From assembly GCF_014132355.1 (NCBI RefSeq), contig NZ_BLZO01000171.1:52837-116836 (forward strand): a stretch of 64,000 nt of DNA. The letters are read 5' to 3'. Positions 1 to 64,000 of this stretch are shown one piece after another (position 1 is the stretch's first letter; every line of letters starts with the position of its first letter). Position numbers and translations under genes: made by a program. Source of the stretch: Okeania sp. KiyG1 (GTDB lineage: Bacteria; Cyanobacteriota; Cyanobacteriia; Cyanobacteriales; Microcoleaceae). The notes below the pieces were generated by a model that was not told the DNA's origin, made no database searches, and saw nothing but the letters and a program-made list of their open reading frames with translations.

Positions 1-206
1 GAGATATTATTTCTTCTCTTGGTCGATTGGATATGGCGAGGAGACCGCTCTTATCAGAGCCGCTCCGCTTTTAGCGCAGCTTTGCGATAGCAAACGCCAT
101 CCCTCGACCGCTTTTTCCCCTTAAAAGGGGAGGCTTCAAGGCGCGAATTATTTAATTATTAATAATAGAGTTGTTGGGAAATAAGGTAAAATGATTCAAG
201 AATAAA
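1..206. repeat. Dispersed palindromic repeat (family R1) and flank
   Basis: Bases about 17-115 carry a dispersed repeat that begins with a 'cttggtcgattggatatgg' motif and ends with 'gccatccctcgacc'. Its two ends are partly complementary, so it can fold. Further copies lie near 10707-10770 and 10917-10995, with an inverted copy near 33365-33440. An AT-rich stretch follows, up to the transposase remnant. I see no gene here. Confidence 0.6.
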
Positions 207-1045
207 TTGGCCAGGAAAATGCTAAATATTGAACGAGCCTTAAAACAAGACAGGTTACTCAGAGCATTAACAGGATTAAACCATAAAGCATTTGAATCTT
301 TGTTGAAGTCCTTTAATCAAATATATGAGCAAGCATTGCACTCAAAACCTCGTCAACGGTCTGTTGGAGGAGGCCGTAAGGCTCGTTTACGCACCACTCA
401 AGATAAATTATTCTACATTCTCTTCTACTTTAAATGTTATCCAACCTTTGATGTGGCCAGCATCTTGTTTGATATTGATATTGGGTTAATCGTTTACAAC
501 CTATATTAGAAGCTGCCCTGGGAGAAAAAAAAGTACTACCCGAGCGTCAAATTAATTGTGTCCAAGTATTTATAGAGCGTTTCCCTGGAGTAGAACGAGT
601 AATTATGGATGGCACAGAACGGCCAGTGCAACGACCCACTGACTCAGAAAAACAAAAACTGAATTATTCGGGAAAAAAAACGTCATACTCGCAAACATCT
701 AGCAGCAGTAGACCAAAACAAGCAAGTGTTAGTATTAACTCAGGCACGAGAAGGAAAGTTACATTCAGGAAAAGTTCCATGACTCAGAAAAGCTAATAGG
801 AAATATACCGGTCGTGATACCAATTGAAGTGGATAGTGGTTTTCAAGGTATTCAACACCAGTATGAAAATATCCGTATCCCACATAAAAAGCCGAAGGGA
901 GGGCAATTAAGTGAGCAACAAAAATCGGAAAATAAGAAATTGAGCCAATCAAGGGTGATATGTGAAAACGCCTTTGCGGGTGTTAAACGTTATGGAGCTG
1001 TCAGCCAAATTTACCGTAATCACAAGAATGATTTTGATGACAAAC
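207..1045 (+). pseudogene. IS5-like DDE transposase remnant
   Basis: Three pieces in different frames (about 207-509, 605-790 and 814-1045) together read as an IS5-family transposase of the type with a helix-turn-helix N-terminus and a DDE_Tnp_4 catalytic domain. The first piece gives the N-terminal HTH region. The second has the catalytic-Asp motif 'MDGTERPVQRP'. The third has the 'ICENAFAGVKRYGA' block seen late in such proteins. At least two frameshifts or small deletions separate them. The coding sequence stops abruptly near 1045, where it meets a truncated group II intron on the other strand, so the true C-terminus is missing. Translation could start at TTG 207 or ATG 219. It is not functional as it stands. 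The exact IS name cannot be given from the sequence alone. Confidence 0.8.
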
Positions 1046-1289
1046 GGTCTATACCAGATGTATCCTTGCCCTGATTTTCTTGAGTGACTCGTTTTACAGA
1101 CAGTAGCGTATTGGAGAGGCTGCGTAACATGAGTTTCTGTAAGTTTCTCACTTGTTTCCATTCACCGCTTTGAGTTGCCCGATAAATCCTTTGTCTGAGA
1201 TTCCTAACGGTCTTGTTAACTTTGTCCCATTTGATGGAGTGCCAGTCAACGAGTCCATTCTTTGGTTCAGTTATCATTATTGATTCCAA
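1046..1289 (-). pseudogene. Group II intron reverse transcriptase/maturase, N-terminal fragment
   Basis: About 80 residues starting MESIMITEPKNG match the N-terminal (RVT_N) region of group II intron-encoded proteins: an opening 'W..I.W.K....V..LQ.RI..A' pattern, then 'VRNLQKLMLRS', 'RRVTQ'-like 'VKRVTQENQGK', and 'TSGID', which leads into RT block 0 in intact proteins. After 'GID' the reading frame enters the antisense of the IS5-like transposase, so RT, maturase (X) and endonuclease domains are all absent. It is a truncation, not a small gene. Confidence 0.8.
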
Positions 1290-2360
1290 CTTGCACTTCG
1301 GTTTGGTTTCTTTACTCTGATTTATCGTTTGTGACCATACAGAAGTCTGCTACCTTTCGGTATAAGGCAAATTTAGTAGCCGAAGGCTTCTCGAAGAGTA
1401 CCTTTATCTCTTGCATTACCAAGAGCATTTGCTTTTTCTGTTTTCCTTTACCCTCTGAATATTCCGTCTCCCTTTCGGTTGACCTACTTTAAGCTTCGAC
1501 TTTTGCTTAAAGAATCCATAGGGTTTACCAAGAAGTTCCATGTGCTTAACTTTCGATTTAGTTAGGGTCTACGAACTGTTCTGACATCTCCACGACGTGA
1601 CGCTTTGTAAATCCGATGAATGCAACTTAAAGACACATCTTTGGGCTTTTCGCCAGTTGATGTCCCTCCATCCATACATCGGCTTTGGTTCCGTGTTCAT
1701 AACTTGACATTGCTACTTGTAGCTTTACATTCGGTATTACCGTGAGTCCGTCTGCATATCCTCATCATTACAATGAGGCGTTGGCAATTGAGCTCAATCT
1801 TTCCCATCTATTACCTACACCTGTGGTAGATTTTCCGTCTTAGCTGACTACTTAATCAATCGACCTTGACTAAGAGTAATAAATGGGTTACTTCGTTCCA
1901 AATGACCATTGGTTTGTTCCTTTAGGATGATACTTTCCGCCTATATTCGGGAAACACATATCAGATTGAGAAATGACCTCTCTGATTCCCTTAGTTTTTG
2001 CCCTTTTGGGACTCAAGCGTGTATCAACCTATTTCACTGGTTTTCACTCAAGACGGTTCGGATGTATCTTTGTATTTCTATCCATAGGAACTTGCTGAGG
2101 TGGCATTGACTCTAGGTTGAGTTACCTTTACCCTTTCATCCCTGCTTCAAAGATTGATGGCTAGTCGCTACCTTGAGGGAAAGTGCTTTCACTCCTGTGT
2201 CTGGAGGACTGGACTTGATTTTTCGTTTGATACTTGCTCGCACCAGTATGGTTATTTAGTTGTCATCTGTTGAGGTAAAAAGTGCGAACTCTACCTTATC
2301 GGTTACTCAACACAAGCCAATCATCCCCCTATTTCTAGGTTTCGACTGAACGAATCGCAC
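1046..2360 (-). mobile_element. Truncated group II intron (5' part plus start of its RT/maturase)
   Basis: On the minus strand a group II intron appears to begin at 2360 with GTGCGATTCG, which fits the 5' consensus GUGYG. It runs about 1.07 kb of non-coding ribozyme sequence before the start of an intron-encoded reverse transcriptase at 1289. The intron is cut off near 1046, where the IS5-like remnant begins, so most of the RT and domains V and VI are missing and it cannot splice or move. The 5' exon is a decayed tnpB (TnpB motif ...SRWEPTS just upstream). The second intron in this window, at 39288, also sits in a tnpB but at a different site. I infer the 5' boundary from the consensus and the loss of TnpB homology. 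Confidence 0.65.
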
Positions 2361-3547
2361 CAATGCATGAGAAGTGGGTTCCCACCTAGAAATAACTCTA
2401 AATTCCCTACCATATTTCTCGCATTTAGCCTCAGTTAAAGTCCTAAATTCCCTCCATCCTAAGTCGCTGATTGCTTTAGCGCTCCTTACGGTCTCTTGGT
2501 GCGCGTTCCCTTGCGCCTGTCGGCGACGCGGGGTCGCACCGCTTTTTAACCATGCCAGAAACATTTCCTTCGGACTGCTTCCCTACGGGATGCTACGCAA
2601 ACGCAAACAAGTCTTCTAAAACAATAGTGTCGTATTTTTTGAACCAAATTAGTTGATAATTTGTGCAGAAAATCCGTTCTAATATCTTTAATTTTGCCAT
2701 GTTTGCGCAGCATGACCTAGGAAAGTTTAGCTATTCTTAATCTACGTTTTTCACGAGGTTTACTGCCTTTTTCTGTCTTGGCAAATTTACGCTGGAATTT
2801 AGCTAACTTTTTGAGGTTGTTTTTCAGGGGTTTGGGAGCATTGATTTTATCTCCGTTACTCAAGGCTGCAAAAGTTGAAATACCTAAATCAATGCCTATT
2901 GATTTGTTAGTTTTAGTCAACAGTTCAGGATTTATTTCTGCTACAAAGCTGGCAAAGTAGCGATTAGCTGAATCTTTGATTATTGTTAGAGAACTGGGTT
3001 CAGTAGGCAATTTTCGCTTACCAACTATTTTAATCTTACCTACCTTTGGTAAACAGGTTTTATCTTGACCAATTTTGTAATTAGCACCTACAAATCTTGC
3101 AGTTTGCTTTGACTTTCTACTCTTGAATTTAGGTGGTTGTAAGGGTGCCATTCGTCAGCTATGCGTCAGCAAACGGCCGTTTGCTTCGCATACTTCGCAG
3201 GCGTCCCTACTCCTTTTCGTTTACCTTTACAACTATCAAAAAAGTTTTTGTAAGCTTGGTCTAAATCCTTGAGAGACTGTTGTAATGGAGTAGATGCAAC
3301 TTCCTTTAACCAAAGTAATTCAAGCTTTGCTTGAGTAATGAATTGTTTAGTTAACTCCACATAGCTAGGTTTCTTTTGGCCGTTAGAATATAGTTGATTA
3401 CAATGTGAATCGCGTACTATTCCAAACATATCTACAACAACCAAATAGTTGATTTAATTTGGTTATTTGAATATGATTTGGATAGATGTGGTACTTGTAT
3501 CTAGACTTCAATGTTTTTGGCCTGTCACTAACATTAAGTGATTTCAT
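2361..3547 (-). pseudogene. tnpB: Decayed IS200/IS605-type tnpB
   Basis: Fragments on the minus strand in several frames reconstruct a TnpB, the RNA-guided nuclease of IS200/IS605 elements. They are an N-terminus starting MKSLNVSDRPKTLKSRYKYH (ATG at 3547), a central part (about 3400-3190), the RuvC-I region 'SIGIDLGISTFAALSNGD' with its catalytic Asp (about 3150-2717), and the later block 'GWREFRTLTEAKCEKYG' to 'ISRWEPTS' (about 2564-2365). A short cyanobacterial repeat interrupts the gene near 3155-3200 and another interrupts it near 2565-2715. The zinc-ribbon end is separated by the group II intron beginning at 2360. The gene is dead, but it shows three successive insertions into one tnpB. 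Confidence 0.8.
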
Positions 3548-3666
3548 TGTAGCACTGGTTGGCATTCCCATACGACACCAAATCTGCATATTATGGTGCG
3601 GGTATAAATGCCAACATTAGATAAATTAGACTTTATTTAAAATCTAAAAACTCAGACGTTATAGTT

Positions 3667-4236
3667 ATGACTACAACAGAAGCTACTACAACAGAAGCAG
3701 CTTTCCTGCTTAATATTTCAACAGGTAGATTACGAACACTACTGAATCAAGGCCGCGTTATAGGTGCTCAGAAAGTCAAAAGACTGTGGAAGATTCCTCT
3801 CAATCATCGTGGAATGCCAGAGATTAAACCAGGTCGTCGCGGTCCCAAAGGTACTTGGAACAAAAATCTACGCTCGGGTAATACTTTTATTCATGTTTTA
3901 CGAAAGACTATTGACTATAACCGAGACCATGGAACTTCTCATCCAGCAATTGCCGTGAAAGTTGGAGATAAAAAATATTATTGCCACGCCCTGAAAATTG
4001 ATGGACCTTGCCAAATCGTCTATCAACCTCATCAACCTAATAGAAGTCAAGCCGGGGGTGCTCGTCTGTGGATTGAAGTGGAACCAGAACATATAGTAGA
4101 GCGAGTATACTTCTGTGATGGAGATTATGGTCCACCTCCTGAAGTGGTTGAGCAGAGGGCAATATTGAAAAATAAATATCAAAAAAATAAAAAATTAAAA
4201 CAGAGAAAGTCAAAAATTAGAGGAAAAAGGAAATAA
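3667..4236 (+). CDS. Putative HTH DNA-binding protein
   Basis: This 189-residue protein starts at ATG 3667. Residues about 8-50 (ending 'RLWKIPLNHRGMP') resemble the short MerR/excisionase-type helix-turn-helix that recognises a site and is followed by a 'W.IP' turn. The middle contains a compact domain with several aromatic and charged residues, including 'VGDKKYYCHALKIDGPCQIVY'-like strands. The last 25 residues are almost all Lys/Arg/Gln, a likely nucleic-acid-binding tail. I do not recognise the family by name. It lies 50 bases upstream of the dynamin-like gene in the same orientation, so the two may be co-transcribed. A regulatory role is inferred only from the HTH. Confidence 0.6.
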   Translation: MTTTEATTTEAAFLLNISTGRLRTLLNQGRVIGAQKVKRLWKIPLNHRGMPEIKPGRRGPKGTWNKNLRSGNTFIHVLRKTIDYNRDHGTSHPAIAVKVGDKKYYCHALKIDGPCQIVYQPHQPNRSQAGGARLWIEVEPEHIVERVYFCDGDYGPPPEVVEQRAILKNKYQKNKKLKQRKSKIRGKRK

Positions 4237-4286
4237 TAAAATTAATTAGATAACATAGTTTGGCTATAAATAAGGATAAGTGAGAA

Positions 4287-5939
4287 TTGCAAACTAATTT
4301 TAATAACTTAATTCGCTATTTTAATTCTGCTCTAGGTATGCTCGAACTTGAGCCAGATTCTCAACTGAAAAAAGATGTAATTTCTATCTGTGAATACCTG
4401 ACAAACCCCTCTTTTAAAATTGCTGTTTTTGCTCCATTCAACTATGGCAAATCTACTTTGCTAAATGCTTTATTAGGTCAACGAACATTACCCATCGATT
4501 TAATTCCTACTACTGGAGCTGCAATTTTTGTAAAATATGGGAGAGAGTTACAGACTAAAATTAATCTGAAAGATGGAAGCCAAGTTTGTGAAACTGGTAC
4601 GGATATTCTCAAACAATATGCAGTTTTAGATAATAACCGCCGAATGCGAGATGATGTGACTTCAGTAGAAGTTTATTTTCCTCATTCTTTCCTGGAAAGA
4701 GATGTAGAATTTATAGATTTACCAGGAACTAATGATCGGGAAACTCAGGATATTTTGGTGCAAGAAAAACTGTTGACTGCTGATTTAGTAGTACAGGTTT
4801 TAGATGCCAGAAAGTTGATGACTTTAGGAGAGCGAGAAAATCTCAAAGATTGGTTGGGGGAACGAGGAATTAAGACTGTGGTTTTTGTGGTTAATTTTAT
4901 GAATTTACTCGAACCTGAAGAACAGAAAGAAGTCTCAAACCGAATGGGCTTTGTGGCAGAAAGTTTTCGCTCAGAACTACCAAATAATATTAGTAATTTG
5001 TATCGAGTTGATGCTTTGCCTGCTTTGCGGGGTCGGTTAAAAGGCGATGTTTCTGTGGCACAAACAACGGGTTTAGCAACTTTTGAATCTGCTTTACAAA
5101 ATATTGTTGAAACTCATGGGAAAAAGATAGATATTCAATTGCCGAGAATACAGGTTATCGCTTCTCAGTTATGTCAAGTTATGGAAGCTAGTGCTAAGGA
5201 GGTAACTAAAGAGTTAATTGCTATTCAAGAGCGGAAAAGTGAAAAATTTGAGGTTCAAAAAAGAGCAGAAAAGTTAATTAAACAAGGTTTTCAAAGGAGC
5301 AGTTCAAACTTCCAAAGTTGGCTATATTTAACTAAACTTTTGGAGCGCCATCAATTTGAATTGGCTATAGTTTTGGAACAAAGAACTTTTAATATTTGGG
5401 AGTCGGAAAAATTTCGACCAGAAGCTCTGAAATATAAACAAGAAATTACCGAATGGATAGATAAAGCTTGTGAGTTTTTTCAACAAGAAGAACCAGCAGA
5501 ATTAATTATCACATTTCCTGAAGCTCCTAAAGTTTTTTTGCCATCCCCACCCCCATCAGAAACTAAAAAATCAGGAGGGGTAAGAAATATAGCGATCGCC
5601 ACTGGAATAGGTTGGTTATTAGGGGGTCCGATGGGTGCCGCAGTTGCTGGTGGTGCGACCTATTTTTTGAGCGATAATCAACAGAATAAATCACAAAATT
5701 TAGACAGTTATCAGCAACAGGTAAAACAAGCTTATGCTAATGCGGCTAGAGATTATTTAAGTCGTTTTAGTGCTGTAGCTTTAAAAGCAGTTGAGGAATA
5801 TGAAGAAAAAGCAGAAAAAGTGATTAAGGTTCCTGTTAGTCAGCAGTCACCGGAGGCGATTAACTTAAGAAGTAAATTACAGTTATTGAATAGTTTATCA
5901 GCAGAAATCAATCAAGAATTAGAGTTTTTAGCTGGTTGA
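4287..5939 (+). CDS. Dynamin-like GTPase
   Basis: This 550-residue protein is a bacterial dynamin-like or GTPase-fold membrane-remodelling protein. The P-loop is at residues about 49-57 (APFNYGKST), the G3 motif 'DLPGTND' near residue 150, and the N/TKxD-like region 'VVNFMNLLE' near 210. Long helical segments (about 300-400 and 500-550) fit the stalk. A glycine-rich hydrophobic stretch near residue 440 (IATGIGWLLGGPMG) may insert into membrane. The start is TTG at 4287, preceded by 'aaggataag'; no ATG nearby keeps the N-terminal helix. Cyanobacterial relatives act at the cytoplasmic or thylakoid membrane. The substrate here is unknown. Confidence 0.8.
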   Translation: MQTNFNNLIRYFNSALGMLELEPDSQLKKDVISICEYLTNPSFKIAVFAPFNYGKSTLLNALLGQRTLPIDLIPTTGAAIFVKYGRELQTKINLKDGSQVCETGTDILKQYAVLDNNRRMRDDVTSVEVYFPHSFLERDVEFIDLPGTNDRETQDILVQEKLLTADLVVQVLDARKLMTLGERENLKDWLGERGIKTVVFVVNFMNLLEPEEQKEVSNRMGFVAESFRSELPNNISNLYRVDALPALRGRLKGDVSVAQTTGLATFESALQNIVETHGKKIDIQLPRIQVIASQLCQVMEASAKEVTKELIAIQERKSEKFEVQKRAEKLIKQGFQRSSSNFQSWLYLTKLLERHQFELAIVLEQRTFNIWESEKFRPEALKYKQEITEWIDKACEFFQQEEPAELIITFPEAPKVFLPSPPPSETKKSGGVRNIAIATGIGWLLGGPMGAAVAGGATYFLSDNQQNKSQNLDSYQQQVKQAYANAARDYLSRFSAVALKAVEEYEEKAEKVIKVPVSQQSPEAINLRSKLQLLNSLSAEINQELEFLAG

Positions 5940-6144
5940 GATATCGGAATATTTCGATGAAAATCTAGGTAACAACTCTATTCAATATCAATATATAGAT
6001 ATAGCAATCTTATTTTAATTGTGAGAGATTGTAGATTTTTAGGGAACACCGGATCTGGGAACAGTTCATTAATTGATATTAGCTTTAGCTCCTCCAGAGG
6101 AGGCTAGACGCAAGGGAACGCCCAGCAAGAAGGCTGCGGGAGGA
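5940..6144. repeat. Intergenic repeat fragments
   Basis: An AT-rich spacer follows the GTPase gene. It holds the motif 'tgtagatttttagggaac', which recurs near 36130 in a similar context, so it is a piece of a dispersed repeat. A GC-richer patch from about 6085 (inverted 'ctcctccagaggag') leads into the tnpB tail. No gene is seen. Confidence 0.45.
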
Positions 6145-6329
6145 GCAGTGTCAGCGCCAGTCGCTCATGGGGGAAGCCCCCAAGACCGCGCTGGCTTGTC
6201 TGTGGAGCGACTGTAAGACCTTCTGGGAGTAAGTCCCCGAAGGCAGGTGCTAAGAAACAGAAAGCCCCTAGCAGTGATGGAGCGGGAATCCCGCGCTGTC
6301 TCGTGAGAGCCGCGTCGGGAGGATGTCAA
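6145..6329 (+). mobile_element. tnpB C-terminal tail with IS605-type right end
   Basis: Codons from 6145 to the TAA at 6214-6216 read AVSAPVAHGGSPQDRAGL..., a tail often found at the C-terminus of cyanobacterial TnpB proteins. The following 110 bases are strongly structured and end with the hairpin 'gggaatcccgcgctg ... gtcgggaggatgtcaa'. That terminus is the kind of IS200/IS605 right end which in active elements also forms the 3' part of the TnpB guide RNA. No upstream tnpB body is present, so this is a remnant or a non-autonomous derivative. Confidence 0.55.
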
Positions 6330-6841
6330 TCTGGAAGTTAAACCAACTTTATATATACCTTATATATAAGGAGAAATAGTAAGGTACACCCATAGCAGGC
6401 AAGATGCCCGCACTTGCATTCATTTAATTGTTAATATCTGTACTTCTTAATGCGAGGAATTTGCTGTATCAAAAACTTAAAACTCAGGCAACGAAAGATT
6501 TTTCCCACTTCGGTCCTTCCTTCTTACTTTTTCCTTCTCCATACCACAAAATAGGCAATCTATCAATCTGCCGAAAAATTAGGCGAGGAAAATTAGTCAT
6601 TCATGGTAAAAGAACTGAAGAGTCTTTGCCTCTAAAAACAACGATATTATAGGCATTTGGAGCTTTATTTTTAAAAAAATCCATAAAAACCCCTTGGATC
6701 ATAATATTATTTAGAGTATCACAAAACCTAGCTTAAGTGCTAAAAATATTGAAACCTCGTGAAGTTAATCAGAGAAATTTTCCGATTTTTTGTCATCAAC
6801 TCCTGACAAAATTAAAAATTTTCAAACTAAAAGACTAAAAT
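6330..6841. repeat. Repeat-rich spacer with long-range direct repeat
   Basis: Bases about 6378-6470 ('gcaagatgcccgcact', then 'ttaattgttaatatctg' and 'tgcgaggaat') recur almost exactly at 23637-23727. The next 100 bases (a 'gatttttcc' and C/T-rich 'ccttccttctt' block, then 'accacaaaat') resemble 8455-8530. The short open frame at 6428-6652 is made of this repeat material and is not a gene. Confidence 0.55.
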
Positions 6842-7173
6842 TTATCTCAACGTTGGCCCTTGACCCGCGCTCTCCTGTAGGGGAGCGGAGGGATGGGAAA
6901 ACCAATCAATAACAGCGGTTTTACAGATAACTTGTTAAAATGCAAGTGTTACTCAACTAAAAACCAAGGTTAAGACTACTATCACTTTTTAATCAAGTCG
7001 CCGAGGGGCACTGGTCGATTATTTATCGGACACGGAGGAAGCGTGCTTGGCAAGCCAGCATTTTCCAGTGAGGTGTCAACCCGCCCTGAGTCATTTGTGA
7101 GCGCGAGTGTCTGTTTGAATGATGGATGGGAATCCCGCGCTGCATGAGCAGGTCAGCGTCGGGAGGATGTCAA
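6842..7173 (+). mobile_element. Non-autonomous HEARO-type element 1
   Basis: The unit has the same architecture as the better-bounded element at 21769-22004. A left-end hairpin (about 6864-6890, stem cgctctcc/ggggagcg around TGTA) is followed by an AT-rich spacer, then a HEARO-like structured RNA from 6997 and the terminal sequence 'gggaggatgtcaa'. No iscB or transposase ORF is present. The right boundary is set by the conserved end. The left boundary is approximate. Confidence 0.55.
6997..7173 (+). ncRNA. HEARO / IscB omega-RNA-like structured RNA, copy 1
   Basis: From 'gtcgccgaggggcact' to 'cgggaggatgtcaa' the sequence follows the HEARO pattern: an opening GC-rich strand, 'cggacacggaggaagcgt', the block 'gtcaacccgcc', then 'gggaatcccgcg' pairing with the terminal 'gcgtcggg'. 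Blocks and order match the copy at 21856-22004 although the loops differ. HEARO RNAs are known as the guide-RNA scaffold of the RNA-guided nuclease IscB, with the guide on the 5' side. There is no iscB ORF near this copy, so it would need a nuclease supplied in trans or be a relic. The family assignment rests on motif recall, not on a covariance model. Confidence 0.6.
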
Positions 7174-7786
7174 AACTAAAACTTAAGGATAAACCTAAAT
7201 TTGTGAGATATGGCAATTTTTGTAGTGATCGCTTAACAAGCAAGACAGTCGCGACAAAATATAATGACTAATTAGGGCTTGCTGAAAAAAGCAAAGTGTG
7301 GGAACCTACCCCAGGGCAAACGCATCTAAATTCTGGAAACTTGTACTGTTAAGCTTTACAAAAGTGATAAGTATAAATACTTAGGACCCTGACATCCTTA
7401 CCCTGTCAGAACTTCAAAATAAGATGCGTTTGCCCTGGAACCTACCCCTAACCCCTCCCAGGAGGGCCAGGGCTGTTTCATTCTCGATAGACACGGGGAC
7501 GCACCAGACACACCAGACACGGGGATGGAGGCTTTTAAGCGGCGTTGAACCAAATATTCTCTCAGAGCAAAAAGGAGGCTTATTGGCGCTCAAAATCGGC
7601 AAATTTTGGCAAATTTCACCGTTCCACTATCCCCTAATCTATCGTTCTCCCGCTCATCTTTAATCTACAATACTTTGAAACAACCCTGCTCCCAGGAGTG
7701 CAGGGCTGTTTCATCCGATGCGAAAAATTCTGATTTAAGTCCATAAATACTCAAAATTCAAAATTTCAAGATTATTCAAAAAATCC
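7174..7786. repeat. Spacer with MITE-A left end and C-rich repeat fragments
   Basis: At about 7273 'ttagggcttgctgaaaaa' is the left terminal inverted repeat of the MITE-A family described at 12238, but no matching right end follows nearby. Two copies of 'gcgtttgccctgg'-like sequence flank a small segment (about 7318 inverted, 7425 direct). The open frames at 7414-7663 overlap on both strands and consist of repeat sequence. No gene is supported. Confidence 0.45.
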
Positions 7787-7816
7787 TTGACAAATCCCTG
7801 GATATAAGTGTTAATA
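7787..7816 (+). promoter_or_regulatory. Probable sigma-70 type promoter of tRNA-Gln
   Basis: TTGACA at 7787-7792 matches the -35 consensus exactly. A -10-like TTAATA follows at 7811-7816 after 18 bases, and the tRNA begins 18 bases downstream. Confidence 0.55.
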
Positions 7817-7834
7817 TAGTAATTGTTGACGAAT

Positions 7835-7906
7835 TGGGGCGTCGCCAAGCGGTAAGGCAGCTGGTTTTGGTCCAGCCATTCGGAGGTTCGAATCCTTCCG
7901 CCCCAG
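7835..7906 (+). tRNA. trnQ: tRNA-Gln (anticodon TTG)
   Basis: The 72-base sequence folds as a standard tRNA: acceptor strands TGGGGCG and CGCCCCA with discriminator G, D-arm 'gccaagcggtaaggc', anticodon stem-loop ctggt-tTTGgt-ccag reading TTG, and a T-arm containing GGTTCGAATCC. CCA is not encoded. It is the only tRNA I see in the window and it stands alone, with its own promoter-like sequence upstream. Confidence 0.93.
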
Positions 7907-9357
7907 TAATAAAGTTATGATAAACATAAGCTGTCCCTATATAACATAACTAAAGTGGGGCTATGTTCGCTTTTTTCTATCTTATATAGATAGAATATTA
8001 GTCCTATATCTCAAGATAAACTTTTTTTGCTTTACTTATAGCCTTGTTTGATTAACTTTTAACTTGCTTGTACAGAATAAGGAAGAAGGCGTTTAGTTAT
8101 CTACCAGATAAGGAAAAATCTTGCGTTGTTTAAGTTTTGAGTTTTTAGTATGTCCGCGCCCTTTGCTTCGACTGCTATACTAAACAACAAAATCTTCAGA
8201 ACTAGCTTTCTGAAATTCTTTAGTTTTTCATTTATTTTCTACTTAGCTTTTTTAATGCTTTTAAAGTTTGGCAAAACTAACTTATGTTAAAGAGATAGAG
8301 GTATTTTAAAGGCTATTAGTTTATTTGAATCTAATTAACTTAATATTAAAGCACTTTTTAAAGTAGTGATGTATAGTTTAATCTTCATATCTATTCTCTA
8401 TTGCTCCAAAATTATATATAGCAGTTGAAGTAAAGGTTAGGACAGATTGAGAGCTGAAAACTCAGACAACACCAGATTTTTCCTTCTTCCTTCTTCCCTC
8501 TTCCTTCTTTTTTCTGCTATACCTCATAAAATGAAAAACTGCTTTAACATTAAATCTATTCAGTGTTTTTATTCGATCTAATAAATGTTCAAAATTACAG
8601 CAGTTTTGGAGTTGAAGAGGTACATAATTTTAGGACTTTAGGGAGTAAAGAGCAGTGAAAAAAAAATTAATCTTAAAACTTTACCGATAAATTGTGCTTT
8701 AAAGCCTCCCCTTTTAAGGGGAAAAAAGAAAAAAATTTTCCTTTTAGTTAATCCTCTTCTTTTCAAGGAGAGGTAATAATTAATAATTAATTATTAATTA
8801 TTAATTAGGACTTGCTGAACCCACCCTTCCTAAAAAGTGCTGTAAGTGAAACTTGGTAGAGAAGGAATAGTAAATAAACACAGTATTTTTGGGGTTGCAC
8901 AGTGACTAATGATTTGAGATTTTTGATGAATAGGATTTGGGATTTTAAAATTGCTATAATTATTAATATTAGGTTTTTTTAGTCAAAGTCGAACACCTAT
9001 TTTTTGCAGTATCATTCCATAATGTGCAACCCCGTATTTTTTATCTTATTTATGACTTTCACCATTTTTGGTAGTGGTGTACAAGTAGTAATTTTTGTAG
9101 TTTTTTTATGACAGTAAAAGAGATTGACTGATAAATATAACTACATCTACAGCACTACCCCATTTTTCAAAACTTGAGACATTATCCTATACAGACTTTA
9201 ATATTGGTTGTTAATGCTTATCCCTCGATATCAAGTTAAAAATTAAATCTAGACATTCTTGCAAATTGATAAATATCTTGCTTCCAATAAACATTGAAAT
9301 TTTATGATATAATCAGCAATAATTGCCTAAAATAGTGCTTTGAGAAACTAGGGTTAG
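7907..9357. other. 1.45-kb non-coding spacer with repeats
   Basis: No credible ORF is present. About 8455-8530 is a C/T-rich repeat block like 6480-6560. Bases 8690-8815 are a copy of the R2 element, with two hairpins ('cctccccttttaagggg' and 'cctcttcttttcaaggag') ending in an AT-rich 'attaattattaatt' tract. The left end of MITE-A ('ttaggacttgctgaa') follows at about 8806, without a right end. Direct repeats of the heptamer type are few here. The last 150 bases upstream of the DnaJ gene are simply AT-rich. Confidence 0.5.
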
Positions 9358-10605
9358 ATGGAAAAAGAGTGTAACTATTATGAAGTTCTAGGAGTATCAC
9401 AAAATGCTTCCACAGAACAGATTAAAAAAGCTTATCATAGCCTAGCACGCCAGTATCATCCTGATGTAAATCCAGGAGATATAAATGCAGCAGAAAAATT
9501 TAAAGAAATCAACTCAATGTATGAAATTCTTTCCGATCCATTGAGGCGATCGCAATACGATAAAACCGTAGGAGAAGCTAAAGAACTATATAAACAAGGA
9601 GTTGCAAAAAGTCAGCTTGGAGATTATCAAGGTGCAATAGTAGATTACACAAAAGCACTAGAAATTAACTCTAACTGGGCAGAAGTTTTGTATCACAGAG
9701 GATTTGCTAATTATAAACTGCAAGATTACCGGAGTGCCGATCTTGATTATACAAAGGCATTATTTTTAGACCCAAATTTAGTAGAAGTTTATTATTATCG
9801 GGGTCTATGTCGTATGAAATTAAGATACATTCAGGCGGGTATGGAAGACTATAGCAAAGCATTAGAAATAAATCCCTATTTTGCTCATGTTTATTATCAA
9901 CGTGGTTTAGTTTATCTAGAGTTGCAAGAACATCGTCTGGCAATAATTGATTTTAAAAAAGCTGCTCAACTTTTTGCAGATCAAGGAGATAAAGCTAATT
10001 CTCAAAGAGCGCTAGAAGCTATTAAAAATTTACGCCATTTTTCATGGTTAGAAAAACTAGAAATATTTCAGACAACTTTTCAGGATGCTTGGATAGCAGT
10101 AAAGATTTTTCTTCCTAATCCCATAGGAGGTTTATTACCAGCTTTTACTAAGTTAGAACAAAGAAGAGCATTTAATGTAGCAGTTTTATTGGGCATAATA
10201 TTTGAAATTTGCTTTGTAGTAGGAATTAGTCTGATTTTACAGAGATTAGATCAAGCAAATCATACAGAACTTTTATTATTAATAATTATCGGTATTATTC
10301 CCTTTGTAAATTTGACAGTTACAAGTGGTTTTGCCAGACTTATTTTCAAAGCTGATGGTAGTTTAACAGGAGATTTATTTACAGCAGGTGCATCACTATT
10401 ACCTCTAGGTTTGATGGTGCTAGTCAGTGGAATTTTAAATAATTGGGTAATTAGTATTATTTTAGCTATTTTTGCTTTGTGTTATACAATTTTAACTATG
10501 TATAGTGGTTGCCAAAAAATTTCTAATATTTCTGAAGAAAAATCAGCTATAACACTACCTATTATGTTCCTTCTGACTGGGTTGCCATTTGCTTTAATTA
10601 ATTAA
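9358..10605 (+). CDS. DnaJ-domain TPR protein with C-terminal membrane segments
   Basis: The 415-residue protein opens with a complete J domain (residues about 5-70) with the HPD motif at 34-36, needed to stimulate DnaK ATPase. Three to four TPR repeats follow (about 75-210), with periodic 'YxKALEIN' and 'YYxRGL' signatures. From about 270 to the end there are four or five hydrophobic segments, so the protein is probably membrane-anchored with the J domain and TPRs in the cytoplasm. It lacks the G/F and zinc regions of a true DnaJ. It would recruit DnaK to clients at a membrane; which clients is unknown. ATG 9358 is used directly. Flanks are repeat DNA, so it looks monocistronic. Confidence 0.85.
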
Positions 10606-11000
10606 AGGGTAGGAGTCATTTCAGTTATCAGTTATCAGTTATCAGTTATCAGTTATCAGTACCTCTGACTTTAGGCAGAGGCTTAAAATATTGAAGTTGA
10701 TTTTTTCTTGGTCGATTGGATATGGCGAGGAAACCCGCTCTTATCAGAGCCGCTCCGCAGTCCGCCATCCCACCCTACTGGACTGACACACCTTAAATGG
10801 TGCATTAGAAAATGGGGAGATGGGGAGATGGGGGATGGGGGATGGGGTGACGAAAAAAGCTAATGCACTATTTTAGGTGAAACAATCCACTACGGGAAGC
10901 TCCGCTACGACCACTGTCTTGGTCAATTGGATATGGCGAGGGGACCCGCTCTTGACAGAGCCGCTCCGAATTGCGCCATCCCTCGACCCCTTTTTCATCC
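10606..11000. repeat. Heptamer tandem repeat, MITE-E and two R1 repeats
   Basis: Bases 10619-10660 are a tandem heptamer (cagttat)n. Bases about 10780-10895 form a small element with ends 'ggactgacacaccttaaatg' and, inverted, 'cactattttaggtgaaac', the same ends as the elements at 43205 and 43466 (MITE-E). They enclose a G-rich simple repeat. R1 copies sit at about 10707-10770 and 10917-10995. No gene. Confidence 0.55.
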
Positions 11001-11380
11001 CCTTGTAGAGCGGTAGCTCGCGGCGCAGCCAAGGGGAGACTTGAGACCTAATTTTTTGGTCAGGAGTCAGGATAATTATAGAACCCTTATGGTATCTTTG
11101 TCTGCAATGAAATTTTTGAGTTACGAGTCGAGAATGGAATAGAGTAGAGGCTTTTTTTGGCAGGAATAAAGATTGAAAAATGTTCCCTTGCTCCCTTAGC
11201 GAATAATTAAGCTTTAAAGCCTCTCACTCGCCCTGGAGAAGCAAGAAAAAATTTTCCTTTTATTCAATCCTCTTCCTTTTAGGGAGAGGTAATTCTTAAT
11301 TATCCATTATTGAATCCCCTGCTTTTAAGATGATAATTAGATTTTTCCCATCATTAAATCTTTTGGTCTATCCCTCCTAG
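11001..11380. other. Non-coding spacer with R2-like fragment
   Basis: About 11205-11300 is a degenerate R2 element ('taaagcctctcac' to 'ttttagggagagg'). Nothing else recognisable; no ORF of note. Confidence 0.4.
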
Positions 11381-11523
11381 GGTGGAAAATTTCCCATATT
11401 TTCATTTTATGAAGCTTATAAAAACGACAAAGGATATAAGGTTCCATCCTCCCCCAAATTGTGATACAATAATATTTAAATGGGGTCTTTCGCCTATACG
11501 CATGACTTTTTATTCAACTAAAC
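11381..11523 (+). repeat. 145-bp direct repeat, copy 1
   Basis: A roughly 143-base block ('catattttcattttat', 'ggatataaggttccatcctc', 'aaattgtgatacaataatat', 'cgcatgactttttattcaac') recurs at 11812-11961 in the same orientation with few changes and a small insertion. It contains an inverted-repeat-poor, AT-rich core and no ORF. Confidence 0.7.
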
Positions 11524-11811
11524 TTCCTTACCAAGAGACAATCAAAGATTGAGGAATTTTTCCCAGAAGCAATACCAAAAATCTTTTCATCTTGTATAAC
11601 TTCCCCTAAACGGTTAGTTTTTTTTTCTTCATCAAATCTTTCCATCCATTCCTCCTCATATCATGTCCGGTAGCATCGGTATTGTAAGCGTGAAGATAAG
11701 GAAGAAGGAAGAAGGAAGAGGGAAGAAGGCTTAAAAGCTTGAAAAAACGTAAATTTCCTGTAGATATTCACCCTTGATTTTACACAAACGCGCCCCAGCG
11801 GACATGGTATC

Positions 11812-11961
11812 ACTGGAAAATTACCCATATTTTCATTTTATTAAGCTCATAAAAAATCGGCGCGTCAAAGGATATAAGGTTCCATCCTCCCCCAAATTGT
11901 GATACAATAATATTTAAATGGGGTGATTCGCCTATGCGCATGACTTTTTATTCAACCAAAG
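11812..11961 (+). repeat. 145-bp direct repeat, copy 2
   Basis: Second copy of the block at 11381-11523. The 290 bases between the copies hold a C/T-rich heptamer tract and one 'atatcatgtccgg' MITE-B end (about 11656). The function is unknown. Confidence 0.7.
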
Positions 11962-12029
11962 AGAGTATAGTTTAGAGGGCGATCGCTCAGGTTGTAGAAA
12001 GGAAAATCAATGTCAAGAATTTAGAATTT

Positions 12030-12160
12030 ATAATTTAGAATTACCTCTTCTTGAAAAGAAGAGGATTGACTCAAAGGAAAATTAATTCATTGTTTCTCCT
12101 TTAAAGGAGAGGCTTTAAACCTTAATTATTCGGTAAAATTTAAGGTAATTCTGCATAGTA
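12030..12160. repeat. R2 two-hairpin element
   Basis: The two hairpins are 'cctcttcttgaaaagaagagg' (first 12 bases pairing with the rest) and 'tctcctttaaaggaga', joined by 'attgactcaaaggaaaat' and ending near 'ttattcggtaaa'. Other copies lie at 8690, 15750-16110, 33330-33490, 35930-36020 and 48580-48690. No coding capacity. Confidence 0.6.
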
Positions 12161-12237
12161 GAACAAGCAATGCCCAGTGCAGGATCCTGCCTGCGAGGGA
12201 GTAAGATGCTCCCACTACCGTGTCTGGAAACAAAAAT

Positions 12238-12472
12238 AATTAGGGTTTGCTGAAAAAGTCTTTTTTAAGGAGTAGGGGACCCACCCTAACCCCTCCCAGG
12301 AGGGGAAAAGGGGAGTAGGGGAGTAGGGGAGAATTTTTTTGCCCAACTATGCGCTAAAAATGCGCTCCATGCATGAGTATGAAGAGCTGAAAATAATGTA
12401 CTTTTTCAATACCTAAAAAGGCTAAAACCTTTATCTGGCAATTATTTGAAATTTAATCAGCAAACTCTAATT
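12238..12472. mobile_element. MITE-A copy
   Basis: This 235-base element has terminal inverted repeats 'attagggtttgctgaaaaag' on the left and 'aatcagcaaactctaatt' on the right. The interior is non-coding and shares 'gcatgaagagctgaaaa' and 'ctaaaacctttatctg' with copies at 16277, 18051, 33941 and 53626. It ends about 70 bases from the pyk stop codon. Confidence 0.7.
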
Positions 12473-12538
12473 ACAATGCATCACCATGACAACGGACTAC
12501 CACCAAGCTGATGACTATTCACTCACCTTTAACATGAA

Positions 12539-14302
12539 CTATCTTCGAGTAGCACCTGAATATACCGTACCTCTCTGAGCATCCAAAGTCAAAATCGTGC
12601 CATCGCGAACCACATTGGTAGCATTCTTCACCCCCACAATAACCGGCAACCCCAAACGTAAACCAATAATTGCAGCATGACTGGTAATACTATCCTCCTC
12701 CGTTACTACTCCTGCTGCTTTTTGCATTACCTCCACAAATTCAGCATCTGTGTGATTAACTACCAAAATTTCTCCAGGATTAAAATCTCGGACTTCTTTT
12801 ACACTATGAGCAACACGAGCGCGACCACTAACATATCCCTGACCAATACCAGTACCTTGACCTAACACTGCAGTCACCACTTCAACCTTAAGCAAGTCGG
12901 TTGAACCCGCCACACCTTGAATTGTACCTGCAGTCATAACCACTAAATCTCCATCAAATAATAACTCCTTCTCCTGAGCAACACTAATTGCAGATTGAAA
13001 AGTCTGACCTGCAGAAGCTAAGTCTAACACCAGTAATGGTTTTATTCCCCAAACCAGTTGTAACTGCCTAGCAACATCTACATGAGGAGTCACTGCCAAA
13101 ATAGGAGTTTTTGGTCGAAACTTAGAAACATTTCGCGCTGTTGCACCTGTCTTAGTCAAAGTCATAATAGCTGCAGCATCTATCTTTTCTGCAATTTGAC
13201 CCACAGCTTGGCTAATTGCATTAGGAATTGAATGACCTGTATCATTCATACTAGAAACATTGCAAGTAATAATTTCCTGCTCAATGCGTTTAGCGATCGT
13301 TGCCATTGTTGCCACCGCCTCCACAGGATAATTACCTACTGCTGTCTCATTAGATAACATTACTGCATCCGTACCATCAATAATTGCATTTGCCACATCA
13401 GAAATTTCAGCACGGGTAGCACGGGGGTTATTCGCCATACTATCTAACATTTGCGTAGCAGTAATGACAGGAATTCCCATTCGGTTAGATGTTGATATCA
13501 GTCGCTTTTGCAAAAGTGGCACTTCTTCTGCTGGCAACTCCACTCCTAAGTCACCACGAGCAACCATTACCCCATTACACAAAGCCAAAATTTCTTCCAT
13601 TTGTTCGATCGCTTCGTGTTTTTCAATTTTTGCTACCACAGGAACCTTTTTTCCCGCATTAGCAATTAATTGTTTAATCTCTAAAACATCCTGGGGGTTT
13701 CGCACAAAACTTAATGCTACCCAGTCTACTCCTTGGTCAAGACCAAACATTAAGTCTTTTCGGTCTTTGTTTGTCAGTGCTTTAATTGAGAGATAAACCC
13801 CAGGAAAATTCACACCTTTATTATTAGAAAGAGGACCACCAACTACAACTCGACAATGTAGTTGTTTCTCTGCTTTGTCTACTTTTTCAACCAACATTTC
13901 TACTTTGCCATCATCAAGGAGAATTTTGGCTCCTTCTGGCACTTCATCTGCTAGGGGTTCATAAGTCACAGAAGACATTTCTTGAGTTCCAGCCATTAAG
14001 TGACTGGTTAAAATAAATGGATCGCCCCGTTTTAGAGATATTGAACCAGTTTCAAATTTTCCTAATCTAATTTTTGGCCCCTGAAGGTCTTGCAAGATGG
14101 CTACAGGTTGATTTAGCTCAAAAGAAGTTTGTCTAATTAATCGAATACTGCGTTGGTGATCTTCATGGGTTCCATGAGAAAAGTTAAGTCTTAGGGTTGT
14201 TGCACCAGCTTTGATTAACTCCCGAAGTACATCAGGCTTAGTAGTAGATGGGCCAATAGTTGCTACAATTTTAGTTCGGCGTAAGCCATTTTGCAGTTGC
14301 AT
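12539..14302 (-). CDS. pyk: Pyruvate kinase with PEP-utilising C-terminal domain
   Basis: This 587-residue enzyme transfers phosphate from phosphoenolpyruvate to ADP in the last step of glycolysis. The N-terminal 'RTKIVATIGPST' and 'LRLNFSHG' blocks, the Mg/K-binding 'MVARGDLGVELP' and the following 'TATQMLDSM' are canonical. About 110 extra residues at the C-terminus (from about 480) carry the 'TSHAAI' motif of the PEP-utiliser phosphohistidine domain, a fusion common in cyanobacterial and Bacillus-type pyruvate kinases. The start is ATG at 14302, and the ORF is intact. It is divergent from crtR across a 480-base spacer. Confidence 0.97.
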   Translation of the reverse strand: MQLQNGLRRTKIVATIGPSTTKPDVLRELIKAGATTLRLNFSHGTHEDHQRSIRLIRQTSFELNQPVAILQDLQGPKIRLGKFETGSISLKRGDPFILTSHLMAGTQEMSSVTYEPLADEVPEGAKILLDDGKVEMLVEKVDKAEKQLHCRVVVGGPLSNNKGVNFPGVYLSIKALTNKDRKDLMFGLDQGVDWVALSFVRNPQDVLEIKQLIANAGKKVPVVAKIEKHEAIEQMEEILALCNGVMVARGDLGVELPAEEVPLLQKRLISTSNRMGIPVITATQMLDSMANNPRATRAEISDVANAIIDGTDAVMLSNETAVGNYPVEAVATMATIAKRIEQEIITCNVSSMNDTGHSIPNAISQAVGQIAEKIDAAAIMTLTKTGATARNVSKFRPKTPILAVTPHVDVARQLQLVWGIKPLLVLDLASAGQTFQSAISVAQEKELLFDGDLVVMTAGTIQGVAGSTDLLKVEVVTAVLGQGTGIGQGYVSGRARVAHSVKEVRDFNPGEILVVNHTDAEFVEVMQKAAGVVTEEDSITSHAAIIGLRLGLPVIVGVKNATNVVRDGTILTLDAQRGTVYSGATRR

Positions 14303-14785
14303 AATTTCAAAGTTTTAATAGTAATAGGTTAAAAGTGATATGTTTGATTTTTAATTATTTCTGAATAGTAATTACGCTATATACAATGTTGAAAAAATAA
14401 ATGATATTTATTTAATCATTCAAGAAAGATAGTTAATTAACTCTGGGACAAAGTTATTATAGTGCCTAATTTATTTATGACGATATTACTAGGCGAGATT
14501 GATATCTTAGACTACCATACTTAAAGAATATCAATGCAACTATTAATAATTACTTTTTACTCTTAAAATTATTTAGTTAGCAACAATCTGTATTTTTCTA
14601 ATTTAAGTTTTAGGATCGGGGTATCAGTTATGGGGATCGCGATTAAATTTATTTAATTTCTCCCATAACCAAAGATTCTAATTATTTTGTTTATATTAAT
14701 ATTATTTCATATATCTTTACAAAGTTTTGCCTATATCGTATTGTAATAAAAAAGTCTAAATTAATATAGAGGAGTGCAAATCAAA
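14303..14785. other. Divergent pyk-crtR intergenic region
   Basis: AT-rich spacer between two divergently transcribed genes, so it should hold both promoters. No strong -35/-10 pair stands out. 'gaggag' at 14768-14773 is the probable crtR ribosome binding site. No repeat family of the window is recognised here. Confidence 0.5.
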
Positions 14786-15691
14786 ATGTTAGAGGCAGGG
14801 CTGCAGACGACAGTCCCAAGAGAGTTACTAAGCCCGTCTGGAGGCTTAAATACTAACTTACTCATGTTTTTGAGTGCTATAGGAATAATAATTTCCTCAA
14901 CTTGCGGTTACTGGTACTGGCACTTTCCTGGCTGGTGTTGCTTCTTGATGAATGTTCTAGCCTTACATATGGCAGGAACAGTAATTCACGATGCGTCCCA
15001 TAACTCAGCCCATAAGGATCGCTTAGTTAATGCTATTTTAGGTCATGGCAGTGCCTTGATGTTAGGTTTTGCTTTCCCAGTATTTACCAGAGTACATCTA
15101 CAGCATCATGCCCACGTTAACGACCCAGAAAATGACCCAGATCATTTTGTTTCTACTGGTGGCCCCTTATGGCTAATTGCAGCCCGCTTTTTCTACCATG
15201 AAATCTTCTTTTTTAAAAGACGACTTTGGCGAAAGTTTGAACTCTGGGAGTGGTTTTTCAGCCGTTTAGTAGTATTCACAATTATAGGTGTGTCCATATA
15301 TTTTGGGTTTGTGGATTATATTTTAAATTATTGGTTTTCTCCTGCTTTAGTTGTTGGTTTAGCTCTAGGGTTATTTTTTGATTATTTACCTCATCGTCCT
15401 TTTCAGGAACGCGATCGCTGGCACAATGCTAGAGTTTATCCAAGTGGCTTTCTCAATATTCTAATTTGTGGACAGAACTATCATTTAATTCATCATTTAT
15501 GGCCTTCTATACCTTGGTATAATTACAAACCTGCTTATGAAGTTATGAAACCATTATTAGATGTTAAGGGTTCCCCTCAATCTTTAGGATTATTGCAAGG
15601 AAAAAATTTTTGGAGCTTTCTGTATGATATTTTTTTAGGAATTAGGTTTCATAAGCACCAGCAAGTTCAACCCCAGGAAAAGGTTCAGTAA
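14786..15691 (+). CDS. crtR: Beta-carotene hydroxylase CrtR
   Basis: The protein (about 301 residues) belongs to the membrane di-iron desaturase/hydroxylase superfamily and matches cyanobacterial CrtR, which hydroxylates the beta-ionone rings to make zeaxanthin and related xanthophylls. The His clusters that bind the di-iron centre are visible: HDASHNSAH, HLQHHAHVND, DYLPHRPF and HLIHHLWPSIPW. Hydrophobic segments near residues 25-55, 80-100 and 165-205 fit a thylakoid or envelope membrane protein. The frame is open from GTG 14774, but that start lies directly on the Shine-Dalgarno-like gagg, so ATG 14786 is preferred. It stands alone downstream of the pyk-crtR divergent region. Confidence 0.92.
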   Translation: MLEAGLQTTVPRELLSPSGGLNTNLLMFLSAIGIIISSTCGYWYWHFPGWCCFLMNVLALHMAGTVIHDASHNSAHKDRLVNAILGHGSALMLGFAFPVFTRVHLQHHAHVNDPENDPDHFVSTGGPLWLIAARFFYHEIFFFKRRLWRKFELWEWFFSRLVVFTIIGVSIYFGFVDYILNYWFSPALVVGLALGLFFDYLPHRPFQERDRWHNARVYPSGFLNILICGQNYHLIHHLWPSIPWYNYKPAYEVMKPLLDVKGSPQSLGLLQGKNFWSFLYDIFLGIRFHKHQQVQPQEKVQ

Positions 15692-16276
15692 GGGATAATG
15701 GATAATGGATAATGAATAATGAATAATGAATAATGAATAATGAATAATGAATAATTACCTCTCCCTTTTAGGGCTATGCTTTATAAACATCTTTCTTAAC
15801 ATAAAACTTGACACAATCAACAAGTTATGTACTAGCCTTTCAAAGATTTTTGCTAGAGAAAAAGTGTATTAAAAAGTAGATTTTTTTGATAACTTAAGTA
15901 GTTTTTCCTATCTAAATTGATTCTTTCTCCCTTCTCCCCTACTCCCTACTCCCCTACTCCCCTACTACACACAAGGTTTTCAGGAGTTCCTTATAAGGGA
16001 TAGCTTTTAGGGAGAGGATTGACCAATAAGGAAAAAATTTATTTTTTTCCCTTGAAAGGGGAGGCTTTTAAGCATAATTATTTAATTATTTAATTATTAA
16101 TTATTCGGTAAATTAACATTATAAAAAACTAAGTCTCACCAATAATTTTTTGGCAGATAATTGAATAATATTTTTGTTAGTTATTGTGATTAATTTTACC
16201 GATATTTATTTCCTTTTTTCTAGTAGATGAATTTTTAGATAGGCAGAATTTTTTTGATGATTATTGATGGCTTCTA
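15692..16276. repeat. Repeat spacer: (ataatga)n, split R2 element
   Basis: A heptamer tract (ataatga)n occupies about 15700-15752. R2 element halves at 15755-15775 and 16005-16105 are separated by about 230 bases that include an 'actcccctactcc' tandem tract (about 15925-15965), so an R2 copy has been split by an insertion. No gene. Confidence 0.5.
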
Positions 16277-16466
16277 AATAGGGTTTGCTGAAAAAGTCTT
16301 TTTTAAGGAGTTAGTGGAGTAGGGGAGAATTTTTTTTCCCAACTCTCGCTCAAAATACGCTCCTTTTTGAGCATGAAGAGCTGAAAACCAGGTATTTTTT
16401 CAAGACCATTAAAGTCTAAAACCTTTACCAGTAAATGGTTTGATATTTCTTCAGCAAGCACTAAAT
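16277..16466. mobile_element. MITE-A copy (short, 190 bp)
   Basis: Left end 'atagggtttgctgaaaaag', right end 'ttcagcaagcactaaat'. It shares the 'gcatgaagagctgaaaa' interior with the other copies and is deleted relative to them. Confidence 0.65.
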
Positions 16467-16645
16467 ACCATTAGGTCTGGGAGCCAATCATCAAGAATAG
16501 AGAAAATTTGAAACTTAACTAATATCTTTTAAATACATATTATCAGAAGAATACCATAGCACTACCAATTTTTTTGATCGGCATTTAGCTGCTAGAAGAA
16601 TAATTTGATCGACATCAAAATTATTCTATTTTTCAAGGAAATATA

Positions 16646-17017
16646 ATGAACAAAAATGTAATTATCAGATTATTTATTTTATTAATTTTATTAGCTGGAA
16701 TATTTATAGGATTATGGTTGATGCTGCAAAATAGCTCGCCTTCTGAACAAGCGAAAATATTAGAAAAAGTCTATAAAAAAGGTAATTATATTGAAGCAGT
16801 AATTTGGTTAATTTTTTCAGGTGCTTTTGCTATATCCGCGATTAAAAATAGCGGTATAATTAGATTACATAGAATAGTAGCAACATTCACATTTTTGTTA
16901 TTTGGCTTATCCGATATTGTGGAAGTACAAACTGGAGCTTGGTGGCATCCTTGGTGGTTATTTGTTTGGAAAAGTTTATGTGTTTTATCTATGTTTTTTT
17001 GCTCATATTTTTTGTGA
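16646..17017 (+). CDS. Small membrane protein of unknown function
   Basis: This 123-residue protein has an N-terminal hydrophobic helix (residues about 6-28) and two or three more (about 50-68, 78-95, 103-122), so it is probably an integral membrane protein with little exposed mass. It starts at ATG 16646 after 'aaggaaat', a fair ribosome binding site. It is 62 bases upstream of the SDR gene in the same orientation and may share its transcript. I do not recognise the family. Confidence 0.6.
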   Translation: MNKNVIIRLFILLILLAGIFIGLWLMLQNSSPSEQAKILEKVYKKGNYIEAVIWLIFSGAFAISAIKNSGIIRLHRIVATFTFLLFGLSDIVEVQTGAWWHPWWLFVWKSLCVLSMFFCSYFL

Positions 17018-17079
17018 AAATTGAATATAAATAACTTGATAGATAGAGGCGATCTGATAATTAGGAACAAAGAATAAAA

Positions 17080-17838
17080 ATGATAAATTTAAGTGGAAAA
17101 ATTATATTAATTACAGGTGCATCCACTGGCATCGGTGCTGCAACAGCGCAAACTCTAGCTAAAGCAGGAGCTAATGTTATTTTACATTACGGTCATAAAC
17201 AACAGGAAGCAGAAGCGATCGCCACTCAAATTGGTCAAGATAAATGTTATTTATTAAAAGCAGACTTAGCAGAAAAAAATGCTGGTGTAAAATTGTGGGT
17301 TGAAGCGATCGCCTGGCAAGGTCGTATTGATATTCTGGTGAATAATGCTGGAATTTTTGTTGCTGCTAGCGTAGATGATGAAATAGATATTTGGAGCAAT
17401 GCTTGGCAACAAACTTTGCAAGTAAATTTAGTTGCAGTTGCCGATCTATGTCGAGAAGCAATTCGTCATTTTCAGACTCGTGATGGTGGCACTATTATTA
17501 ATATTGCTAGTCGAGCTGCTTTTCGTGGAGACGATCCCCAACATATTCACTATGCAGCTTCTAAAGGTGGGGTGATTTCGCTAACTCGTACTATTGCCCG
17601 TGGTTTTGCCAAGTCTAATATTTTAGCTTATGCTGTTGCACCTGGGTTTGTGCGTACTGAGAGAGTAGAAAGTTATCTTCAACAGGTGGGAGAAGATTTT
17701 GCTACCCGCGATATTCCCTTGGGTAAGCTGGCAACGCCAGAAGATGTTGCTAACGTTGTAGCTTTTTTAGCATCCGGTTTAGCACCTCATGCTACAGGAG
17801 CAACTATTGATATTAATGGCGCTTCTTATGTGTGTTGA
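17080..17838 (+). CDS. Short-chain dehydrogenase/reductase
   Basis: The 252-residue protein is a classical SDR. The nucleotide-binding TGASTGIG motif is at residues 12-19, NNAG at 88-91, the catalytic Ser near 144, and Tyr158/Lys162 lie in HYAASKGG. It resembles FabG-like 3-oxoacyl-ACP reductases and glucose-type dehydrogenases; substrate cannot be read from the sequence. The C-terminus 'GATIDINGASYV' is usual for the family, and length is typical (about 250). NADP preference is not obvious. It may be co-transcribed with the membrane protein just upstream. Confidence 0.88.
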   Translation: MINLSGKIILITGASTGIGAATAQTLAKAGANVILHYGHKQQEAEAIATQIGQDKCYLLKADLAEKNAGVKLWVEAIAWQGRIDILVNNAGIFVAASVDDEIDIWSNAWQQTLQVNLVAVADLCREAIRHFQTRDGGTIINIASRAAFRGDDPQHIHYAASKGGVISLTRTIARGFAKSNILAYAVAPGFVRTERVESYLQQVGEDFATRDIPLGKLATPEDVANVVAFLASGLAPHATGATIDINGASYVC

Positions 17839-17947
17839 AATGTTATCTGCTACATTATGAATGCGGTATGTAGTATAAAGCTAGGAGTCAGGAGTCAGAA
17901 TTCGGGAAGAAATCATAGTGGTAACTGATGAGTCAACAATTAAGTAA

Positions 17948-18433
17948 TATCATGTCCGGTTGAACAGTTATAAATAAATGACGGAGGAGTCAGGAGTCAG
18001 GAATCAGGAGGGAAGAAAAGAGAAGAGAATGAGAAAGTTTTTTTATCACTAATTAGGGTTTGCGCTCAAAAGTCTTGTTGCTGAGGTAGGAGACAACCCA
18101 CCCCTAACCCCTCCCAACCCACCCCTAGCCCCTCCGGTGGAGGGGAGGGGAAGACAGGAGACAGGAGACAACCCACCCCTAACCCCTCCCAACCCACCCC
18201 TAACCCCTCCGGTTGAGGGGAGGGGAAGACAGGAGAAATGGGAATGAGCGAAGAGGTAGGAGCTAAGTTTTGTCCCTGGATTTTTCTGCCATAATCGTCC
18301 CAAAATACTAGCTTTATGCAGCTCAAAAAGCTGAAAACAGGCGCACTTTTTTATACCAAAAAATGCTACAACCAATATCAGTCAATGCTTTGATCTTTAA
18401 TCAGCAAGCCCTAATTATCCGGACATGATATAA
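17948..18433. mobile_element. MITE-B interrupted by a MITE-A (nested)
   Basis: MITE-B ends are 'aatatcatgtccggttgaac' on the left (17948) and its inverse 'ccggacatgatataac' on the right (about 18419-18434). Inside it lies a full MITE-A from 18051 to 18416 with its own inverted ends. The MITE-B interior includes the heptamer (ggagtca)n. The MITE-A copy contains C-rich direct repeats 'cccacccctaacccctcc' that create spurious open frames on the minus strand. Confidence 0.65.
18051..18416. mobile_element. MITE-A copy (long, 366 bp)
   Basis: Ends are 'aattagggtttgc' and 'cagcaagccctaatt'. It is enlarged by two near-identical 60-70 base C/G-rich blocks (about 18090-18160 and 18165-18235). The open frames on the minus strand at 18049-18375 are proline/glycine repeats of this DNA and are not genes. 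Confidence 0.65.
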
Positions 18434-18567
18434 CTGTTTATGTTTAATATTTTCCTAAGAATTTGACAAATGAGAAAAGTCAATGAAGATGATTTATATA
18501 GTAGAGTTGTCGCTAAATAAAGAAAAAAAATCGCTCTAACCTAGGTTGACTCCTAAGAAATAGCCTA

Positions 18568-18773
18568 ATATCATGTCCGGATAAGAGCGTGATGAAAAAA
18601 TCTTCTCTTCTTCTTTCCTCTTTTTCTTCCCTCCTGTAGGGGCGTTAACGATAGTTATGCGCAAGCTTTCGGCAGTTTGCTTGCGCATAGCTCCGAATGG
18701 CGCCCCTGCTCCTGACTCCTGACTCCTGACTCCTCTCTCGTTATTTATAACTATTCAACCGGACATAATATAA
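18568..18773. mobile_element. MITE-B copy
   Basis: This unit of about 206 bases has ends 'aatatcatgtccggataaga' and, inverted, 'ccggacataatata'. Inside are a short palindromic repeat ('atgcgcaagctttcggcag'-type) and a (gactcct)n heptamer tract. No ORF. The remaining DNA up to the next gene's stop codon is AT-rich without recognisable features. Confidence 0.65.
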
Positions 18774-18937
18774 CTATTTGTAGCAAACAGTTATCAAATT
18801 GGTATCATACACGCTCTCTAGCAACACCGAAAAAAATATAGCAGTTCTCAGTTCATGCTCAGAATTAAATATTGAGCATTAAAAACTAAAAACCGCTTGC
18901 TATTTTTTATTAAAATATTAAATTGGGGAGATAAAAA

Positions 18938-19540
18938 TTAATTATTAGCTTTAGATATAGCATAGAGAGCGATCGCTAAACTCAATCGTGCTTGTTCAAC
19001 TTCTGACAAATCATACCAAGAAGTTGATTGAATTGTTGCCAAAGTATTTTCTACTGCATCATCATGACTACCACGCATAGAATAAGCTAGGGGACGCGCC
19101 ATTACTTCCAAATCTTCCAAATCCCAACCGGGTAAAACTTCGCTGACACAATGTACTAATTGGTCTGACAGAGATAGAATAGACCCTAAACTATTCACCC
19201 GATCGACAACATTAACAGCAATTTTGCCTAACTTGTTGAGTAAATTCTTAGGAGCAAGACCTGAAAACTTCTCAGATAAAGAATTCTGGATATCAATCGC
19301 AGAAAAAAGTAGATTGGTTTGACTTAAAAATTGTTCGGAGGCGGAAGTCATTTCCAGATCGGTTAGTAAATCAGACAATGGTAGTTCCTGTTCGAGAGCA
19401 TCAAAATAAGTATCTGATTCTGCTGCTTCAGGATTCCAAGGATAGGCAATATCATCAAGAACTATAGAATTTAATAAATCCAATTCTACTTGGGTAGAAT
19501 TATTAGCAGAAAACTGAGAGCGGGAAGGCTGATTATTCAT
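18938..19540 (-). CDS. Hypothetical protein next to CHAT-FHA gene
   Basis: This 200-residue acidic protein has no transmembrane segment or signal peptide. The N-terminal 60 residues look disordered and acidic; the middle (about 95-130) and C-terminal 60 residues are predicted helical. I do not recognise the family. It lies 135 bases downstream of the CHAT-FHA gene on the same strand, so the two probably form an operon. CHAT peptidases often act on a neighbour's product, which makes this a candidate partner or substrate, but that is inference only. It starts at ATG 19540. Confidence 0.6.
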   Translation of the reverse strand: MNNQPSRSQFSANNSTQVELDLLNSIVLDDIAYPWNPEAAESDTYFDALEQELPLSDLLTDLEMTSASEQFLSQTNLLFSAIDIQNSLSEKFSGLAPKNLLNKLGKIAVNVVDRVNSLGSILSLSDQLVHCVSEVLPGWDLEDLEVMARPLAYSMRGSHDDAVENTLATIQSTSWYDLSEVEQARLSLAIALYAISKANN

Positions 19541-19675
19541 AATTTTATTCCTTAGTAAAAATAATTCATCATCTTCTATTAAATATAGAAGTAGGTAATT
19601 AGCAGTATTGTTATTTCCTACTTAATCAGCTACAAAAGCAACCTAGCTAGTTCCGCAATTCTAAACTTAGATTAA

Positions 19676-21351
19676 CTAGCTAAAATCTTTTGTTGTTTCA
19701 ATCACAAACTCAAAAGCTTGACCTTGAGAACTGCCAAATTTTACCAATGTTCCGGACGTTATGGCAACCTCATCACGATGAATTCTTTGCCAATCACCAG
19801 ACTGATAAATTAAAGTACCAAAACGAGAAATATCTTTTAAGAAATAAGTCGGTGTAAGCTGCTCTCCCGGAAAACAACGAGAAAAAATTTCAGCGTGTTT
19901 TTGGGAAACCCAGCGCTCAAAAATCACCACATCATTTTCCTGAGAACGTCCAACCGCGATCGTACCAGGCCAAATAGGCCAAACCTGACCATTATTGTCT
20001 TGAGAACGTAAAAAAGCCCTAGAAGTTGAACTACCAATCCAAGTCGGAGAGTTAGTGGGTAGTTGAGTTACCAACTCATCGAAGACTTGAATTAATTGAC
20101 CATTGAACTCTGGGTGCATATATAATACTGGTAAAGTCCAAGCTGGTTGATTAAATCTATAGAGAGTTAATAACTGTTGTCTAGCCACAGCTACTGCTTG
20201 ATCTATCAACATTCCTTCTCTCAAACATTGCGCAAAAACTTGAATAAAACTCAAAGCTTCTCCATCAGCAATTTCATCTCGCATTCCTAAAACTGCTGGT
20301 ACTCCATGATGAATTAATACCTCTGCTAGACTACTGCGTGGTATTGCCTCGACTTGACCAGAAGATATATCTGTAGCTGGTTGCGCCCCCCAGCAAGCAT
20401 TGAATACTGCCAAAGTTACTCCATTGCGAACCAAAACTTGTGCTAACTCAGTACCATTAATAGTAGTCCCAGGTGCTAAAAATAACCAACCGCCATCTGG
20501 GCCTGGTTTACCATGACCAGCATAAAAAGTACGTTATAAATTTTTTTATCTAGATGGGAAATTAATTCTTCTGGAGTCGGTTGAATTAATGTATCGACTC
20601 TGCAAGGTACAACAGAATTAACTCTGTGTAAATTTTGGTTTGTAATCTCGCGGGGTTTTAAAACCTCAGTTAGTCGAGCTGCTTCTTCTTCTAGCTCTAA
20701 TTTGGACAAAGTAGAAAATTGATGGTCTTTAGCTGAGGATGATTGTCCTTGAGGCGCATTTTCCCCCATCACCAGCAGAATATTCAAATATGGGGAAGGT
20801 GGGAGAGGAGGTAAGGAGTGAACGTCACTGGTAGTACGACTAAACAAAATTTCCCTACTTAGAGAAAAGGCAGGTAAAGAAATTCCTGGTTGCATGATTT
20901 CCCAGGGTAGGGCAATTAATTCGGGTGCGCGAATATCCAATCTTACTTGTAAGGGCAGTTCTTGGCCAATGGCAATACCTTGACTTTGGTGGAGACTTTG
21001 AGCAATTTCTCCTTGAAATAGCCACTGCCACAGACTAATACCCAAATTTTGCATCAGGCGACTGGTACGATTAATTTTGACATTGGAAGCAGGGGCAGGA
21101 TGAATATTTGGAGTTGATGCTAAAGCTGGTTGAGGTGTACCGATGGGAATAGCAGGTAAACTTTGGGGAGAGAATACTTCTAACCAAGCCTTCCAAGCTT
21201 GTGACAAGTTTTCTGGCCAAATTTGATCGTGGTGGACATATCCCCGTTGGAAAGGAGCCTGCATTACCCAGATGGCAAAATGATTAGCTTCTGGGATATT
21301 CAGGCGGGCGATCGCTATATTGAGGCAAGGACTTTCTGGTGGGAAAGGCAT
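19676..21351 (-). CDS. CHAT-domain caspase-like protein with C-terminal FHA domain (frameshifted)
   Basis: Two frames join into one protein of about 558 residues. The N-terminal half (21351 to about 20530) leads into a CHAT (caspase HetF-associated with TPR) peptidase domain. Once one base is restored in the A-run at 20524-20528, the catalytic His motif 'YAGHG' appears, and the catalytic Cys motif 'FNACWGAQ' follows in the second frame. The last 110 residues are an FHA domain ('VGRSQENDVVIFERWVSQKH', 'DISRFGT'), which binds phosphothreonine and suggests control by Ser/Thr kinases. The single-base break is in a homopolymer and may be a sequencing error, so I annotate a CDS. It probably acts in the cytoplasm. 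The downstream 200-residue gene is the likely operon partner. Confidence 0.75.
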
Positions 21352-21717
21352 TCAATTTTTTCTAAACTATATATTAAATGTACTTAAAGAAATCTATGCT
21401 AGTTTACCTATACTATTTTAAGTCTTAAGCCTTCATTTCATAACGAGACATCCACAATTTATTTATACAGAAATTTTTTTTTCCGGCATTGCTGAATTAA
21501 GGTATGAAAGTGGGTTTGTAGGAAATAGGGAATAGGGAATAGTTAATATTAACAAGTAGTTCAAACAATCCAAAATACAAAATCCAAAATCCAAAATTAT
21601 CAAATCATACCCAGAATCAGCAACGCCTTTTTTATTAATAGACATAGGCGTGATAATAAAAAATAACATCAACTATTGCACTGAAATTATCAATTCTTTT
21701 CCCCTACTCCCTACTCC
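21352..21717. repeat. Spacer with heptamer tracts
   Basis: It contains (ggaatag)n near 21520-21545 and (actccct)n from about 21704, which runs into the end of the map gene. A weak minus-strand frame at 21463-21672 is low-complexity and not convincing. No gene. Confidence 0.5.
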
Positions 21718-21768
21718 CTACTCCCTACTCCCTAATTTTGTGAGAATTTCCACCCCTTCTTCTGTGAC

Positions 21769-22004
21769 CGAAAAATTGGGTTTAAAGCCTCGCCCTTGTA
21801 GGGCGACTTTTTATTTTATTTGCAAGTGAATTGAATATATGCTATGGTATTATTAGTTGCCGGGGGGCACTCGGAAACTATAAACGGACGTGGAGGGAAG
21901 CGTTAGACTACCGCCAAGGAAGCAGCACCCTGTGAAGCGTCAACCCGCCGAGGAGCTATGGCTTAGTAGGAATCCCCGCGCCTTTAGGCCGGGGAGGATG
22001 TCAA
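21769..22004 (+). mobile_element. Non-autonomous HEARO-type element 2, inserted in map
   Basis: The boundaries come from the map reading frame: the codon for Ala (22005-22007) and the codon for Val (21766-21768) should be adjacent. The 236-base insert has a left-end hairpin (about 21790-21806, 'tcgccc' and 'gggcga' around ttgta) followed by a T-run, an AT-rich spacer, then the HEARO RNA ending in 'gatgtcaa'. It lies directly after 'ctgtgac', that is, next to a GTGA. No target duplication is seen, as expected of IS200/IS605-type insertion. No ORF. Confidence 0.7.
21856..22004 (+). ncRNA. HEARO / IscB omega-RNA-like structured RNA, copy 2
   Basis: The blocks 'gttgccggggggcactcgg', 'cggacgtggagggaagcgtt', 'gcgtcaacccgccgagga' and 'gaatccccgcgcctttaggc' followed by 'cggggaggatgtcaa' match the HEARO consensus as I know it, and match copy 1 at 6997-7173. 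The 'tcgg' of the first block can pair with 'ccga' of the third. It is transcribed against map. Without iscB nearby it is a standalone RNA. Confidence 0.7.
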
Positions 22005-22532
22005 AGCGACAGTATGTTCAAATTGGGCTGAAAGTTTTTTGTCTTTGGTAATTACAGTCCAGCGATCGGCTAAAGTCTTAATATTATGAGTTCCTTCATT
22101 GAGCATAGGTTCAACAGTAAAAACCATGCCGGGACGTAATTTTAAACCTCGACCTCGTTGGCCATAGTGAGGAATTTGTGGCTCTGTATGAAACTGCCTA
22201 CCAACTCCATGACCAACCATTTCTCGTACAACAGAAAATCCATTAGCTTCGGCATATTCCTGAATTGCTGCCCCAATATCTCCAACTCTTGCCCCTGGTT
22301 TTATTTCAGCAATCCCTAGTATCATACACTCTTCGGTTACTTTTACCAATTTTCGAGCTGAGGCTGATGGGTTTCCTACTAAAAATGTTCTGGAAGTATC
22401 GCCGTGGTAGCCATCGAGAATGGGGGTAACGTCTATATTGATAATATCTCCGTCTTTGAGTATCTGTTTGGGGTTGGGAATGCCATGACAAACTACTTCA
22501 TTTATACTGTTGCTTGTTAAAGCTGAAAAACA

Positions 22533-22804
22533 TGGACTATCCTAGACAAATATCTACAAAATGTCTATGTTTTTACGCCATTAATCTGTGTTATTATTAC
22601 CTATGTCTGCTAAAACCAGAGGATTTTAGCAACAATTATGGAGTGTTTGGCACTCGACTTTTCATAAGGACGAAAACCCCAGAGGGAGTCCTAAACTCAA
22701 TGTGTTTGAGCGGAACATTAACCTTCTTTGCCAGTAGACTTATGGACGGGTGAGTCGGAAAATCGCTTTTAGTCACCGATGAGTAGCGTGTCTAGGATTG
22801 TCTA
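22533..22804. mobile_element. 272-bp element with inverted ends, inserted in map
   Basis: The left end 'tggactatcctagaca' and the inverted right end 'tagacaatcctagaca' agree at 14 of 16 bases, and both are preceded by an A-run. The inside has no ORF but has local hairpins, e.g. 'ggtga' (about 22750) with 'tcacc' (about 22773). It interrupts map after 'SICT'. No clear target duplication is visible. It does not match the other MITE families of this window. Confidence 0.6.
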
Positions 22805-23231
22805 GATTTTTAGAAGGTGGTACAGATAGAACCAGTAAATGGAGGATGACCGGGAGGGGTATAGCCAAGTTGGGCACTGATGGCTCCCTGTGCCTGAGTC
22901 CAATTTTCAGCTTCGTCGTTTAATTCTTGAGTACTAACTCCTGGTTGTACTATTGGTTCAAGATGGTTGAGTAAATTTGCTGCTAGTCTCCCCACTCGGC
23001 GCATTTTTTCTAATTCTCTGGTGGAGAGCAATACAATTCCAGATGTTTTTCCAGGAGCTTCACTAAATGTTTGATTGATAATGGTTGAGTTTTTCCGATT
23101 CATGGCCAAATGTCAAGATTTATTTGCTATACTTTGCTAGCATATACTATCATGGCAAAGCATAGCACAACACAAGTTAGTCAATTTTTTGTATGCTTAA
23201 GATCGGAAAAATTAAGTATTAGGTGTTGAAA

Positions 23232-23417
23232 ATGGGCGGAAAAACAGATTTAGATAGAGTTGTAGCTTATATTCCTCCAGAGTGGAAAAAAGAATTAGAG
23301 GGATGGGCAAAAGAGAATGAACGTTCTGTATCTTGGTTGGTGGGCAAGTTAATTGAGCGAGGTTTACAAGAACATCGCAACCATCAAGATCCTGTAAAAG
23401 AAGGTGTTAGGTATTAG
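23232..23417 (+). CDS. Small CopG/Arc-like protein
   Basis: This is a 61-residue protein from ATG 23232; upstream GTG 23223 is also open. The order 'DRVVAYIPPEWKKELEGWAK' then 'SVSWLVGKLIERGLQE' fits a ribbon-helix-helix fold: a short strand followed by two helices. Such proteins bind DNA as dimers and are often antitoxins, but no toxin gene is adjacent. The next gene is 500 bases away. A heptamer repeat (aggtgtt)n begins at its stop codon. Confidence 0.55.
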   Translation: MGGKTDLDRVVAYIPPEWKKELEGWAKENERSVSWLVGKLIERGLQEHRNHQDPVKEGVRY

Positions 23418-23928
23418 GTGTTAGGTGTTAGGTATTAAATATATTTTCTAAAGGATATTGATTTTAGAGATTTTTATTCTTACTTCTTCCTGATTATGAG
23501 AAAGAAAATGTTAGGTATTAACTAGATTTTCTAGCAGTACTAAATAGCATTCTTTTCTCAATAATTTAGAGTTTTTAAAGGGAGTAAAATCAAAATTTTA
23601 CAACACGAAAACAAAGAATACAGCGGATTCCACCTTGGTGAGGTACGCCCGTCGCGGGCAAGATGCCCGCACTGGAAAAATTTAATTGTTAATATCTGTA
23701 CTTCTTATGCGAGGAATCTGCTGTATTTTTGATAACTGATAGCTAGTTAAGTAAAGTTTTACTTTTAGAGAAAATTTACTTAAAAACATCAAAATACTCA
23801 GAGCAAGAGTGTTGATTTTATAGATTTTCCCTCTTCCTTCTTACCTCTTCCCTCTTCCTTCTTACCTCTTCCTTCTTGCCTCTTCCTTCTTCCTTCTTGC
23901 CTCTTCCTTCTTCCTTCTTACATAACAA
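23418..23928. repeat. Spacer: heptamer tracts and long-range direct repeat
   Basis: (ttaggtg/ttaggta)n lies at 23403-23435. Bases 23637-23727 repeat 6378-6470. Bases 23826-23918 are a C/T-rich tract of cttcctt/cttaccty heptamers directly before the start codon of the next gene, so that gene lacks a normal ribosome binding site. No gene. Confidence 0.55.
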
Positions 23929-25854
23929 ATGTGGCATCTTAAAAAATATAGTTGGCACTTTACTTTATCTCTATTTACTTTTTTAATTCTCGGTGTATTT
24001 ATTACTAGAGGATACACTTTTCCAGTAGGAAATCATTACACCCATGTTCCTCAAATTAAATCAATGTTGAATCCTGAACTCTATATTAATGATTACTATG
24101 TTCAGGAAATGTTGCAGTTTACCCCCAGATATTACTATCAACATTTAGTTTATTTTATCAGTAAATTTATTGGTAGTATTTCCCTCACATATTTGATTTA
24201 TTATTTAATTTCATTGATTGGTTTTATCTGGGGTTTATCTGCTATTAGTAAAATTTTTACCACCTCAAAATTATCTACGGCAGTTTTAATTTTTCTGAGT
24301 TTAAAAGCCTACACTTTAGTTGGATATTTAGAATTTTTTCCTAATACTCCCATACCTGCAACATTTGCGATGAGCCTAACAGTTTGGGGGATTTATTTCT
24401 GTTTTCGGCAAAAATGGATAATTGGTTATTCATTTTTTGGTATTGCTTCAATCTTACAGTTTTTAGTTGGTATTTTGCCAGGAATAATGATGATACCAAT
24501 TATGTTTATTGAGGCGGTCAAAAATCGGCGGCTTAAACAAGTAATTTTGCCGTTAATTATTTTATTTGGGTTGGCAAGTTTAGTTTATCTGCCAATGGTA
24601 TTAACTGGTACGACTAGCACTGATAAATTGAGTAATGAAGAATTTGTTTTCATCTACGGTTGGGTAAGAAATCCTCATCATATTATTCCTGCTTATTGGA
24701 ATTCGAAAATTAGGCTGGATTTTATTTGTTTTATTTTAGGTGGATGTTTGTGTATTCATAAAGTTGATATTGTTCAATCAGAAGATTTTTTGCAGAAGTC
24801 GGGAAAAGTCAAGATAGAAGAGATAACAGGAAGGAAAAAAGATTTAATTTTTACTAATGTAAGATTTCTTGAGAATGAGAAATGGAAATTTTACCTAATT
24901 ATTGCAGAGTCAATTTTTGCTTTGTTTTTGGGTTATATTTTTGTGGAAGTTTATCCACTAGCTTTATTTGCTAAGTTGCAGTTAGCGCGAACTGTTCCTT
25001 TTGCTCAATTGATGATATTTATTGCTGTGGGTATTTTGAGCGATCGCTTATATAAACAGGGTAATTTAGGAGTTGGTTTACTATTGATAATATCTCTAAT
25101 TTTGCCTGTGCCTTATCAAGGAATTTGCTTTTTTATTTTATCGGTGGGATTGTTTTTTTTGGAGAAATGGAGTTACAAATTAGTAGTCTGGTTAATAGTT
25201 TTAGCTGGATTAATATTTTACTTATGGCAGTCGCCGACAGATTCAAATTTTAATCATTTATTGGCAAAACTTAGTTTATTTTTGGTGTTAATATTTCCGT
25301 TTCTTTTGGATGAGGTTGATTTAGGGGTCACTCGTCAATATTTAATTACTTATAGTTTGGCTGGAGTCACAACTTTAGTATTTGTTTTAGGATTATTTGA
25401 GCCATTGCCAGGAAAATTTTTAGAGGTATTTCAACAACAGGTAAAATTCAACAGAGTTCCTCAAGATGAAGTGACGAAATTAGCTTTAAGATTTAGGCAA
25501 ATTAGCGATAAAGACGACATAATTTTAATTCCTCCATTTGTCTCAAATTTTCAGTTTTTTTCTGAGAGGGCAGTTATTGTAGACTTTAAACATTTTCCTC
25601 AAACAGATAGCGGAATTAGAGAGTGGAAAAATCGAATGGAAGACGTTTTTGGCGTTCCTTTAAATGATAAATTAGCCGTGGGAGCGATGGAAATTTTGTT
25701 TCCACAACAGACGGGAAAAGAATTAGTTAATGTAGCGAAAAAATATGGAGCTGAATATATTTTGACTAGGGTTGAATGGCATGGAGATATTGAAGGGAAT
25801 ATTGTATCTAGAGAAGGAGAATGGGTAATTTTTCAAATAAATTCTGATGAGTAG
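23929..25854 (+). CDS. Large polytopic membrane protein of unknown function
   Basis: This 641-residue protein has roughly 12-14 hydrophobic helices, starting at residues 11-28, with a large loop at about 40-75 ('NHYTHVPQIKSMLNPELYIND') and a soluble C-terminal part (about 525-641). The first loop right after helix 1 and the overall layout resemble GT-C type glycosyltransferases or related cyanobacterial membrane proteins, but I cannot name it. The C-terminal segment 'DDIILIPPFVSNFQFFSERA' looks like the periplasmic end of such proteins. ATG 23929 follows a C/T-rich repeat. It appears monocistronic. Confidence 0.65.
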   Translation: MWHLKKYSWHFTLSLFTFLILGVFITRGYTFPVGNHYTHVPQIKSMLNPELYINDYYVQEMLQFTPRYYYQHLVYFISKFIGSISLTYLIYYLISLIGFIWGLSAISKIFTTSKLSTAVLIFLSLKAYTLVGYLEFFPNTPIPATFAMSLTVWGIYFCFRQKWIIGYSFFGIASILQFLVGILPGIMMIPIMFIEAVKNRRLKQVILPLIILFGLASLVYLPMVLTGTTSTDKLSNEEFVFIYGWVRNPHHIIPAYWNSKIRLDFICFILGGCLCIHKVDIVQSEDFLQKSGKVKIEEITGRKKDLIFTNVRFLENEKWKFYLIIAESIFALFLGYIFVEVYPLALFAKLQLARTVPFAQLMIFIAVGILSDRLYKQGNLGVGLLLIISLILPVPYQGICFFILSVGLFFLEKWSYKLVVWLIVLAGLIFYLWQSPTDSNFNHLLAKLSLFLVLIFPFLLDEVDLGVTRQYLITYSLAGVTTLVFVLGLFEPLPGKFLEVFQQQVKFNRVPQDEVTKLALRFRQISDKDDIILIPPFVSNFQFFSERAVIVDFKHFPQTDSGIREWKNRMEDVFGVPLNDKLAVGAMEILFPQQTGKELVNVAKKYGAEYILTRVEWHGDIEGNIVSREGEWVIFQINSDE

Positions 25855-26136
25855 AGGATTGATTTATCAACCCTAATGGTTTTGTTGCATAAAAGTATAT
25901 AGCTGCCGTACTTGTTCCACATATGTACTTCATAATGTGCGGAAACTGCTGTAACTATTGGACAATAGATAAATAGAACAGGACTTACGCAAAGGCACTA
26001 TTTATAGAGTCCAAGTACTATTGGACAATAGTTTTAAGCGCTATATATAGCGTATCTGCGTAAGTCCTATAGAACATCAATGTTTGAGGAGAAAAAGCCT
26101 GAAACTTTTACCTGTAAAAGCTTTGAGGTTTAATCA
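25855..26136. repeat. MITE-C copy and MITE-A right end upstream of the tandem array
   Basis: Bases 25980-26070 form a short element with ends 'aggacttacgca' and its inverse 'tgcgtaagtcct' (MITE-C; a second copy is at 53922-54034). It contains one 'actattggacaatag' palindrome, and another lies just before it. Bases about 26090-26140 match the right third of MITE-A ('cctgtaaaag', 'taatcagca'). No gene. Confidence 0.55.
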
Positions 26137-27056
26137 GCAGAGTAATAACTATTGGACAATAGTTAAATAGAATATGAATCATCAAAAAACACAGCGATCG
26201 CTATCTCAGCAGAGTAATAACTATTGGACAATAGTTAAATAGAATATGAATCATCAAAAAACACAGCGATCGCTATCTCAGCAGAGTAATAACTATTGGA
26301 CAATAGTTAAATAGAATATGAATCATCAAAAAACACAGCGATCGCTATCTCAGCAGAGCAATAACTATTGGACAATAGTTAAATAGAATATGAATCATCA
26401 AAAACACAGCGATCGCTATCTCAGCAGAGCAATAACTATTGGACAATAGTTAAATAGAATATGAATCATCAAAAAACACAGCGATCGCTATCTCAGCAGA
26501 GCAATAACTATTGGACAATAGTTAAATAGAATATGAATCATCAAAAAACACAGCGATCGCTATCTCAGCAGAGTAATAACTATTGGACAATAGTTAAATA
26601 GAATATGAATCATCAAAAACACAGCGATCGCTATCTCAGCAGAGCAATAACTATTGGACAATAGTTAAATAGAATATGAATCATCAAAAACACAGCGATC
26701 GCTATCTCAGCAGAGCAATAACTATTGGACAATAGTTAAATAGAATATGAATCATCAAAAACACAGCGATCGCTATCTCAGCAGAGCAATAACTATTGGA
26801 CAATAGTTAAATAGAATATGAATCATCAAAAAACACAGCGATCGCTATCTCAGCAGAGTAATAACTATTGGACAATAGATAAATAGAATATCAATCATCG
26901 CTAAACACAGCGATCGCTATCTCAGCAGAGCAATAACTATTGGACAATAGTTAAATAGAATATGAATCATCAAAAAACACAGCGATCGCTATCTCAGCAG
27001 AGCAATAACTATTGGACAATAGTTAAATAGAATATGAATCATCAAAAAACACAGCG
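26137..27056 (+). repeat. 72-bp tandem array, 13 copies, each with a HIP1 site
   Basis: The unit (71-72 bases) contains the palindrome 'ctattggacaatag', then 'ttaaatagaatatgaatcat', an A-run, and 'cacagcgatcgctatctcag'. The palindrome occurs 13 times, at 26148, 26220, 26292, 26364 and on to 27008. Variation is limited to A-run length, gagtaa/gagcaa, and one divergent unit near 26865-26935. There are no unique spacers, so it is not a CRISPR array. The same palindrome marks the array at 42813-43620. Confidence 0.92.
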
Positions 27057-27122
27057 ATATAGCTGTCGTTCTACCCAACCTACATTTTTATAATTCTTCC
27101 TACTCCCTACTCCCTATTCATT

Positions 27123-27695
27123 ATGTCAAATCTCACAGTTAAAGACTTAGAAATATTGCAAGATAATCTTAATCAAGCAGGCTTAGATTATCAACTAGAA
27201 TTAGACGAAGGAAAAATATTAGTTATGGGTCCATCAGATATTGTTTCTAGTGAAGTAGGCGTTCGCTTAACAGTTTCTCTTTCTAACTGGGTTTATCCAC
27301 GTCGTCTTGGACGTTTGTTTGATTCTAGTGCTGGTTTTATTATTTCAGATTCTAATTTAAAAGTACCTGACGTTTCCTTTGTTCGTGCCCAACGTCTGAA
27401 AAAAAGCGTTCGTTATTTTGGGGAATTGGTGCCAGACTTAGTAGTAGAAATTAAATCTCAAAGCGATAGAATCAAACTTCTAAAACAGAAAATAAAGAAA
27501 TATTTAGAACTGGGGATACAAGTAGGAATATTCATAGACCCCGACGAAGAAATAGTTATAGTTTATCGTTCCAATGGTGAATAAATTGAGTTAAGAAATG
27601 GAGATAAGTTGACTATTCCTGAACTATTTGGTGAGTGGGAATTGCCTATTTTTGAACTTTGGCAACCTGTGTTTGATGAGGAAGAGTTAAGATAA
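27123..27695 (+). pseudogene. Uma2-family (DUF820) nuclease-like protein with in-frame stop
   Basis: The first 153 codons read as a Uma2/DUF820 protein (restriction-endonuclease-like PD-(D/E)XK fold): 'KVPDVSFVR' and 'PDLVVEIKSQSDR' carry the catalytic Asp, Glu and Lys. A TAA at 27582-27584 stops the frame, but it continues in the same register for 36 more codons (IELRNGDKLTIPELFGEWEL...), giving the usual family length of about 190. So this is a nonsense change, not a frameshift. The catalytic core is complete, so a truncated product could still fold. The family is abundant in cyanobacteria; its biological role is unclear. Confidence 0.75.
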
Positions 27696-27795
27696 ATTTA
27701 CTCCTAGAAAAACTCCAAATATTTGTAGCCAAAATTTTTAATACTGGTATTATCACGGTATGAAAAGCAACTCACAGCCATTGTTAAATAAGGGT

Positions 27796-29193
27796 TTAAA
27801 GAATATTCACTCTGGAAATAAGAACAATAACAGCAACGATGATAATAACAAGAAGTAATAAAGGCATAACAACAAGTAATAAAGGGACTTTGACTTGTTT
27901 TGTAGACAATAAAATAAATTCTCTAAAGAATAATTTAACCAATTTTCTAGACCATAAAGAAAGGACTTCAATTGGTTTTATCAACCATGAAAAATCTCCT
28001 ACTATTGCTAACAAGATAAAGACAGCGGAAAAGCCAATAATTAAATGAGGTATTATATCAATAATTTGCGGTATAAGAAGTCTTTTACTTTGTATTCCAT
28101 TGACATTTGAAGAAGGCACTTCACTTTGAAATTTATTGCTATTTGGAGAAAGTATTTTATTTTTTATCTGGGCGATGCTTTGAGAAACCTCTTCATCTGA
28201 AAAATTTCTGACAATTTTGCATGAATAATCTTCATAAACAGAGCATTTAAATTGCTCACAGTTAGGGCTTTGTGTAAAAATATTCAGTCTAATATTAAAG
28301 TCTTTAGGTATATCGCGCTTAACTGCTTCGCAAAAATCTATATTTTCCTCGCAATTATCTTTGTCTCCATCTGTAAAAAAGATAATATTGTTTGAGAGAC
28401 TAAAATTGAAAGGATTTCGTAAATCTACACCAATAGCACTTTCAGCCTTCTTCAGCCCTTCAACTAATGCTGTGACTCCACTATCATTAGCATCTATTTT
28501 TTCTAGGCTATTAGATAACTCATTCTGATTGTTAAGCCGAGGAATTACATGAGTTATAGCATTACATTTACTTTGACCTCTTTTATACTCTCCTCCAACT
28601 TCAATTAATCCTGTCTTAATCTTTGTTGCAACTCGCTTTCCAGAAATGTTTTGTGTTGGAGTTGGAACTACATTAGATCCTAGGTTTTTATCTTGAAATT
28701 CTTTAGATAGCTGTCGTTTTACGTCATTTATAGGATACTCATCTTCGTTAAGTCGAGGCTGACATTGCTCTGTGATTTTATTATAAGATTCACACTTTCC
28801 CATACTTCCTGAATTATCTACTATATACATTATGTAATGAGAAGAATTTAGAAGAGATACCAAAAAAAGGATACCAAAAGCAATTAAAAGTCCCAAAAAA
28901 TATATCCACAAAGGATGATATAACTTTCGGATCTTTTTTATACGAAATATGTTGAGTAAATTGTGTCTGACACCTGCAGCACTTTGTATAATAGGATCAG
29001 CTATATAAGTCGCAATTAAACTTAATAAAACAGAGTTCAATGCTCCAAAAATTTCCAGTAAAAATTTTTGAGTAGAATTATCTGTTGGAATCAAAACTGA
29101 TAATAAACAGAAAAATATAACAGTTACTATAAATACAGCTAGTGGTAGTAGGATATTCTTAGGCATAAATTTAATTATATAGCTAATTAGCAA
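27796..29193 (-). CDS. von Willebrand factor A domain membrane protein
   Basis: This 465-residue protein has helices at residues about 12-33, 42-65 and 90-115 before the vWA domain, and two more at about 385-410 and 435-462 after it. The MIDAS metal site motif DNSGS is at the start of the vWA domain (near residue 128). Later 'NDSGVTALVEGL' gives the conserved Thr and 'FFTDGDKDN' the Asp. Many Cys residues in the second half may form disulphides, so the domain may face the periplasm. The function is unknown. It starts at ATG 29193. Nothing on either side points to an operon. Confidence 0.7.
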   Translation of the reverse strand: MLISYIIKFMPKNILLPLAVFIVTVIFFCLLSVLIPTDNSTQKFLLEIFGALNSVLLSLIATYIADPIIQSAAGVRHNLLNIFRIKKIRKLYHPLWIYFLGLLIAFGILFLVSLLNSSHYIMYIVDNSGSMGKCESYNKITEQCQPRLNEDEYPINDVKRQLSKEFQDKNLGSNVVPTPTQNISGKRVATKIKTGLIEVGGEYKRGQSKCNAITHVIPRLNNQNELSNSLEKIDANDSGVTALVEGLKKAESAIGVDLRNPFNFSLSNNIIFFTDGDKDNCEENIDFCEAVKRDIPKDFNIRLNIFTQSPNCEQFKCSVYEDYSCKIVRNFSDEEVSQSIAQIKNKILSPNSNKFQSEVPSSNVNGIQSKRLLIPQIIDIIPHLIIGFSAVFILLAIVGDFSWLIKPIEVLSLWSRKLVKLFFREFILLSTKQVKVPLLLVVMPLLLLVIIIVAVIVLISRVNIL

Positions 29194-29579
29194 TAGAATA
29201 TTCTTCAGATGAAAGTGCCAGTTTTTCGGTCACTCAAGCTAGAAAAGTTAACATTTTGAGTAGATAAGGGCGGAAAAATCAAGGGACAGCTCTTACTCCT
29301 ATCTTCTCTATAATTTTCCACTACGCATCACCCCCTATTCTTTTGTCTGAGGCATAAAAGCAGTGGATAGAAAATTTATTGGGTGGTAATTGATATTTGT
29401 TAGGTTTGGTTTCCTCAACTCTACCTACAAATAATAATATTTACTGTAGACATCTCCAATAATAAAAATCAAATTATATTATGTCCGGATAATTAGTGAT
29501 AAAAAAAACTTTCTCTTTCTTCTTTCTTCCCTCGTGACTCCTGACTCCTGACTCCTGACTTCTCAAGTGTTTAAATTAT
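29194..29579. repeat. Spacer with MITE-B end and heptamers
   Basis: A MITE-B left end ('attatgtccggataatta') lies at about 29478, followed by C/T-rich DNA and (gactcct)n at 29535-29560. Its matching right end is missing. No gene. Confidence 0.5.
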
Positions 29580-32500
29580 TTATTCAAGCACTTTATGTAC
29601 TTTAATTGGGAGCTGAATGATAAATTCTGTCCCTTCTTTTAGCTGTGAAGTGCATTTCAAAATACCAGAATGTTTCTCCACTATGATTTGGTAACTAATA
29701 GAAAGACCAAGACCTGTTCCTTTACCTACTGGTTTAGTGGTGAAAAAGGGATCGAAAACTCGATTAATTGTATTTTCTGTCATTCCTGGACCATTATCTT
29801 TAATAGATATGACAGCATATTTGAGATTAGCTGTGGATAGATGTTGATTTTTATTTGAATTATTTACTGCTTCTGTAGACTCAGAATTAACCTGGGTAGT
29901 AATTTTAATTTGTCTTGGTTTTTGTTGACCTTCGAGGGCATCAATTGCATTATTAAAAATATTCAGAAATACTTGATTTAGTTGCCCTGGATAACACTCT
30001 AATTTAGGTAATTTACCATAGTCTTTAATAACTTCAATTCCAGAATCTTTTCCGTTTGATTTAATCCGGTGATCTAAAATTAATAAGGTGCTATCAATAC
30101 CTTCATGGATATCTACTATTTTTTTGTCTGATTCATCTAGACGGGAAAAATTTCTCAAAGATAAGACAATTTGACGGATACGTTCAGTTCCCATTTCCAT
30201 TGAAGATAGAATTTTTGGTAAGTCTTCCATTAAAAATTCTAAGTCTATATCTTCAGCTTTATCTTCAATTTCTGGTATAGGATCTGGATAATATTTTTGA
30301 TAAATGTTTAATAATTCCAGAATACTATTGATATAATTTTCAACATAGGTAAGATTGCCATAAATAAAATTCACAGGATTATTAATTTCATGAGCTAAAC
30401 CTGCCACCATTTGACCTAGAGATGACATTTTTTCTTGCTGAATTAACTGAGCTTCTTTTTGCTGTAAATTCTGTAAAGCTTCACTGAGATAGTGAGCTTG
30501 GGTTTGAGCAGCCAAAGCAGCAGCACGGGTTTGAGCATAAAGTTCGGCTTGGTCAATGGCGATCGCTAGTTGGTCTACTACTGCTTGCAATAATTCTACT
30601 TCACTATCTTTCCAAGGTCGAGGACTACTATATTGGTTACAAATAACTCCCCCTTGTTGACCAGAAATAGTTTGTAATGGGAGCAATAATGTAGATTTTA
30701 CTGTCAATTTTTGCAGATATGTCTGTACTGGTTCAAGATGAGGTTGATTAATTGTTTCAATATTATCAAATCTTATAATCTCACGATTACGAATTTTATC
30801 AGATAAAATTTTTACCTGTTCTGTGGGATAATCTGGGATATGAACTGATATTTCTGGGTTAGAATCTTCATGGGTGACGGCAATGCCAGTCATTTGATTG
30901 GGTAAACACCAAATGAATAAACATTGGTCAATTTGTAAAAGATTTCTAATTTCTGTAACTGCTGTTTCCAATATTTTGTCAAGGTCGAGGGAATCTCTGA
31001 TTTGGCTAGCAAGGCGAAATAGTAAAGCTTCTCGGTTGTTTAATAGTTGTTCTTGCGTCCTAACTTTATCGATAGTTGTAGCGATCGCATTAGCTATCCA
31101 ATTGAGTACATCTCTAGCTGACTCGGCAAGAACTTGACTGCTCCATATACATATAACCCCAACAACTCGATTATCTGAAGTCAATAGGGTAAAGTCATTT
31201 GTGAGGGTTTGTTGTTCGTTGTCAGGCTTAATTTTTGAATTTAGGGTGTCAGAATTTAAGAGATTTTTGGGAGTCAGTAGTCTTTTTCTATATTCGATTT
31301 CTAATTCTAAGTTTTTAGCAGATAATGCTTGTAGCTCTAGTTGACTGGTTTGAGCGTTAAGAGTCCATATACCTGAACAAATCACATTTAGTTCTGTCAC
31401 GATCGCTTGGGTACAACGTTGCAGGATATCGCTCAGAGAACCACCTTCTCCCACAGCTACTCCTACTTCAGCTTCTAGAGCTGATAAATGCGATCTTTCT
31501 ATTAAAGCTGCTTCTATACGTTTACGCTCTGTGATGTCTCGTGAAACTGCAACTAATTCTATAACTTTACCTGTTTGTGGGTCGTTAATTTTTTGGCAAG
31601 TAGTTTCAAACCAGATATAATGCCCTTTTTTGTGCCGTAGTCGATGAGTGAAGGTATTGCTTTCTAGATGTTTGAGGTTGTTTAGTTCATATAATTTTTT
31701 GTCTTCTGGGTGGAATAACTCATCGTAAAGACAGCGCCCCACTAACTCTTTTGGTTCATATCCCAGGAGATAACGACTGGCAGGAGAAGCGAACAAAAAT
31801 ATACCTTCTATTGTTTGTCTAGAAATGAGGTCAGTAGAATGATTAGTTAAGAGTCGATAACGTGCTTCACTTTCTCGGAGTGCTTCTTCCGCTTGTTTCT
31901 TTTTAGTGATATCTGTTTGGATACCAATAAAGTTTGTCAGACGACCATCGTTGTCTCTGACTGGAGATATTGCTAATTCGTTCCAGAAGGGAGTACCATC
32001 TTTGCGGTAATTTTTTAAGACAACTAAGCAGTTGGTTTCTAACTTCATTGCTTGGCGAATTTGAGATAGTGCTGTCGGATCTGTGTCAGCGCCTTGTAAA
32101 AATCTACAATTTTTTCCTAATGCTTCTTGACGAGAGTAGCCTGTAATTCTTTCAAAGGTAGAGTTACAGTAAATAATAGGGTTATCAGACTGAGTATTAT
32201 CAGAAATTACTATGCCATTATTACTGGCTGCGATCGCTCTTTCTAGCAAATGTAGTGTTTTTTTATCTTGATTTTCGTCAGCTATTTCTTGTAATTTAAT
32301 TAATTTTCCACTAAATTCATACAGTTTATGTTGTAATTTTACTTGGGTACTAATATGAATACTTAGTTTTTCTAATAATTTTTGACATTTATTTGTTATC
32401 GTTCTGGATACATAGTCCATTACTGACAAAATACCAACTTGTTTGCCATTAATATTAATCGGAATTCCGGCATAAAATCTAATTTTAGTTTCTGATATTA

Positions 32501-32777
32501 CTAAGCTATGATTTGCTGTCCTTTCATCAGCTAGTGTATTAGATATAATTAGTAGTTTTGTTTCTGTATCCGGAAAAGTACTTAGAATAGCTTTCACAAA
32601 GTCTAGGTAGTCATTTTTTTTCTGATGAATACCTATTTGAGATTTTAACCAAATATAGTTAGAATCCATAAAGCTAATGAATGCAATTGGAGCCTCAGCG
32701 ATGTTTGCTGCTAACTCTACTGTTTCTTCAAAGGAAGTTTCAAGAGCTAATAAATGGTATAGTGATTTTACTTCCAT
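29580..32777 (-). CDS. LOV-domain sensor histidine kinase (GAF-LOV-PAS-GAF-GAF-kinase)
   Basis: The 1065-residue protein has no membrane segment. Domains in order: GAF-like (about 10-150), LOV (about 185-292), PAS (about 303-415), GAF (about 430-570), GAF (about 595-745), a coiled coil (about 750-785), HisKA with phospho-accepting His796 in '[10 protein letters not shown]', and HATPase_c (about 930-1060; 'NNAID', 'DNGPGM', 'GKGTGLGLS'). The LOV assignment rests on the signature GKNCRFLQG, with Cys224 as the flavin-adduct Cys, '[13 protein letters not shown]' and Gln in 'FIGIQTDIT', all features needed for FMN binding and the blue-light photocycle. It may sense blue light together with other ligands through its GAF domains. 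It lies beside a receiver protein and CheB, so a phototaxis role is plausible. Confidence 0.88.
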
Positions 32778-33576
32778 TTTATTGACCTTATTTGTTTGAT
32801 TTTTTATTCTTATGACCCATAATTTGGTAACTACCTGTTACTTTCTCTATGATATTATTTGAAATATATTAACAACTTTAAAAAGCATCAAATTACATTT
32901 ATTTATTATATTTATAGCATAAACAAACAGTTTTTGACTAAAAATTATCTAATCATTGATTTGGCGTTGTACAATTACTACCTAGTAACAAGCTACAATT
33001 GTCACTCAGCTATTAGCAAACAATACCTTTTTTGAGTGGGGTCATTTCAGTTATCAGTTATCAGTTATCAGTTAGCCTCCTATGGTCAGAGCTGCGTTAA
33101 CAGTACCTCTGCAATAAGGAGGCTTGAAATACGGAATATGCTCTTTTTTTATTCCCTTAAAATGGGAGGCGCATACCCAGAATTTTTCGGTAAAGCTTGG
33201 GTTTAAATTTATTTTCAAGCTATAATCTACTAATTATTATTTGTAGAAAATTATGAGAAAATACTGAGCTTTGTTTACTAATAATTTAGTAATAAACACT
33301 ATTTGAAATTAAATATATTACCGAATAATTAAGGTTTAAAGCATCTCCTTTAAAGGAGAAACAAGCGGTCGTTAGCGGAGCTTCCCGTAGGGTGGGATGG
33401 CTAGGTCTCCTCGCCATATCCAATCGACCAAGAGAGAAAAAAAATCCTTTGAGTCAATCCTATTCTTTTCAAGGAGAAGCAATAATTAATTATTAATAAT
33501 TAATTATTAATTGTTGAACTCATCTATTTCTAAAACAAAACTAAATGTAAGTAATAATATATCTGGAACTGAAAGT
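32778..33576. repeat. Repeat-rich spacer (heptamers, R1 and R2 elements)
   Basis: About 33042-33180 contains (cagttat)n, 'gcctcctatggtcag' and 'acctctgcaataaggaggc', a set also seen at 36420-36590. Bases 33335-33500 are an R2 element with an inverted R1 copy inserted at about 33365-33440. It ends in an 'attaattattaat' tract right before the response-regulator gene. The open frame could start at TTG 33511, but the conserved receiver begins at ATG 33577. Confidence 0.5.
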
Positions 33577-33945
33577 ATGAAAAAAACAATTTTAGCAGTA
33601 GATGATAGTACTGTTATGCATCAGATTTTTAAACAAGCTTTGAGTCAAGAATATCGGGTATTAGTAACTGATAATGCTATAGATGCTTTGTCAATGATTT
33701 ACCATGAACAAGTGACAGTTCTTTTGCTAGATATTTTAATGCCTGGTATAGATGGTTTAGAACTTTGTCGGACAATACGCAGTATTCCTCAATTTCAAGA
33801 TCTACCAATTATTATGTTGACAGCAAGAGGTAGTTCTTTTGATAAAGTTCAAGGACATTTAGCTGGTGCTACAGAATATTTGACTAAACCTTTTGATGCA
33901 GAAAAGTTACATCAGGTAATTCAACAATTAATAATTAATAATTAG
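33577..33945 (+). CDS. Single-domain response regulator
   Basis: This 122-residue protein is a receiver domain and little else: acidic pocket 'AVDDS', phospho-acceptor Asp in 'LLLDILMPGIDG', conserved Thr in 'IIMLTARG' and Lys in 'LTKPFD'. Stand-alone receivers serve as CheY-like outputs or phosphorelay intermediates. It is divergent from the LOV kinase and close to cheB, so it may be the target of that kinase or of CheA. The frame is open from TTG 33511; ATG 33577 is preferred since it begins the receiver fold and follows 'ggaac'. The TAG stop lies within the left end of a MITE-A copy. Confidence 0.85.
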   Translation: MKKTILAVDDSTVMHQIFKQALSQEYRVLVTDNAIDALSMIYHEQVTVLLLDILMPGIDGLELCRTIRSIPQFQDLPIIMLTARGSSFDKVQGHLAGATEYLTKPFDAEKLHQVIQQLIINN

Positions 33946-34617
33946 GGTTTGCTGAAAAAGTCTTATGGGTGAGGGTAGGAGACAACCCACCCTAACCCCT
34001 CCCAGGAGGAAGACAGGAGACAGGAGACAGGATAAATGGGAATGAGCGAGGAAGTAGGAGTAAGAATTTTCCCTTGATTTTTCTGCCCTACTCTGGCCTA
34101 AAATACGCTCCTTTTTGAGCGTTTTAGACGTGATACCAGGTACTTTTTAAAGGCCCTAAAAAGGCACTTACCTTTATCTGTAAAGACTTTTAGATTTAAT
34201 CAGCAAGCCCTAATTAATAATTACCTATAATTGAAAAGAAGAGGATTAACGCGGAGCGTGAAAATTTTTTCTTCTCTTGGTCGAGATGAGCGTAGTTATG
34301 ACAACTGGAGAATTTTTTTATGTTCAATAAAACGGATTTGATATTATGCCAAGCGTGAAAAAAATAATGTTTAACTTAGGTGACACTTCAATTATTAAGT
34401 AATTAACACAGACTGAATAACTTTTTTGATAATTAGCACCCCAGTTATTGTTAATTATTCTTCTGTTTATTTCTACTCCCAGATCGGGTGTTTCCTCACA
34501 ACTAAAATTTTATTGTCAAGCGCCAAAAGACGTAGTGCTATAGTATTAGAATTTTTATCTTTTCTTTTGCGGGTTTAATGCCCCACTGTCAACGGGGGTG
34601 TCTTCTGCCTTCTTCAA
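33946..34617. repeat. Spacer with MITE-A copy
   Basis: MITE-A (33941-34215) takes up the first part: ends 'attagggtttgctgaaaaag' and 'cagcaagccctaatt'. A fragment of R2/R1 follows at about 34216-34290. The remainder up to the cheB stop is AT-rich with a possible weak hairpin near 34575-34605 ('ccccactgtcaacgggg'). Confidence 0.55.
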
Positions 34618-35751
34618 TTAACTAATATGATTTAGTAGCACAGGGGTAATATCATTAATTGATAAAATATATTGAGCAGCTCCAAGATCGATAGCTTCTT
34701 TAGGCATACCAAATATGACAGAAGTTGCCTCATTTTGAGCAATTGTTAAACCACCTGCTTTAGCGATCGCCACCATTCCATCTGCTCCATCTCTACCCAT
34801 TCCTGTCAATAAAATACCTGCTGAAGAAGAGCCATAAAAATTAGCAACTGAATTAAAAGTGACAGTAATTGAAGGGCGATGTCCTCCAAGGAATGGAGTT
34901 TTTGAACAGACAAATTTACCCATATTATTTAATTCTAAATGATGTTCTTCTAATGGAAAATATACTACTCCTGCCTGTGGTAATTCTCCATAACTAGCAA
35001 TTTTCACTGGTAGTTTACATTCATGGGCCAACCAATTTATTAACCCAGTTAAAAATCCCTTACTAATATGTTGAACACAAATTATAGGCACAGATAAATT
35101 AGAAGGTAAATTCTGAAGAATAGTCTTTAAAGCTTGAGGACCACCTGTAGAGGCTCCAATAGCTACAACTTTAATTGTTTTTGCAGCTCGACAATATTGA
35201 GATATAGTTTTTTTAGCAGAAACAATAGGAATATTTACTAGCTTATCCTTTCTATTTTGTACAAATATTTTTGGCTGATTTTCCTGCTTTACCCTATTTA
35301 TATTCCGACGGTAATGAGTAAAAACTTTAACTCCAGAAAGAATTTTAATTTTATTAATTAATTCCTGCTGAGTTATTTCATAATCAGAAGTTAATCCAGT
35401 TTCTGGTTTGGGCAACACATCAACTGCTCCTGCCTCTAAAAGTTGAAAAACATTCTGAGTATCATATTTTTGCACTGAATTACTAATAACTAAAATTGGT
35501 CGTGGGTATCTCTGCATTACCTCTCTAGTAAATTCTAATCCATTCATAAATGCCATGTGTAAATCTGTACAAATGACATCTGGCTGAACTTTAGGAATCA
35601 ATTTTAATGCTTCTAAACCATTTTTAGCTGTGCCTACAACTTCAATTTCTCGAGAGACAGAAATAATTCTTTTTAGAAGGATTAAAGCTACAGGAGAATC
35701 ATCAACAATTAAGATTTTTATGACTTTTTTTTTATTTGTCATTTCTAGCAT
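34618..35751 (-). CDS. cheB: Chemotaxis protein-glutamate methylesterase CheB
   Basis: The 377-residue protein has an N-terminal receiver (residues about 12-130; 'LIVDDS', phospho-acceptor Asp in 'ICTDLHM') and a C-terminal methylesterase domain (about 195-375) with the catalytic triad in 'IGASTGGPQ' (Ser), 'CVQHIS' (His) and 'MGRDGADGM' (Asp). It removes methyl groups from, and deamidates, chemoreceptors, resetting signalling with CheR. The linker (about 135-195) is basic. CheB is rare in filamentous cyanobacteria, so its presence here with cheR suggests true adaptation. It starts at ATG 35751; the inner ATG four codons on is possible. Confidence 0.93.
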   Translation of the reverse strand: MLEMTNKKKVIKILIVDDSPVALILLKRIISVSREIEVVGTAKNGLEALKLIPKVQPDVICTDLHMAFMNGLEFTREVMQRYPRPILVISNSVQKYDTQNVFQLLEAGAVDVLPKPETGLTSDYEITQQELINKIKILSGVKVFTHYRRNINRVKQENQPKIFVQNRKDKLVNIPIVSAKKTISQYCRAAKTIKVVAIGASTGGPQALKTILQNLPSNLSVPIICVQHISKGFLTGLINWLAHECKLPVKIASYGELPQAGVVYFPLEEHHLELNNMGKFVCSKTPFLGGHRPSITVTFNSVANFYGSSSAGILLTGMGRDGADGMVAIAKAGGLTIAQNEATSVIFGMPKEAIDLGAAQYILSINDITPVLLNHIS

Positions 35752-36710
35752 AATTATTTATGGTACTTTGATTTTATATAGCAATTAGTGTAGGATTTGT
35801 CAAAAATCTATGCATTAGATAAAAAGTCTGAAACTCTTACTTCTGTTGTCCGTTAAGCTGTTCCTTAATTACCAGATATTTTCTGCGTAACCACGCTGAG
35901 GAGTGCAATATCAGGATACCGAAAAATTCAGGTATAAAGCCTCTCCATTCATGGAGAAAAAAGGAAAAAATCCTTTGATCCAATCCTCTTATTTATAAGA
36001 ATAGGTAATTCTAAATTCTTAATTATTGAAATTTTTTCCATAGGCTAGATAACTTTTTAGTCTTACAGAAGTTATGCTTTTTTAGTTTTCTAACACTATA
36101 TATAACAATCTTATTTGAGTTGTGATATATTGTAGATTTTTAGGGAACAGGGAAAGGAAATAGGAAGCAATCAAATTCTCAGGGTGCATCTCAGTTTTGA
36201 AGAAAGCCAAAAATTTATCGCTTTTAGGGAATAGGGAATAGGAAAAAAGTATTTTTGTAAATATGAGATGCACCGAATTCTCACACCTGATTCCTGATTG
36301 CTATATATATCTGACAATATAATTATATATGGTGTTTATATATAATTCCTACCTAAATTCTGTGCTGCTTGAGGATGGTTTTGAATATATTCGAGTATAC
36401 TGCTGATCGTACCTTGGTCATTTCAGTTAGCCTCCTAGTGTCGGAGCTGCGCTATCAGTTAGCCTCCTCCGGAGGAACTGCGTTAACAGTTATCAGTACC
36501 TCTGCAATAAGGAGGCTTGAAATATGGAATATTCTGTTTTTTTTATCCCCTTAAAACGGGAGGCTTTAGACCAAAATTTATCGGTAAAAAACACCCTTTT
36601 ATTTTATTATAGTATAATTATTAGAAAATATTTCCCTAACTTGCTTAGTACATTAGTTATACTACTGAATTTATCAAGTAGTTTCAGAGGAAAAAAGACA
36701 GAATAGATAA
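35752..36710. repeat. 959-bp repeat-rich spacer
   Basis: R2 element at about 35925-36030. At 36095-36310 is a unit that begins 'tatataacaatcttattt' and ends 'gattgctatatatat' (its first half recurs near 5998-6045). A heptamer and 'cagttagcctcct' cluster lies at 36420-36500, with the repeated 'acctctgcaataaggaggc'. Small open frames at 36369-36706 are made of repeats. No gene. Confidence 0.5.
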
Positions 36711-38153
36711 ATGAATATTAGACAAGTTTTACCTGTAGGAGTTCTCATAATTATTGGTACATTTGGAATTACTAATATTTTTTCCCAAAGTAGCATTCGT
36801 ACTTTAGAAGAATCTGCGGGATGGGTTGCTCATACCTATCAAGTTAAAGGTTTATTAAAAGGATTAGAAAAAACTTTAGTTGATGCAGAAACAGGACAAC
36901 GGGGATTTATTTACTCTGGCCAAGAAAACTTCCTCGAACCATATAATTTAGCTCAAAAAACAATTGATGATGATTTGGAGGAACTTAAAACTCAAATATC
37001 TGATAATCCTGAGCAAATAGAAAGATTGGCTAAAGTTACAGATTTAATAGAATCTAAAATATCAGAGTTAAAAGAAACTATAAAATTAAAAAGAGCTGGT
37101 GAAGAAGAAAGATTAAGAGAGTTAGTGCTATCTGGTCTAGGTAAACAGATAATGGAAGAATTTCGGCAAAAAATTGATGAGATGATGGTAGTAGAAGATG
37201 AACTCCTGAACGAAAGAAAAACACAAGCAAAAAAGGATTATCAGTTAGCAATAACTGTTTTGTGGAGTAGTTTGATAATAGTTATGATAGTGGGTGTATT
37301 TATTATATTTGTGATTAACAAAATTGCCATTCAACCTATTAATGCTGTGGCTAATTTGATTGCAACTTCTGCTAATGAAATTGCTGCTACAGTCGAACAA
37401 CAGGAACGCACCGCTTCTGTACAAGCTAATTCTGTTAATATTACCACTACAACAATGGATGAGTTAGATGCATCTTCTCGTCAGTCTACCGAACAAGCAA
37501 ATGCAGCTAATAATACTGCCCAGTTAGCTTTAGAAGCTGCAGAAAAAGGAAATCATGCTGTCAGAGAAACATTTGATGCTATGAATAATTTAAAAGTAAA
37601 AGTCGAGGCGATCGCTCATCAAATTTTCAGATTAAGCGAGCAAACTAATCAAATTGGCCAAATTTCTCAGATGGTGGGAGACTTAGCAAATCAAACAAAT
37701 ATATTAGCTTTAAATGCGAGGGTAGAAGCAGCGCGTGGGGGAGAGAATATTCAAGGTTTTTCCATTGTCGCTGCTGAAATTAAGAAATTGGCAGCACAGA
37801 GTCAACAATCTGCTGCAAAAATTAGAATTTTAGTGAAGGAAATTCAAGACTCAATTCATTTAACAGTTTTGGTAACTGAAGAAGGAACTAAAACCGTAGA
37901 GTTGGGGATAGAAATAACAAAAATAACAACTGAAGCTTTTGCCAGAATAACTGAGTCAGTGAACAATGTAGTTATTAATAATCAACAAATTTCTTTGAAT
38001 ATTCAACAACAAGCTAATGCTATTAAACCAGTGGTAGAAGCGATGGATAGTATTAATCAAGGAGCAAAGGAAACAGCCTTGGGAATTAGTCAAACACGCA
38101 CAGGTACAGAGAATTTAAAGAAAGCAGCAGAGCAATTGAAAACTATAGTATAG
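36711..38153 (+). CDS. Methyl-accepting chemotaxis protein with CHASE3-type sensor
   Basis: The 480-residue receptor has a transmembrane helix at residues about 8-26 and another at about 178-202. Between them is a helical CHASE3-like sensor ('LLKGLEKTLVDAETGQRGFI'). The rest is the long cytoplasmic coiled coil. The hairpin tip that binds CheA/CheW reads 'NILALNARVEAARGGENIQG', whereas the other two receptors here keep '[11 protein letters not shown]'. Several normally invariant residues are therefore changed, and coupling may be altered. It starts at ATG 36711 and ends with 'LKKAAEQLKTIV', a common C-terminus. It is the only plus-strand receptor in the window and stands 960 bases from cheB. 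Confidence 0.88.
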   Translation: MNIRQVLPVGVLIIIGTFGITNIFSQSSIRTLEESAGWVAHTYQVKGLLKGLEKTLVDAETGQRGFIYSGQENFLEPYNLAQKTIDDDLEELKTQISDNPEQIERLAKVTDLIESKISELKETIKLKRAGEEERLRELVLSGLGKQIMEEFRQKIDEMMVVEDELLNERKTQAKKDYQLAITVLWSSLIIVMIVGVFIIFVINKIAIQPINAVANLIATSANEIAATVEQQERTASVQANSVNITTTTMDELDASSRQSTEQANAANNTAQLALEAAEKGNHAVRETFDAMNNLKVKVEAIAHQIFRLSEQTNQIGQISQMVGDLANQTNILALNARVEAARGGENIQGFSIVAAEIKKLAAQSQQSAAKIRILVKEIQDSIHLTVLVTEEGTKTVELGIEITKITTEAFARITESVNNVVINNQQISLNIQQQANAIKPVVEAMDSINQGAKETALGISQTRTGTENLKKAAEQLKTIV

Positions 38154-38531
38154 TTAATAATGAATAATGAATAATTAATAATTAATAATGGATGAGTTTA
38201 ATTCTTTAATTGTTTATTGTTAATTGTTGAAAAGCAGTTTAATAATGAATGAATTTAATTCTTTAATTGTTCATTTTTGAAAAAGAGCTTAATAATCTAT
38301 GCCGATGATAACTGATAACTGATAACTGATAACTGAAAAAGGGGGATTGACAAAAAAATTTGACATGGTACTATAAGCATAATGGAAAAGGTGCGCTCAT
38401 ATATACTCAAATAAATTTGGCCTAAAAAAACTATTTTCCTGCTAGGCACTATGAGAGCATTGACTTAATCAGAGAATAACGATATAATACGCTCTTAAGC
38501 ATACTTTTATACAGTCTGCACTCACCCGCAA
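38154..38531. other. Spacer and left end of the tnpB element
   Basis: AT-rich with (ataatga)-like and 'tgataactgataactgata' heptamer tracts (about 38305-38335). The 120 bases before tnpB ('gctaggcactatgagagc' onwards) may be the left end of the IS element, but I see no clear hairpin there. Confidence 0.4.
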
Positions 38532-40493
38532 ATGAAATCCATTAGAACAAAGCTGAAACTTAATAATAAACAGAAAACTCTGATGGCTCAACACGCTGGC
38601 TATTCACGCTGGTGTTATAACTGGGGTTTAAGTCTTTGGAATCAAGCATACACTGATGGGTATAAACCAAACACCCGTAAGCTAAGAGAGGTTTTTACCA
38701 ATCACACAAAACCACTTTATCCTTGGATGAAAAACTTGTCATCTAAAGTTTATCAATATGCTTTTATTAACTTGGGTGAAGCATTTAAAAGGTTCTTCCA
38801 AGGATTGGGTAAACGCCCAAGGTTTAAGAAGAAAGGTAAGTTTGATTCATTCACAATTGATAATTGTGGAAAACCCATAGAATTAAATGGGTGGAATCAT
38901 AAACTACCTTTTATTGGTATCGTGAAAACTTATGAACCAATTGAAGCAACAACTCAAAAAATAACTATCAGCAGACAAGCTGGTGATTGGTACTTAAGTT
39001 TGAGCCATGAATTTAGTGCAACTCCCACACCAAAAACTACTGATGTAGTAGGTGTAGACTTAGGTGTGAAAACCTTAGCTACACTAAGTGATGGAAAAGT
39101 ATTTGAAAGTGTGAGAGCGTATCAGAAATTTGAAGCCAAGTTGTCAAGAGAGCAATATCTAAATCGTCATAAACAGGTGGGCTCTGCTAATTGGAGAAAA
39201 GCACAACTTAAGATAGCTAGGTTGCATAGAAAAGTAGCAAACATCCGTCAAGACGCACTTCATAAACTGACAGCATACTTAGCCAAAGTGCGACTCGTTC
39301 CTGTTAGGAGCCTCTAGAAACTAGAGGGGTATGAACAGGGTTCAAAGAGCAATTAAGCTCAATGAATAACTGAGTCACGGATGTGGGTGAAAGTCCCACC
39401 TGCCAAGGGAAGGCAGACTCCCGACCTGGCCACACCGAGCTAGACCTTTCCACTAGCAGAGTGAAGCTGGCAACAGGCCCCAACCAGAGCGTATAGTGGT
39501 AGGCACACTGGGGGTAATGGGGAGACGGCATGGGTACCGGGGCGGAATGTCCTGAAAAAGCGCCTCAAAGTACGGCAAGAACCACCTCTTATCTCTTGAC
39601 CGCACACGAGGAAATCCCGCGTAATATTTTGGCATTAGACGCATCCCTGGGAATCGTGTAGGCGAATTGGACAGCCCTAAACCGTCAAAATAATCTGTAA
39701 CTCGGAACGAGGAAAAACGGCAAGTGAGTCTGACTAAAATAGGTTATTTAGTTAGTAGGAGGGAAGCTCGGAATTCTCACTTGACGGGTAGGATGGGGGA
39801 ACAGAATTGCCCCCGGCAGTCGAGAAACGGTAGTTGGATAGGTGATGATGCTTAGACACCTAGAGTGAAGCTCGCTGAAACTATGCGTACAGGGCAGAAG
39901 CTTTTAACCTGTAATTGCCTTGCTCGTTAGTCGAATGCAAAGCGACCCGGAAGCAGAAGCTCCAAGGCGGTAGGATTAGACACTCCTTGAAAACAATAGT
40001 GGAAGATTAGGAATCACTGGACTCTGACCAAGTTTAGTCTTAATCAAAGGATTTTGTATCTCACATGATACGTTGCCATAGACTGCTAGGAGCCTTGTGC
40101 GGTGAAAGTCGCACGCAGGGTTTTGAAGTAGAGGTGCGGGCGGTAATACGCCACATCGACTATAACAACCACGGCAGTATTGCCATAGAAGATTTAAACG
40201 TCAGAGGAATGTTAGCTAACCATAAGCTAGCTAAATCAATAACCGACCAAGGATTTTACGAGTTTAGGCGACAGCTTAAATATAAATGCAAATGGTACGG
40301 AAGTGAATTAGTAGTAGTAGATAGATTTTTTCCATCGTCAAAGACTTGCTCAAACTGCGGTCATGTTCAAGATATGCCGTTAAATCTAAGAACTTATGAC
40401 TGCCCTGATTGTGGCATATCTATAGACCGGGATTTAAACGCAAGTATAAATTTAAGAAATGCGGTCGGCTCGGTCGTAAATGCCTGTGGATGA
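38532..40493 (+). CDS. tnpB: TnpB (OrfB) split by an ORF-less group II intron
   Basis: Exon 1 (38532-39287, 252 codons, ending ...LTAYLAK) and exon 2 (40167-40493, starting NHGSIAIEDLNVRGM) join to a TnpB of 360 residues, a normal length. RuvC-I Asp is in 'VVGVDLGVKTLATLSDGK', RuvC-II Glu in 'IAIEDLNV', the zinc ribbon in 'SSKTCSNCGHV' and 'YDCPDCG', and the RuvC-III Asp in 'IDRDLNAS'. TnpB is the RNA-guided nuclease of IS200/IS605 elements. All catalytic residues are present, so the spliced product could be active. No tnpA is adjacent. The downstream DNA lacks the 'gatgtcaa' right end seen elsewhere, so the element's boundary is unclear. Confidence 0.88.
39288..40166 (+). ncRNA. ORF-less group II intron in tnpB
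   Basis: The 5' end GTGCGACTCG fits GUGYG. Domain V is visible at about 40090-40124 ('gagccttgtgcggtgaaag' with 'tcgcacgcaggg' on the other strand), followed by domain VI (about 40125-40166) with an unpaired A near the end and a 3' terminus ...TATAAC (AY). Removing 879 bases restores the tnpB frame exactly between Lys252 and Asn253. The interior contains no ORF longer than about 75 codons, so splicing needs no encoded maturase or uses one in trans, such as that of a relative of the truncated copy at 1046-2360. Confidence 0.87.
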
Positions 40494-40607
40494 GTAACCG
40501 CCAACGGCCTCAGTGGAAGCAGGAAGTAAACATCAAATTGTCACGTTATGTGACGCTTTGTATCAGTTTTATAGAGCAGGAAGTCTGATAACTGAATAAC
40601 TGAAATT

Positions 40608-42431
40608 ATGCAGTCTGGAAGAATCCTGAAACAACGTTACGAAATTATTAAAAAAATCGGAAGTGGAAATTTCGGGGATACCTACTTGGCTCAAGATTTA
40701 CACTTACCGGGAAACCCAAAATGTGTAGTCAAACATCTCAAACCTAAAGTTCCAGACCCAGGAGTTTTGCCTGTCGCTCAAAAGTTGTTTGAGAGAGAAG
40801 CAGAGACTTGATACAAATTAGGGCAAGACTCAGACCAAATACCAAAATTATTTGCCCATTTCCAGGAAGGAACGGAATTTTACTTAGTACAGGAATATAT
40901 AGAAGGACAAGATATAAGTAAAGAACTGACGCCGGGGAAAAAATTAAGCGAGTCTTACACTATTGCTTTACTCAAAGGAATATTAGAAGCATTAGCAGTA
41001 GCTCATCAAAATAATATAATTCACCGAGATATTAAGCCACAAAATTTGATGCGTCGGAAGTCAGATAGCAAAATAGTATTGATAGATTTTGGGGCAGTAA
41101 AAGAAATAAGTGTATTAACTACAAGTCAACAACCAGGTACAACAACTTTAACTATTGCAGTCGGAACTCCTGGATATATGCCAAGTGAGCAAAGTAATGG
41201 TAAACCAAAACTTAGTAGCGATATCTATGCAGTAGGAATGGTAGGAATAAAAGCACTGACTGGTAAAAACCCAGGAAATTTACCGACAGATCCAAAGACA
41301 GAAAATATTATCTGGCGCAATGAAGCGCAAGTGAGCGATCGTCTGGCAAATATATTAGATAGGATGGTACATGAATATTTTCCACAACGTTATGAAAATG
41401 CTACGGAAGTATTAGAAGCGTTAGGTTTTATCACTCCACCAACACCAAAACCTACACCAGCACCTACCCCTCCACCAAAATCACAAGTTCCCACTCAGAT
41501 ACTTACTACCGTGGCAGTCAACAGTAGGGGTAAAATAATTAATCGCTCACCGACACAAACTCCTATCCCTCCAGCACAACCCAAATTTCCTATTCAGACA
41601 TTTACTACTGTCACAGTTGATAGGAAAGGAGAAATAATAAGTCGCCGTCAAGGTCAAGCAGAAGTAGTGACAGAAAACCTCGATAATGGAGTCACCCTGG
41701 AAATGGTAAAAATTCCCGGTGCTAGATTTCTCATGGGGTCTCCAGAGACAGAAGCAGGGAGAAGAGATAGTGAAGGTCCGCAACATTATGTGGATGTGCC
41801 AGAATTTTTCATGGGAAAGTATCCAGTCACTCAAGCGCAGTGGAAAGCAGTTATGGGAAAAAAGAATTTTTGGCAAGTGATTACGGGAAATAATCCTTCT
41901 AGGTTTAAAGGTGCAAACCGCCCTGTAGAAAATGTAAGTTGGTACGACGCGACAAAATTTTGTCAGAAACTCTCAGAAATAACGGGTAAAAAATATAGTT
42001 TACCTAGTGAGAGTCAGTGGGAATATGCTTGTCGAGCAGGAACAACAACACCTTTTTATTTTGGCGAAACTATAACGTCTGAGTTAGTTAACTATAATGG
42101 CAACTTTCCTTATGCTGATGCACCGAAAGGAGAATATCGTCAAGAAACAACAGATGTGGGAATTTTTCCTCCTAATGCTTTTGGTTTGTATGATATGCAC
42201 GGTAATGTCTGGGAATGGTGTCAGGATGTTTGGCATGAGAACTATAATGGTGCGCCTACTGATGGAAGTGCTTGGGAAACTGGTGGAGATAGTCATAGAA
42301 GAGTGCTCCGTGGCGGTTGCTGGTACTTCATTTCTCGGGATTGCCGTTGCGCCTGGCGTTACTACAATTTTGCGGACTTCCACTACTACGTTGTGGGTTT
42401 TCGTGTCGTCTCGTCTGTCCCTTGTTCCTAG
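40608..42431 (+). pseudogene. Ser/Thr kinase fused to FGE-sulfatase (C-type-lectin fold) domain, in-frame stop
   Basis: One frame runs for 607 residues apart from a TGA at 40809-40811 (after 'FEREAET'). N-terminus: Hanks-type kinase with Gly-loop 'IGSGNFGDTYLA', the catalytic loop 'IIHRDIKPQN' and 'LIDFGAVKE' (DFG). A Pro-rich linker follows (about residues 285-350). From about residue 361: the formylglycine-generating-enzyme-like domain 'FLMGSPETEAGRRDSEGPQH', 'PVENVSWYDAT', 'LPSESQWEYACRAG' and 'GLYDMHGNVWEWCQDVW'. The last 42 codons are a probable diversity-generating-retroelement variable region. The stop is within the kinase N-lobe and is a substitution, so only a shortened product (e.g. 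from ATG 41046) could be made unless it is an error. Kinase-FGE fusions are known DGR targets in Trichodesmium. Confidence 0.8.
42303..42425 (+). other. Probable DGR variable region (VR) with IMH-like end
   Basis: Between constant blocks 'RVLRGGCWY' and 'VGFRVVSS', codons at the sites where relatives have Asn are TAC, TTC, ATT, GAT, TAC, TAC, AAT, TTT, TTC, CAC, TAC, TAC and GTT. Every one has T or C in the third position and is varied in the first two, as expected from an adenine-mutagenised template of AAY codons. Constant codons between are Cys, Arg, Ala and Trp. The GC-richer run after it ('gtgggttttcgtgtcgtct') would be the IMH. No template repeat or DGR reverse transcriptase is in this window. 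Confidence 0.65.
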
Positions 42432-42690
42432 AATCCTTTCCCTTTGTTCTTTTCTTCTTTTACCTCTTTCCTACATTCATCCGTATATCCGTGCCCGAAT
42501 CTGTGTGTGCTGTTCTCTCTGTCCCACATCCATCCGTATATCCGTGCCATAATCCGTGTGAGCGGAGAAGTCAGGGCAAGACAAAGATTTTGCCACGGAT
42601 GCACGGATGATAGAATCTGCTTATTCGATCGCGATAACTATTTAACCGGACATGATATCGGAAGAATAGTCTCTTAACTTTTCTGCCTTG
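42432..42690. repeat. Repeat spacer downstream of the kinase-FGE gene
   Basis: A direct repeat of 'acattcatccgtatatccgt' type occurs at about 42470 and 42525 and, inverted, as 'ccacggatgcacggatga' at 42593. A MITE-B right end ('ccggacatgatatc') is at about 42648. Overlapping open frames here are products of these repeats. Confidence 0.5.
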
Positions 42691-43650
42691 TGTTACCTCA
42701 AAATGCTCACTTTTTCAGCTCGCTTCAACGGAAAAGCTGATACTTTTTCAAGAATTAAAATTGCTCAAACCATCAGAATGTCAAAGTATTGACATTGAAT
42801 CAGCAAACCCTAACTATTGTCCAATAGATCAATCAAACATCAATAATCGTGAAACACAGCGATATAGCTAATACTTTTTCCAGAATTAAAATTGCTCAAA
42901 CCAATATCAGTCGATGCTTTGAGAATTAATCAGCAAACTCTAACTATTGTCCAATAGATCAATCAAACATCAATAATCGTGAAACACAGCGATATAGCTA
43001 ATACTTTTTCCAGAATTAAAATTGCTCAAACCAATATCAGTCGATGCTTTGAGAATTAATCAGCAAACTCTAACTATTGTCCAATAGATCAATCAAACAT
43101 CAATAATCGTGAAACACAGCGATATAGCTGATAATTTTTCCAGAATTAAAATTGCTCAAACCAATATAAGTCGATACTTTGAGATGGAATCAGCACACCT
43201 TAACTATTGGACTGACACAGCTAAAACTGTGCAGAGCGATTATTGGTGCGGGGGCGGGTTTACCAGGTCCTGGGTAAAACCATTAACTTAACGCGGAACC
43301 CGCCCCTACCCGATGCACCATTTTAGGCGTGTCACGCCACTATTGTCCAATAGATAAATCAAACATCCATAATCGCCAAACACAGCGATATAGCTGATAT
43401 TTCCAGAATTCAAATTGCTCAAACCATTAGAATGTAAATGCTTTGACATTGAATCAGCACACCTTAACTATTGGACTGACACAGCTAAAACTGTGCAGAG
43501 CGATTATTGGTGCGGGGGCGGGTTTACCAGGTCCTGGGTAAAACCATTAACTTAACGCGGAACCCGCCCCTACCCGATGCACCATTTTAGGCGTGTCACG
43601 CCACTATTGTCCAATAGATAAATCAAACATCAATCTATTTTTTTATTACG
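42691..43650 (+). repeat. Compound tandem array: 130-bp units and nested MITE-E
   Basis: The unit of 130 bases starts with 'actattgtccaatagatcaa', includes 'cacagcgatatagcta' and 'ccagaattaaaattgctc', and ends with the MITE-A-like 'aatcagcaaa'. It is present at 42813, 42943 and 43073. Two further units carry an insertion of about 130 bases (43199-43331 and 43460-43596) with inverted ends 'ggactgacacagctaaaact' and 'caccattttaggcgtgtcac' (MITE-E), giving a 264-base period. The palindrome is the inverse of the one in the 26137-27056 array. Confidence 0.85.
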
Positions 43651-43731
43651 ATCGCTCAATTAAAATCATATTAATAAAAATGTTGGGTAGGGATAATTCT
43701 TCCTCTTACCTCTTCTATAATTCCTAATTTA

Positions 43732-43765
<34 letters not shown>

Positions 43766-43770
43766 CCTAT

Positions 43771-46143
43771 TTAAACTAATCTTTTTAAAGTTTCTAAAAG
43801 AACTTCTTGATTAAAACTATCTTTAGTAATATAAGCACTAGCGCCTACTTCTGCACCTTTTTGTTTATCTTCATGGGATGCTAAGGATGTTACTAAAATA
43901 ATAGGCAATTCAGCGTAATTTTGGTTTTCTCTAATTTTAGTAGTTAAAGTCAAGCCATCCATATTAGGCATTTGAATATCAGAAATTACAGCATCAAAAG
44001 AGCGAATTTTTAGTTTATTAAGAGCATCTATTCCATCAACTGCAGTAATAACTTCATAACCTGCATTTTCGAGAATTCTTTTTTCTTGGGTTCGTGTAGC
44101 AATTGAATCTTCTACTAATAAGATGAGAGATTTTTTATTAACTTTTTCAACTTTTAATTGCTGAACAAATTTTGAACTAAAAATAGATGTCGATAATTTC
44201 TTGGCTGATTTCATTAAATCTTGAGGATTTAAAATCATACAGACATCACCAGTACCAAGAATAGTTGCACCAGACACATTTATTACCCGTTTCAATAATT
44301 TACTTTGGGGTTTAAGCATAACATTTTGTACATCTATTAAATCATCAACAAAAAGTCCTAATTTCTCATTTCCGATTTGTATAATAATACAATTATTCTC
44401 CTGGATTTCATTTATTTCATCCCGTTCAATAGCTGAAAAATTTAGTAAATCTGACAGTGGAAAAACTGAAACAGGCTCATTATCAAAAATAATAGTATCT
44501 CTACCTTCAATAGTAAAAATAGATTCTATAGATACCAATAAAGTTGTTTTAACGCATTCAATAGGCAAAGCATAATAAATATTTGCAACAGCTACTATTA
44601 ATACATTAATCGTGGCGATAGAAGTACTGAGTATCACTCTGATTAAACATCCTTTTCCTAGTTGAGATTCTATGTGAATATTTCCTTTAAGTTCTTCTAC
44701 ATTTGCTTTGACTACATCTAAACCAATGCCTCTACCTGAAATTTCAGTAACAAATTTTTTTGTAGAAAATCCAGGGGTGAAAATCATGGATTGAATTTCT
44801 GTTTGTGTCATTGAGGCTAATTCAGTTTGACTACAAATTTTTTGCTTTACCGCTGTTTGTTTGATTTTTTCAATATCTAACCCGCGCCCATCATCTATAA
44901 CTTCAATTATTACCTGACTAGCAGTATTTTCTGCTCTTAATTTAATTGTAGCAACAGAATTTTTTCCTGATTTTTTGCGTTCTGTAGGTGTTTCAATGCC
45001 ATGATCTATTGCATTACGAATTAGATGAATTAAAGGGTCTTTCATCTGTTCAATAATTCGCTTATCTGCTTTACTTTCACCGCCTTCAATTATTAGTTTT
45101 ACTTCTTTACCTTCTTGTCTTGCTAAATCTCTAACAACGCGAGGAAAAATATTAAAAATAGTAGATAAAGGCAGCATTCGCAGGGTACGAACTCCAGTTC
45201 CTATGTTACGGCTAATTAAATCAAGTTTAGCAATATCTTCATGAATAGAATTTCTCAAATTATTAATTAGCAGTCCTAAATTTTCTAATCGTTCTTCTGT
45301 TTGCAGATAATAGTTTTGAAATTGCTGAGTAGAATTATTAATAGTAGTATGATCGTTAACATTTAGACCGGAGACAAGAAAGCAATTTTTGAGGATGTCT
45401 CTACTCCATTCTTCCCATAAATTTGTAATTTTTTCTATTTCTGCTAGTCGGTGAAAAAGTCTAATTTGAGTTACATTAAGTTCTCCAGTTTGTGTCATTA
45501 AAAAATCTAGATTACGGGTAGATACACGAACTGTTTCAATATGATAAGAGCTGGAAATATCTGGAGTTTCACTGGTTAAAGTATTTTCATCTGGCTCGGT
45601 TTTGGTGAAACTAGATTCATTAATTTTAGCTACTTCTTCTGGCTGTTGAGTATTGGGTGAGGAAGTATTTTTGGCAACTTTTTGCTCTTTGACAGAAGTA
45701 CTAATAGCAATAGTTTTTTCAGATTTTAAATGTATTTTATCTTGGTCTTGTAATGATGTCTTGATATTATTTGCTCCCATCAAAATAGCTAGTACATGAA
45801 CAGTATTTATGCCTGATGGTTCTCCTGTAACTGCCTCTTGTACAAGTTTATAAATGGCATCTAATCCTAGTGAAAGGCGATCGCTAGTTTCTGGAGATAT
45901 AATTTGCTTGCCCCGCGTAATTTCTCCTAATAAATGTTCCAACTGATGAGCAAGTTGAGATACATCTTTAATTCCTAACATTGCAGCATCACCTTTTAAG
46001 CTGTGAATTTCTCGTAATAGCTCTTCTAATTTTGTTAAGTCGTGTGGATATTTTTCTAAATATAAAAATCCTTCATCAAGTTTTTGGAGATGTTCTTCAC
46101 TAGCAGTTTTAAATACTTCCCGAAGTTCAGTATCTTCAATCAT
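43771..46143 (-). CDS. cheA: CheA-type hybrid histidine kinase with C-terminal receiver
   Basis: The 790-residue protein has an HPt domain (residues about 1-110, phospho-acceptor His47 in 'EIHSLKGD'), a poorly conserved linker (about 130-200), a dimerisation helix pair, HATPase_c ('HLIRNAIDHGIE', 'DDGRGLD', 'SGRGIGLDVV'), a CheW-like regulatory domain (about 530-655) and a receiver (about 670-790; 'LVEDS', 'VISDIQMPNMDG', 'ITKDS'). It phosphorylates itself on the HPt His and passes phosphate to receivers. The CheA-receiver fusion is typical of cyanobacterial PixL/HmpE-type systems that drive motility. Last gene of the minus-strand cluster, 500 bases after an mcp. It starts at ATG 46143. Confidence 0.93.
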   Translation of the reverse strand: MIEDTELREVFKTASEEHLQKLDEGFLYLEKYPHDLTKLEELLREIHSLKGDAAMLGIKDVSQLAHQLEHLLGEITRGKQIISPETSDRLSLGLDAIYKLVQEAVTGEPSGINTVHVLAILMGANNIKTSLQDQDKIHLKSEKTIAISTSVKEQKVAKNTSSPNTQQPEEVAKINESSFTKTEPDENTLTSETPDISSSYHIETVRVSTRNLDFLMTQTGELNVTQIRLFHRLAEIEKITNLWEEWSRDILKNCFLVSGLNVNDHTTINNSTQQFQNYYLQTEERLENLGLLINNLRNSIHEDIAKLDLISRNIGTGVRTLRMLPLSTIFNIFPRVVRDLARQEGKEVKLIIEGGESKADKRIIEQMKDPLIHLIRNAIDHGIETPTERKKSGKNSVATIKLRAENTASQVIIEVIDDGRGLDIEKIKQTAVKQKICSQTELASMTQTEIQSMIFTPGFSTKKFVTEISGRGIGLDVVKANVEELKGNIHIESQLGKGCLIRVILSTSIATINVLIVAVANIYYALPIECVKTTLLVSIESIFTIEGRDTIIFDNEPVSVFPLSDLLNFSAIERDEINEIQENNCIIIQIGNEKLGLFVDDLIDVQNVMLKPQSKLLKRVINVSGATILGTGDVCMILNPQDLMKSAKKLSTSIFSSKFVQQLKVEKVNKKSLILLVEDSIATRTQEKRILENAGYEVITAVDGIDALNKLKIRSFDAVISDIQMPNMDGLTLTTKIRENQNYAELPIILVTSLASHEDKQKGAEVGASAYITKDSFNQEVLLETLKRLV

Positions 46144-46645
<502 letters not shown>

Positions 46646-48495
46646 TTAAACTATTTTCTTAAGTTTAAGCGCTGCTTCATAAAGTTCTTGAGTGCTAGTT
46701 GTAACTTGAGAAATACTCTTAGCTGTTTCAGCAGTAGTGTAGTTGAGATTATTCATAGATTCAATCGCATTTTGAATAGCATCTGCTTGTTGTTCAGTAT
46801 TGTGATGAATTTGCTGGTTACTAGCAAATAAATGAGAAACTACTTCTGTTAAATTTTGGAAAGTATTGGCAGTTTCTTCTGCCGTTTTAACACCAGCATT
46901 CACTATTTTTTTTCCCTCATTTGTCACCTTGAGAGTAGAATTAATTGCTGCTTTAATTTCTGGCACAATTACATTAATTCTTTTCGCAGCTTCAGAGCTT
47001 TGATCAGCTAATTTCCGAATTTCTTTAGCTACAACAGCAAACCCACTGCCTTGTTCGCCAGCTCGTACTGCTTCTACTGCAGCATTAAGGGCTAAAATAT
47101 TAGTCTGCATTGCTAAAGAACTTACTAAATTTGCCAAGCTAGAAATATTGCCAATTTGAGTAGTTTTTTCACCAAGTTCTTGATTTTTTCTACTAATATT
47201 ATCAACAGTTTCTCTCAAGCTCTGCATTTGTTCAAAAGTTTTATCTACCATTTTATTTCCCTCTTCAGCTAATGTTAAAACTTTACTTGCTGCCACTGCA
47301 ACTGATTCTGTTTGTTGAGATATCTCTTGAGAAGCTTGACCTAAAGTAGTCATATTATTATTAGTTTCATTAGCAGCTAATAACTGTTCTGATGCAATCT
47401 TTTCCTGCTGATTCATTGTCGCCAAAATATTATGAGAAAAAGAAGATACATTATTAATTGTATTTTTGACTATTTGAACTATATTCATTATAGTCAACCA
47501 TCCAATGGACAAAAAAATTATCAAAGATAAACATATAATTACCAAAGCTAAATTTTTAAAATTATTGGCTTGAGCAAATACAATTTTTTAGGTAAATCAT
47601 AGACAACTACTAAAAATTTATTGGTATTGTTTTCCTGTAAAAAAATAGTGTTGTAAGTAATTACGCTATCTACACCATTGACAATATCACTTTGACCGCC
47701 AGATAAAATTTTATCACTCACTTTTGCTGAATAATATTTTTGAATTTTTTCATCTGTATTTAGTTCAAAACCCCACTCTTTTTCTTCATTTGGAGTATAT
47801 AAATAGTAGCCATCTTGATTAATAATAAAAGCTGTCCCAATTGGATTTTGATTTTCTTGTTTTAACTTTTGGAACATCCGGTCAACTAGCAAATTGGCAA
47901 TGATAATTCCTTGACGTTTTCCATCTGCTGAAAATATAGGAGTTGCATATCTAATTGTTGGTTTATAAGGGATTTCAATTTTTCCCTGTTCTCGATTAAG
48001 ATTTATGGGCGAGACGTAAATTTCACCTAAATTTAGGGTCATAGTTTCTGTAAAATATTCTCTCTTTGCTTTATTTTGTAACTGCTCTTCAGGAATATTT
48101 TTCACTATTAATCCATCTGAATTTACACGCACCATTTCATTTCCACTTTCATCCAAATAACGTAACTGCATATAGTATGGTTTTGTTTGCATAAATTCTA
48201 TAAATATGACGCTTAGTCTTTCTCGCCAAGCATCATAAGTAGAATTACCTTGTAGATCGATGCTATTGTTATTTCTAGCTCTGACAATTCCTTGAATAGG
48301 CGGAACTTTGCTCAAAAATAAAATATCATAACCAATATTTTCTAAGTTATTAATTATATTTTCTGAACTATCGTTAATCTTTTTTTGCAAGTTGGCTAAA
48401 GCTAAATCTCGCAAAGTATTAGTAGCAGTGATTATCCCATAATAACCTACTATTGAAACAGGAGTAATTGTGCTAAAAATTAGAACAATTAGCAT
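46646..48495 (-). CDS. Methyl-accepting chemotaxis protein with dCache sensor (frameshifted)
   Basis: Two frames (48495-47580 and 47590-46646) join when one base is restored in the T-run at 47584-47589, giving about 616 residues. Transmembrane helices lie at residues about 1-22 and about 318-342 ('IICLSLIIFLSIGWLTI'). Between them is a large extracytoplasmic double-Cache domain ('YYMQLRYLDESGNEMVRVNS', 'IRYATPIFSADGKRQGIIIA', 'GTAFIINQDGYYLYTPNEEK'), the commonest ligand sensor in chemoreceptors. The cytoplasmic tip is well conserved ('[20 protein letters not shown]'). The break is in a homopolymer, so probably not real. The ligand cannot be read from the sequence; amino acids are usual for dCache. 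Confidence 0.85.
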
Positions 48496-48854
48496 TTTGT
48501 ATTGTATTTTTTGAAGATATTATCAAACATTTTTCATCTTTTATAGATAACTACTTAACAATTAATAATTAATAATTAATAATTAATAATTACCTCTTCT
48601 TTAAAATAAGAGGATTGACTCAAAGGAAAATTTTTCTTTATTATCCCCTTAAAAGGAGAGGCTTTAAATCACAATTTTTCGGTAAGCATTTCCTACGGAA
48701 TACTTCCCTACGGGATGCTACGCAAACGCAAACAGCAGTCAGCTATCAGCTATTATATTAGAAGGAAAATTCATACAGAAAATAAATTATTATCCATAAA
48801 TTATCAATTATTCCCCTCCCAGGAGGGGTTAGGGGTGGGTTGCCTGTTGCCTGT
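48496..48854. repeat. Spacer with R2 element between the two mcp genes
   Basis: An (attaata)n tract and an R2 element occupy about 48558-48690. A short repeat 'acggaatacttccctacggg' and a C-rich fragment ('cccctcccaggaggggttag') typical of the MITE-A interior follow. The open frame on the plus strand at 48715 is repeat DNA. Confidence 0.5.
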
Positions 48855-50306
48855 TCAAACTATAGACTTTAACTCTTTACTCACTTCATTAAGCTTTTGA
48901 ACTCCTTGCTTAGTTTGTCCTAAACCACTAGCTGTTTCTTGTGCTCCTTTATTCAGCTCATTCATTGCATCTACAACTTGCTTAATAGCGAGCGCTTGCT
49001 GTTTAACATTAAAAGAAATTTGCTGATTATTTAAAACTACATTATTAATTGCTTCTTTAACACCATTAAAAGCAGTCGCTGCTTGTTGAGAAATTTTTAC
49101 TCCTGACTCAACATTCTGTGTACCTGCTTCTGTTGCCATAACAGTAGAATTAATTAATGTTTGAATATCAGCAACTAATGTATAAATTTTTTCCGCAGAC
49201 TTTCTACTTTCATCAGCTAATTTACGAATTTCATTAGCAACAATAGTAAAACCTTTACCATGTTCTCCAGCACGAACCGCTTCTACTGCAGCATTTAATG
49301 CTAACATATTAGTCTGATTTGCTAAATCACTAACAAGCTGAGAAATATTACCAATTTGATTTGTTTGTTCACTTAAACGAGCAATTTGTTGAGCGATCGC
49401 TCCCACTTTTTCACTCAAAGAAGCCATACCTTCTAAGCTTATATCAACTGCTTCTGTTCCCTCTTCAGCTAAATTTAAAGCCTTTTTTGCAGCTGCCACT
49501 GCCGCTGTAGCTTGTTCTGCTGTAGTTTGAGAAGAAGCACCTAATTCATCCATCGTTGTAGTAGTTTCATTTACAGAACTAGCTTGTTGAGCAGCAGTAA
49601 GTTCCTGCTGAATTATTGTGGTAGAAATTCCTGTAGAAAAGTTGACTATATTTTCAGTTACCTGATTAATTTTTTTACTAATATTACCTGTAGTTTTTAC
49701 TGCTACAATTATGGAAATGAGAATCAACAATATGGAACCTATACTTAGCAGCCATAATAATAAAATTAAATTCTTTTGTGTTCCCTGTGTTTCCTCTTCA
49801 AGTTCTATTTTCTCCAGGGAGGCAAATTTATTACTTAGTCTTTCAAATTCATCAACAAATTCTTTACCTTTTCCAGTATTAAATACACTTACTGCTTCAT
49901 TTTGTTTGCCATCTTTTACTAATTTTATAACTTGATTGGCAAAGAATTGAAAATCATTTTTAGCATCCTTCATTTGGCCTAAAAGCTCTTCTTGTTCTGG
50001 AGTATTAATTAATTCTTCTATAGACTCAATAGCTGTATCGAAAAGCTTTGCACCATCATTATATTCCTCAATAAATACTTCATTTTGAACAGCTAAATAA
50101 CCACGAAAACTTCTCACCATTTTTTCCCCATATAGAGTTGCCTTATTTACATCAATAATCACAGCTTGTACTTTCTCAATTTCTTTTAAAGTTCCTAATA
50201 CTTTAGTCGTAGTTCCATACATGACTCCCGTTAGTCCTAGAAATAAAACTACATGGACTCCATATCCTAACAATAAACGCGTTCTTAACTTGATATTTTC
50301 AAACAT
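48855..50306 (-). CDS. Methyl-accepting chemotaxis protein with four-helix-bundle sensor
   Basis: This 483-residue receptor has helices at residues about 12-32 and 182-205. The segment between is mostly helical, of the 4HB_MCP/CHASE3 kind ('[20 protein letters not shown]'). The cytoplasmic part has a canonical tip ('[20 protein letters not shown]') and ends '[12 protein letters not shown]', like the receptor at 36711. Size and layout of these two suggest duplication, but their tips have diverged. It is 210 bases downstream of cheW and probably part of the same transcript. Confidence 0.9.
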
Positions 50307-50519
50307 AAATTTTTCAGTGATGATTCAATTATCGTAAATATTTCCTGCGGAATGCTGCGCAAACGGAGGAACTGCGCTCTTCAGCAATTAGTAATGAATA
50401 ATTACTTCTAAGGTTTAGTAAGGGGACTTTGGCAGTAACTTTTATTCTTTCTCAATTTCAAAGGTTGCTTTTACCTTTCCAAAATTAATAGCTGATAGCT
50501 GATAACTGATAGCTTACAA

Positions 50520-51008
50520 TTATACTTCTTGCTCAACAACTAAGCTTTTCTGCGTAATAATTTTCTGAAAATTGATAAGACTAATCATTTTTTCTCGGTA
50601 CATCGCAGTTCCCAATAAATATTCATTGTGAGTTTGAGTATGATTAATAGTAGCAGGAATTGATTTAATATCTAAAGGATTAAGATAGATCACATCAAAT
50701 ATTTCATCTACTCTAATACCACCAACAAAATCATCTACCTCAAAAATTAATGCTTGATTTTTGTTATTTTTTGTTTGATAAATCTGCATATTTAACAACC
50801 CACGAATATTTACTAAAGTGATAATTTCTCCCCGTAAATTAATATTACCAAAAATATGCTCTGGAGTACAAGGAATAGGAGTAACTTTGTGGATGTAAGT
50901 AAATTCCCGTACTACTTTTAAATCAATTCCAAAATATTCTTTATTTAAACCAATTACTGCTAGTGGCATCAAGTTACTAACATCCTGAATATGAGTAGAT
51001 AACCTCAT
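50520..51008 (-). CDS. cheW: CheW-like adaptor 2
   Basis: This is a 162-residue single CheW domain: 'YFGIDLKVVREFTYI', 'FGNINLRGEIITLVNI', 'VGGIRVDEIFDVIYL' and a final strand 'MYREKMISLINFQKI'. CheW links receptors to CheA. The gene follows another cheW by 59 bases in the same direction. Two different CheW proteins next to two receptors suggest receptor-specific coupling. It starts at ATG 51008. Confidence 0.9.
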   Translation of the reverse strand: MRLSTHIQDVSNLMPLAVIGLNKEYFGIDLKVVREFTYIHKVTPIPCTPEHIFGNINLRGEIITLVNIRGLLNMQIYQTKNNKNQALIFEVDDFVGGIRVDEIFDVIYLNPLDIKSIPATINHTQTHNEYLLGTAMYREKMISLINFQKIITQKSLVVEQEV

Positions 51009-51067
51009 GTTTTTTGCCCGTTCTTGGAAGATATCTCTTTCTCTTGATGTAGCGTTTGGGCAAAATA

Positions 51068-51604
51068 TTAACCTTGAAAATTGTTGATGTTCTGTACTTT
51101 TTCTGACGAATTTTCTTTAATCAAACCATCTATTTTTTTTTGCTTATCTACAGAAAACTCAGGTAATTCTACATACTGAATTAGATACTTACTAGATAGT
51201 AAAATAATTAATTTTTCTTCCAAATTAGCCAACCCTGTGACTAAATGTGATTTATTATGTCTATCATTTCCATAACTATATAGTTTTGTTGTTATTTCTG
51301 TTACTCGAATATTTTTGACTTCGTAAACTTCATTGACAATAATACCAATAGTAGATTGTTGCCATTCAATAACAACCACATTATCTGTTAAAGAATAATC
51401 TCTTTGCTGATATCCTAGACGAATATTTAGATCCATCAAAGGTAATATATTTCCCCTCAAATTAATCACACCAATAATAGAGTCTGGCATTTCAGCGATC
51501 GCTGTTACTTCGGGCAATAAAAATATTTCTCTAACAGATAATGCTTCTATTCCATAGAAACAGTTATTCTGTAAAAATATCAGATATGATTTATTTTCCA
51601 TCAA
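51068..51604 (-). CDS. cheW: CheW-like adaptor 1
   Basis: The 178-residue protein has a CheW fold ('YGIEALSVREIFLLPEV', 'IIGVINLRGNILPLMDL', 'GIIVNEVYEVKNI', 'KLIILLSS') and about 35 extra hydrophilic residues at its C-terminus. First of the two tandem cheW genes, 180 bases downstream of cheR. The heptamer (gtcagga)n occupies the spacer in front of it. ATG 51604 is preceded by no clear ribosome binding site. Confidence 0.88.
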   Translation of the reverse strand: MMENKSYLIFLQNNCFYGIEALSVREIFLLPEVTAIAEMPDSIIGVINLRGNILPLMDLNIRLGYQQRDYSLTDNVVVIEWQQSTIGIIVNEVYEVKNIRVTEITTKLYSYGNDRHNKSHLVTGLANLEEKLIILLSSKYLIQYVELPEFSVDKQKKIDGLIKENSSEKVQNINNFQG

Positions 51605-51609
51605 TTACT

Positions 51610-51643
<34 letters not shown>

Positions 51644-51785
51644 GGAAGAAAGAAGAAAGAAGAATAGAAGGAGAGGCGTTACATATTTGTGGGATGAATT
51701 GTATGCTTGAACAAAAAAGAAGTATTAAGGATGAGATTTACCTGTTCAAAAAAGATTCATCCCTTGATTCAGCAACGCCCATTTT

Positions 51786-53306
51786 CTAAGTTTCTAAATA
51801 TTTTATTAACTCACACACTTTGATGCCTCCTTTATACTCTACGGTAGCATCATTAGGTAATTTTTTCAGTAGTTCTAGAGCTGTATTTTTCATCTTTTTA
51901 GCTCGTGTAATATCTTGTTGTGCTTCATATAACGAACTAAGTTCTAGATAAGCAGGAATTTCTTTTGGAGAAAGATAAATTATCTGTTTTAACAACATTT
52001 TTGCTTTTTTATATCTCCCTCTTCTTCTGCTATATTCACTAATAAATAGTAAGGATATACTGATAAATAATTTACTTCTATTGCTTTATAGCAGTAAAAA
52101 GTAGCAGATTCATACTTGCCTAAATTTGCATACAATTGAGCAAGTAACTTATATGCCCTAAAATTTTTCGGATGTAAATTAATAAATTGCTCTGCCTTTT
52201 TAATTGCATCAACATAAGCTTTACATTCAAATAATGCTTCTGCTTCGAGTAAATTCCGGTCTGATTCAATAGAGTAGTTACTATTTATTTTTCTCGAACG
52301 TTTTTTTTTGAGTCTAAATCAAATAATATTTTTTGATTCGTATCATAACAAATATCAGAATTACTAGAGACGCGAACGTTAGATTTTGAACTAATTAATG
52401 CAGAGCTTAAACTTTTATTTATAGATATTAAATTACCCCCAATTATTGAAAAACTATCATCAGCTAAATTCTTTTTAGATTGCCGATCATGTACGCGCTG
52501 ATAAACTAAAGATTCTGGAAAACTGATCGCCTGAAACTTGTCAATTAATTGACGATATAGTTCAGCATGACCTGTCATTAAATACCCTCCTTTGTTCAGA
52601 GAATTATAAAATTTCCTGATTACCAATAGTATAGATTTAGCTTCAAAATATACAAATACATTGCGACATAAAATTAAATCGATATGACTAGGAAAATTAT
52701 CTCTGACTAAATTTATATTGTTAAACTTAACCCTTTTTTTACTTGTTCTTTAAGTTTCCATTTTCCCTGAAATTTATCAAAATATTTATCTTGTATTTGC
52801 TTTTCTAGTAAACGAAATGACCAATGACTATAAATTCCCTCTCTTGCTTTCCCTAGAGCTACTTCATTAATATCCGTTCCTAAAATCAAAATATTCCAAT
52901 CTTTCCAGTTAGGTATTAGTTCTTGAACAATAATTGCTAAAGAATAAGGTTCTTCACCCGTCGAACATCCTGCACTCCAAATCTTTAATACTTTTTCATT
53001 AGATGCTTCTTTCGACTTAATAATTCCCGGCAAAATAACATTTTTTAATAATTCAAATTGCCCCCGGTCTCTAAAAAAATAACTTTCAGTCACAGTTAAC
53101 AATGTTATGAATTTTTCCCATTCATTTTTGCTTGTTTTATTTTGACTTTTTAAAAGTTGATAATATTGCTCCGGCAAAGATAATTTTAATGATTTAATCC
53201 TCATAAATATCTTATCACATAAATTATCATAATCTTGTTCTCGAATCTGCAAACCTACATAATCTGCAATTAATTTAATAAATTTTTGTAATAGAGTTCC
53301 ATTCAT
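51786..53306 (-). CDS. cheR: CheR methyltransferase with C-terminal TPR repeats (frameshifted)
   Basis: Several frames join into one protein of about 507 residues if single bases are restored in three runs (52734-52740, 52301-52309 and 52005-52010). Residues 1-75 are the CheR N-terminal domain. The SAM-binding domain follows: 'TVTESYFFRDRGQF', 'IWSAGCSTGEEPYSLAI', 'ILGTDINEVALGKAREGIYS' and, after the shift, 'IDLILCRNVFVYFE'. About 230 C-terminal residues are TPR repeats ('NLHPKNFRAYKLLAQLYANL'), which in FrzF/PilK-type CheR bind receptors or regulate activity. It methylates receptor Glu residues with SAM, opposing CheB. ATG 53306 begins the conserved region; TTG 53351 is an alternative. First gene of the cluster. 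Confidence 0.83.
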
Positions 53307-53351
53307 TTTTATAGAATAATATAAGGAAGGCAGAAGGGAATATTGGTTCAA

Positions 53352-53625
53352 AGGAATAAGGTGTTTGCGACCGCGCTATTATCCGGACATGATATTATAA
53401 ATAATTGGAGTCAAAACTCAGGAGTCAGGAGGAAGAAAGAAGGTATTAGGAGAAGACATTTCCAACAATAAAAAATCAAATCAATTATCGTACATGAATC
53501 ATCAATTATTTCCCACTATTCCCTATTCCCTCTTTTGGAGGAGATGTCTAATAAGTTAACGCAAATAACACATCTATTTAATAGCTTTATTAAGAGTTCT
53601 CAATATCTCCCCAAACTCCCCATAT
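53352..53625. repeat. Spacer upstream of cheR with MITE-B end
   Basis: A MITE-B right end ('ttatccggacatgatatt') lies at 53384, then a (gtcagga)-like tract and C/T-rich DNA. The cheR promoter should be here, but no clear -35/-10 pair is visible. Confidence 0.45.
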
Positions 53626-53890
53626 AATTAGGATTTGCTGAAAAAGTCTTTTAGTAGGGGTAGGAGACAACCCATCCCTAACCCCTCCCAGGAGGGGAAG
53701 ACAGGAGAAATGGGAATGAGCGAGGAGGTAGGAGTAAGAATTGTAAGAATGATTTTTCTGCCCAACTATGAGCCTAAAATACACTCCTTTTTGAGCATGA
53801 AGAGCTGAAAAATTTGCACTTTTTTCGACTTAAAAAAGGCTAAAGTCTTTATATTTCAATGCTTTTAACTTTAATCAGCAAGTCCTAATT
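53626..53890. mobile_element. MITE-A copy
   Basis: This 265-base copy has ends 'aattaggatttgctgaaaaa' and 'aatcagcaagtcctaatt' and the interior 'gcatgaagagctgaaaa'. It carries the same C-rich 'acccctcccaggagggg' block as the copy at 33941. Confidence 0.7.
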
Positions 53891-53921
53891 ACACCAATGA
53901 TACCGGATTTGATATAACAGG

Positions 53922-54102
53922 ACTTACGCATAAGGTACGAAAAATTAGGATTTAAGATTGCTTTCCGTTCCGGAATGCTCCGCAAACCCTGTCGGTCGCA
54001 ATGACGGAAATACGTTGTACTGCGTAAGTCCTATATTAATTATTCGGTAAACACCTTCTTCCTCCTTCCCTCTTCCTTCTTCCCTCTTCCTTCTTCCTTC
54101 TA
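53922..54102. mobile_element. MITE-C copy and C/T-rich tract
   Basis: Ends 'aggacttacgcataag' (53925) and 'ctgcgtaagtcct' (to 54034) are inverted repeats. About 110 bases, non-coding. From 54048 a C/T-rich heptamer-like tract runs to the ycf45 stop codon. Confidence 0.6.
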
Positions 54103-55881
54103 CTACGCTGGATAAATACGCAGACGTCGGTTAGGCTCATCTCCAAAACTAGAAGACTTCAAGCGATAATGCTCCACAAGTTCATGCTGCATCTTCCGCA
54201 CCTTTGGAGACCGTGGCAAAAGTTCCACAGGTTGCCCCTTTGGAATCACAATTTGCTCCACTGCTAACCGTGCTTCCTCCAAAGCCTCCATCTCATCTTC
54301 CGAAGCTGAAGCAGCAAACAAATTCAAGTCAGCAAACTCAGGAGTGCTAGGATCTTCCATATCCAATAACCGTCGCAGTGCCTTAGCAATTTGAGGCAAA
54401 CCACTATTCTTAATCACATGAATAGGCACATGACGAGCCTTAGCAATATGCCGTAACTTAGACTGTTTTCTGGTGTGCGTTCGCAAAGCCAACACCACAT
54501 CCGCACTATCAATATCCTTAGTCAAAACCACAGGCAAACCCAAAGTACTAATCACCTGTTCCATTTGATGACGTGGAATTGCATAAGGATAAATATGCAA
54601 AGGTAAATCCTCACCATTCGGACCCGTCGCCTGAGCTTCCCAACGCCCTACATTACCATTACCATTAGAAAACATCCCATTTCCCGAGAAAGACTCATCC
54701 AATAACTCTTCAAAAGACTTAGACTCAGAAAACTCTACAGGTTGATTAACTTGACCTGTATTAGGCAATGGCATAATATAACCAGAATCACGAAAACCAC
54801 CACGAGAAGTCAACATTGCCCCTGACTGTCCCAATAGCGCTCCCGCATTCTGATTAACACCCCCACCCAATCTTGGAGTACCATTATACTCTCGTGTGAT
54901 CTTCACCTCACCATTCTCATCCACAGTCCTCACTTGTGGATTAGGTTTCTGCCCCCGCAACAAAGCATCAACAGTATCAGCAACCTGTTCGTGAACCACC
55001 CAACGTTGTCTTTCCAACATTTCCACAGCAATTTCAAAAGTAGGCGGTGCTTTACGTTCCAGAACAGTTTTTTGAGAACCCCGACGTCGTGCCTCATCAT
55101 CACCCAAAGTTACAGCCTGAATACCCCCAATTAAATCGGATAGAGTTGGATTTTTTACCAAATTTTCCATCTGATTACCATGAGCAGTTCCCACTAACTG
55201 CACGCCACGCTCTGCAATAGTCCTCGCTGCCAGAGCCTCCAATTCCGTACCAATCTCATCAATCACAATCACCTCTGGCATATGATTTTCCACCGCCTCA
55301 ATCATCACTTGATGCTGTTGTTCCGGGCGAGCAACTTGCATCCGACGGGCACGACCAATAGCAGGGTGAGGAACATCTCCATCCCCAGCAATTTCATTAG
55401 AGCTATCAATAATCACCACCCGTTTTTCTAAATCATCAGCCAGCACCCGTGCAATTTCTCGTAGTGCCGTTGTTTTTCCTACACCAGGGCGACCGAGCAT
55501 CAAAATCGACCTTCCGGTTTCCACTAACTCGCGAATCATACCAATTGTGCCAAAGACTGCCCGCCCCACTCGACAAGTTAAACCAATAACTTCTCCCGTG
55601 CGATTGCGAATAGCACTAATCCGGTGTAGCGTTTGCTCAATACCTGCTCGATTATCGCTGCTAAAATGACCAACTCGTTCTATGGAATAATTGAGGTCTT
55701 TTCTAGAAATAGGAATTTCGCCCAGGTATTCTGCATGGGATGGAAAACGAGCTTCTGGGAGACGACCCAGATCCATCACAATTTCGATCAGGTTATTTCG
55801 CTGTTGATGTTGCAGTAGAGGCCGTCTAACTTGGTCTGGTACAATTTCTAGTAATCTATAAAGGTCGTCTGTTATCTGCAT
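54103..55881 (-). CDS. Ycf45-like AAA+ ATPase with R3H-type C-terminus
   Basis: This 592-residue protein belongs to the Ycf45/SpoIIIAA-like ATPase family found in cyanobacteria and some plastid genomes. Walker A 'LMLGRPGVGKTT' is near residue 130, Walker B 'VIVIDEIGTE' near 205, and 'GTAHGNQMENL' supplies the sensor region. The C-terminal part (about 435-592) includes a region that resembles an R3H/nucleic-acid-binding module ('LVEHYRLKSSSFGDEPNRRL'). The function is unproven; an ATP-dependent action on nucleic acid or a membrane complex has been suggested for relatives. It starts at ATG 55881 and is intact. Confidence 0.85.
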   Translation of the reverse strand: MQITDDLYRLLEIVPDQVRRPLLQHQQRNNLIEIVMDLGRLPEARFPSHAEYLGEIPISRKDLNYSIERVGHFSSDNRAGIEQTLHRISAIRNRTGEVIGLTCRVGRAVFGTIGMIRELVETGRSILMLGRPGVGKTTALREIARVLADDLEKRVVIIDSSNEIAGDGDVPHPAIGRARRMQVARPEQQHQVMIEAVENHMPEVIVIDEIGTELEALAARTIAERGVQLVGTAHGNQMENLVKNPTLSDLIGGIQAVTLGDDEARRRGSQKTVLERKAPPTFEIAVEMLERQRWVVHEQVADTVDALLRGQKPNPQVRTVDENGEVKITREYNGTPRLGGGVNQNAGALLGQSGAMLTSRGGFRDSGYIMPLPNTGQVNQPVEFSESKSFEELLDESFSGNGMFSNGNGNVGRWEAQATGPNGEDLPLHIYPYAIPRHQMEQVISTLGLPVVLTKDIDSADVVLALRTHTRKQSKLRHIAKARHVPIHVIKNSGLPQIAKALRRLLDMEDPSTPEFADLNLFAASASEDEMEALEEARLAVEQIVIPKGQPVELLPRSPKVRKMQHELVEHYRLKSSSFGDEPNRRLRIYPA

Positions 55882-56105
55882 ACTTTAGTTAAAAGTTACT
55901 TCTATTCTACTGGGTGAGAAAAAAGCTTTTGAGGCAAAAACTGAAACTATGATTTATATCAATTCCGGTGACTGACGGAATTATAAACCTTGAGGGGGCG
56001 AGCTTAACACATACATACTGAAGTTTAAGCGTTTTTACCCTGATTTCAACCCGCCTTCTATTTCCATATCGGTATCAAAGAAAATTCTCTTATGGAAATT
56101 CATTA

Positions 56106-57328
56106 CTAATTCCTCATTCTACTGAGATGATCCGATTTTTTGATTTGGGAAACCAGAGAGTCAGCTAAACTGACAGCTTCCCAAAGAAGTTCCGGTAAAA
56201 CTTCCAGCTTTGTTAGCTGGGAATCATTAATGAGTTCTTGGGCATTGCTAGTTGTGCTGTAGACAGATTCAATTGCCTGCAGCTGTGATTTGTGCATTGT
56301 TTCTAATTTTTCCAAAATTGGTGACAACAAAACGCGGGCATAGCTACCATAAGCTACACCAGATACAAATCTATTTTCCGGAATATAAGTATTTAAATTT
56401 TTAGCAGAGTCTTCCTGTTTGTTATTCTCAGAAGCTAGCAAACCTTTAGCAACAAGCTTGGCTACAGTAGAATTATTTGTTCCTCCTGCTAGCTGTACAT
56501 ACCCTGGTAGTTTGGCATTCAACACCTTTTGACTCAATACGATCGCCGCCATTGTGCTACCTGCCCCAATATCTCCACTCATCGGCCTACCATCAGTTTG
56601 CCAGATTAGAGTACAAGGAAGAGGAGAGATAATTTCATACAAATTTTGTAAATATTCTACCAGCCCTTCTCCATCAGGGCAACTAATAGCAATTAGTTTT
56701 AATTGATTTACCCAAGGTTTTATGCTTTTCCAGAGTCGCTGAAAATCACTTTCTCTTCCCACTTGGGTGTGAATTTCAATGGCATCTACACCAGTCTGCA
56801 ATACTAATGATGCAATAGAAGTAGGAGTGGATACATAAGAACGAGCCTGTATTAGTTGCTTAGGACATACAGACAAACATCTTCCACAACCGTAGCAAAG
56901 TTCATCAATAACCCCTGAATTACCAGAAGTTATACTATCTCTATCTTCAGAAAAAACTATAGCATCTGCCGGACAGACTCTCTCACAAGGTCGCCAGCAG
57001 TCTGTGGGGCAAACAGTAGGGTCAAACTCAGCTTTCCGGAAATGAGGATCTTCTCCATCATTGATACTTACCATTATCCATGGTAACGTTTGGTAGCCAA
57101 ATCCCTGATACTTGGCCCAATCTTGGAGACCACTTGCAACCTGTAAAGCCTGTCCAGCAGAAGCGATCGCCGCCGGATCGGCAGCCACATCAATACAATC
57201 TGCCCCTGCCAAAGTATAAGCTAATGTTAAATTTCTTACTGTTGGCAGGTGTTGGAAGCTGGCCCCACAGATTAACTTAAACCAGTGGCCTTCTTTTAGC
57301 GAAATTAGGGAGAATAGCGTTCTCTCAC
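56106..57328 (-). CDS. ldpA: LdpA, iron-sulfur protein of the circadian clock input
   Basis: The 368-codon open frame from TTG 57212 lacks the true N-terminus. Upstream codons in the same frame (57317-57213) read 'LFSLISLKEGHWFKLICGAS' and on, which is the conserved start of LdpA. No start codon is in frame there; GTG 57326-57328 would fit if one base were restored near 57318, giving about 407 residues. Two ferredoxin-like clusters are seen: 'CPTDCWRPCERVCP' and 'CYGCGRCLSVCP', for 4Fe-4S centres. LdpA senses redox state and adjusts the KaiC-based clock period with light. It is 70 bases downstream of ndhN, a pairing usual in cyanobacteria. Confidence 0.85.
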
Positions 57329-57398
57329 GCTTATATACTAGAGCCTTTAGCTCAAAAAAAATTGAAGTACAAAGATAAAATGTTAGCTCAAAAACTCT

Positions 57399-57875
57399 TT
57401 AGCCGGGTACCAAAGCATTTTGAAGTGGTGTCCATCTAAAGAAGCGATCGCCACCCATTTCCACTATCACCTTAACTCGTGGTTCTGATTTAGGTAGGAC
57501 AGTTAAATACTCAATTTCTTGACTAGATAGAATCTGACCTTCTATAATCCACAAAACCAAACCCTTAGCTTTAGGTGGTAACTGTTCCAGTCGATAGCTG
57601 ACAATTGGCGGTACATAGTAAACATAACCAACTGCTGGGCCATTACTCATACTTTTCTTACCTAAGTGAGGAGGTCTAACTCCATGCACCCCTGTCAGAT
57701 ACATGGCCAAATCCCCAAGACCTCTAGCAGTAATATTGTGACTTACATAGCCAGAAGCCCTTAACCGACGTTGATAACGCCCTTCAAACCCTCCTTCCAA
57801 AGGAACATAAACGGCCAAAGACCCAGACTTCTCCAAATCTTTAATCATTCCTCGACCAGTCGTAATCAGTGCCAT
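57399..57875 (-). CDS. ndhN: NAD(P)H-quinone oxidoreductase subunit N
   Basis: The 158-residue protein is NdhN, a subunit of the peripheral arm of the cyanobacterial NDH-1 complex, which drives cyclic electron flow and respiration on the thylakoid. Recognisable blocks are 'YVPLEGGFEGRYQRRLR', 'GYVYYVPPIV', 'LVLWIIEGQILS' and 'VIVEMGGDRFFRW'. Length and start (ATG 57875, 'MALITTG') are normal for the family. It is followed by ldpA. Confidence 0.95.
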   Translation of the reverse strand: MALITTGRGMIKDLEKSGSLAVYVPLEGGFEGRYQRRLRASGYVSHNITARGLGDLAMYLTGVHGVRPPHLGKKSMSNGPAVGYVYYVPPIVSYRLEQLPPKAKGLVLWIIEGQILSSQEIEYLTVLPKSEPRVKVIVEMGGDRFFRWTPLQNALVPG

Positions 57876-58396
57876 GCTTAATCTTGTTCCTAATTTTTAG
57901 ATTCTAGGTTATTACATTTGGTCTACATTATAGTTGTTTAAACCAAAGATACTTGTGTTCCTAGCGACCTCAAAAAAATTATTTCAACTACTAGACAAGT
58001 CCTAGTAAATACTATACAATTATATATTGTCGCCAAAAAGTGATCTAATAGGTAAGTATGGCCTAAATTAACCCTATTATTGAGTTCAATACTTAGATTT
58101 GGGTGATACAAAGGTTTAGTAAATTATTAGTTAGCTAACTATTTCAGGTGTAAAAATCAAGTAATAGTCAGTTGTGTAAATTTATGTACTTCCTAGAATA
58201 AAAGGATACTGATTAGCAAGCTACTCAAGTCCTGGCGACCATAAAGCTAAGAACTAGAGCTAAAGACAAAAAGCTAAAAAATAATAGCTGGTAAATATAA
58301 ATATTATCGTTATCATTCAACGATGATATTCTATTGTCATGCTGAGTATTAGTTCCATAAATTCTCTAGTACTTTAAGAGAAAAATTAGCTACATC
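57876..58396. other. 520-bp non-coding spacer upstream of ndhN
   Basis: AT-rich. It must hold the ndhN promoter on the minus strand. I see no repeat family of the window and no credible ORF. Confidence 0.4.
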
Positions 58397-58890
58397 GCCG
58401 AGAAGCCTCACGCCATATTTGAAAAATTGGTGTGAGATGAATCGGTGGTAAATTAATTGGATTCGATGTCCAAGTCCAATTGATTGACAATGCCATTCTG
58501 GAGTTTTTCACCATTATTTAAAAATTTCTGTTTCTGGTGGGAAAATCAAGCTTAAAACTTGGGCAATCAACTGGATGGGGACAAATTCTAACTATTTTAA
58601 CTGTCAAAGCTGAAAATGCTGGATAGAAGACTATAGCTGTGAATCCTCAAAAGACCAGCCAAAATTGTTCAAATTGTGGTAAAAAAGTCCCCAAAAAATT
58701 ATCAGAAAGAACTCATTCTTGTGCCAATTGCAGTGTGATTATTGACTGCGATTTGAATGCAGCAATAAATATCAAAAATAGGGCGGTAGGGCATTCCGTT
58801 CTTAAAGCTTGTGGAGTCCGACGCAATAGCGGGACTGGGAAACGAGAAGCCCACACCATACCTTAAGGTTGGCGTGGGAGTATGTCACAA
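58397..58890 (+). mobile_element. IS605-type remnant: left-end hairpin, tnpB C-terminus, right end
   Basis: Bases about 58400-58440 fold into a hairpin (cctcacgccat ... ttggtgtgagatga), a likely left end. From about 58565 the frame reads 'WGQILTILTVKAENAG', an in-frame TAG, then 'KTIAVNPQKTSQNCSNCGKK', 'THSCANC' (zinc ribbon) and 'DCDLNAAINI' (RuvC-III Asp), stop at 58864-58866. The right end 'gaagcccacacc' with 'ggttggcgtgggagtatgtc' follows to about 58887. The N-terminal two-thirds of tnpB is deleted, so this is a decayed element. Confidence 0.75.
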
Positions 58891-59355
58891 TCAAGACTAA
58901 TACAAGCTTAAGTCATTAGTTAAATCTAGCAACGCTACTGGTTTAATACTAATAATATGTTTAATTCTGATGTTATTTTAAAAAGCATCAAAGTTGATCA
59001 TAAACTTGGTGAAAGCAGTAAAACCTATCCTAATACAATCAAACAGAAGTTAACTATTACTAACAATAGACTTAGGGCGATCGCTCCTAAGAAATAGTGA
59101 TGAAATTAACCACTGTTGTAATTAAGATATAAGGATAAGTTTAAACTATTATTTATGTGTAAATAATATGATTTATTAATTATTAGGTACAAAACTGTCT
59201 GTTAAAAAAATAAATTATTTCAACTAAAAAGCGTTTCCTGACGGAATGCTCCGCAAACAGATACCTAATACAAATTTTTAGGCTAATAGCTGATAGCTGA
59301 CAGCTAGTAAAAACATTATTTTTGTAGTGCATAAATAAAGTATAGGAGAGCGACA
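58891..59355. other. Spacer upstream of the S10 operon
   Basis: AT-rich, 465 bases, with one HIP1-like site (gcgatcgct) near 59079 and a short dispersed repeat at about 59232-59265 ('cctgacggaatgctccgcaa'). The operon promoter should lie here. 'ggagag' at 59344-59349 is the rplC ribosome binding site. Confidence 0.45.
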
Positions 59356-60038
59356 GTGGTAGTTGGTATCCTGGGAAAAAAACTAGGCATGACACAAGTA
59401 TTTGAACCTGAAACAGGAGCAGCAATTCCTGTAACAGTAGTACAAGCTGGTCCATGTGTAGTAACCCAAATTAAAACCGAACAAACAGACGGTTATACTT
59501 CAATCCAAATAGGATATGGAGAAGCCAAAAATAAAACCCGTCAACTCAATATCAAAGAACCAAAAGAAGTTAATAGATACTTGACTAATGCTCAACAAGG
59601 ACATTTAGTTAAGTCAGGCGGTATTCCCTTACGTCATCTACGAGAATACAGAGTAGAAAATACAGGTAACTTTGAACTAGGTCAACAAATAAAAGTCGAT
59701 CTATTTGAAGCAGGCCAACTCGTTGATGTCACAGGAAAAAGTATTGGTAAAGGCTTTGCTGGTTATCAAAAACGTCATAACTTCAGACGTGGACCAATGG
59801 CTCACGGTTCCAAAACCATCGTTTGCCTGGCTCCACAGGTCCAGGAACAACACCAGGGCGTGTTTATCCAGGTAAGAAAATGGCAGGACATTTAGGAAAC
59901 GTGCGAGTCACTACTAGAAAACTCAAAGTAGTGAGAATAGATACAGAAAGAGACCTATTGCTGATAAAAGGCAGCATTCCTGGTAAACCAGGCACATTAG
60001 TTAGCATTGCTCCAGCCAACATAGTAGGTCAAAAATAG
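59356..60038 (+). CDS. rplC: Ribosomal protein L3 (frameshifted in sequence)
   Basis: GTG 59356 gives '[16 protein letters not shown]', the standard L3 start. The frame breaks at the A-run 59812-59815 and resumes as '[20 protein letters not shown]', which is the conserved L3 core; restoring one A gives the expected GSKNHR-LPGS junction and a protein of about 227 residues. L3 binds 23S rRNA near the peptidyl transferase centre and is essential, so the break is most likely a sequencing error. First gene of the operon here; rpsJ is not adjacent, as is usual in cyanobacteria. Confidence 0.93.
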
Positions 60039-60060
60039 AAAAAATTTTGAGAAAATAAAG

Positions 60061-60697
60061 ATGGTTGATTGTGTCATAAAAAACTGGCAAGGTGAAGAAG
60101 TTGGACAAGCAACTCTCAACTTACGAGTAGCAAAAGAAGAAAGTGCAGCTCATGTTGTTCATAGGTCCTTAAGACTACAAATGGCGAATAACCGCCAAGG
60201 AACAGCCAGCACAAAAACAAGATCTGAAGTCAGAGGTGGAGGTCGTAAACCTTGGCGACAAAAGGAACAGGTAGAGCAAGAGCAGGTTCCATCCGTTCCC
60301 CTCTATGGCGTGGTGGTGGTGTAATTTTTGGTCCTAAACCAAGAGACTACTCTCATAAAATGAACCGCAAGGAAAAACGTCTAGCACTCAGCACCGCCTT
60401 CCAAAGTCGTTCAGAAGACTTAATTGCGATCGAAAATATTTCCGAGCAATTAACAAAACCGAAAACAAAAGAATTAGTCAAGCGATCGCTCGTTGGGGAG
60501 TAGAACCAGAATCTAAAGTTCTGCTGGTATTAGAAGAGAAACAAGAAAATGTATATCTGTCAGGTCGTAATATTGCGAAACTGAAAATCTCTCTAGCTAA
60601 TAATTTGAATATTTACGATATTCTAGAAGCAGATAAAATCATAGCTACCGCAGCAGCAATAGAGAAAATTCAGGAGATGTATGGGGATAAAAGTTGA
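60061..60697 (+). CDS. rplD: Ribosomal protein L4 (two frameshifts in sequence)
   Basis: ATG 60061 starts '[20 protein letters not shown]'. The conserved '[19 protein letters not shown]' is split at about 60258-60265 (short A/G run), and a second single-base loss at about 60480-60482 splits 'KELV' from '[20 protein letters not shown]'. With both restored the protein is about 212 residues and ends 'IQEMYGDKS'. L4 lines the exit tunnel and is essential. The stop codon overlaps the rplW start by 17 bases, so the two are translationally coupled. Confidence 0.9.
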
Positions 60698-60992
60698 TTC
60701 ACGAGATCTAGTGGATATAATCAAATGCCCAGTTGTCACAGAAAAAGCTACTAGATTAATGGAACTAAATCAATACACATTTGATGTAGATCCAAGGGCA
60801 ACAAAGCCAATGATCAAAGCAGCAATTGAACAACTATTTGAAGTAAAAGTAACAGGTATGAATACCCTAAATTTACCAAGAAAAAAGAAAAGAGTAGGTA
60901 AATTTCAAGGCTTCAAACCTAGATATAAAAGAGCCATTGTTAGCTTAGAAGATGGGGAACCAATTAGAAAAATTCTATTCCCAGACCTCTAA
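60681..60992 (+). CDS. rplW: Ribosomal protein L23
   Basis: This is a 103-residue protein with '[20 protein letters not shown]', '[18 protein letters not shown]' and '[16 protein letters not shown]', the L23 signature. L23 sits at the tunnel exit and docks trigger factor and SRP. It is intact and overlaps the end of rplD. Confidence 0.96.
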
Positions 60993-61056
60993 AAAAACTC
61001 AACTAAATTTAAAATCTTTAAATCTGTAAAATCTCAAGTGGCATAGAAAATTAATT

Positions 61057-61920
61057 ATGGGTATTCGTTCTTACCGACCCTATACTCCAAGTACCCGAGA
61101 ACATAGTGTATCAGACTTTGCTGAGATAACTAGCTCAAAACCAGAAAAGTCTCTGGTAAAAAACAAGCATAGAAAAAAGGGTCGTAATAACCGTGGTATC
61201 ATTACCTGTCGTCACCGAGGCGGAGGTAGCAAAAAACTATATCGTGTTATCGACTTCCGTCGTAACAAACATAATATTCCGGCCAAAGTAGCATCAGTAG
61301 AATACGATCCGAACCGGAACGCCAGAATAGCACTACTACATTATCAAGATGGAGAAAAACGTTATATCCTTCATCCTGTAGGACTAAAAGTTGGTGCATC
61401 CATTATTTCTGGCATAAACGCTCCCATCGAAATTGGCAACGCCTTACCTCTGAGTCAAATTCCCCTGGGTACAGATGTTCATAATGTGGAACTTGTTCCA
61501 GGTAAAGGAGGACAAATAGTCCGTGCTGCTGGTGCCGCTGCTCAATTGGTAGCAAAAGAAGGCGAATATGTAACAATCAAACTCCCTTCTGGCGAACGGC
61601 GTAAAGTCAGAGCAAGTTGCTACGCAACTCTTGGCCAAGTAGGCAATGTCGATCATAGAAATATCAGCTTAGGTAAAGCAGGTCGCAACCGCTGGAAAGG
61701 TAAAAGACCAACAGTTAGAGGTAGTGTGATGAACCCAGTCGATCACCCTCATGGTGGTGGAGAAGGCCGGGCACCAGTCGGTAGAAGCGGACCAGTTACT
61801 CCTTGGGGTAAGCCAGCATTAGGTCTGAAAACTCGTAAGAAGAGAAAACGGAGTGATGCTTTAATTGTACAACGTCGTCGTAAATCATCTAAACGAGGTA
61901 AAGGTGGACGTCAAAGCTAA
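61057..61920 (+). CDS. rplB: Ribosomal protein L2
   Basis: The 287-residue protein is intact: '[20 protein letters not shown]', '[19 protein letters not shown]', and near the C-terminus '[19 protein letters not shown]', with the conserved His needed for peptidyl transferase assembly. Length is normal for bacteria (about 275-290). Confidence 0.98.
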
Positions 61921-62263
61921 AAGCAGTCTGTGGTTGATGAGCGTTAACGAAGTCAGAAGTCACCAGTAGGGGCGAATGGCATTCGCCCCCACAGAAGCTT
62001 GTTTTTGCCCCCACAGAAGTTGTTTTTGCCCCCACAGAAGTTGTTTTTGCCCCCACAGAAGTTGTTTTTGCCCCTACAGAAGTTGTTTTTGTAACGGGGA
62101 TTTGAGCAAGCCTCAAAAAATATTTCGCCTTAAAAGGTGGGATTGCGCAACCCAATTATTTTGATAAATCTAATATGGTGCATCAACTTGAGCAATTCTG
62201 ACTTCAGTGAAACTGCATAACACCTCTAACTGGAATTGTATTAAACCAATCATAAATTAAATT
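61921..62263 (+). repeat. 21-bp tandem repeat inside the S10 operon
   Basis: The 343-base rplB-rpsS spacer is much larger than the other gaps in the operon. Bases 61965-61990 hold the palindrome 'ggggcgaatggcattcgccc'. It is followed to about 62092 by a tandem of 'cccccacagaagttgttttt'-type 21-base units, about five copies, the first with a small change and the last with cccct. Apparent ORFs here (both strands) are translations of the repeat. The remaining 170 bases are AT-rich and lead to rpsS. Confidence 0.85.
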
Positions 62264-62536
62264 ATGGCTCGATCTTTAAAAAAGGACCATTCATCGCAGA
62301 TCATCTATTGAAAAAATAGAAGATTTAAACGAAAAAATCAAAAAACAAGTAATTAAAACTTGGTCAAGAGCTTCAACTATTATTCCTGACATGGTAGGTC
62401 ATACGATCGCAGTACATAACGGACGGCAACACGTCCCTGTATTTATCTCCGATCAGATGGTAGGCCATAAGTTAGGGAATTTGCACCGACTAGAACCTAT
62501 CGAGGTCACGGTTCAGATAGAAAATCTAAAAGATAA
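62264..62536 (+). CDS. rpsS: Ribosomal protein S19 (two frameshifts in sequence)
   Basis: ATG 62264 reads '[20 protein letters not shown]' if one A is restored in the run at 62278-62283. The next part '[20 protein letters not shown]' and '[14 protein letters not shown]' is in frame, with a second loss in the G-run at 62475-62477. The product is about 91 residues, as normal. S19 is a head protein of the small subunit and is essential. Both breaks are in homopolymers. Confidence 0.92.
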
Positions 62537-62573
62537 ATAGAAAACTCGTTGAAATTGATAATTGGAGAAAGGT

Positions 62574-62930
62574 ATGCCTGTAGATACCAGTGAAGAAGTA
62601 AAAGCCGTAGCACGTTACATCCGAATGTCTCCCTTTAAAGTGCGACGCGTACCAGACCAAATTCGTGGCATCTCTTACCGGAAAGCGTTGATCGTACTTG
62701 AATTTATGCCATATCGTTCCTGTGACCCTGTGCGTAAAGCATTGCGTTCAGCAGCAGCGAATGCCGAGCATAATAAAGGAATAGACCCAGAAACCTTAGT
62801 TGTATCCAAAGCCTTTGCCGATCAAGGGCCTTGTTTGCCACGCTACCGACCCCGCGCTCAAGGTCGTGCTTACAGAATTCGTAAACCTACTTGTCACATT
62901 ACAGTTGCAGTAGCTCCTGTAGTTGATTAG
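62574..62930 (+). CDS. rplV: Ribosomal protein L22
   Basis: This is a 118-residue protein from ATG 62574, preceded by a good ribosome binding site (ggagaaagg). It has '[18 protein letters not shown]', '[20 protein letters not shown]' and '[19 protein letters not shown]', the L22 signature. An upstream TTG in frame (62562) is less likely. Intact. Confidence 0.97.
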
Positions 62931-62982
62931 TAGAGAAAGGAACTTGAACGATTAGATTAAATTAATTTAAGTTATAGACGTA

Positions 62983-63710
62983 ATGGGACAAAAATACATC
63001 CAACTGGTTTTAGATTAGGCATTACCCAAGAGCATCGCTCTCGCTGGTATGCTGATGCTAAAAATTACCCAGAGTTGTTGGAAGAAGACCACAAAATTCG
63101 TAAATATGTAAAGCAAACTCTGGCAAATGCAGGCATCTCTCAAATCAGAATAGAGCGCAAAGCAGACCAGATAGACTTAGAAGTTAGCACGGCAAGACCA
63201 GGTGTAGTGGTTGGTAGAGGCGGAGCAGGCATTGAGTCTTTGAGAGTAGGTTTACAACAACTTTTGGGTAGCAACCGTCAAATCAGAATCAACGTTGTTG
63301 AAGTGACAAAAGTAGACACTGATTCCATGCTTATTGGTGAATACATTGCTCAACAACTAGAAAAAAGGGTTTCTTTTCGTCGAGTTGTACGTCAAGCTAT
63401 AACTAGGGCTCAAAAAGCAGGCGTAGAAGGCATAAAAGTGCAGGTAAGTGGAAGAGTCAATGGAGCAGAAATTGCTCGTACCGAGGTGACAAGAGAAGGT
63501 AGTGTGCCATTGCATACATTGAGAGCTGACATTGACTATGCTTACTGTACTGCTAAAACAATTTACGGCATCCTTGGGATCAAGGTTTGGATATTCAAAG
63601 GAGAAATTATTCCTGGTCAAGAAGATATGGGAAATTCTCAAGTAAATCAACCAAAACGTAGACAACAAAAACGTCGTCAGCAATATGAAGACAGGTCTAA
63701 TGAAGGATGA
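62983..63710 (+). CDS. rpsC: Ribosomal protein S3 (frameshifted in sequence)
   Basis: ATG 62983 starts '[20 protein letters not shown]' when one A is added to the run 62990-62994; without it the frame stops after 12 codons. The rest is open: KH domain '[20 protein letters not shown]', then '[14 protein letters not shown]' and '[20 protein letters not shown]'. About 242 residues. The C-terminus is Gln/Arg-rich. Essential small-subunit protein at the mRNA entry. Confidence 0.94.
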
Positions 63711-63875
63711 ATTTAGAATTCAGAATTTAGAATTTAGAATTCAGAATTTGTAACGGTATGCGCGAGCAAGTATCCAAAAACAGTATCCGCTCAGTCAGAT
63801 ATTACTTTTGAATTGCGCGTAGCGCCATAACTGACTTTCTAGGAAAATACTAAATTAAGCAGTAAATAGTAGACT

Positions 63876-64000
63876 ATGTTAAGTCCTAAAAGAACAAAAT
63901 TCCGTAAACAGCAACGCGGACGAATGAGAGGTAATGCAAATAGTGGCAATAGCATTGCTTTTGGTGAATTTGCTCTCCAAGCATTAGAACCTTCTTGGAT
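63876..64000 (+). CDS. rplP: Ribosomal protein L16, 5' part (runs off the window)
   Basis: ATG 63876 gives '[20 protein letters not shown]', the standard L16 start, and continues to the last base. About 41 of about 140 residues are present. Between rpsC and rplP are 165 bases with an (aatttagaattcag)-like tandem repeat (63713-63745) and a short palindrome (about 63755-63830). Confidence 0.95.

Follow-up and report, generated by a model that had tools for sequence, protein, structure and literature searches.

A kinase-FGE gene of Okeania ends in a variable region that is probably the fossil target of a diversity-generating retroelement

The analysis of a 64,000-nucleotide stretch of the Okeania sp. 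KiyG1 genome (hereafter the window; C171:52837-116836 of assembly G000) points to the 3' end of a kinase-FGE gene as a remote target of an Okeania/Trichodesmium-type diversity-generating retroelement (DGR). This target is now orphaned, and its variable region (VR) is most likely the fossil of an earlier diversification, a reading to which we assign a probability of roughly 0.8. On this reading, the RNA of a template repeat (TR) resembling TR1 of a sister genome would have been copied by a DGR reverse transcriptase (RT) with random bases at adenines, and the cDNA would then have replaced the gene's 3' end from 42306 to about 42431. Between 16 and 20 template adenines would thereby have been changed, while the codons kept their third bases and the FGE fold its Gly/Cys/Arg frame. 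The system would later have been stranded as the RT was split by a transposase-bearing insertion, the gene was stopped, and a tnpB unit came to lie between a promoter-like element and the gene. We infer that diversification preceded stranding and that the DGR system is presently inactive at this gene.

The gene (40608-42431, + strand) had been described as a kinase-FGE fusion in the initial annotation, made from the sequence alone, and both its translation and its Pfam content bear this out, a Ser/Thr kinase (PF00069) preceding an FGE-sulfatase domain (PF03781). That annotation did not mention an in-frame TGA at 40809-40811, which interrupts the kinase domain, so the uninterrupted domain expected of a functional Hanks-type kinase is not encoded. 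The C-terminal part of the Pkinase profile is matched at 40830-41393 (+; E 2.6e-27, residues 7-194 of the translation of 40812-42428) and carries the motifs HRDIKPQN and DFG, and the 67-aa piece 5' of the TGA, taken alone, gave no Pfam match. The FGE-sulfatase match (41700-42410, +; E 4.9e-60) reaches residue 533 of 539, which would place the VR within the FGE fold at the 3' end of the gene; we take this fold to be C-type-lectin-like. A phmmer comparison with the PDB matched the domain to 2y3c, a DGR variable protein (variable protein 1) of Treponema denticola (E 6e-20), and the proposed C-type-lectin/FGE fold at the very C-terminus is thus supported by sequence. By sequence, the domain also resembles PvdO and formylglycine-generating enzymes (FGE) among PDB relatives, and a sensor role for it may be envisaged. 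Its closest named relatives, among the best 80 of 141 stretches (79 loci), are Okeania and Trichodesmium records.

The NNY-rich stretch reported at 42303-42425 is present there: NNY codons account for 34 of its 41, compared with 221 of the 497 codons of the reading frame upstream (binomial p = 5e-7). NNY richness alone is nevertheless a weak sign because the nearest upstream codons are also enriched (25 NNY in the 40 codons directly before the stretch), whereas the comparison with templates offers a strong one. Five non-coding templates, two from the sister genome G004 and one each from G011, G076, and contig C43 of the own genome, align to the VR without gaps over 105 nt. The VR core, of TR1/TR2 type, comprises 35 codons at 42306-42410 (+), as delimited by the adenine footprint against TR1 of G004 and by orthologue comparison, and template homology continues to the stop codon at 42431, which corrects the earlier extent. 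In confirmed TR-VR pairs homology extends through the stop codon, and the less variable 3' part at 42396-42431 (+) is, by analogy with known DGRs, probably the side on which mutagenic homing is initiated.

TR1 of G004 fits the window VR best among the five templates, with changes at 20 of 30 adenines and at 8 of 75 other sites (Fisher p 2e-8; the Fisher values given here treat sites as independent). The corresponding counts were 20/30 and 10/75 for TR2 of G004, 21/31 and 10/74 for the G011 template, 20/30 and 10/75 for that of G076, and 23/33 and 15/72 for that of C43. All eight non-adenine mismatches to TR1 lie at nt 60 or beyond, the first 59 nt being exact apart from adenines; TR1 adenines are replaced by T at 15 sites, by G at 4, and by C at 1, and in columns where none of the five templates has an adenine, a base found in no template occurs at only 2 of 67. 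The VR thus differs from a sister-genome template at adenines and is otherwise alike, inexactly in view of those eight mismatches, and the DGR-type adenine mutagenesis proposed from the codon pattern is supported. The accompanying view took the variable sites to be Asn positions and the intervening codons to be constant, but the set of targets extends beyond Asn. Cys codon 5 (TGC; template AGC) and Trp codon 17 (TGG; AGG in TR1), described as constant, both have an adenine in the template, Arg codon 11 (CGG; template AGG) carries a silent A>C change at one, and Val codon 30 (GTG; template AGG) combines a template adenine with a non-adenine change at its second base. The CAC of codon 26 is not an Asn site, being TTC or CTC in G004-type templates and an unchanged CAC in the own-genome template.

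This footprint is further strengthened by the sister genome, in which TR1 and TR2 flank an intact 365-aa RT open reading frame; the locus (L228, G004:C2:236000-246000) is a DGR with two templates around the RT. There, the best cases show no non-adenine mismatch between TR1 and its local target, and 0 and 1 between TR2 and remote targets: the DGR-adjacent gene differs from TR1 by 10 adenine changes and no others, the remote gene C24a from TR2 by 14 and none, and C250 from TR2 by 9 and 1. Two further G004 genes fit neither of its templates exactly, namely C256 (9 adenine and 5 other changes against TR1) and C24b (9 and 14 against TR1, 8 and 14 against TR2). Adenine-only change, together with action in trans, is thus seen in G004. 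The local genes of G011 and G076 show 2 and 5 non-adenine mismatches to their own templates, and four remote genes of these two genomes fit the templates more poorly (7-11 non-adenine mismatches).

Templates were looked for with three DNA probes. The C43 TR was run against the own genome and against 24 genomes, a first inferred template against the own genome, and a second one against 62 genomes of the family, among them the own. None of the three found a TR1-type template in the own assembly, which is 92.4% complete, nor any template fitting the window VR at non-adenine sites; the only TR found was that of C43, which was rejected as the template of the window VR for its 15 non-adenine mismatches. 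Besides the window gene, the second inferred template listed 51 places in the 62 genomes, of which 45 lie in frames of at least 89 codons and are genes, while the 5 without a preceding coding frame are the five templates described above; the last, G003:C556, has a short frame, does not look like a template, and is probably a broken gene. An ungapped search over 105 nt gave 92 distinct candidates (gapped forms not being taken), 68 of them coding-looking; the 24 others consist of 7 TR-like sequences, these being the five used and two from more distant cyanobacteria, and 17 chance matches.

Orthologues at the same locus provide a further view of the VR, and a comparison across strains had been proposed as a check. 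The G017 orthologue (L189), identified by right-flank synteny (flank 81-87% identical), differs from the window VR at 26 sites, 20 of them on TR1 adenines (Fisher p 2e-9). By codon position, the differences are distributed 15/7/4 in the VR and 10/8/31 in the 583 nt upstream, where 31 of the 49 differing sites are third positions. Against TR1 itself, the G017 VR shows 13 adenine and 2 other changes, both of the latter (nt 60 and 76) being common to the window. The G001 orthologue (L198), with a left flank about 95% identical and a gene 91.6% identical up to 42287, behaves differently: identity to the window per 60 nt is 49-59 in the gene body, 36-38 across 42281-42400, and 54/56 at 42581-42640, and its VR, longer by 6 nt, belongs to a different type that contains Pro. 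This difference reads as a cassette change rather than adenine mutagenesis alone. Variation beyond template adenines, named in the initial annotation as evidence that would speak against a DGR, is therefore found in G001, but the G017 comparison shows the expected concentration at adenines.

VR identity of the window to its two orthologues is 67% and 75%. All three orthologous genes are interrupted, each at a different place (the TGA in the window, single-base indels in L198, an in-frame TAA in L189), and these interruptions are possibly sequencing errors; L198 has no stop at the codon of the window's TGA, but is itself frameshifted. The in-frame TGA and the split RT described below could likewise represent sequencing faults, assembly faults, or population variants. 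The CheA-side flank was matched in G000, G001, G012, G017, and G075 among 14 genomes searched; the flank contigs of G001 and G012 end before the gene, and in G075 the flank is present and no window-type gene was matched within the 7 kb examined. Tandem repeats of 130 and 264 bp occupy 42735-43634, between the gene and a CheA-like gene, with similar ones in L198 and L189.

Related VRs served as controls. Across 56 of them (the coding candidates, out of 68, with Ser at codon 10, 12 being dropped; close relatives are included, so they are not independent), 664 of 1456 cells differ at adenine columns against 304 of 3920 at non-adenine columns, the scoring being restricted to columns where four templates all have A or none has A and the non-adenine count being lowered by accepting any base of any of the four. 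Single genes carry between 0 and 24 non-adenine changes of 70; some of them have therefore diverged strongly or derive from other templates. Between the window and the other 55, the VR core is 35% divergent, with mismatches by codon position of 691/499/359, and 110 upstream codons are 17% divergent, with 707/598/1668. Across the 56, AAY template codons hardly vary at their third base (T in 54/56 at codon 9 and 55/56 at codon 22). Six VR pairs between species, picked for their look-alike VRs and therefore showing that freezing occurs rather than how often, have VR identities of 97-100% with upstream identities of 93-98%, so some VRs are frozen between species. The own genome holds 31 FGE matches, 30 of them with a locus, and 21 distinct FGE genes with a VR-like C-terminus (NNY at 20 or more of 28 core codons; the overlapping C39b/c and C42a/b entries count once each), whose ends represent at least three template types as judged by eye. 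One FGE paralogue, L004 (G000:C93:175896-176036), has a deletion inside the variable part of its VR (LRGAYDYRSAW...).

The DGR of this genome (assembly of 10.98 Mb in 198 contigs) lies on the minus strand of contig C43 and comprises an FGE target gene (58256-58972), an Avd gene (NF033474, 116 bits vs a cut-off of 80), the N-terminal part of an RT (57286-57744, matching residues 3-134 of the intact 365-aa G004 RT), its C-terminal part (54915-55691, matching residues 133-361), and a non-coding TR (54661-54783). The two RT parts are separated by an insertion that encodes a DDE transposase (PF01609), which NCBIfam models place near IS701/IS4 with scores below their cut-offs. The VR of this locus differs from its TR at 14 adenines and 2 other sites. 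An RVT_1 search of the genome gave 36 matches, covered by 32 loci that were scanned in six frames for the DGR-type motif; LGNLTSQ, which we take to be the DGR RT motif, occurs in L034 only. A search with the RT piece likewise gave a single match in G000 at E <= 1e-10, the split C43 RT, so the one DGR RT found has LGNLTSQ, Avd, and TR alongside but is split by an insertion. Among the other RVT_1 matches, L028 (G000:C72:73850-74491) carries PQGSPSSPAIS, presumably a retron-like RT motif. Four contigs (L017-L020, G000:C152-C155) share one group II intron-type RT region, three at nearly equal position, and are perhaps repeated or alternative contigs.

These results qualify what had been proposed about the machinery. 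That the window holds neither TR nor DGR RT is confirmed, as scans of the window against the VR were clean and none of the listed RVT_1 or RT-piece matches falls inside it. The suggested adenine-bearing near-copy beside a DGR RT elsewhere in the genome does exist on C43, but it is of a different lineage from the window VR and its RT is interrupted. The machinery is indeed not local, but diversification in trans today would have none visible in the assembly, since the C43 TR belongs to another lineage and no DGR RT other than the interrupted one was found.

Related genomes reveal DGRs in varied states. An RT-piece search of 14 genomes gave strong matches (E <= 1e-32) in seven: G000 (split), G004 (intact), G011 (two), G073 (one in-frame TAA), G076, G022 (in two frames), and G017 (a fragment with TGA). 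Only weak matches were obtained in G002 and G012 (E 1e-11 to 1e-15, 26-31% identity), and none in G001, G003, G005, G074, and G075. Target genes are still kept in related genomes whether the DGR RT is intact, damaged, or undetected. G011 also has a second DGR (L322, G011:C237), whose RT shares 63% identity with the C43 piece and which further comprises a Pro-type template and two FGE genes with VR-like ends. Probing 14 genomes for a template of the G001-type VR gave 22 places, 3 of which are the TRs known from G004 and C43, one a non-coding template of the Pro-containing type beside this second RT at G011:C237, and 18 gene-like (two with short frames of 54 and 58 codons before the VR).

The cis context of the gene was considered on both sides. 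Directly 3' of the stop codon lies a polypyrimidine tract (42432-42481, +; 86% C+T in 50 nt). At least 75% C+T follows the stop in 33 of 52 family genes, window included (those of the 56 with enough sequence), a level of extremeness reached, counting either strand, by 1.5% of window 50-mers, and the tract is absent after TRs and common to other target genes; shared ancestry of gene ends could explain it as well as function. Hairpins and inverted repeats after the VR were discounted as a DGR signal. A stem of at least 6 was found in 14 of 51 genes, where shuffles would give 7.7, and no such stem was found after the window VR, where imperfect inverted repeats of a CATCCGT-type sequence occur (DNA folding z -2.5). 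On the 5' side, a promoter-like element (38306-38446, +) contains TTGACA-16-TACTAT at 38347-38374 and has copies 5' of kinase-FGE paralogues in several genomes, as aligned from 11 loci chosen among those with a copy; a consensus scan of the region gave 8 sites against 5.2 expected and is not evidence by itself. The element is sometimes multi-copy, with 11 matches in L130. About 118 bp separate the end of the element from the gene-proximal match in L198, compared with about 2.14 kb in the window, where an IS605-type tnpB unit intervenes (38532-40514, +; PF01385/PF07282). This tnpB is itself interrupted at about 39288-40163 by a group II intron with no listed long ORF (Rfam RF00029 at 40088-40166), and L127 carries the same tnpB uninterrupted.

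The fossil reading is favored because a fitting template was not found, the RT is split, and the gene is stopped and parted from its promoter-like element. Continuing diversification of the VR in trans, through an intact DGR (TR1-type template plus RT) that the assembly lacks, is unlikely, yet it is the alternative we take most seriously. Absence of a DGR from an assembly is weak evidence because the TR1-like DGRs of G011 and G076 sit on contigs of only 4,561 and 5,274 bp, and the present assembly might in the same way lack a second, intact DGR; moreover, the modest VR identity to the orthologues, set against the 97-100% of the six chosen pairs, points to comparatively late rewriting, and Thiohalocapsa PB-PSB1 has targets with broken local machinery that are diversified in trans (PMC10907252). 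Weighing against ongoing diversification are the single RT-piece match in the genome, split as it is, the failure of three DNA probes to find a TR1-type template, and an in-frame stop and a distance of about 2.1 kb from the promoter-like element, under which selection for diversifying should be weak.

It is quite improbable that no retroelement was involved and that recombination between paralogues and positive selection shaped the VR, as they would any rapidly evolving binding surface. The many paralogues indicated by the 31 FGE matches and the other VR type of the G001 orthologue, which resembles cassette exchange, would suit such a history, but adenine-only differences to TR1 and TR2 in G004, kept third positions, and the silent A>C change at codon 11 would not be expected from amino-acid selection, and the group possesses non-coding TRs together with a DGR RT and Avd. 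A marginally smaller chance still is given to writing of the VR from the C43 template followed by ordinary divergence. Against it stand the 15 non-adenine mismatches, of which 10 fall in the first 57 nt, a stretch free of any such mismatch to TR1, and the C43 VR, which fits the same TR with only 2; what it has in its favor is a TR in the own genome, a part of which (GCG GAC AAC CAC AAC AAC AAT) fits window codons 23-29 with adenine-only changes.

Beyond the fossil reading of the window VR, DGR targets of this group may, as a tentative and on balance doubtful proposal, change their template allegiance, through cDNA homing across lineages or through VR-FGE cassettes moving between paralogues. 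The locus studied here carries a TR1-type VR in G000 and G017 and a Pro-type VR in G001, with the gene bodies of G000 and G001 about 92% identical, and the shared 3' polypyrimidine tract is perhaps a docking site for cross-lineage homing. If template switching is true, a large stock of "frozen" receptor ends would exist in species with decayed DGRs.

The kind of target described here is already known, since remote kinase-CLec targets, nearby transposases, and degraded cyanobacterial DGRs are all in print. Kinases are reported as the commonest functional domain of cyanobacterial DGR remote targets (Vallota-Eastman et al. 2020, PMC7517822), and those variable proteins resemble ours in their kinase N-terminus, CLec/FGE C-terminus, 3'-terminal VR, position away from the DGR, and neighboring transposases. 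The same source describes a degraded DGR in Anabaena sp. 90, with the RT only and transposases on its flanks, and its main text has 0 occurrences of "Okeania"; what differs here is an Okeania-like genome with a stopped gene, a cognate template not found in the assembly, and a split RT. In the related genus, Trichodesmium erythraeum IMS101 also has remote targets, with two DGR RTs and 18 loci of TR/VR homology, at least 11 of which are described as locally hypervariable in metagenomes (PMC8867640). Its targets thus vary in nature, whereas the present case has one RT, split, and is described from an assembly. Thiohalocapsa PB-PSB1 shares many DGR targets, transposon-shaped degenerate loci, and FGE-type CLec targets with this genome, and trans diversification was inferred there where a VR equals a distant TR at all non-adenine sites (PMC10907252); the window VR, in contrast, matches no TR found in its own assembly at all such sites. 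A literature search largely confined to non-subscription sources found no paper joining Okeania with "diversity-generating."

Most worth following are the switch of VR type seen at a single locus and the different stages of DGR decay across genomes. With one DGR whose RT is interrupted and 21 VR-like FGE ends, this genome may show the fate of a broken hypermutation system. Okeania and Trichodesmium provide a natural series in which to ask what becomes of DGR-made diversity once its engine stops, be it retention, freezing, or loss, and whether another template can take over the targets.
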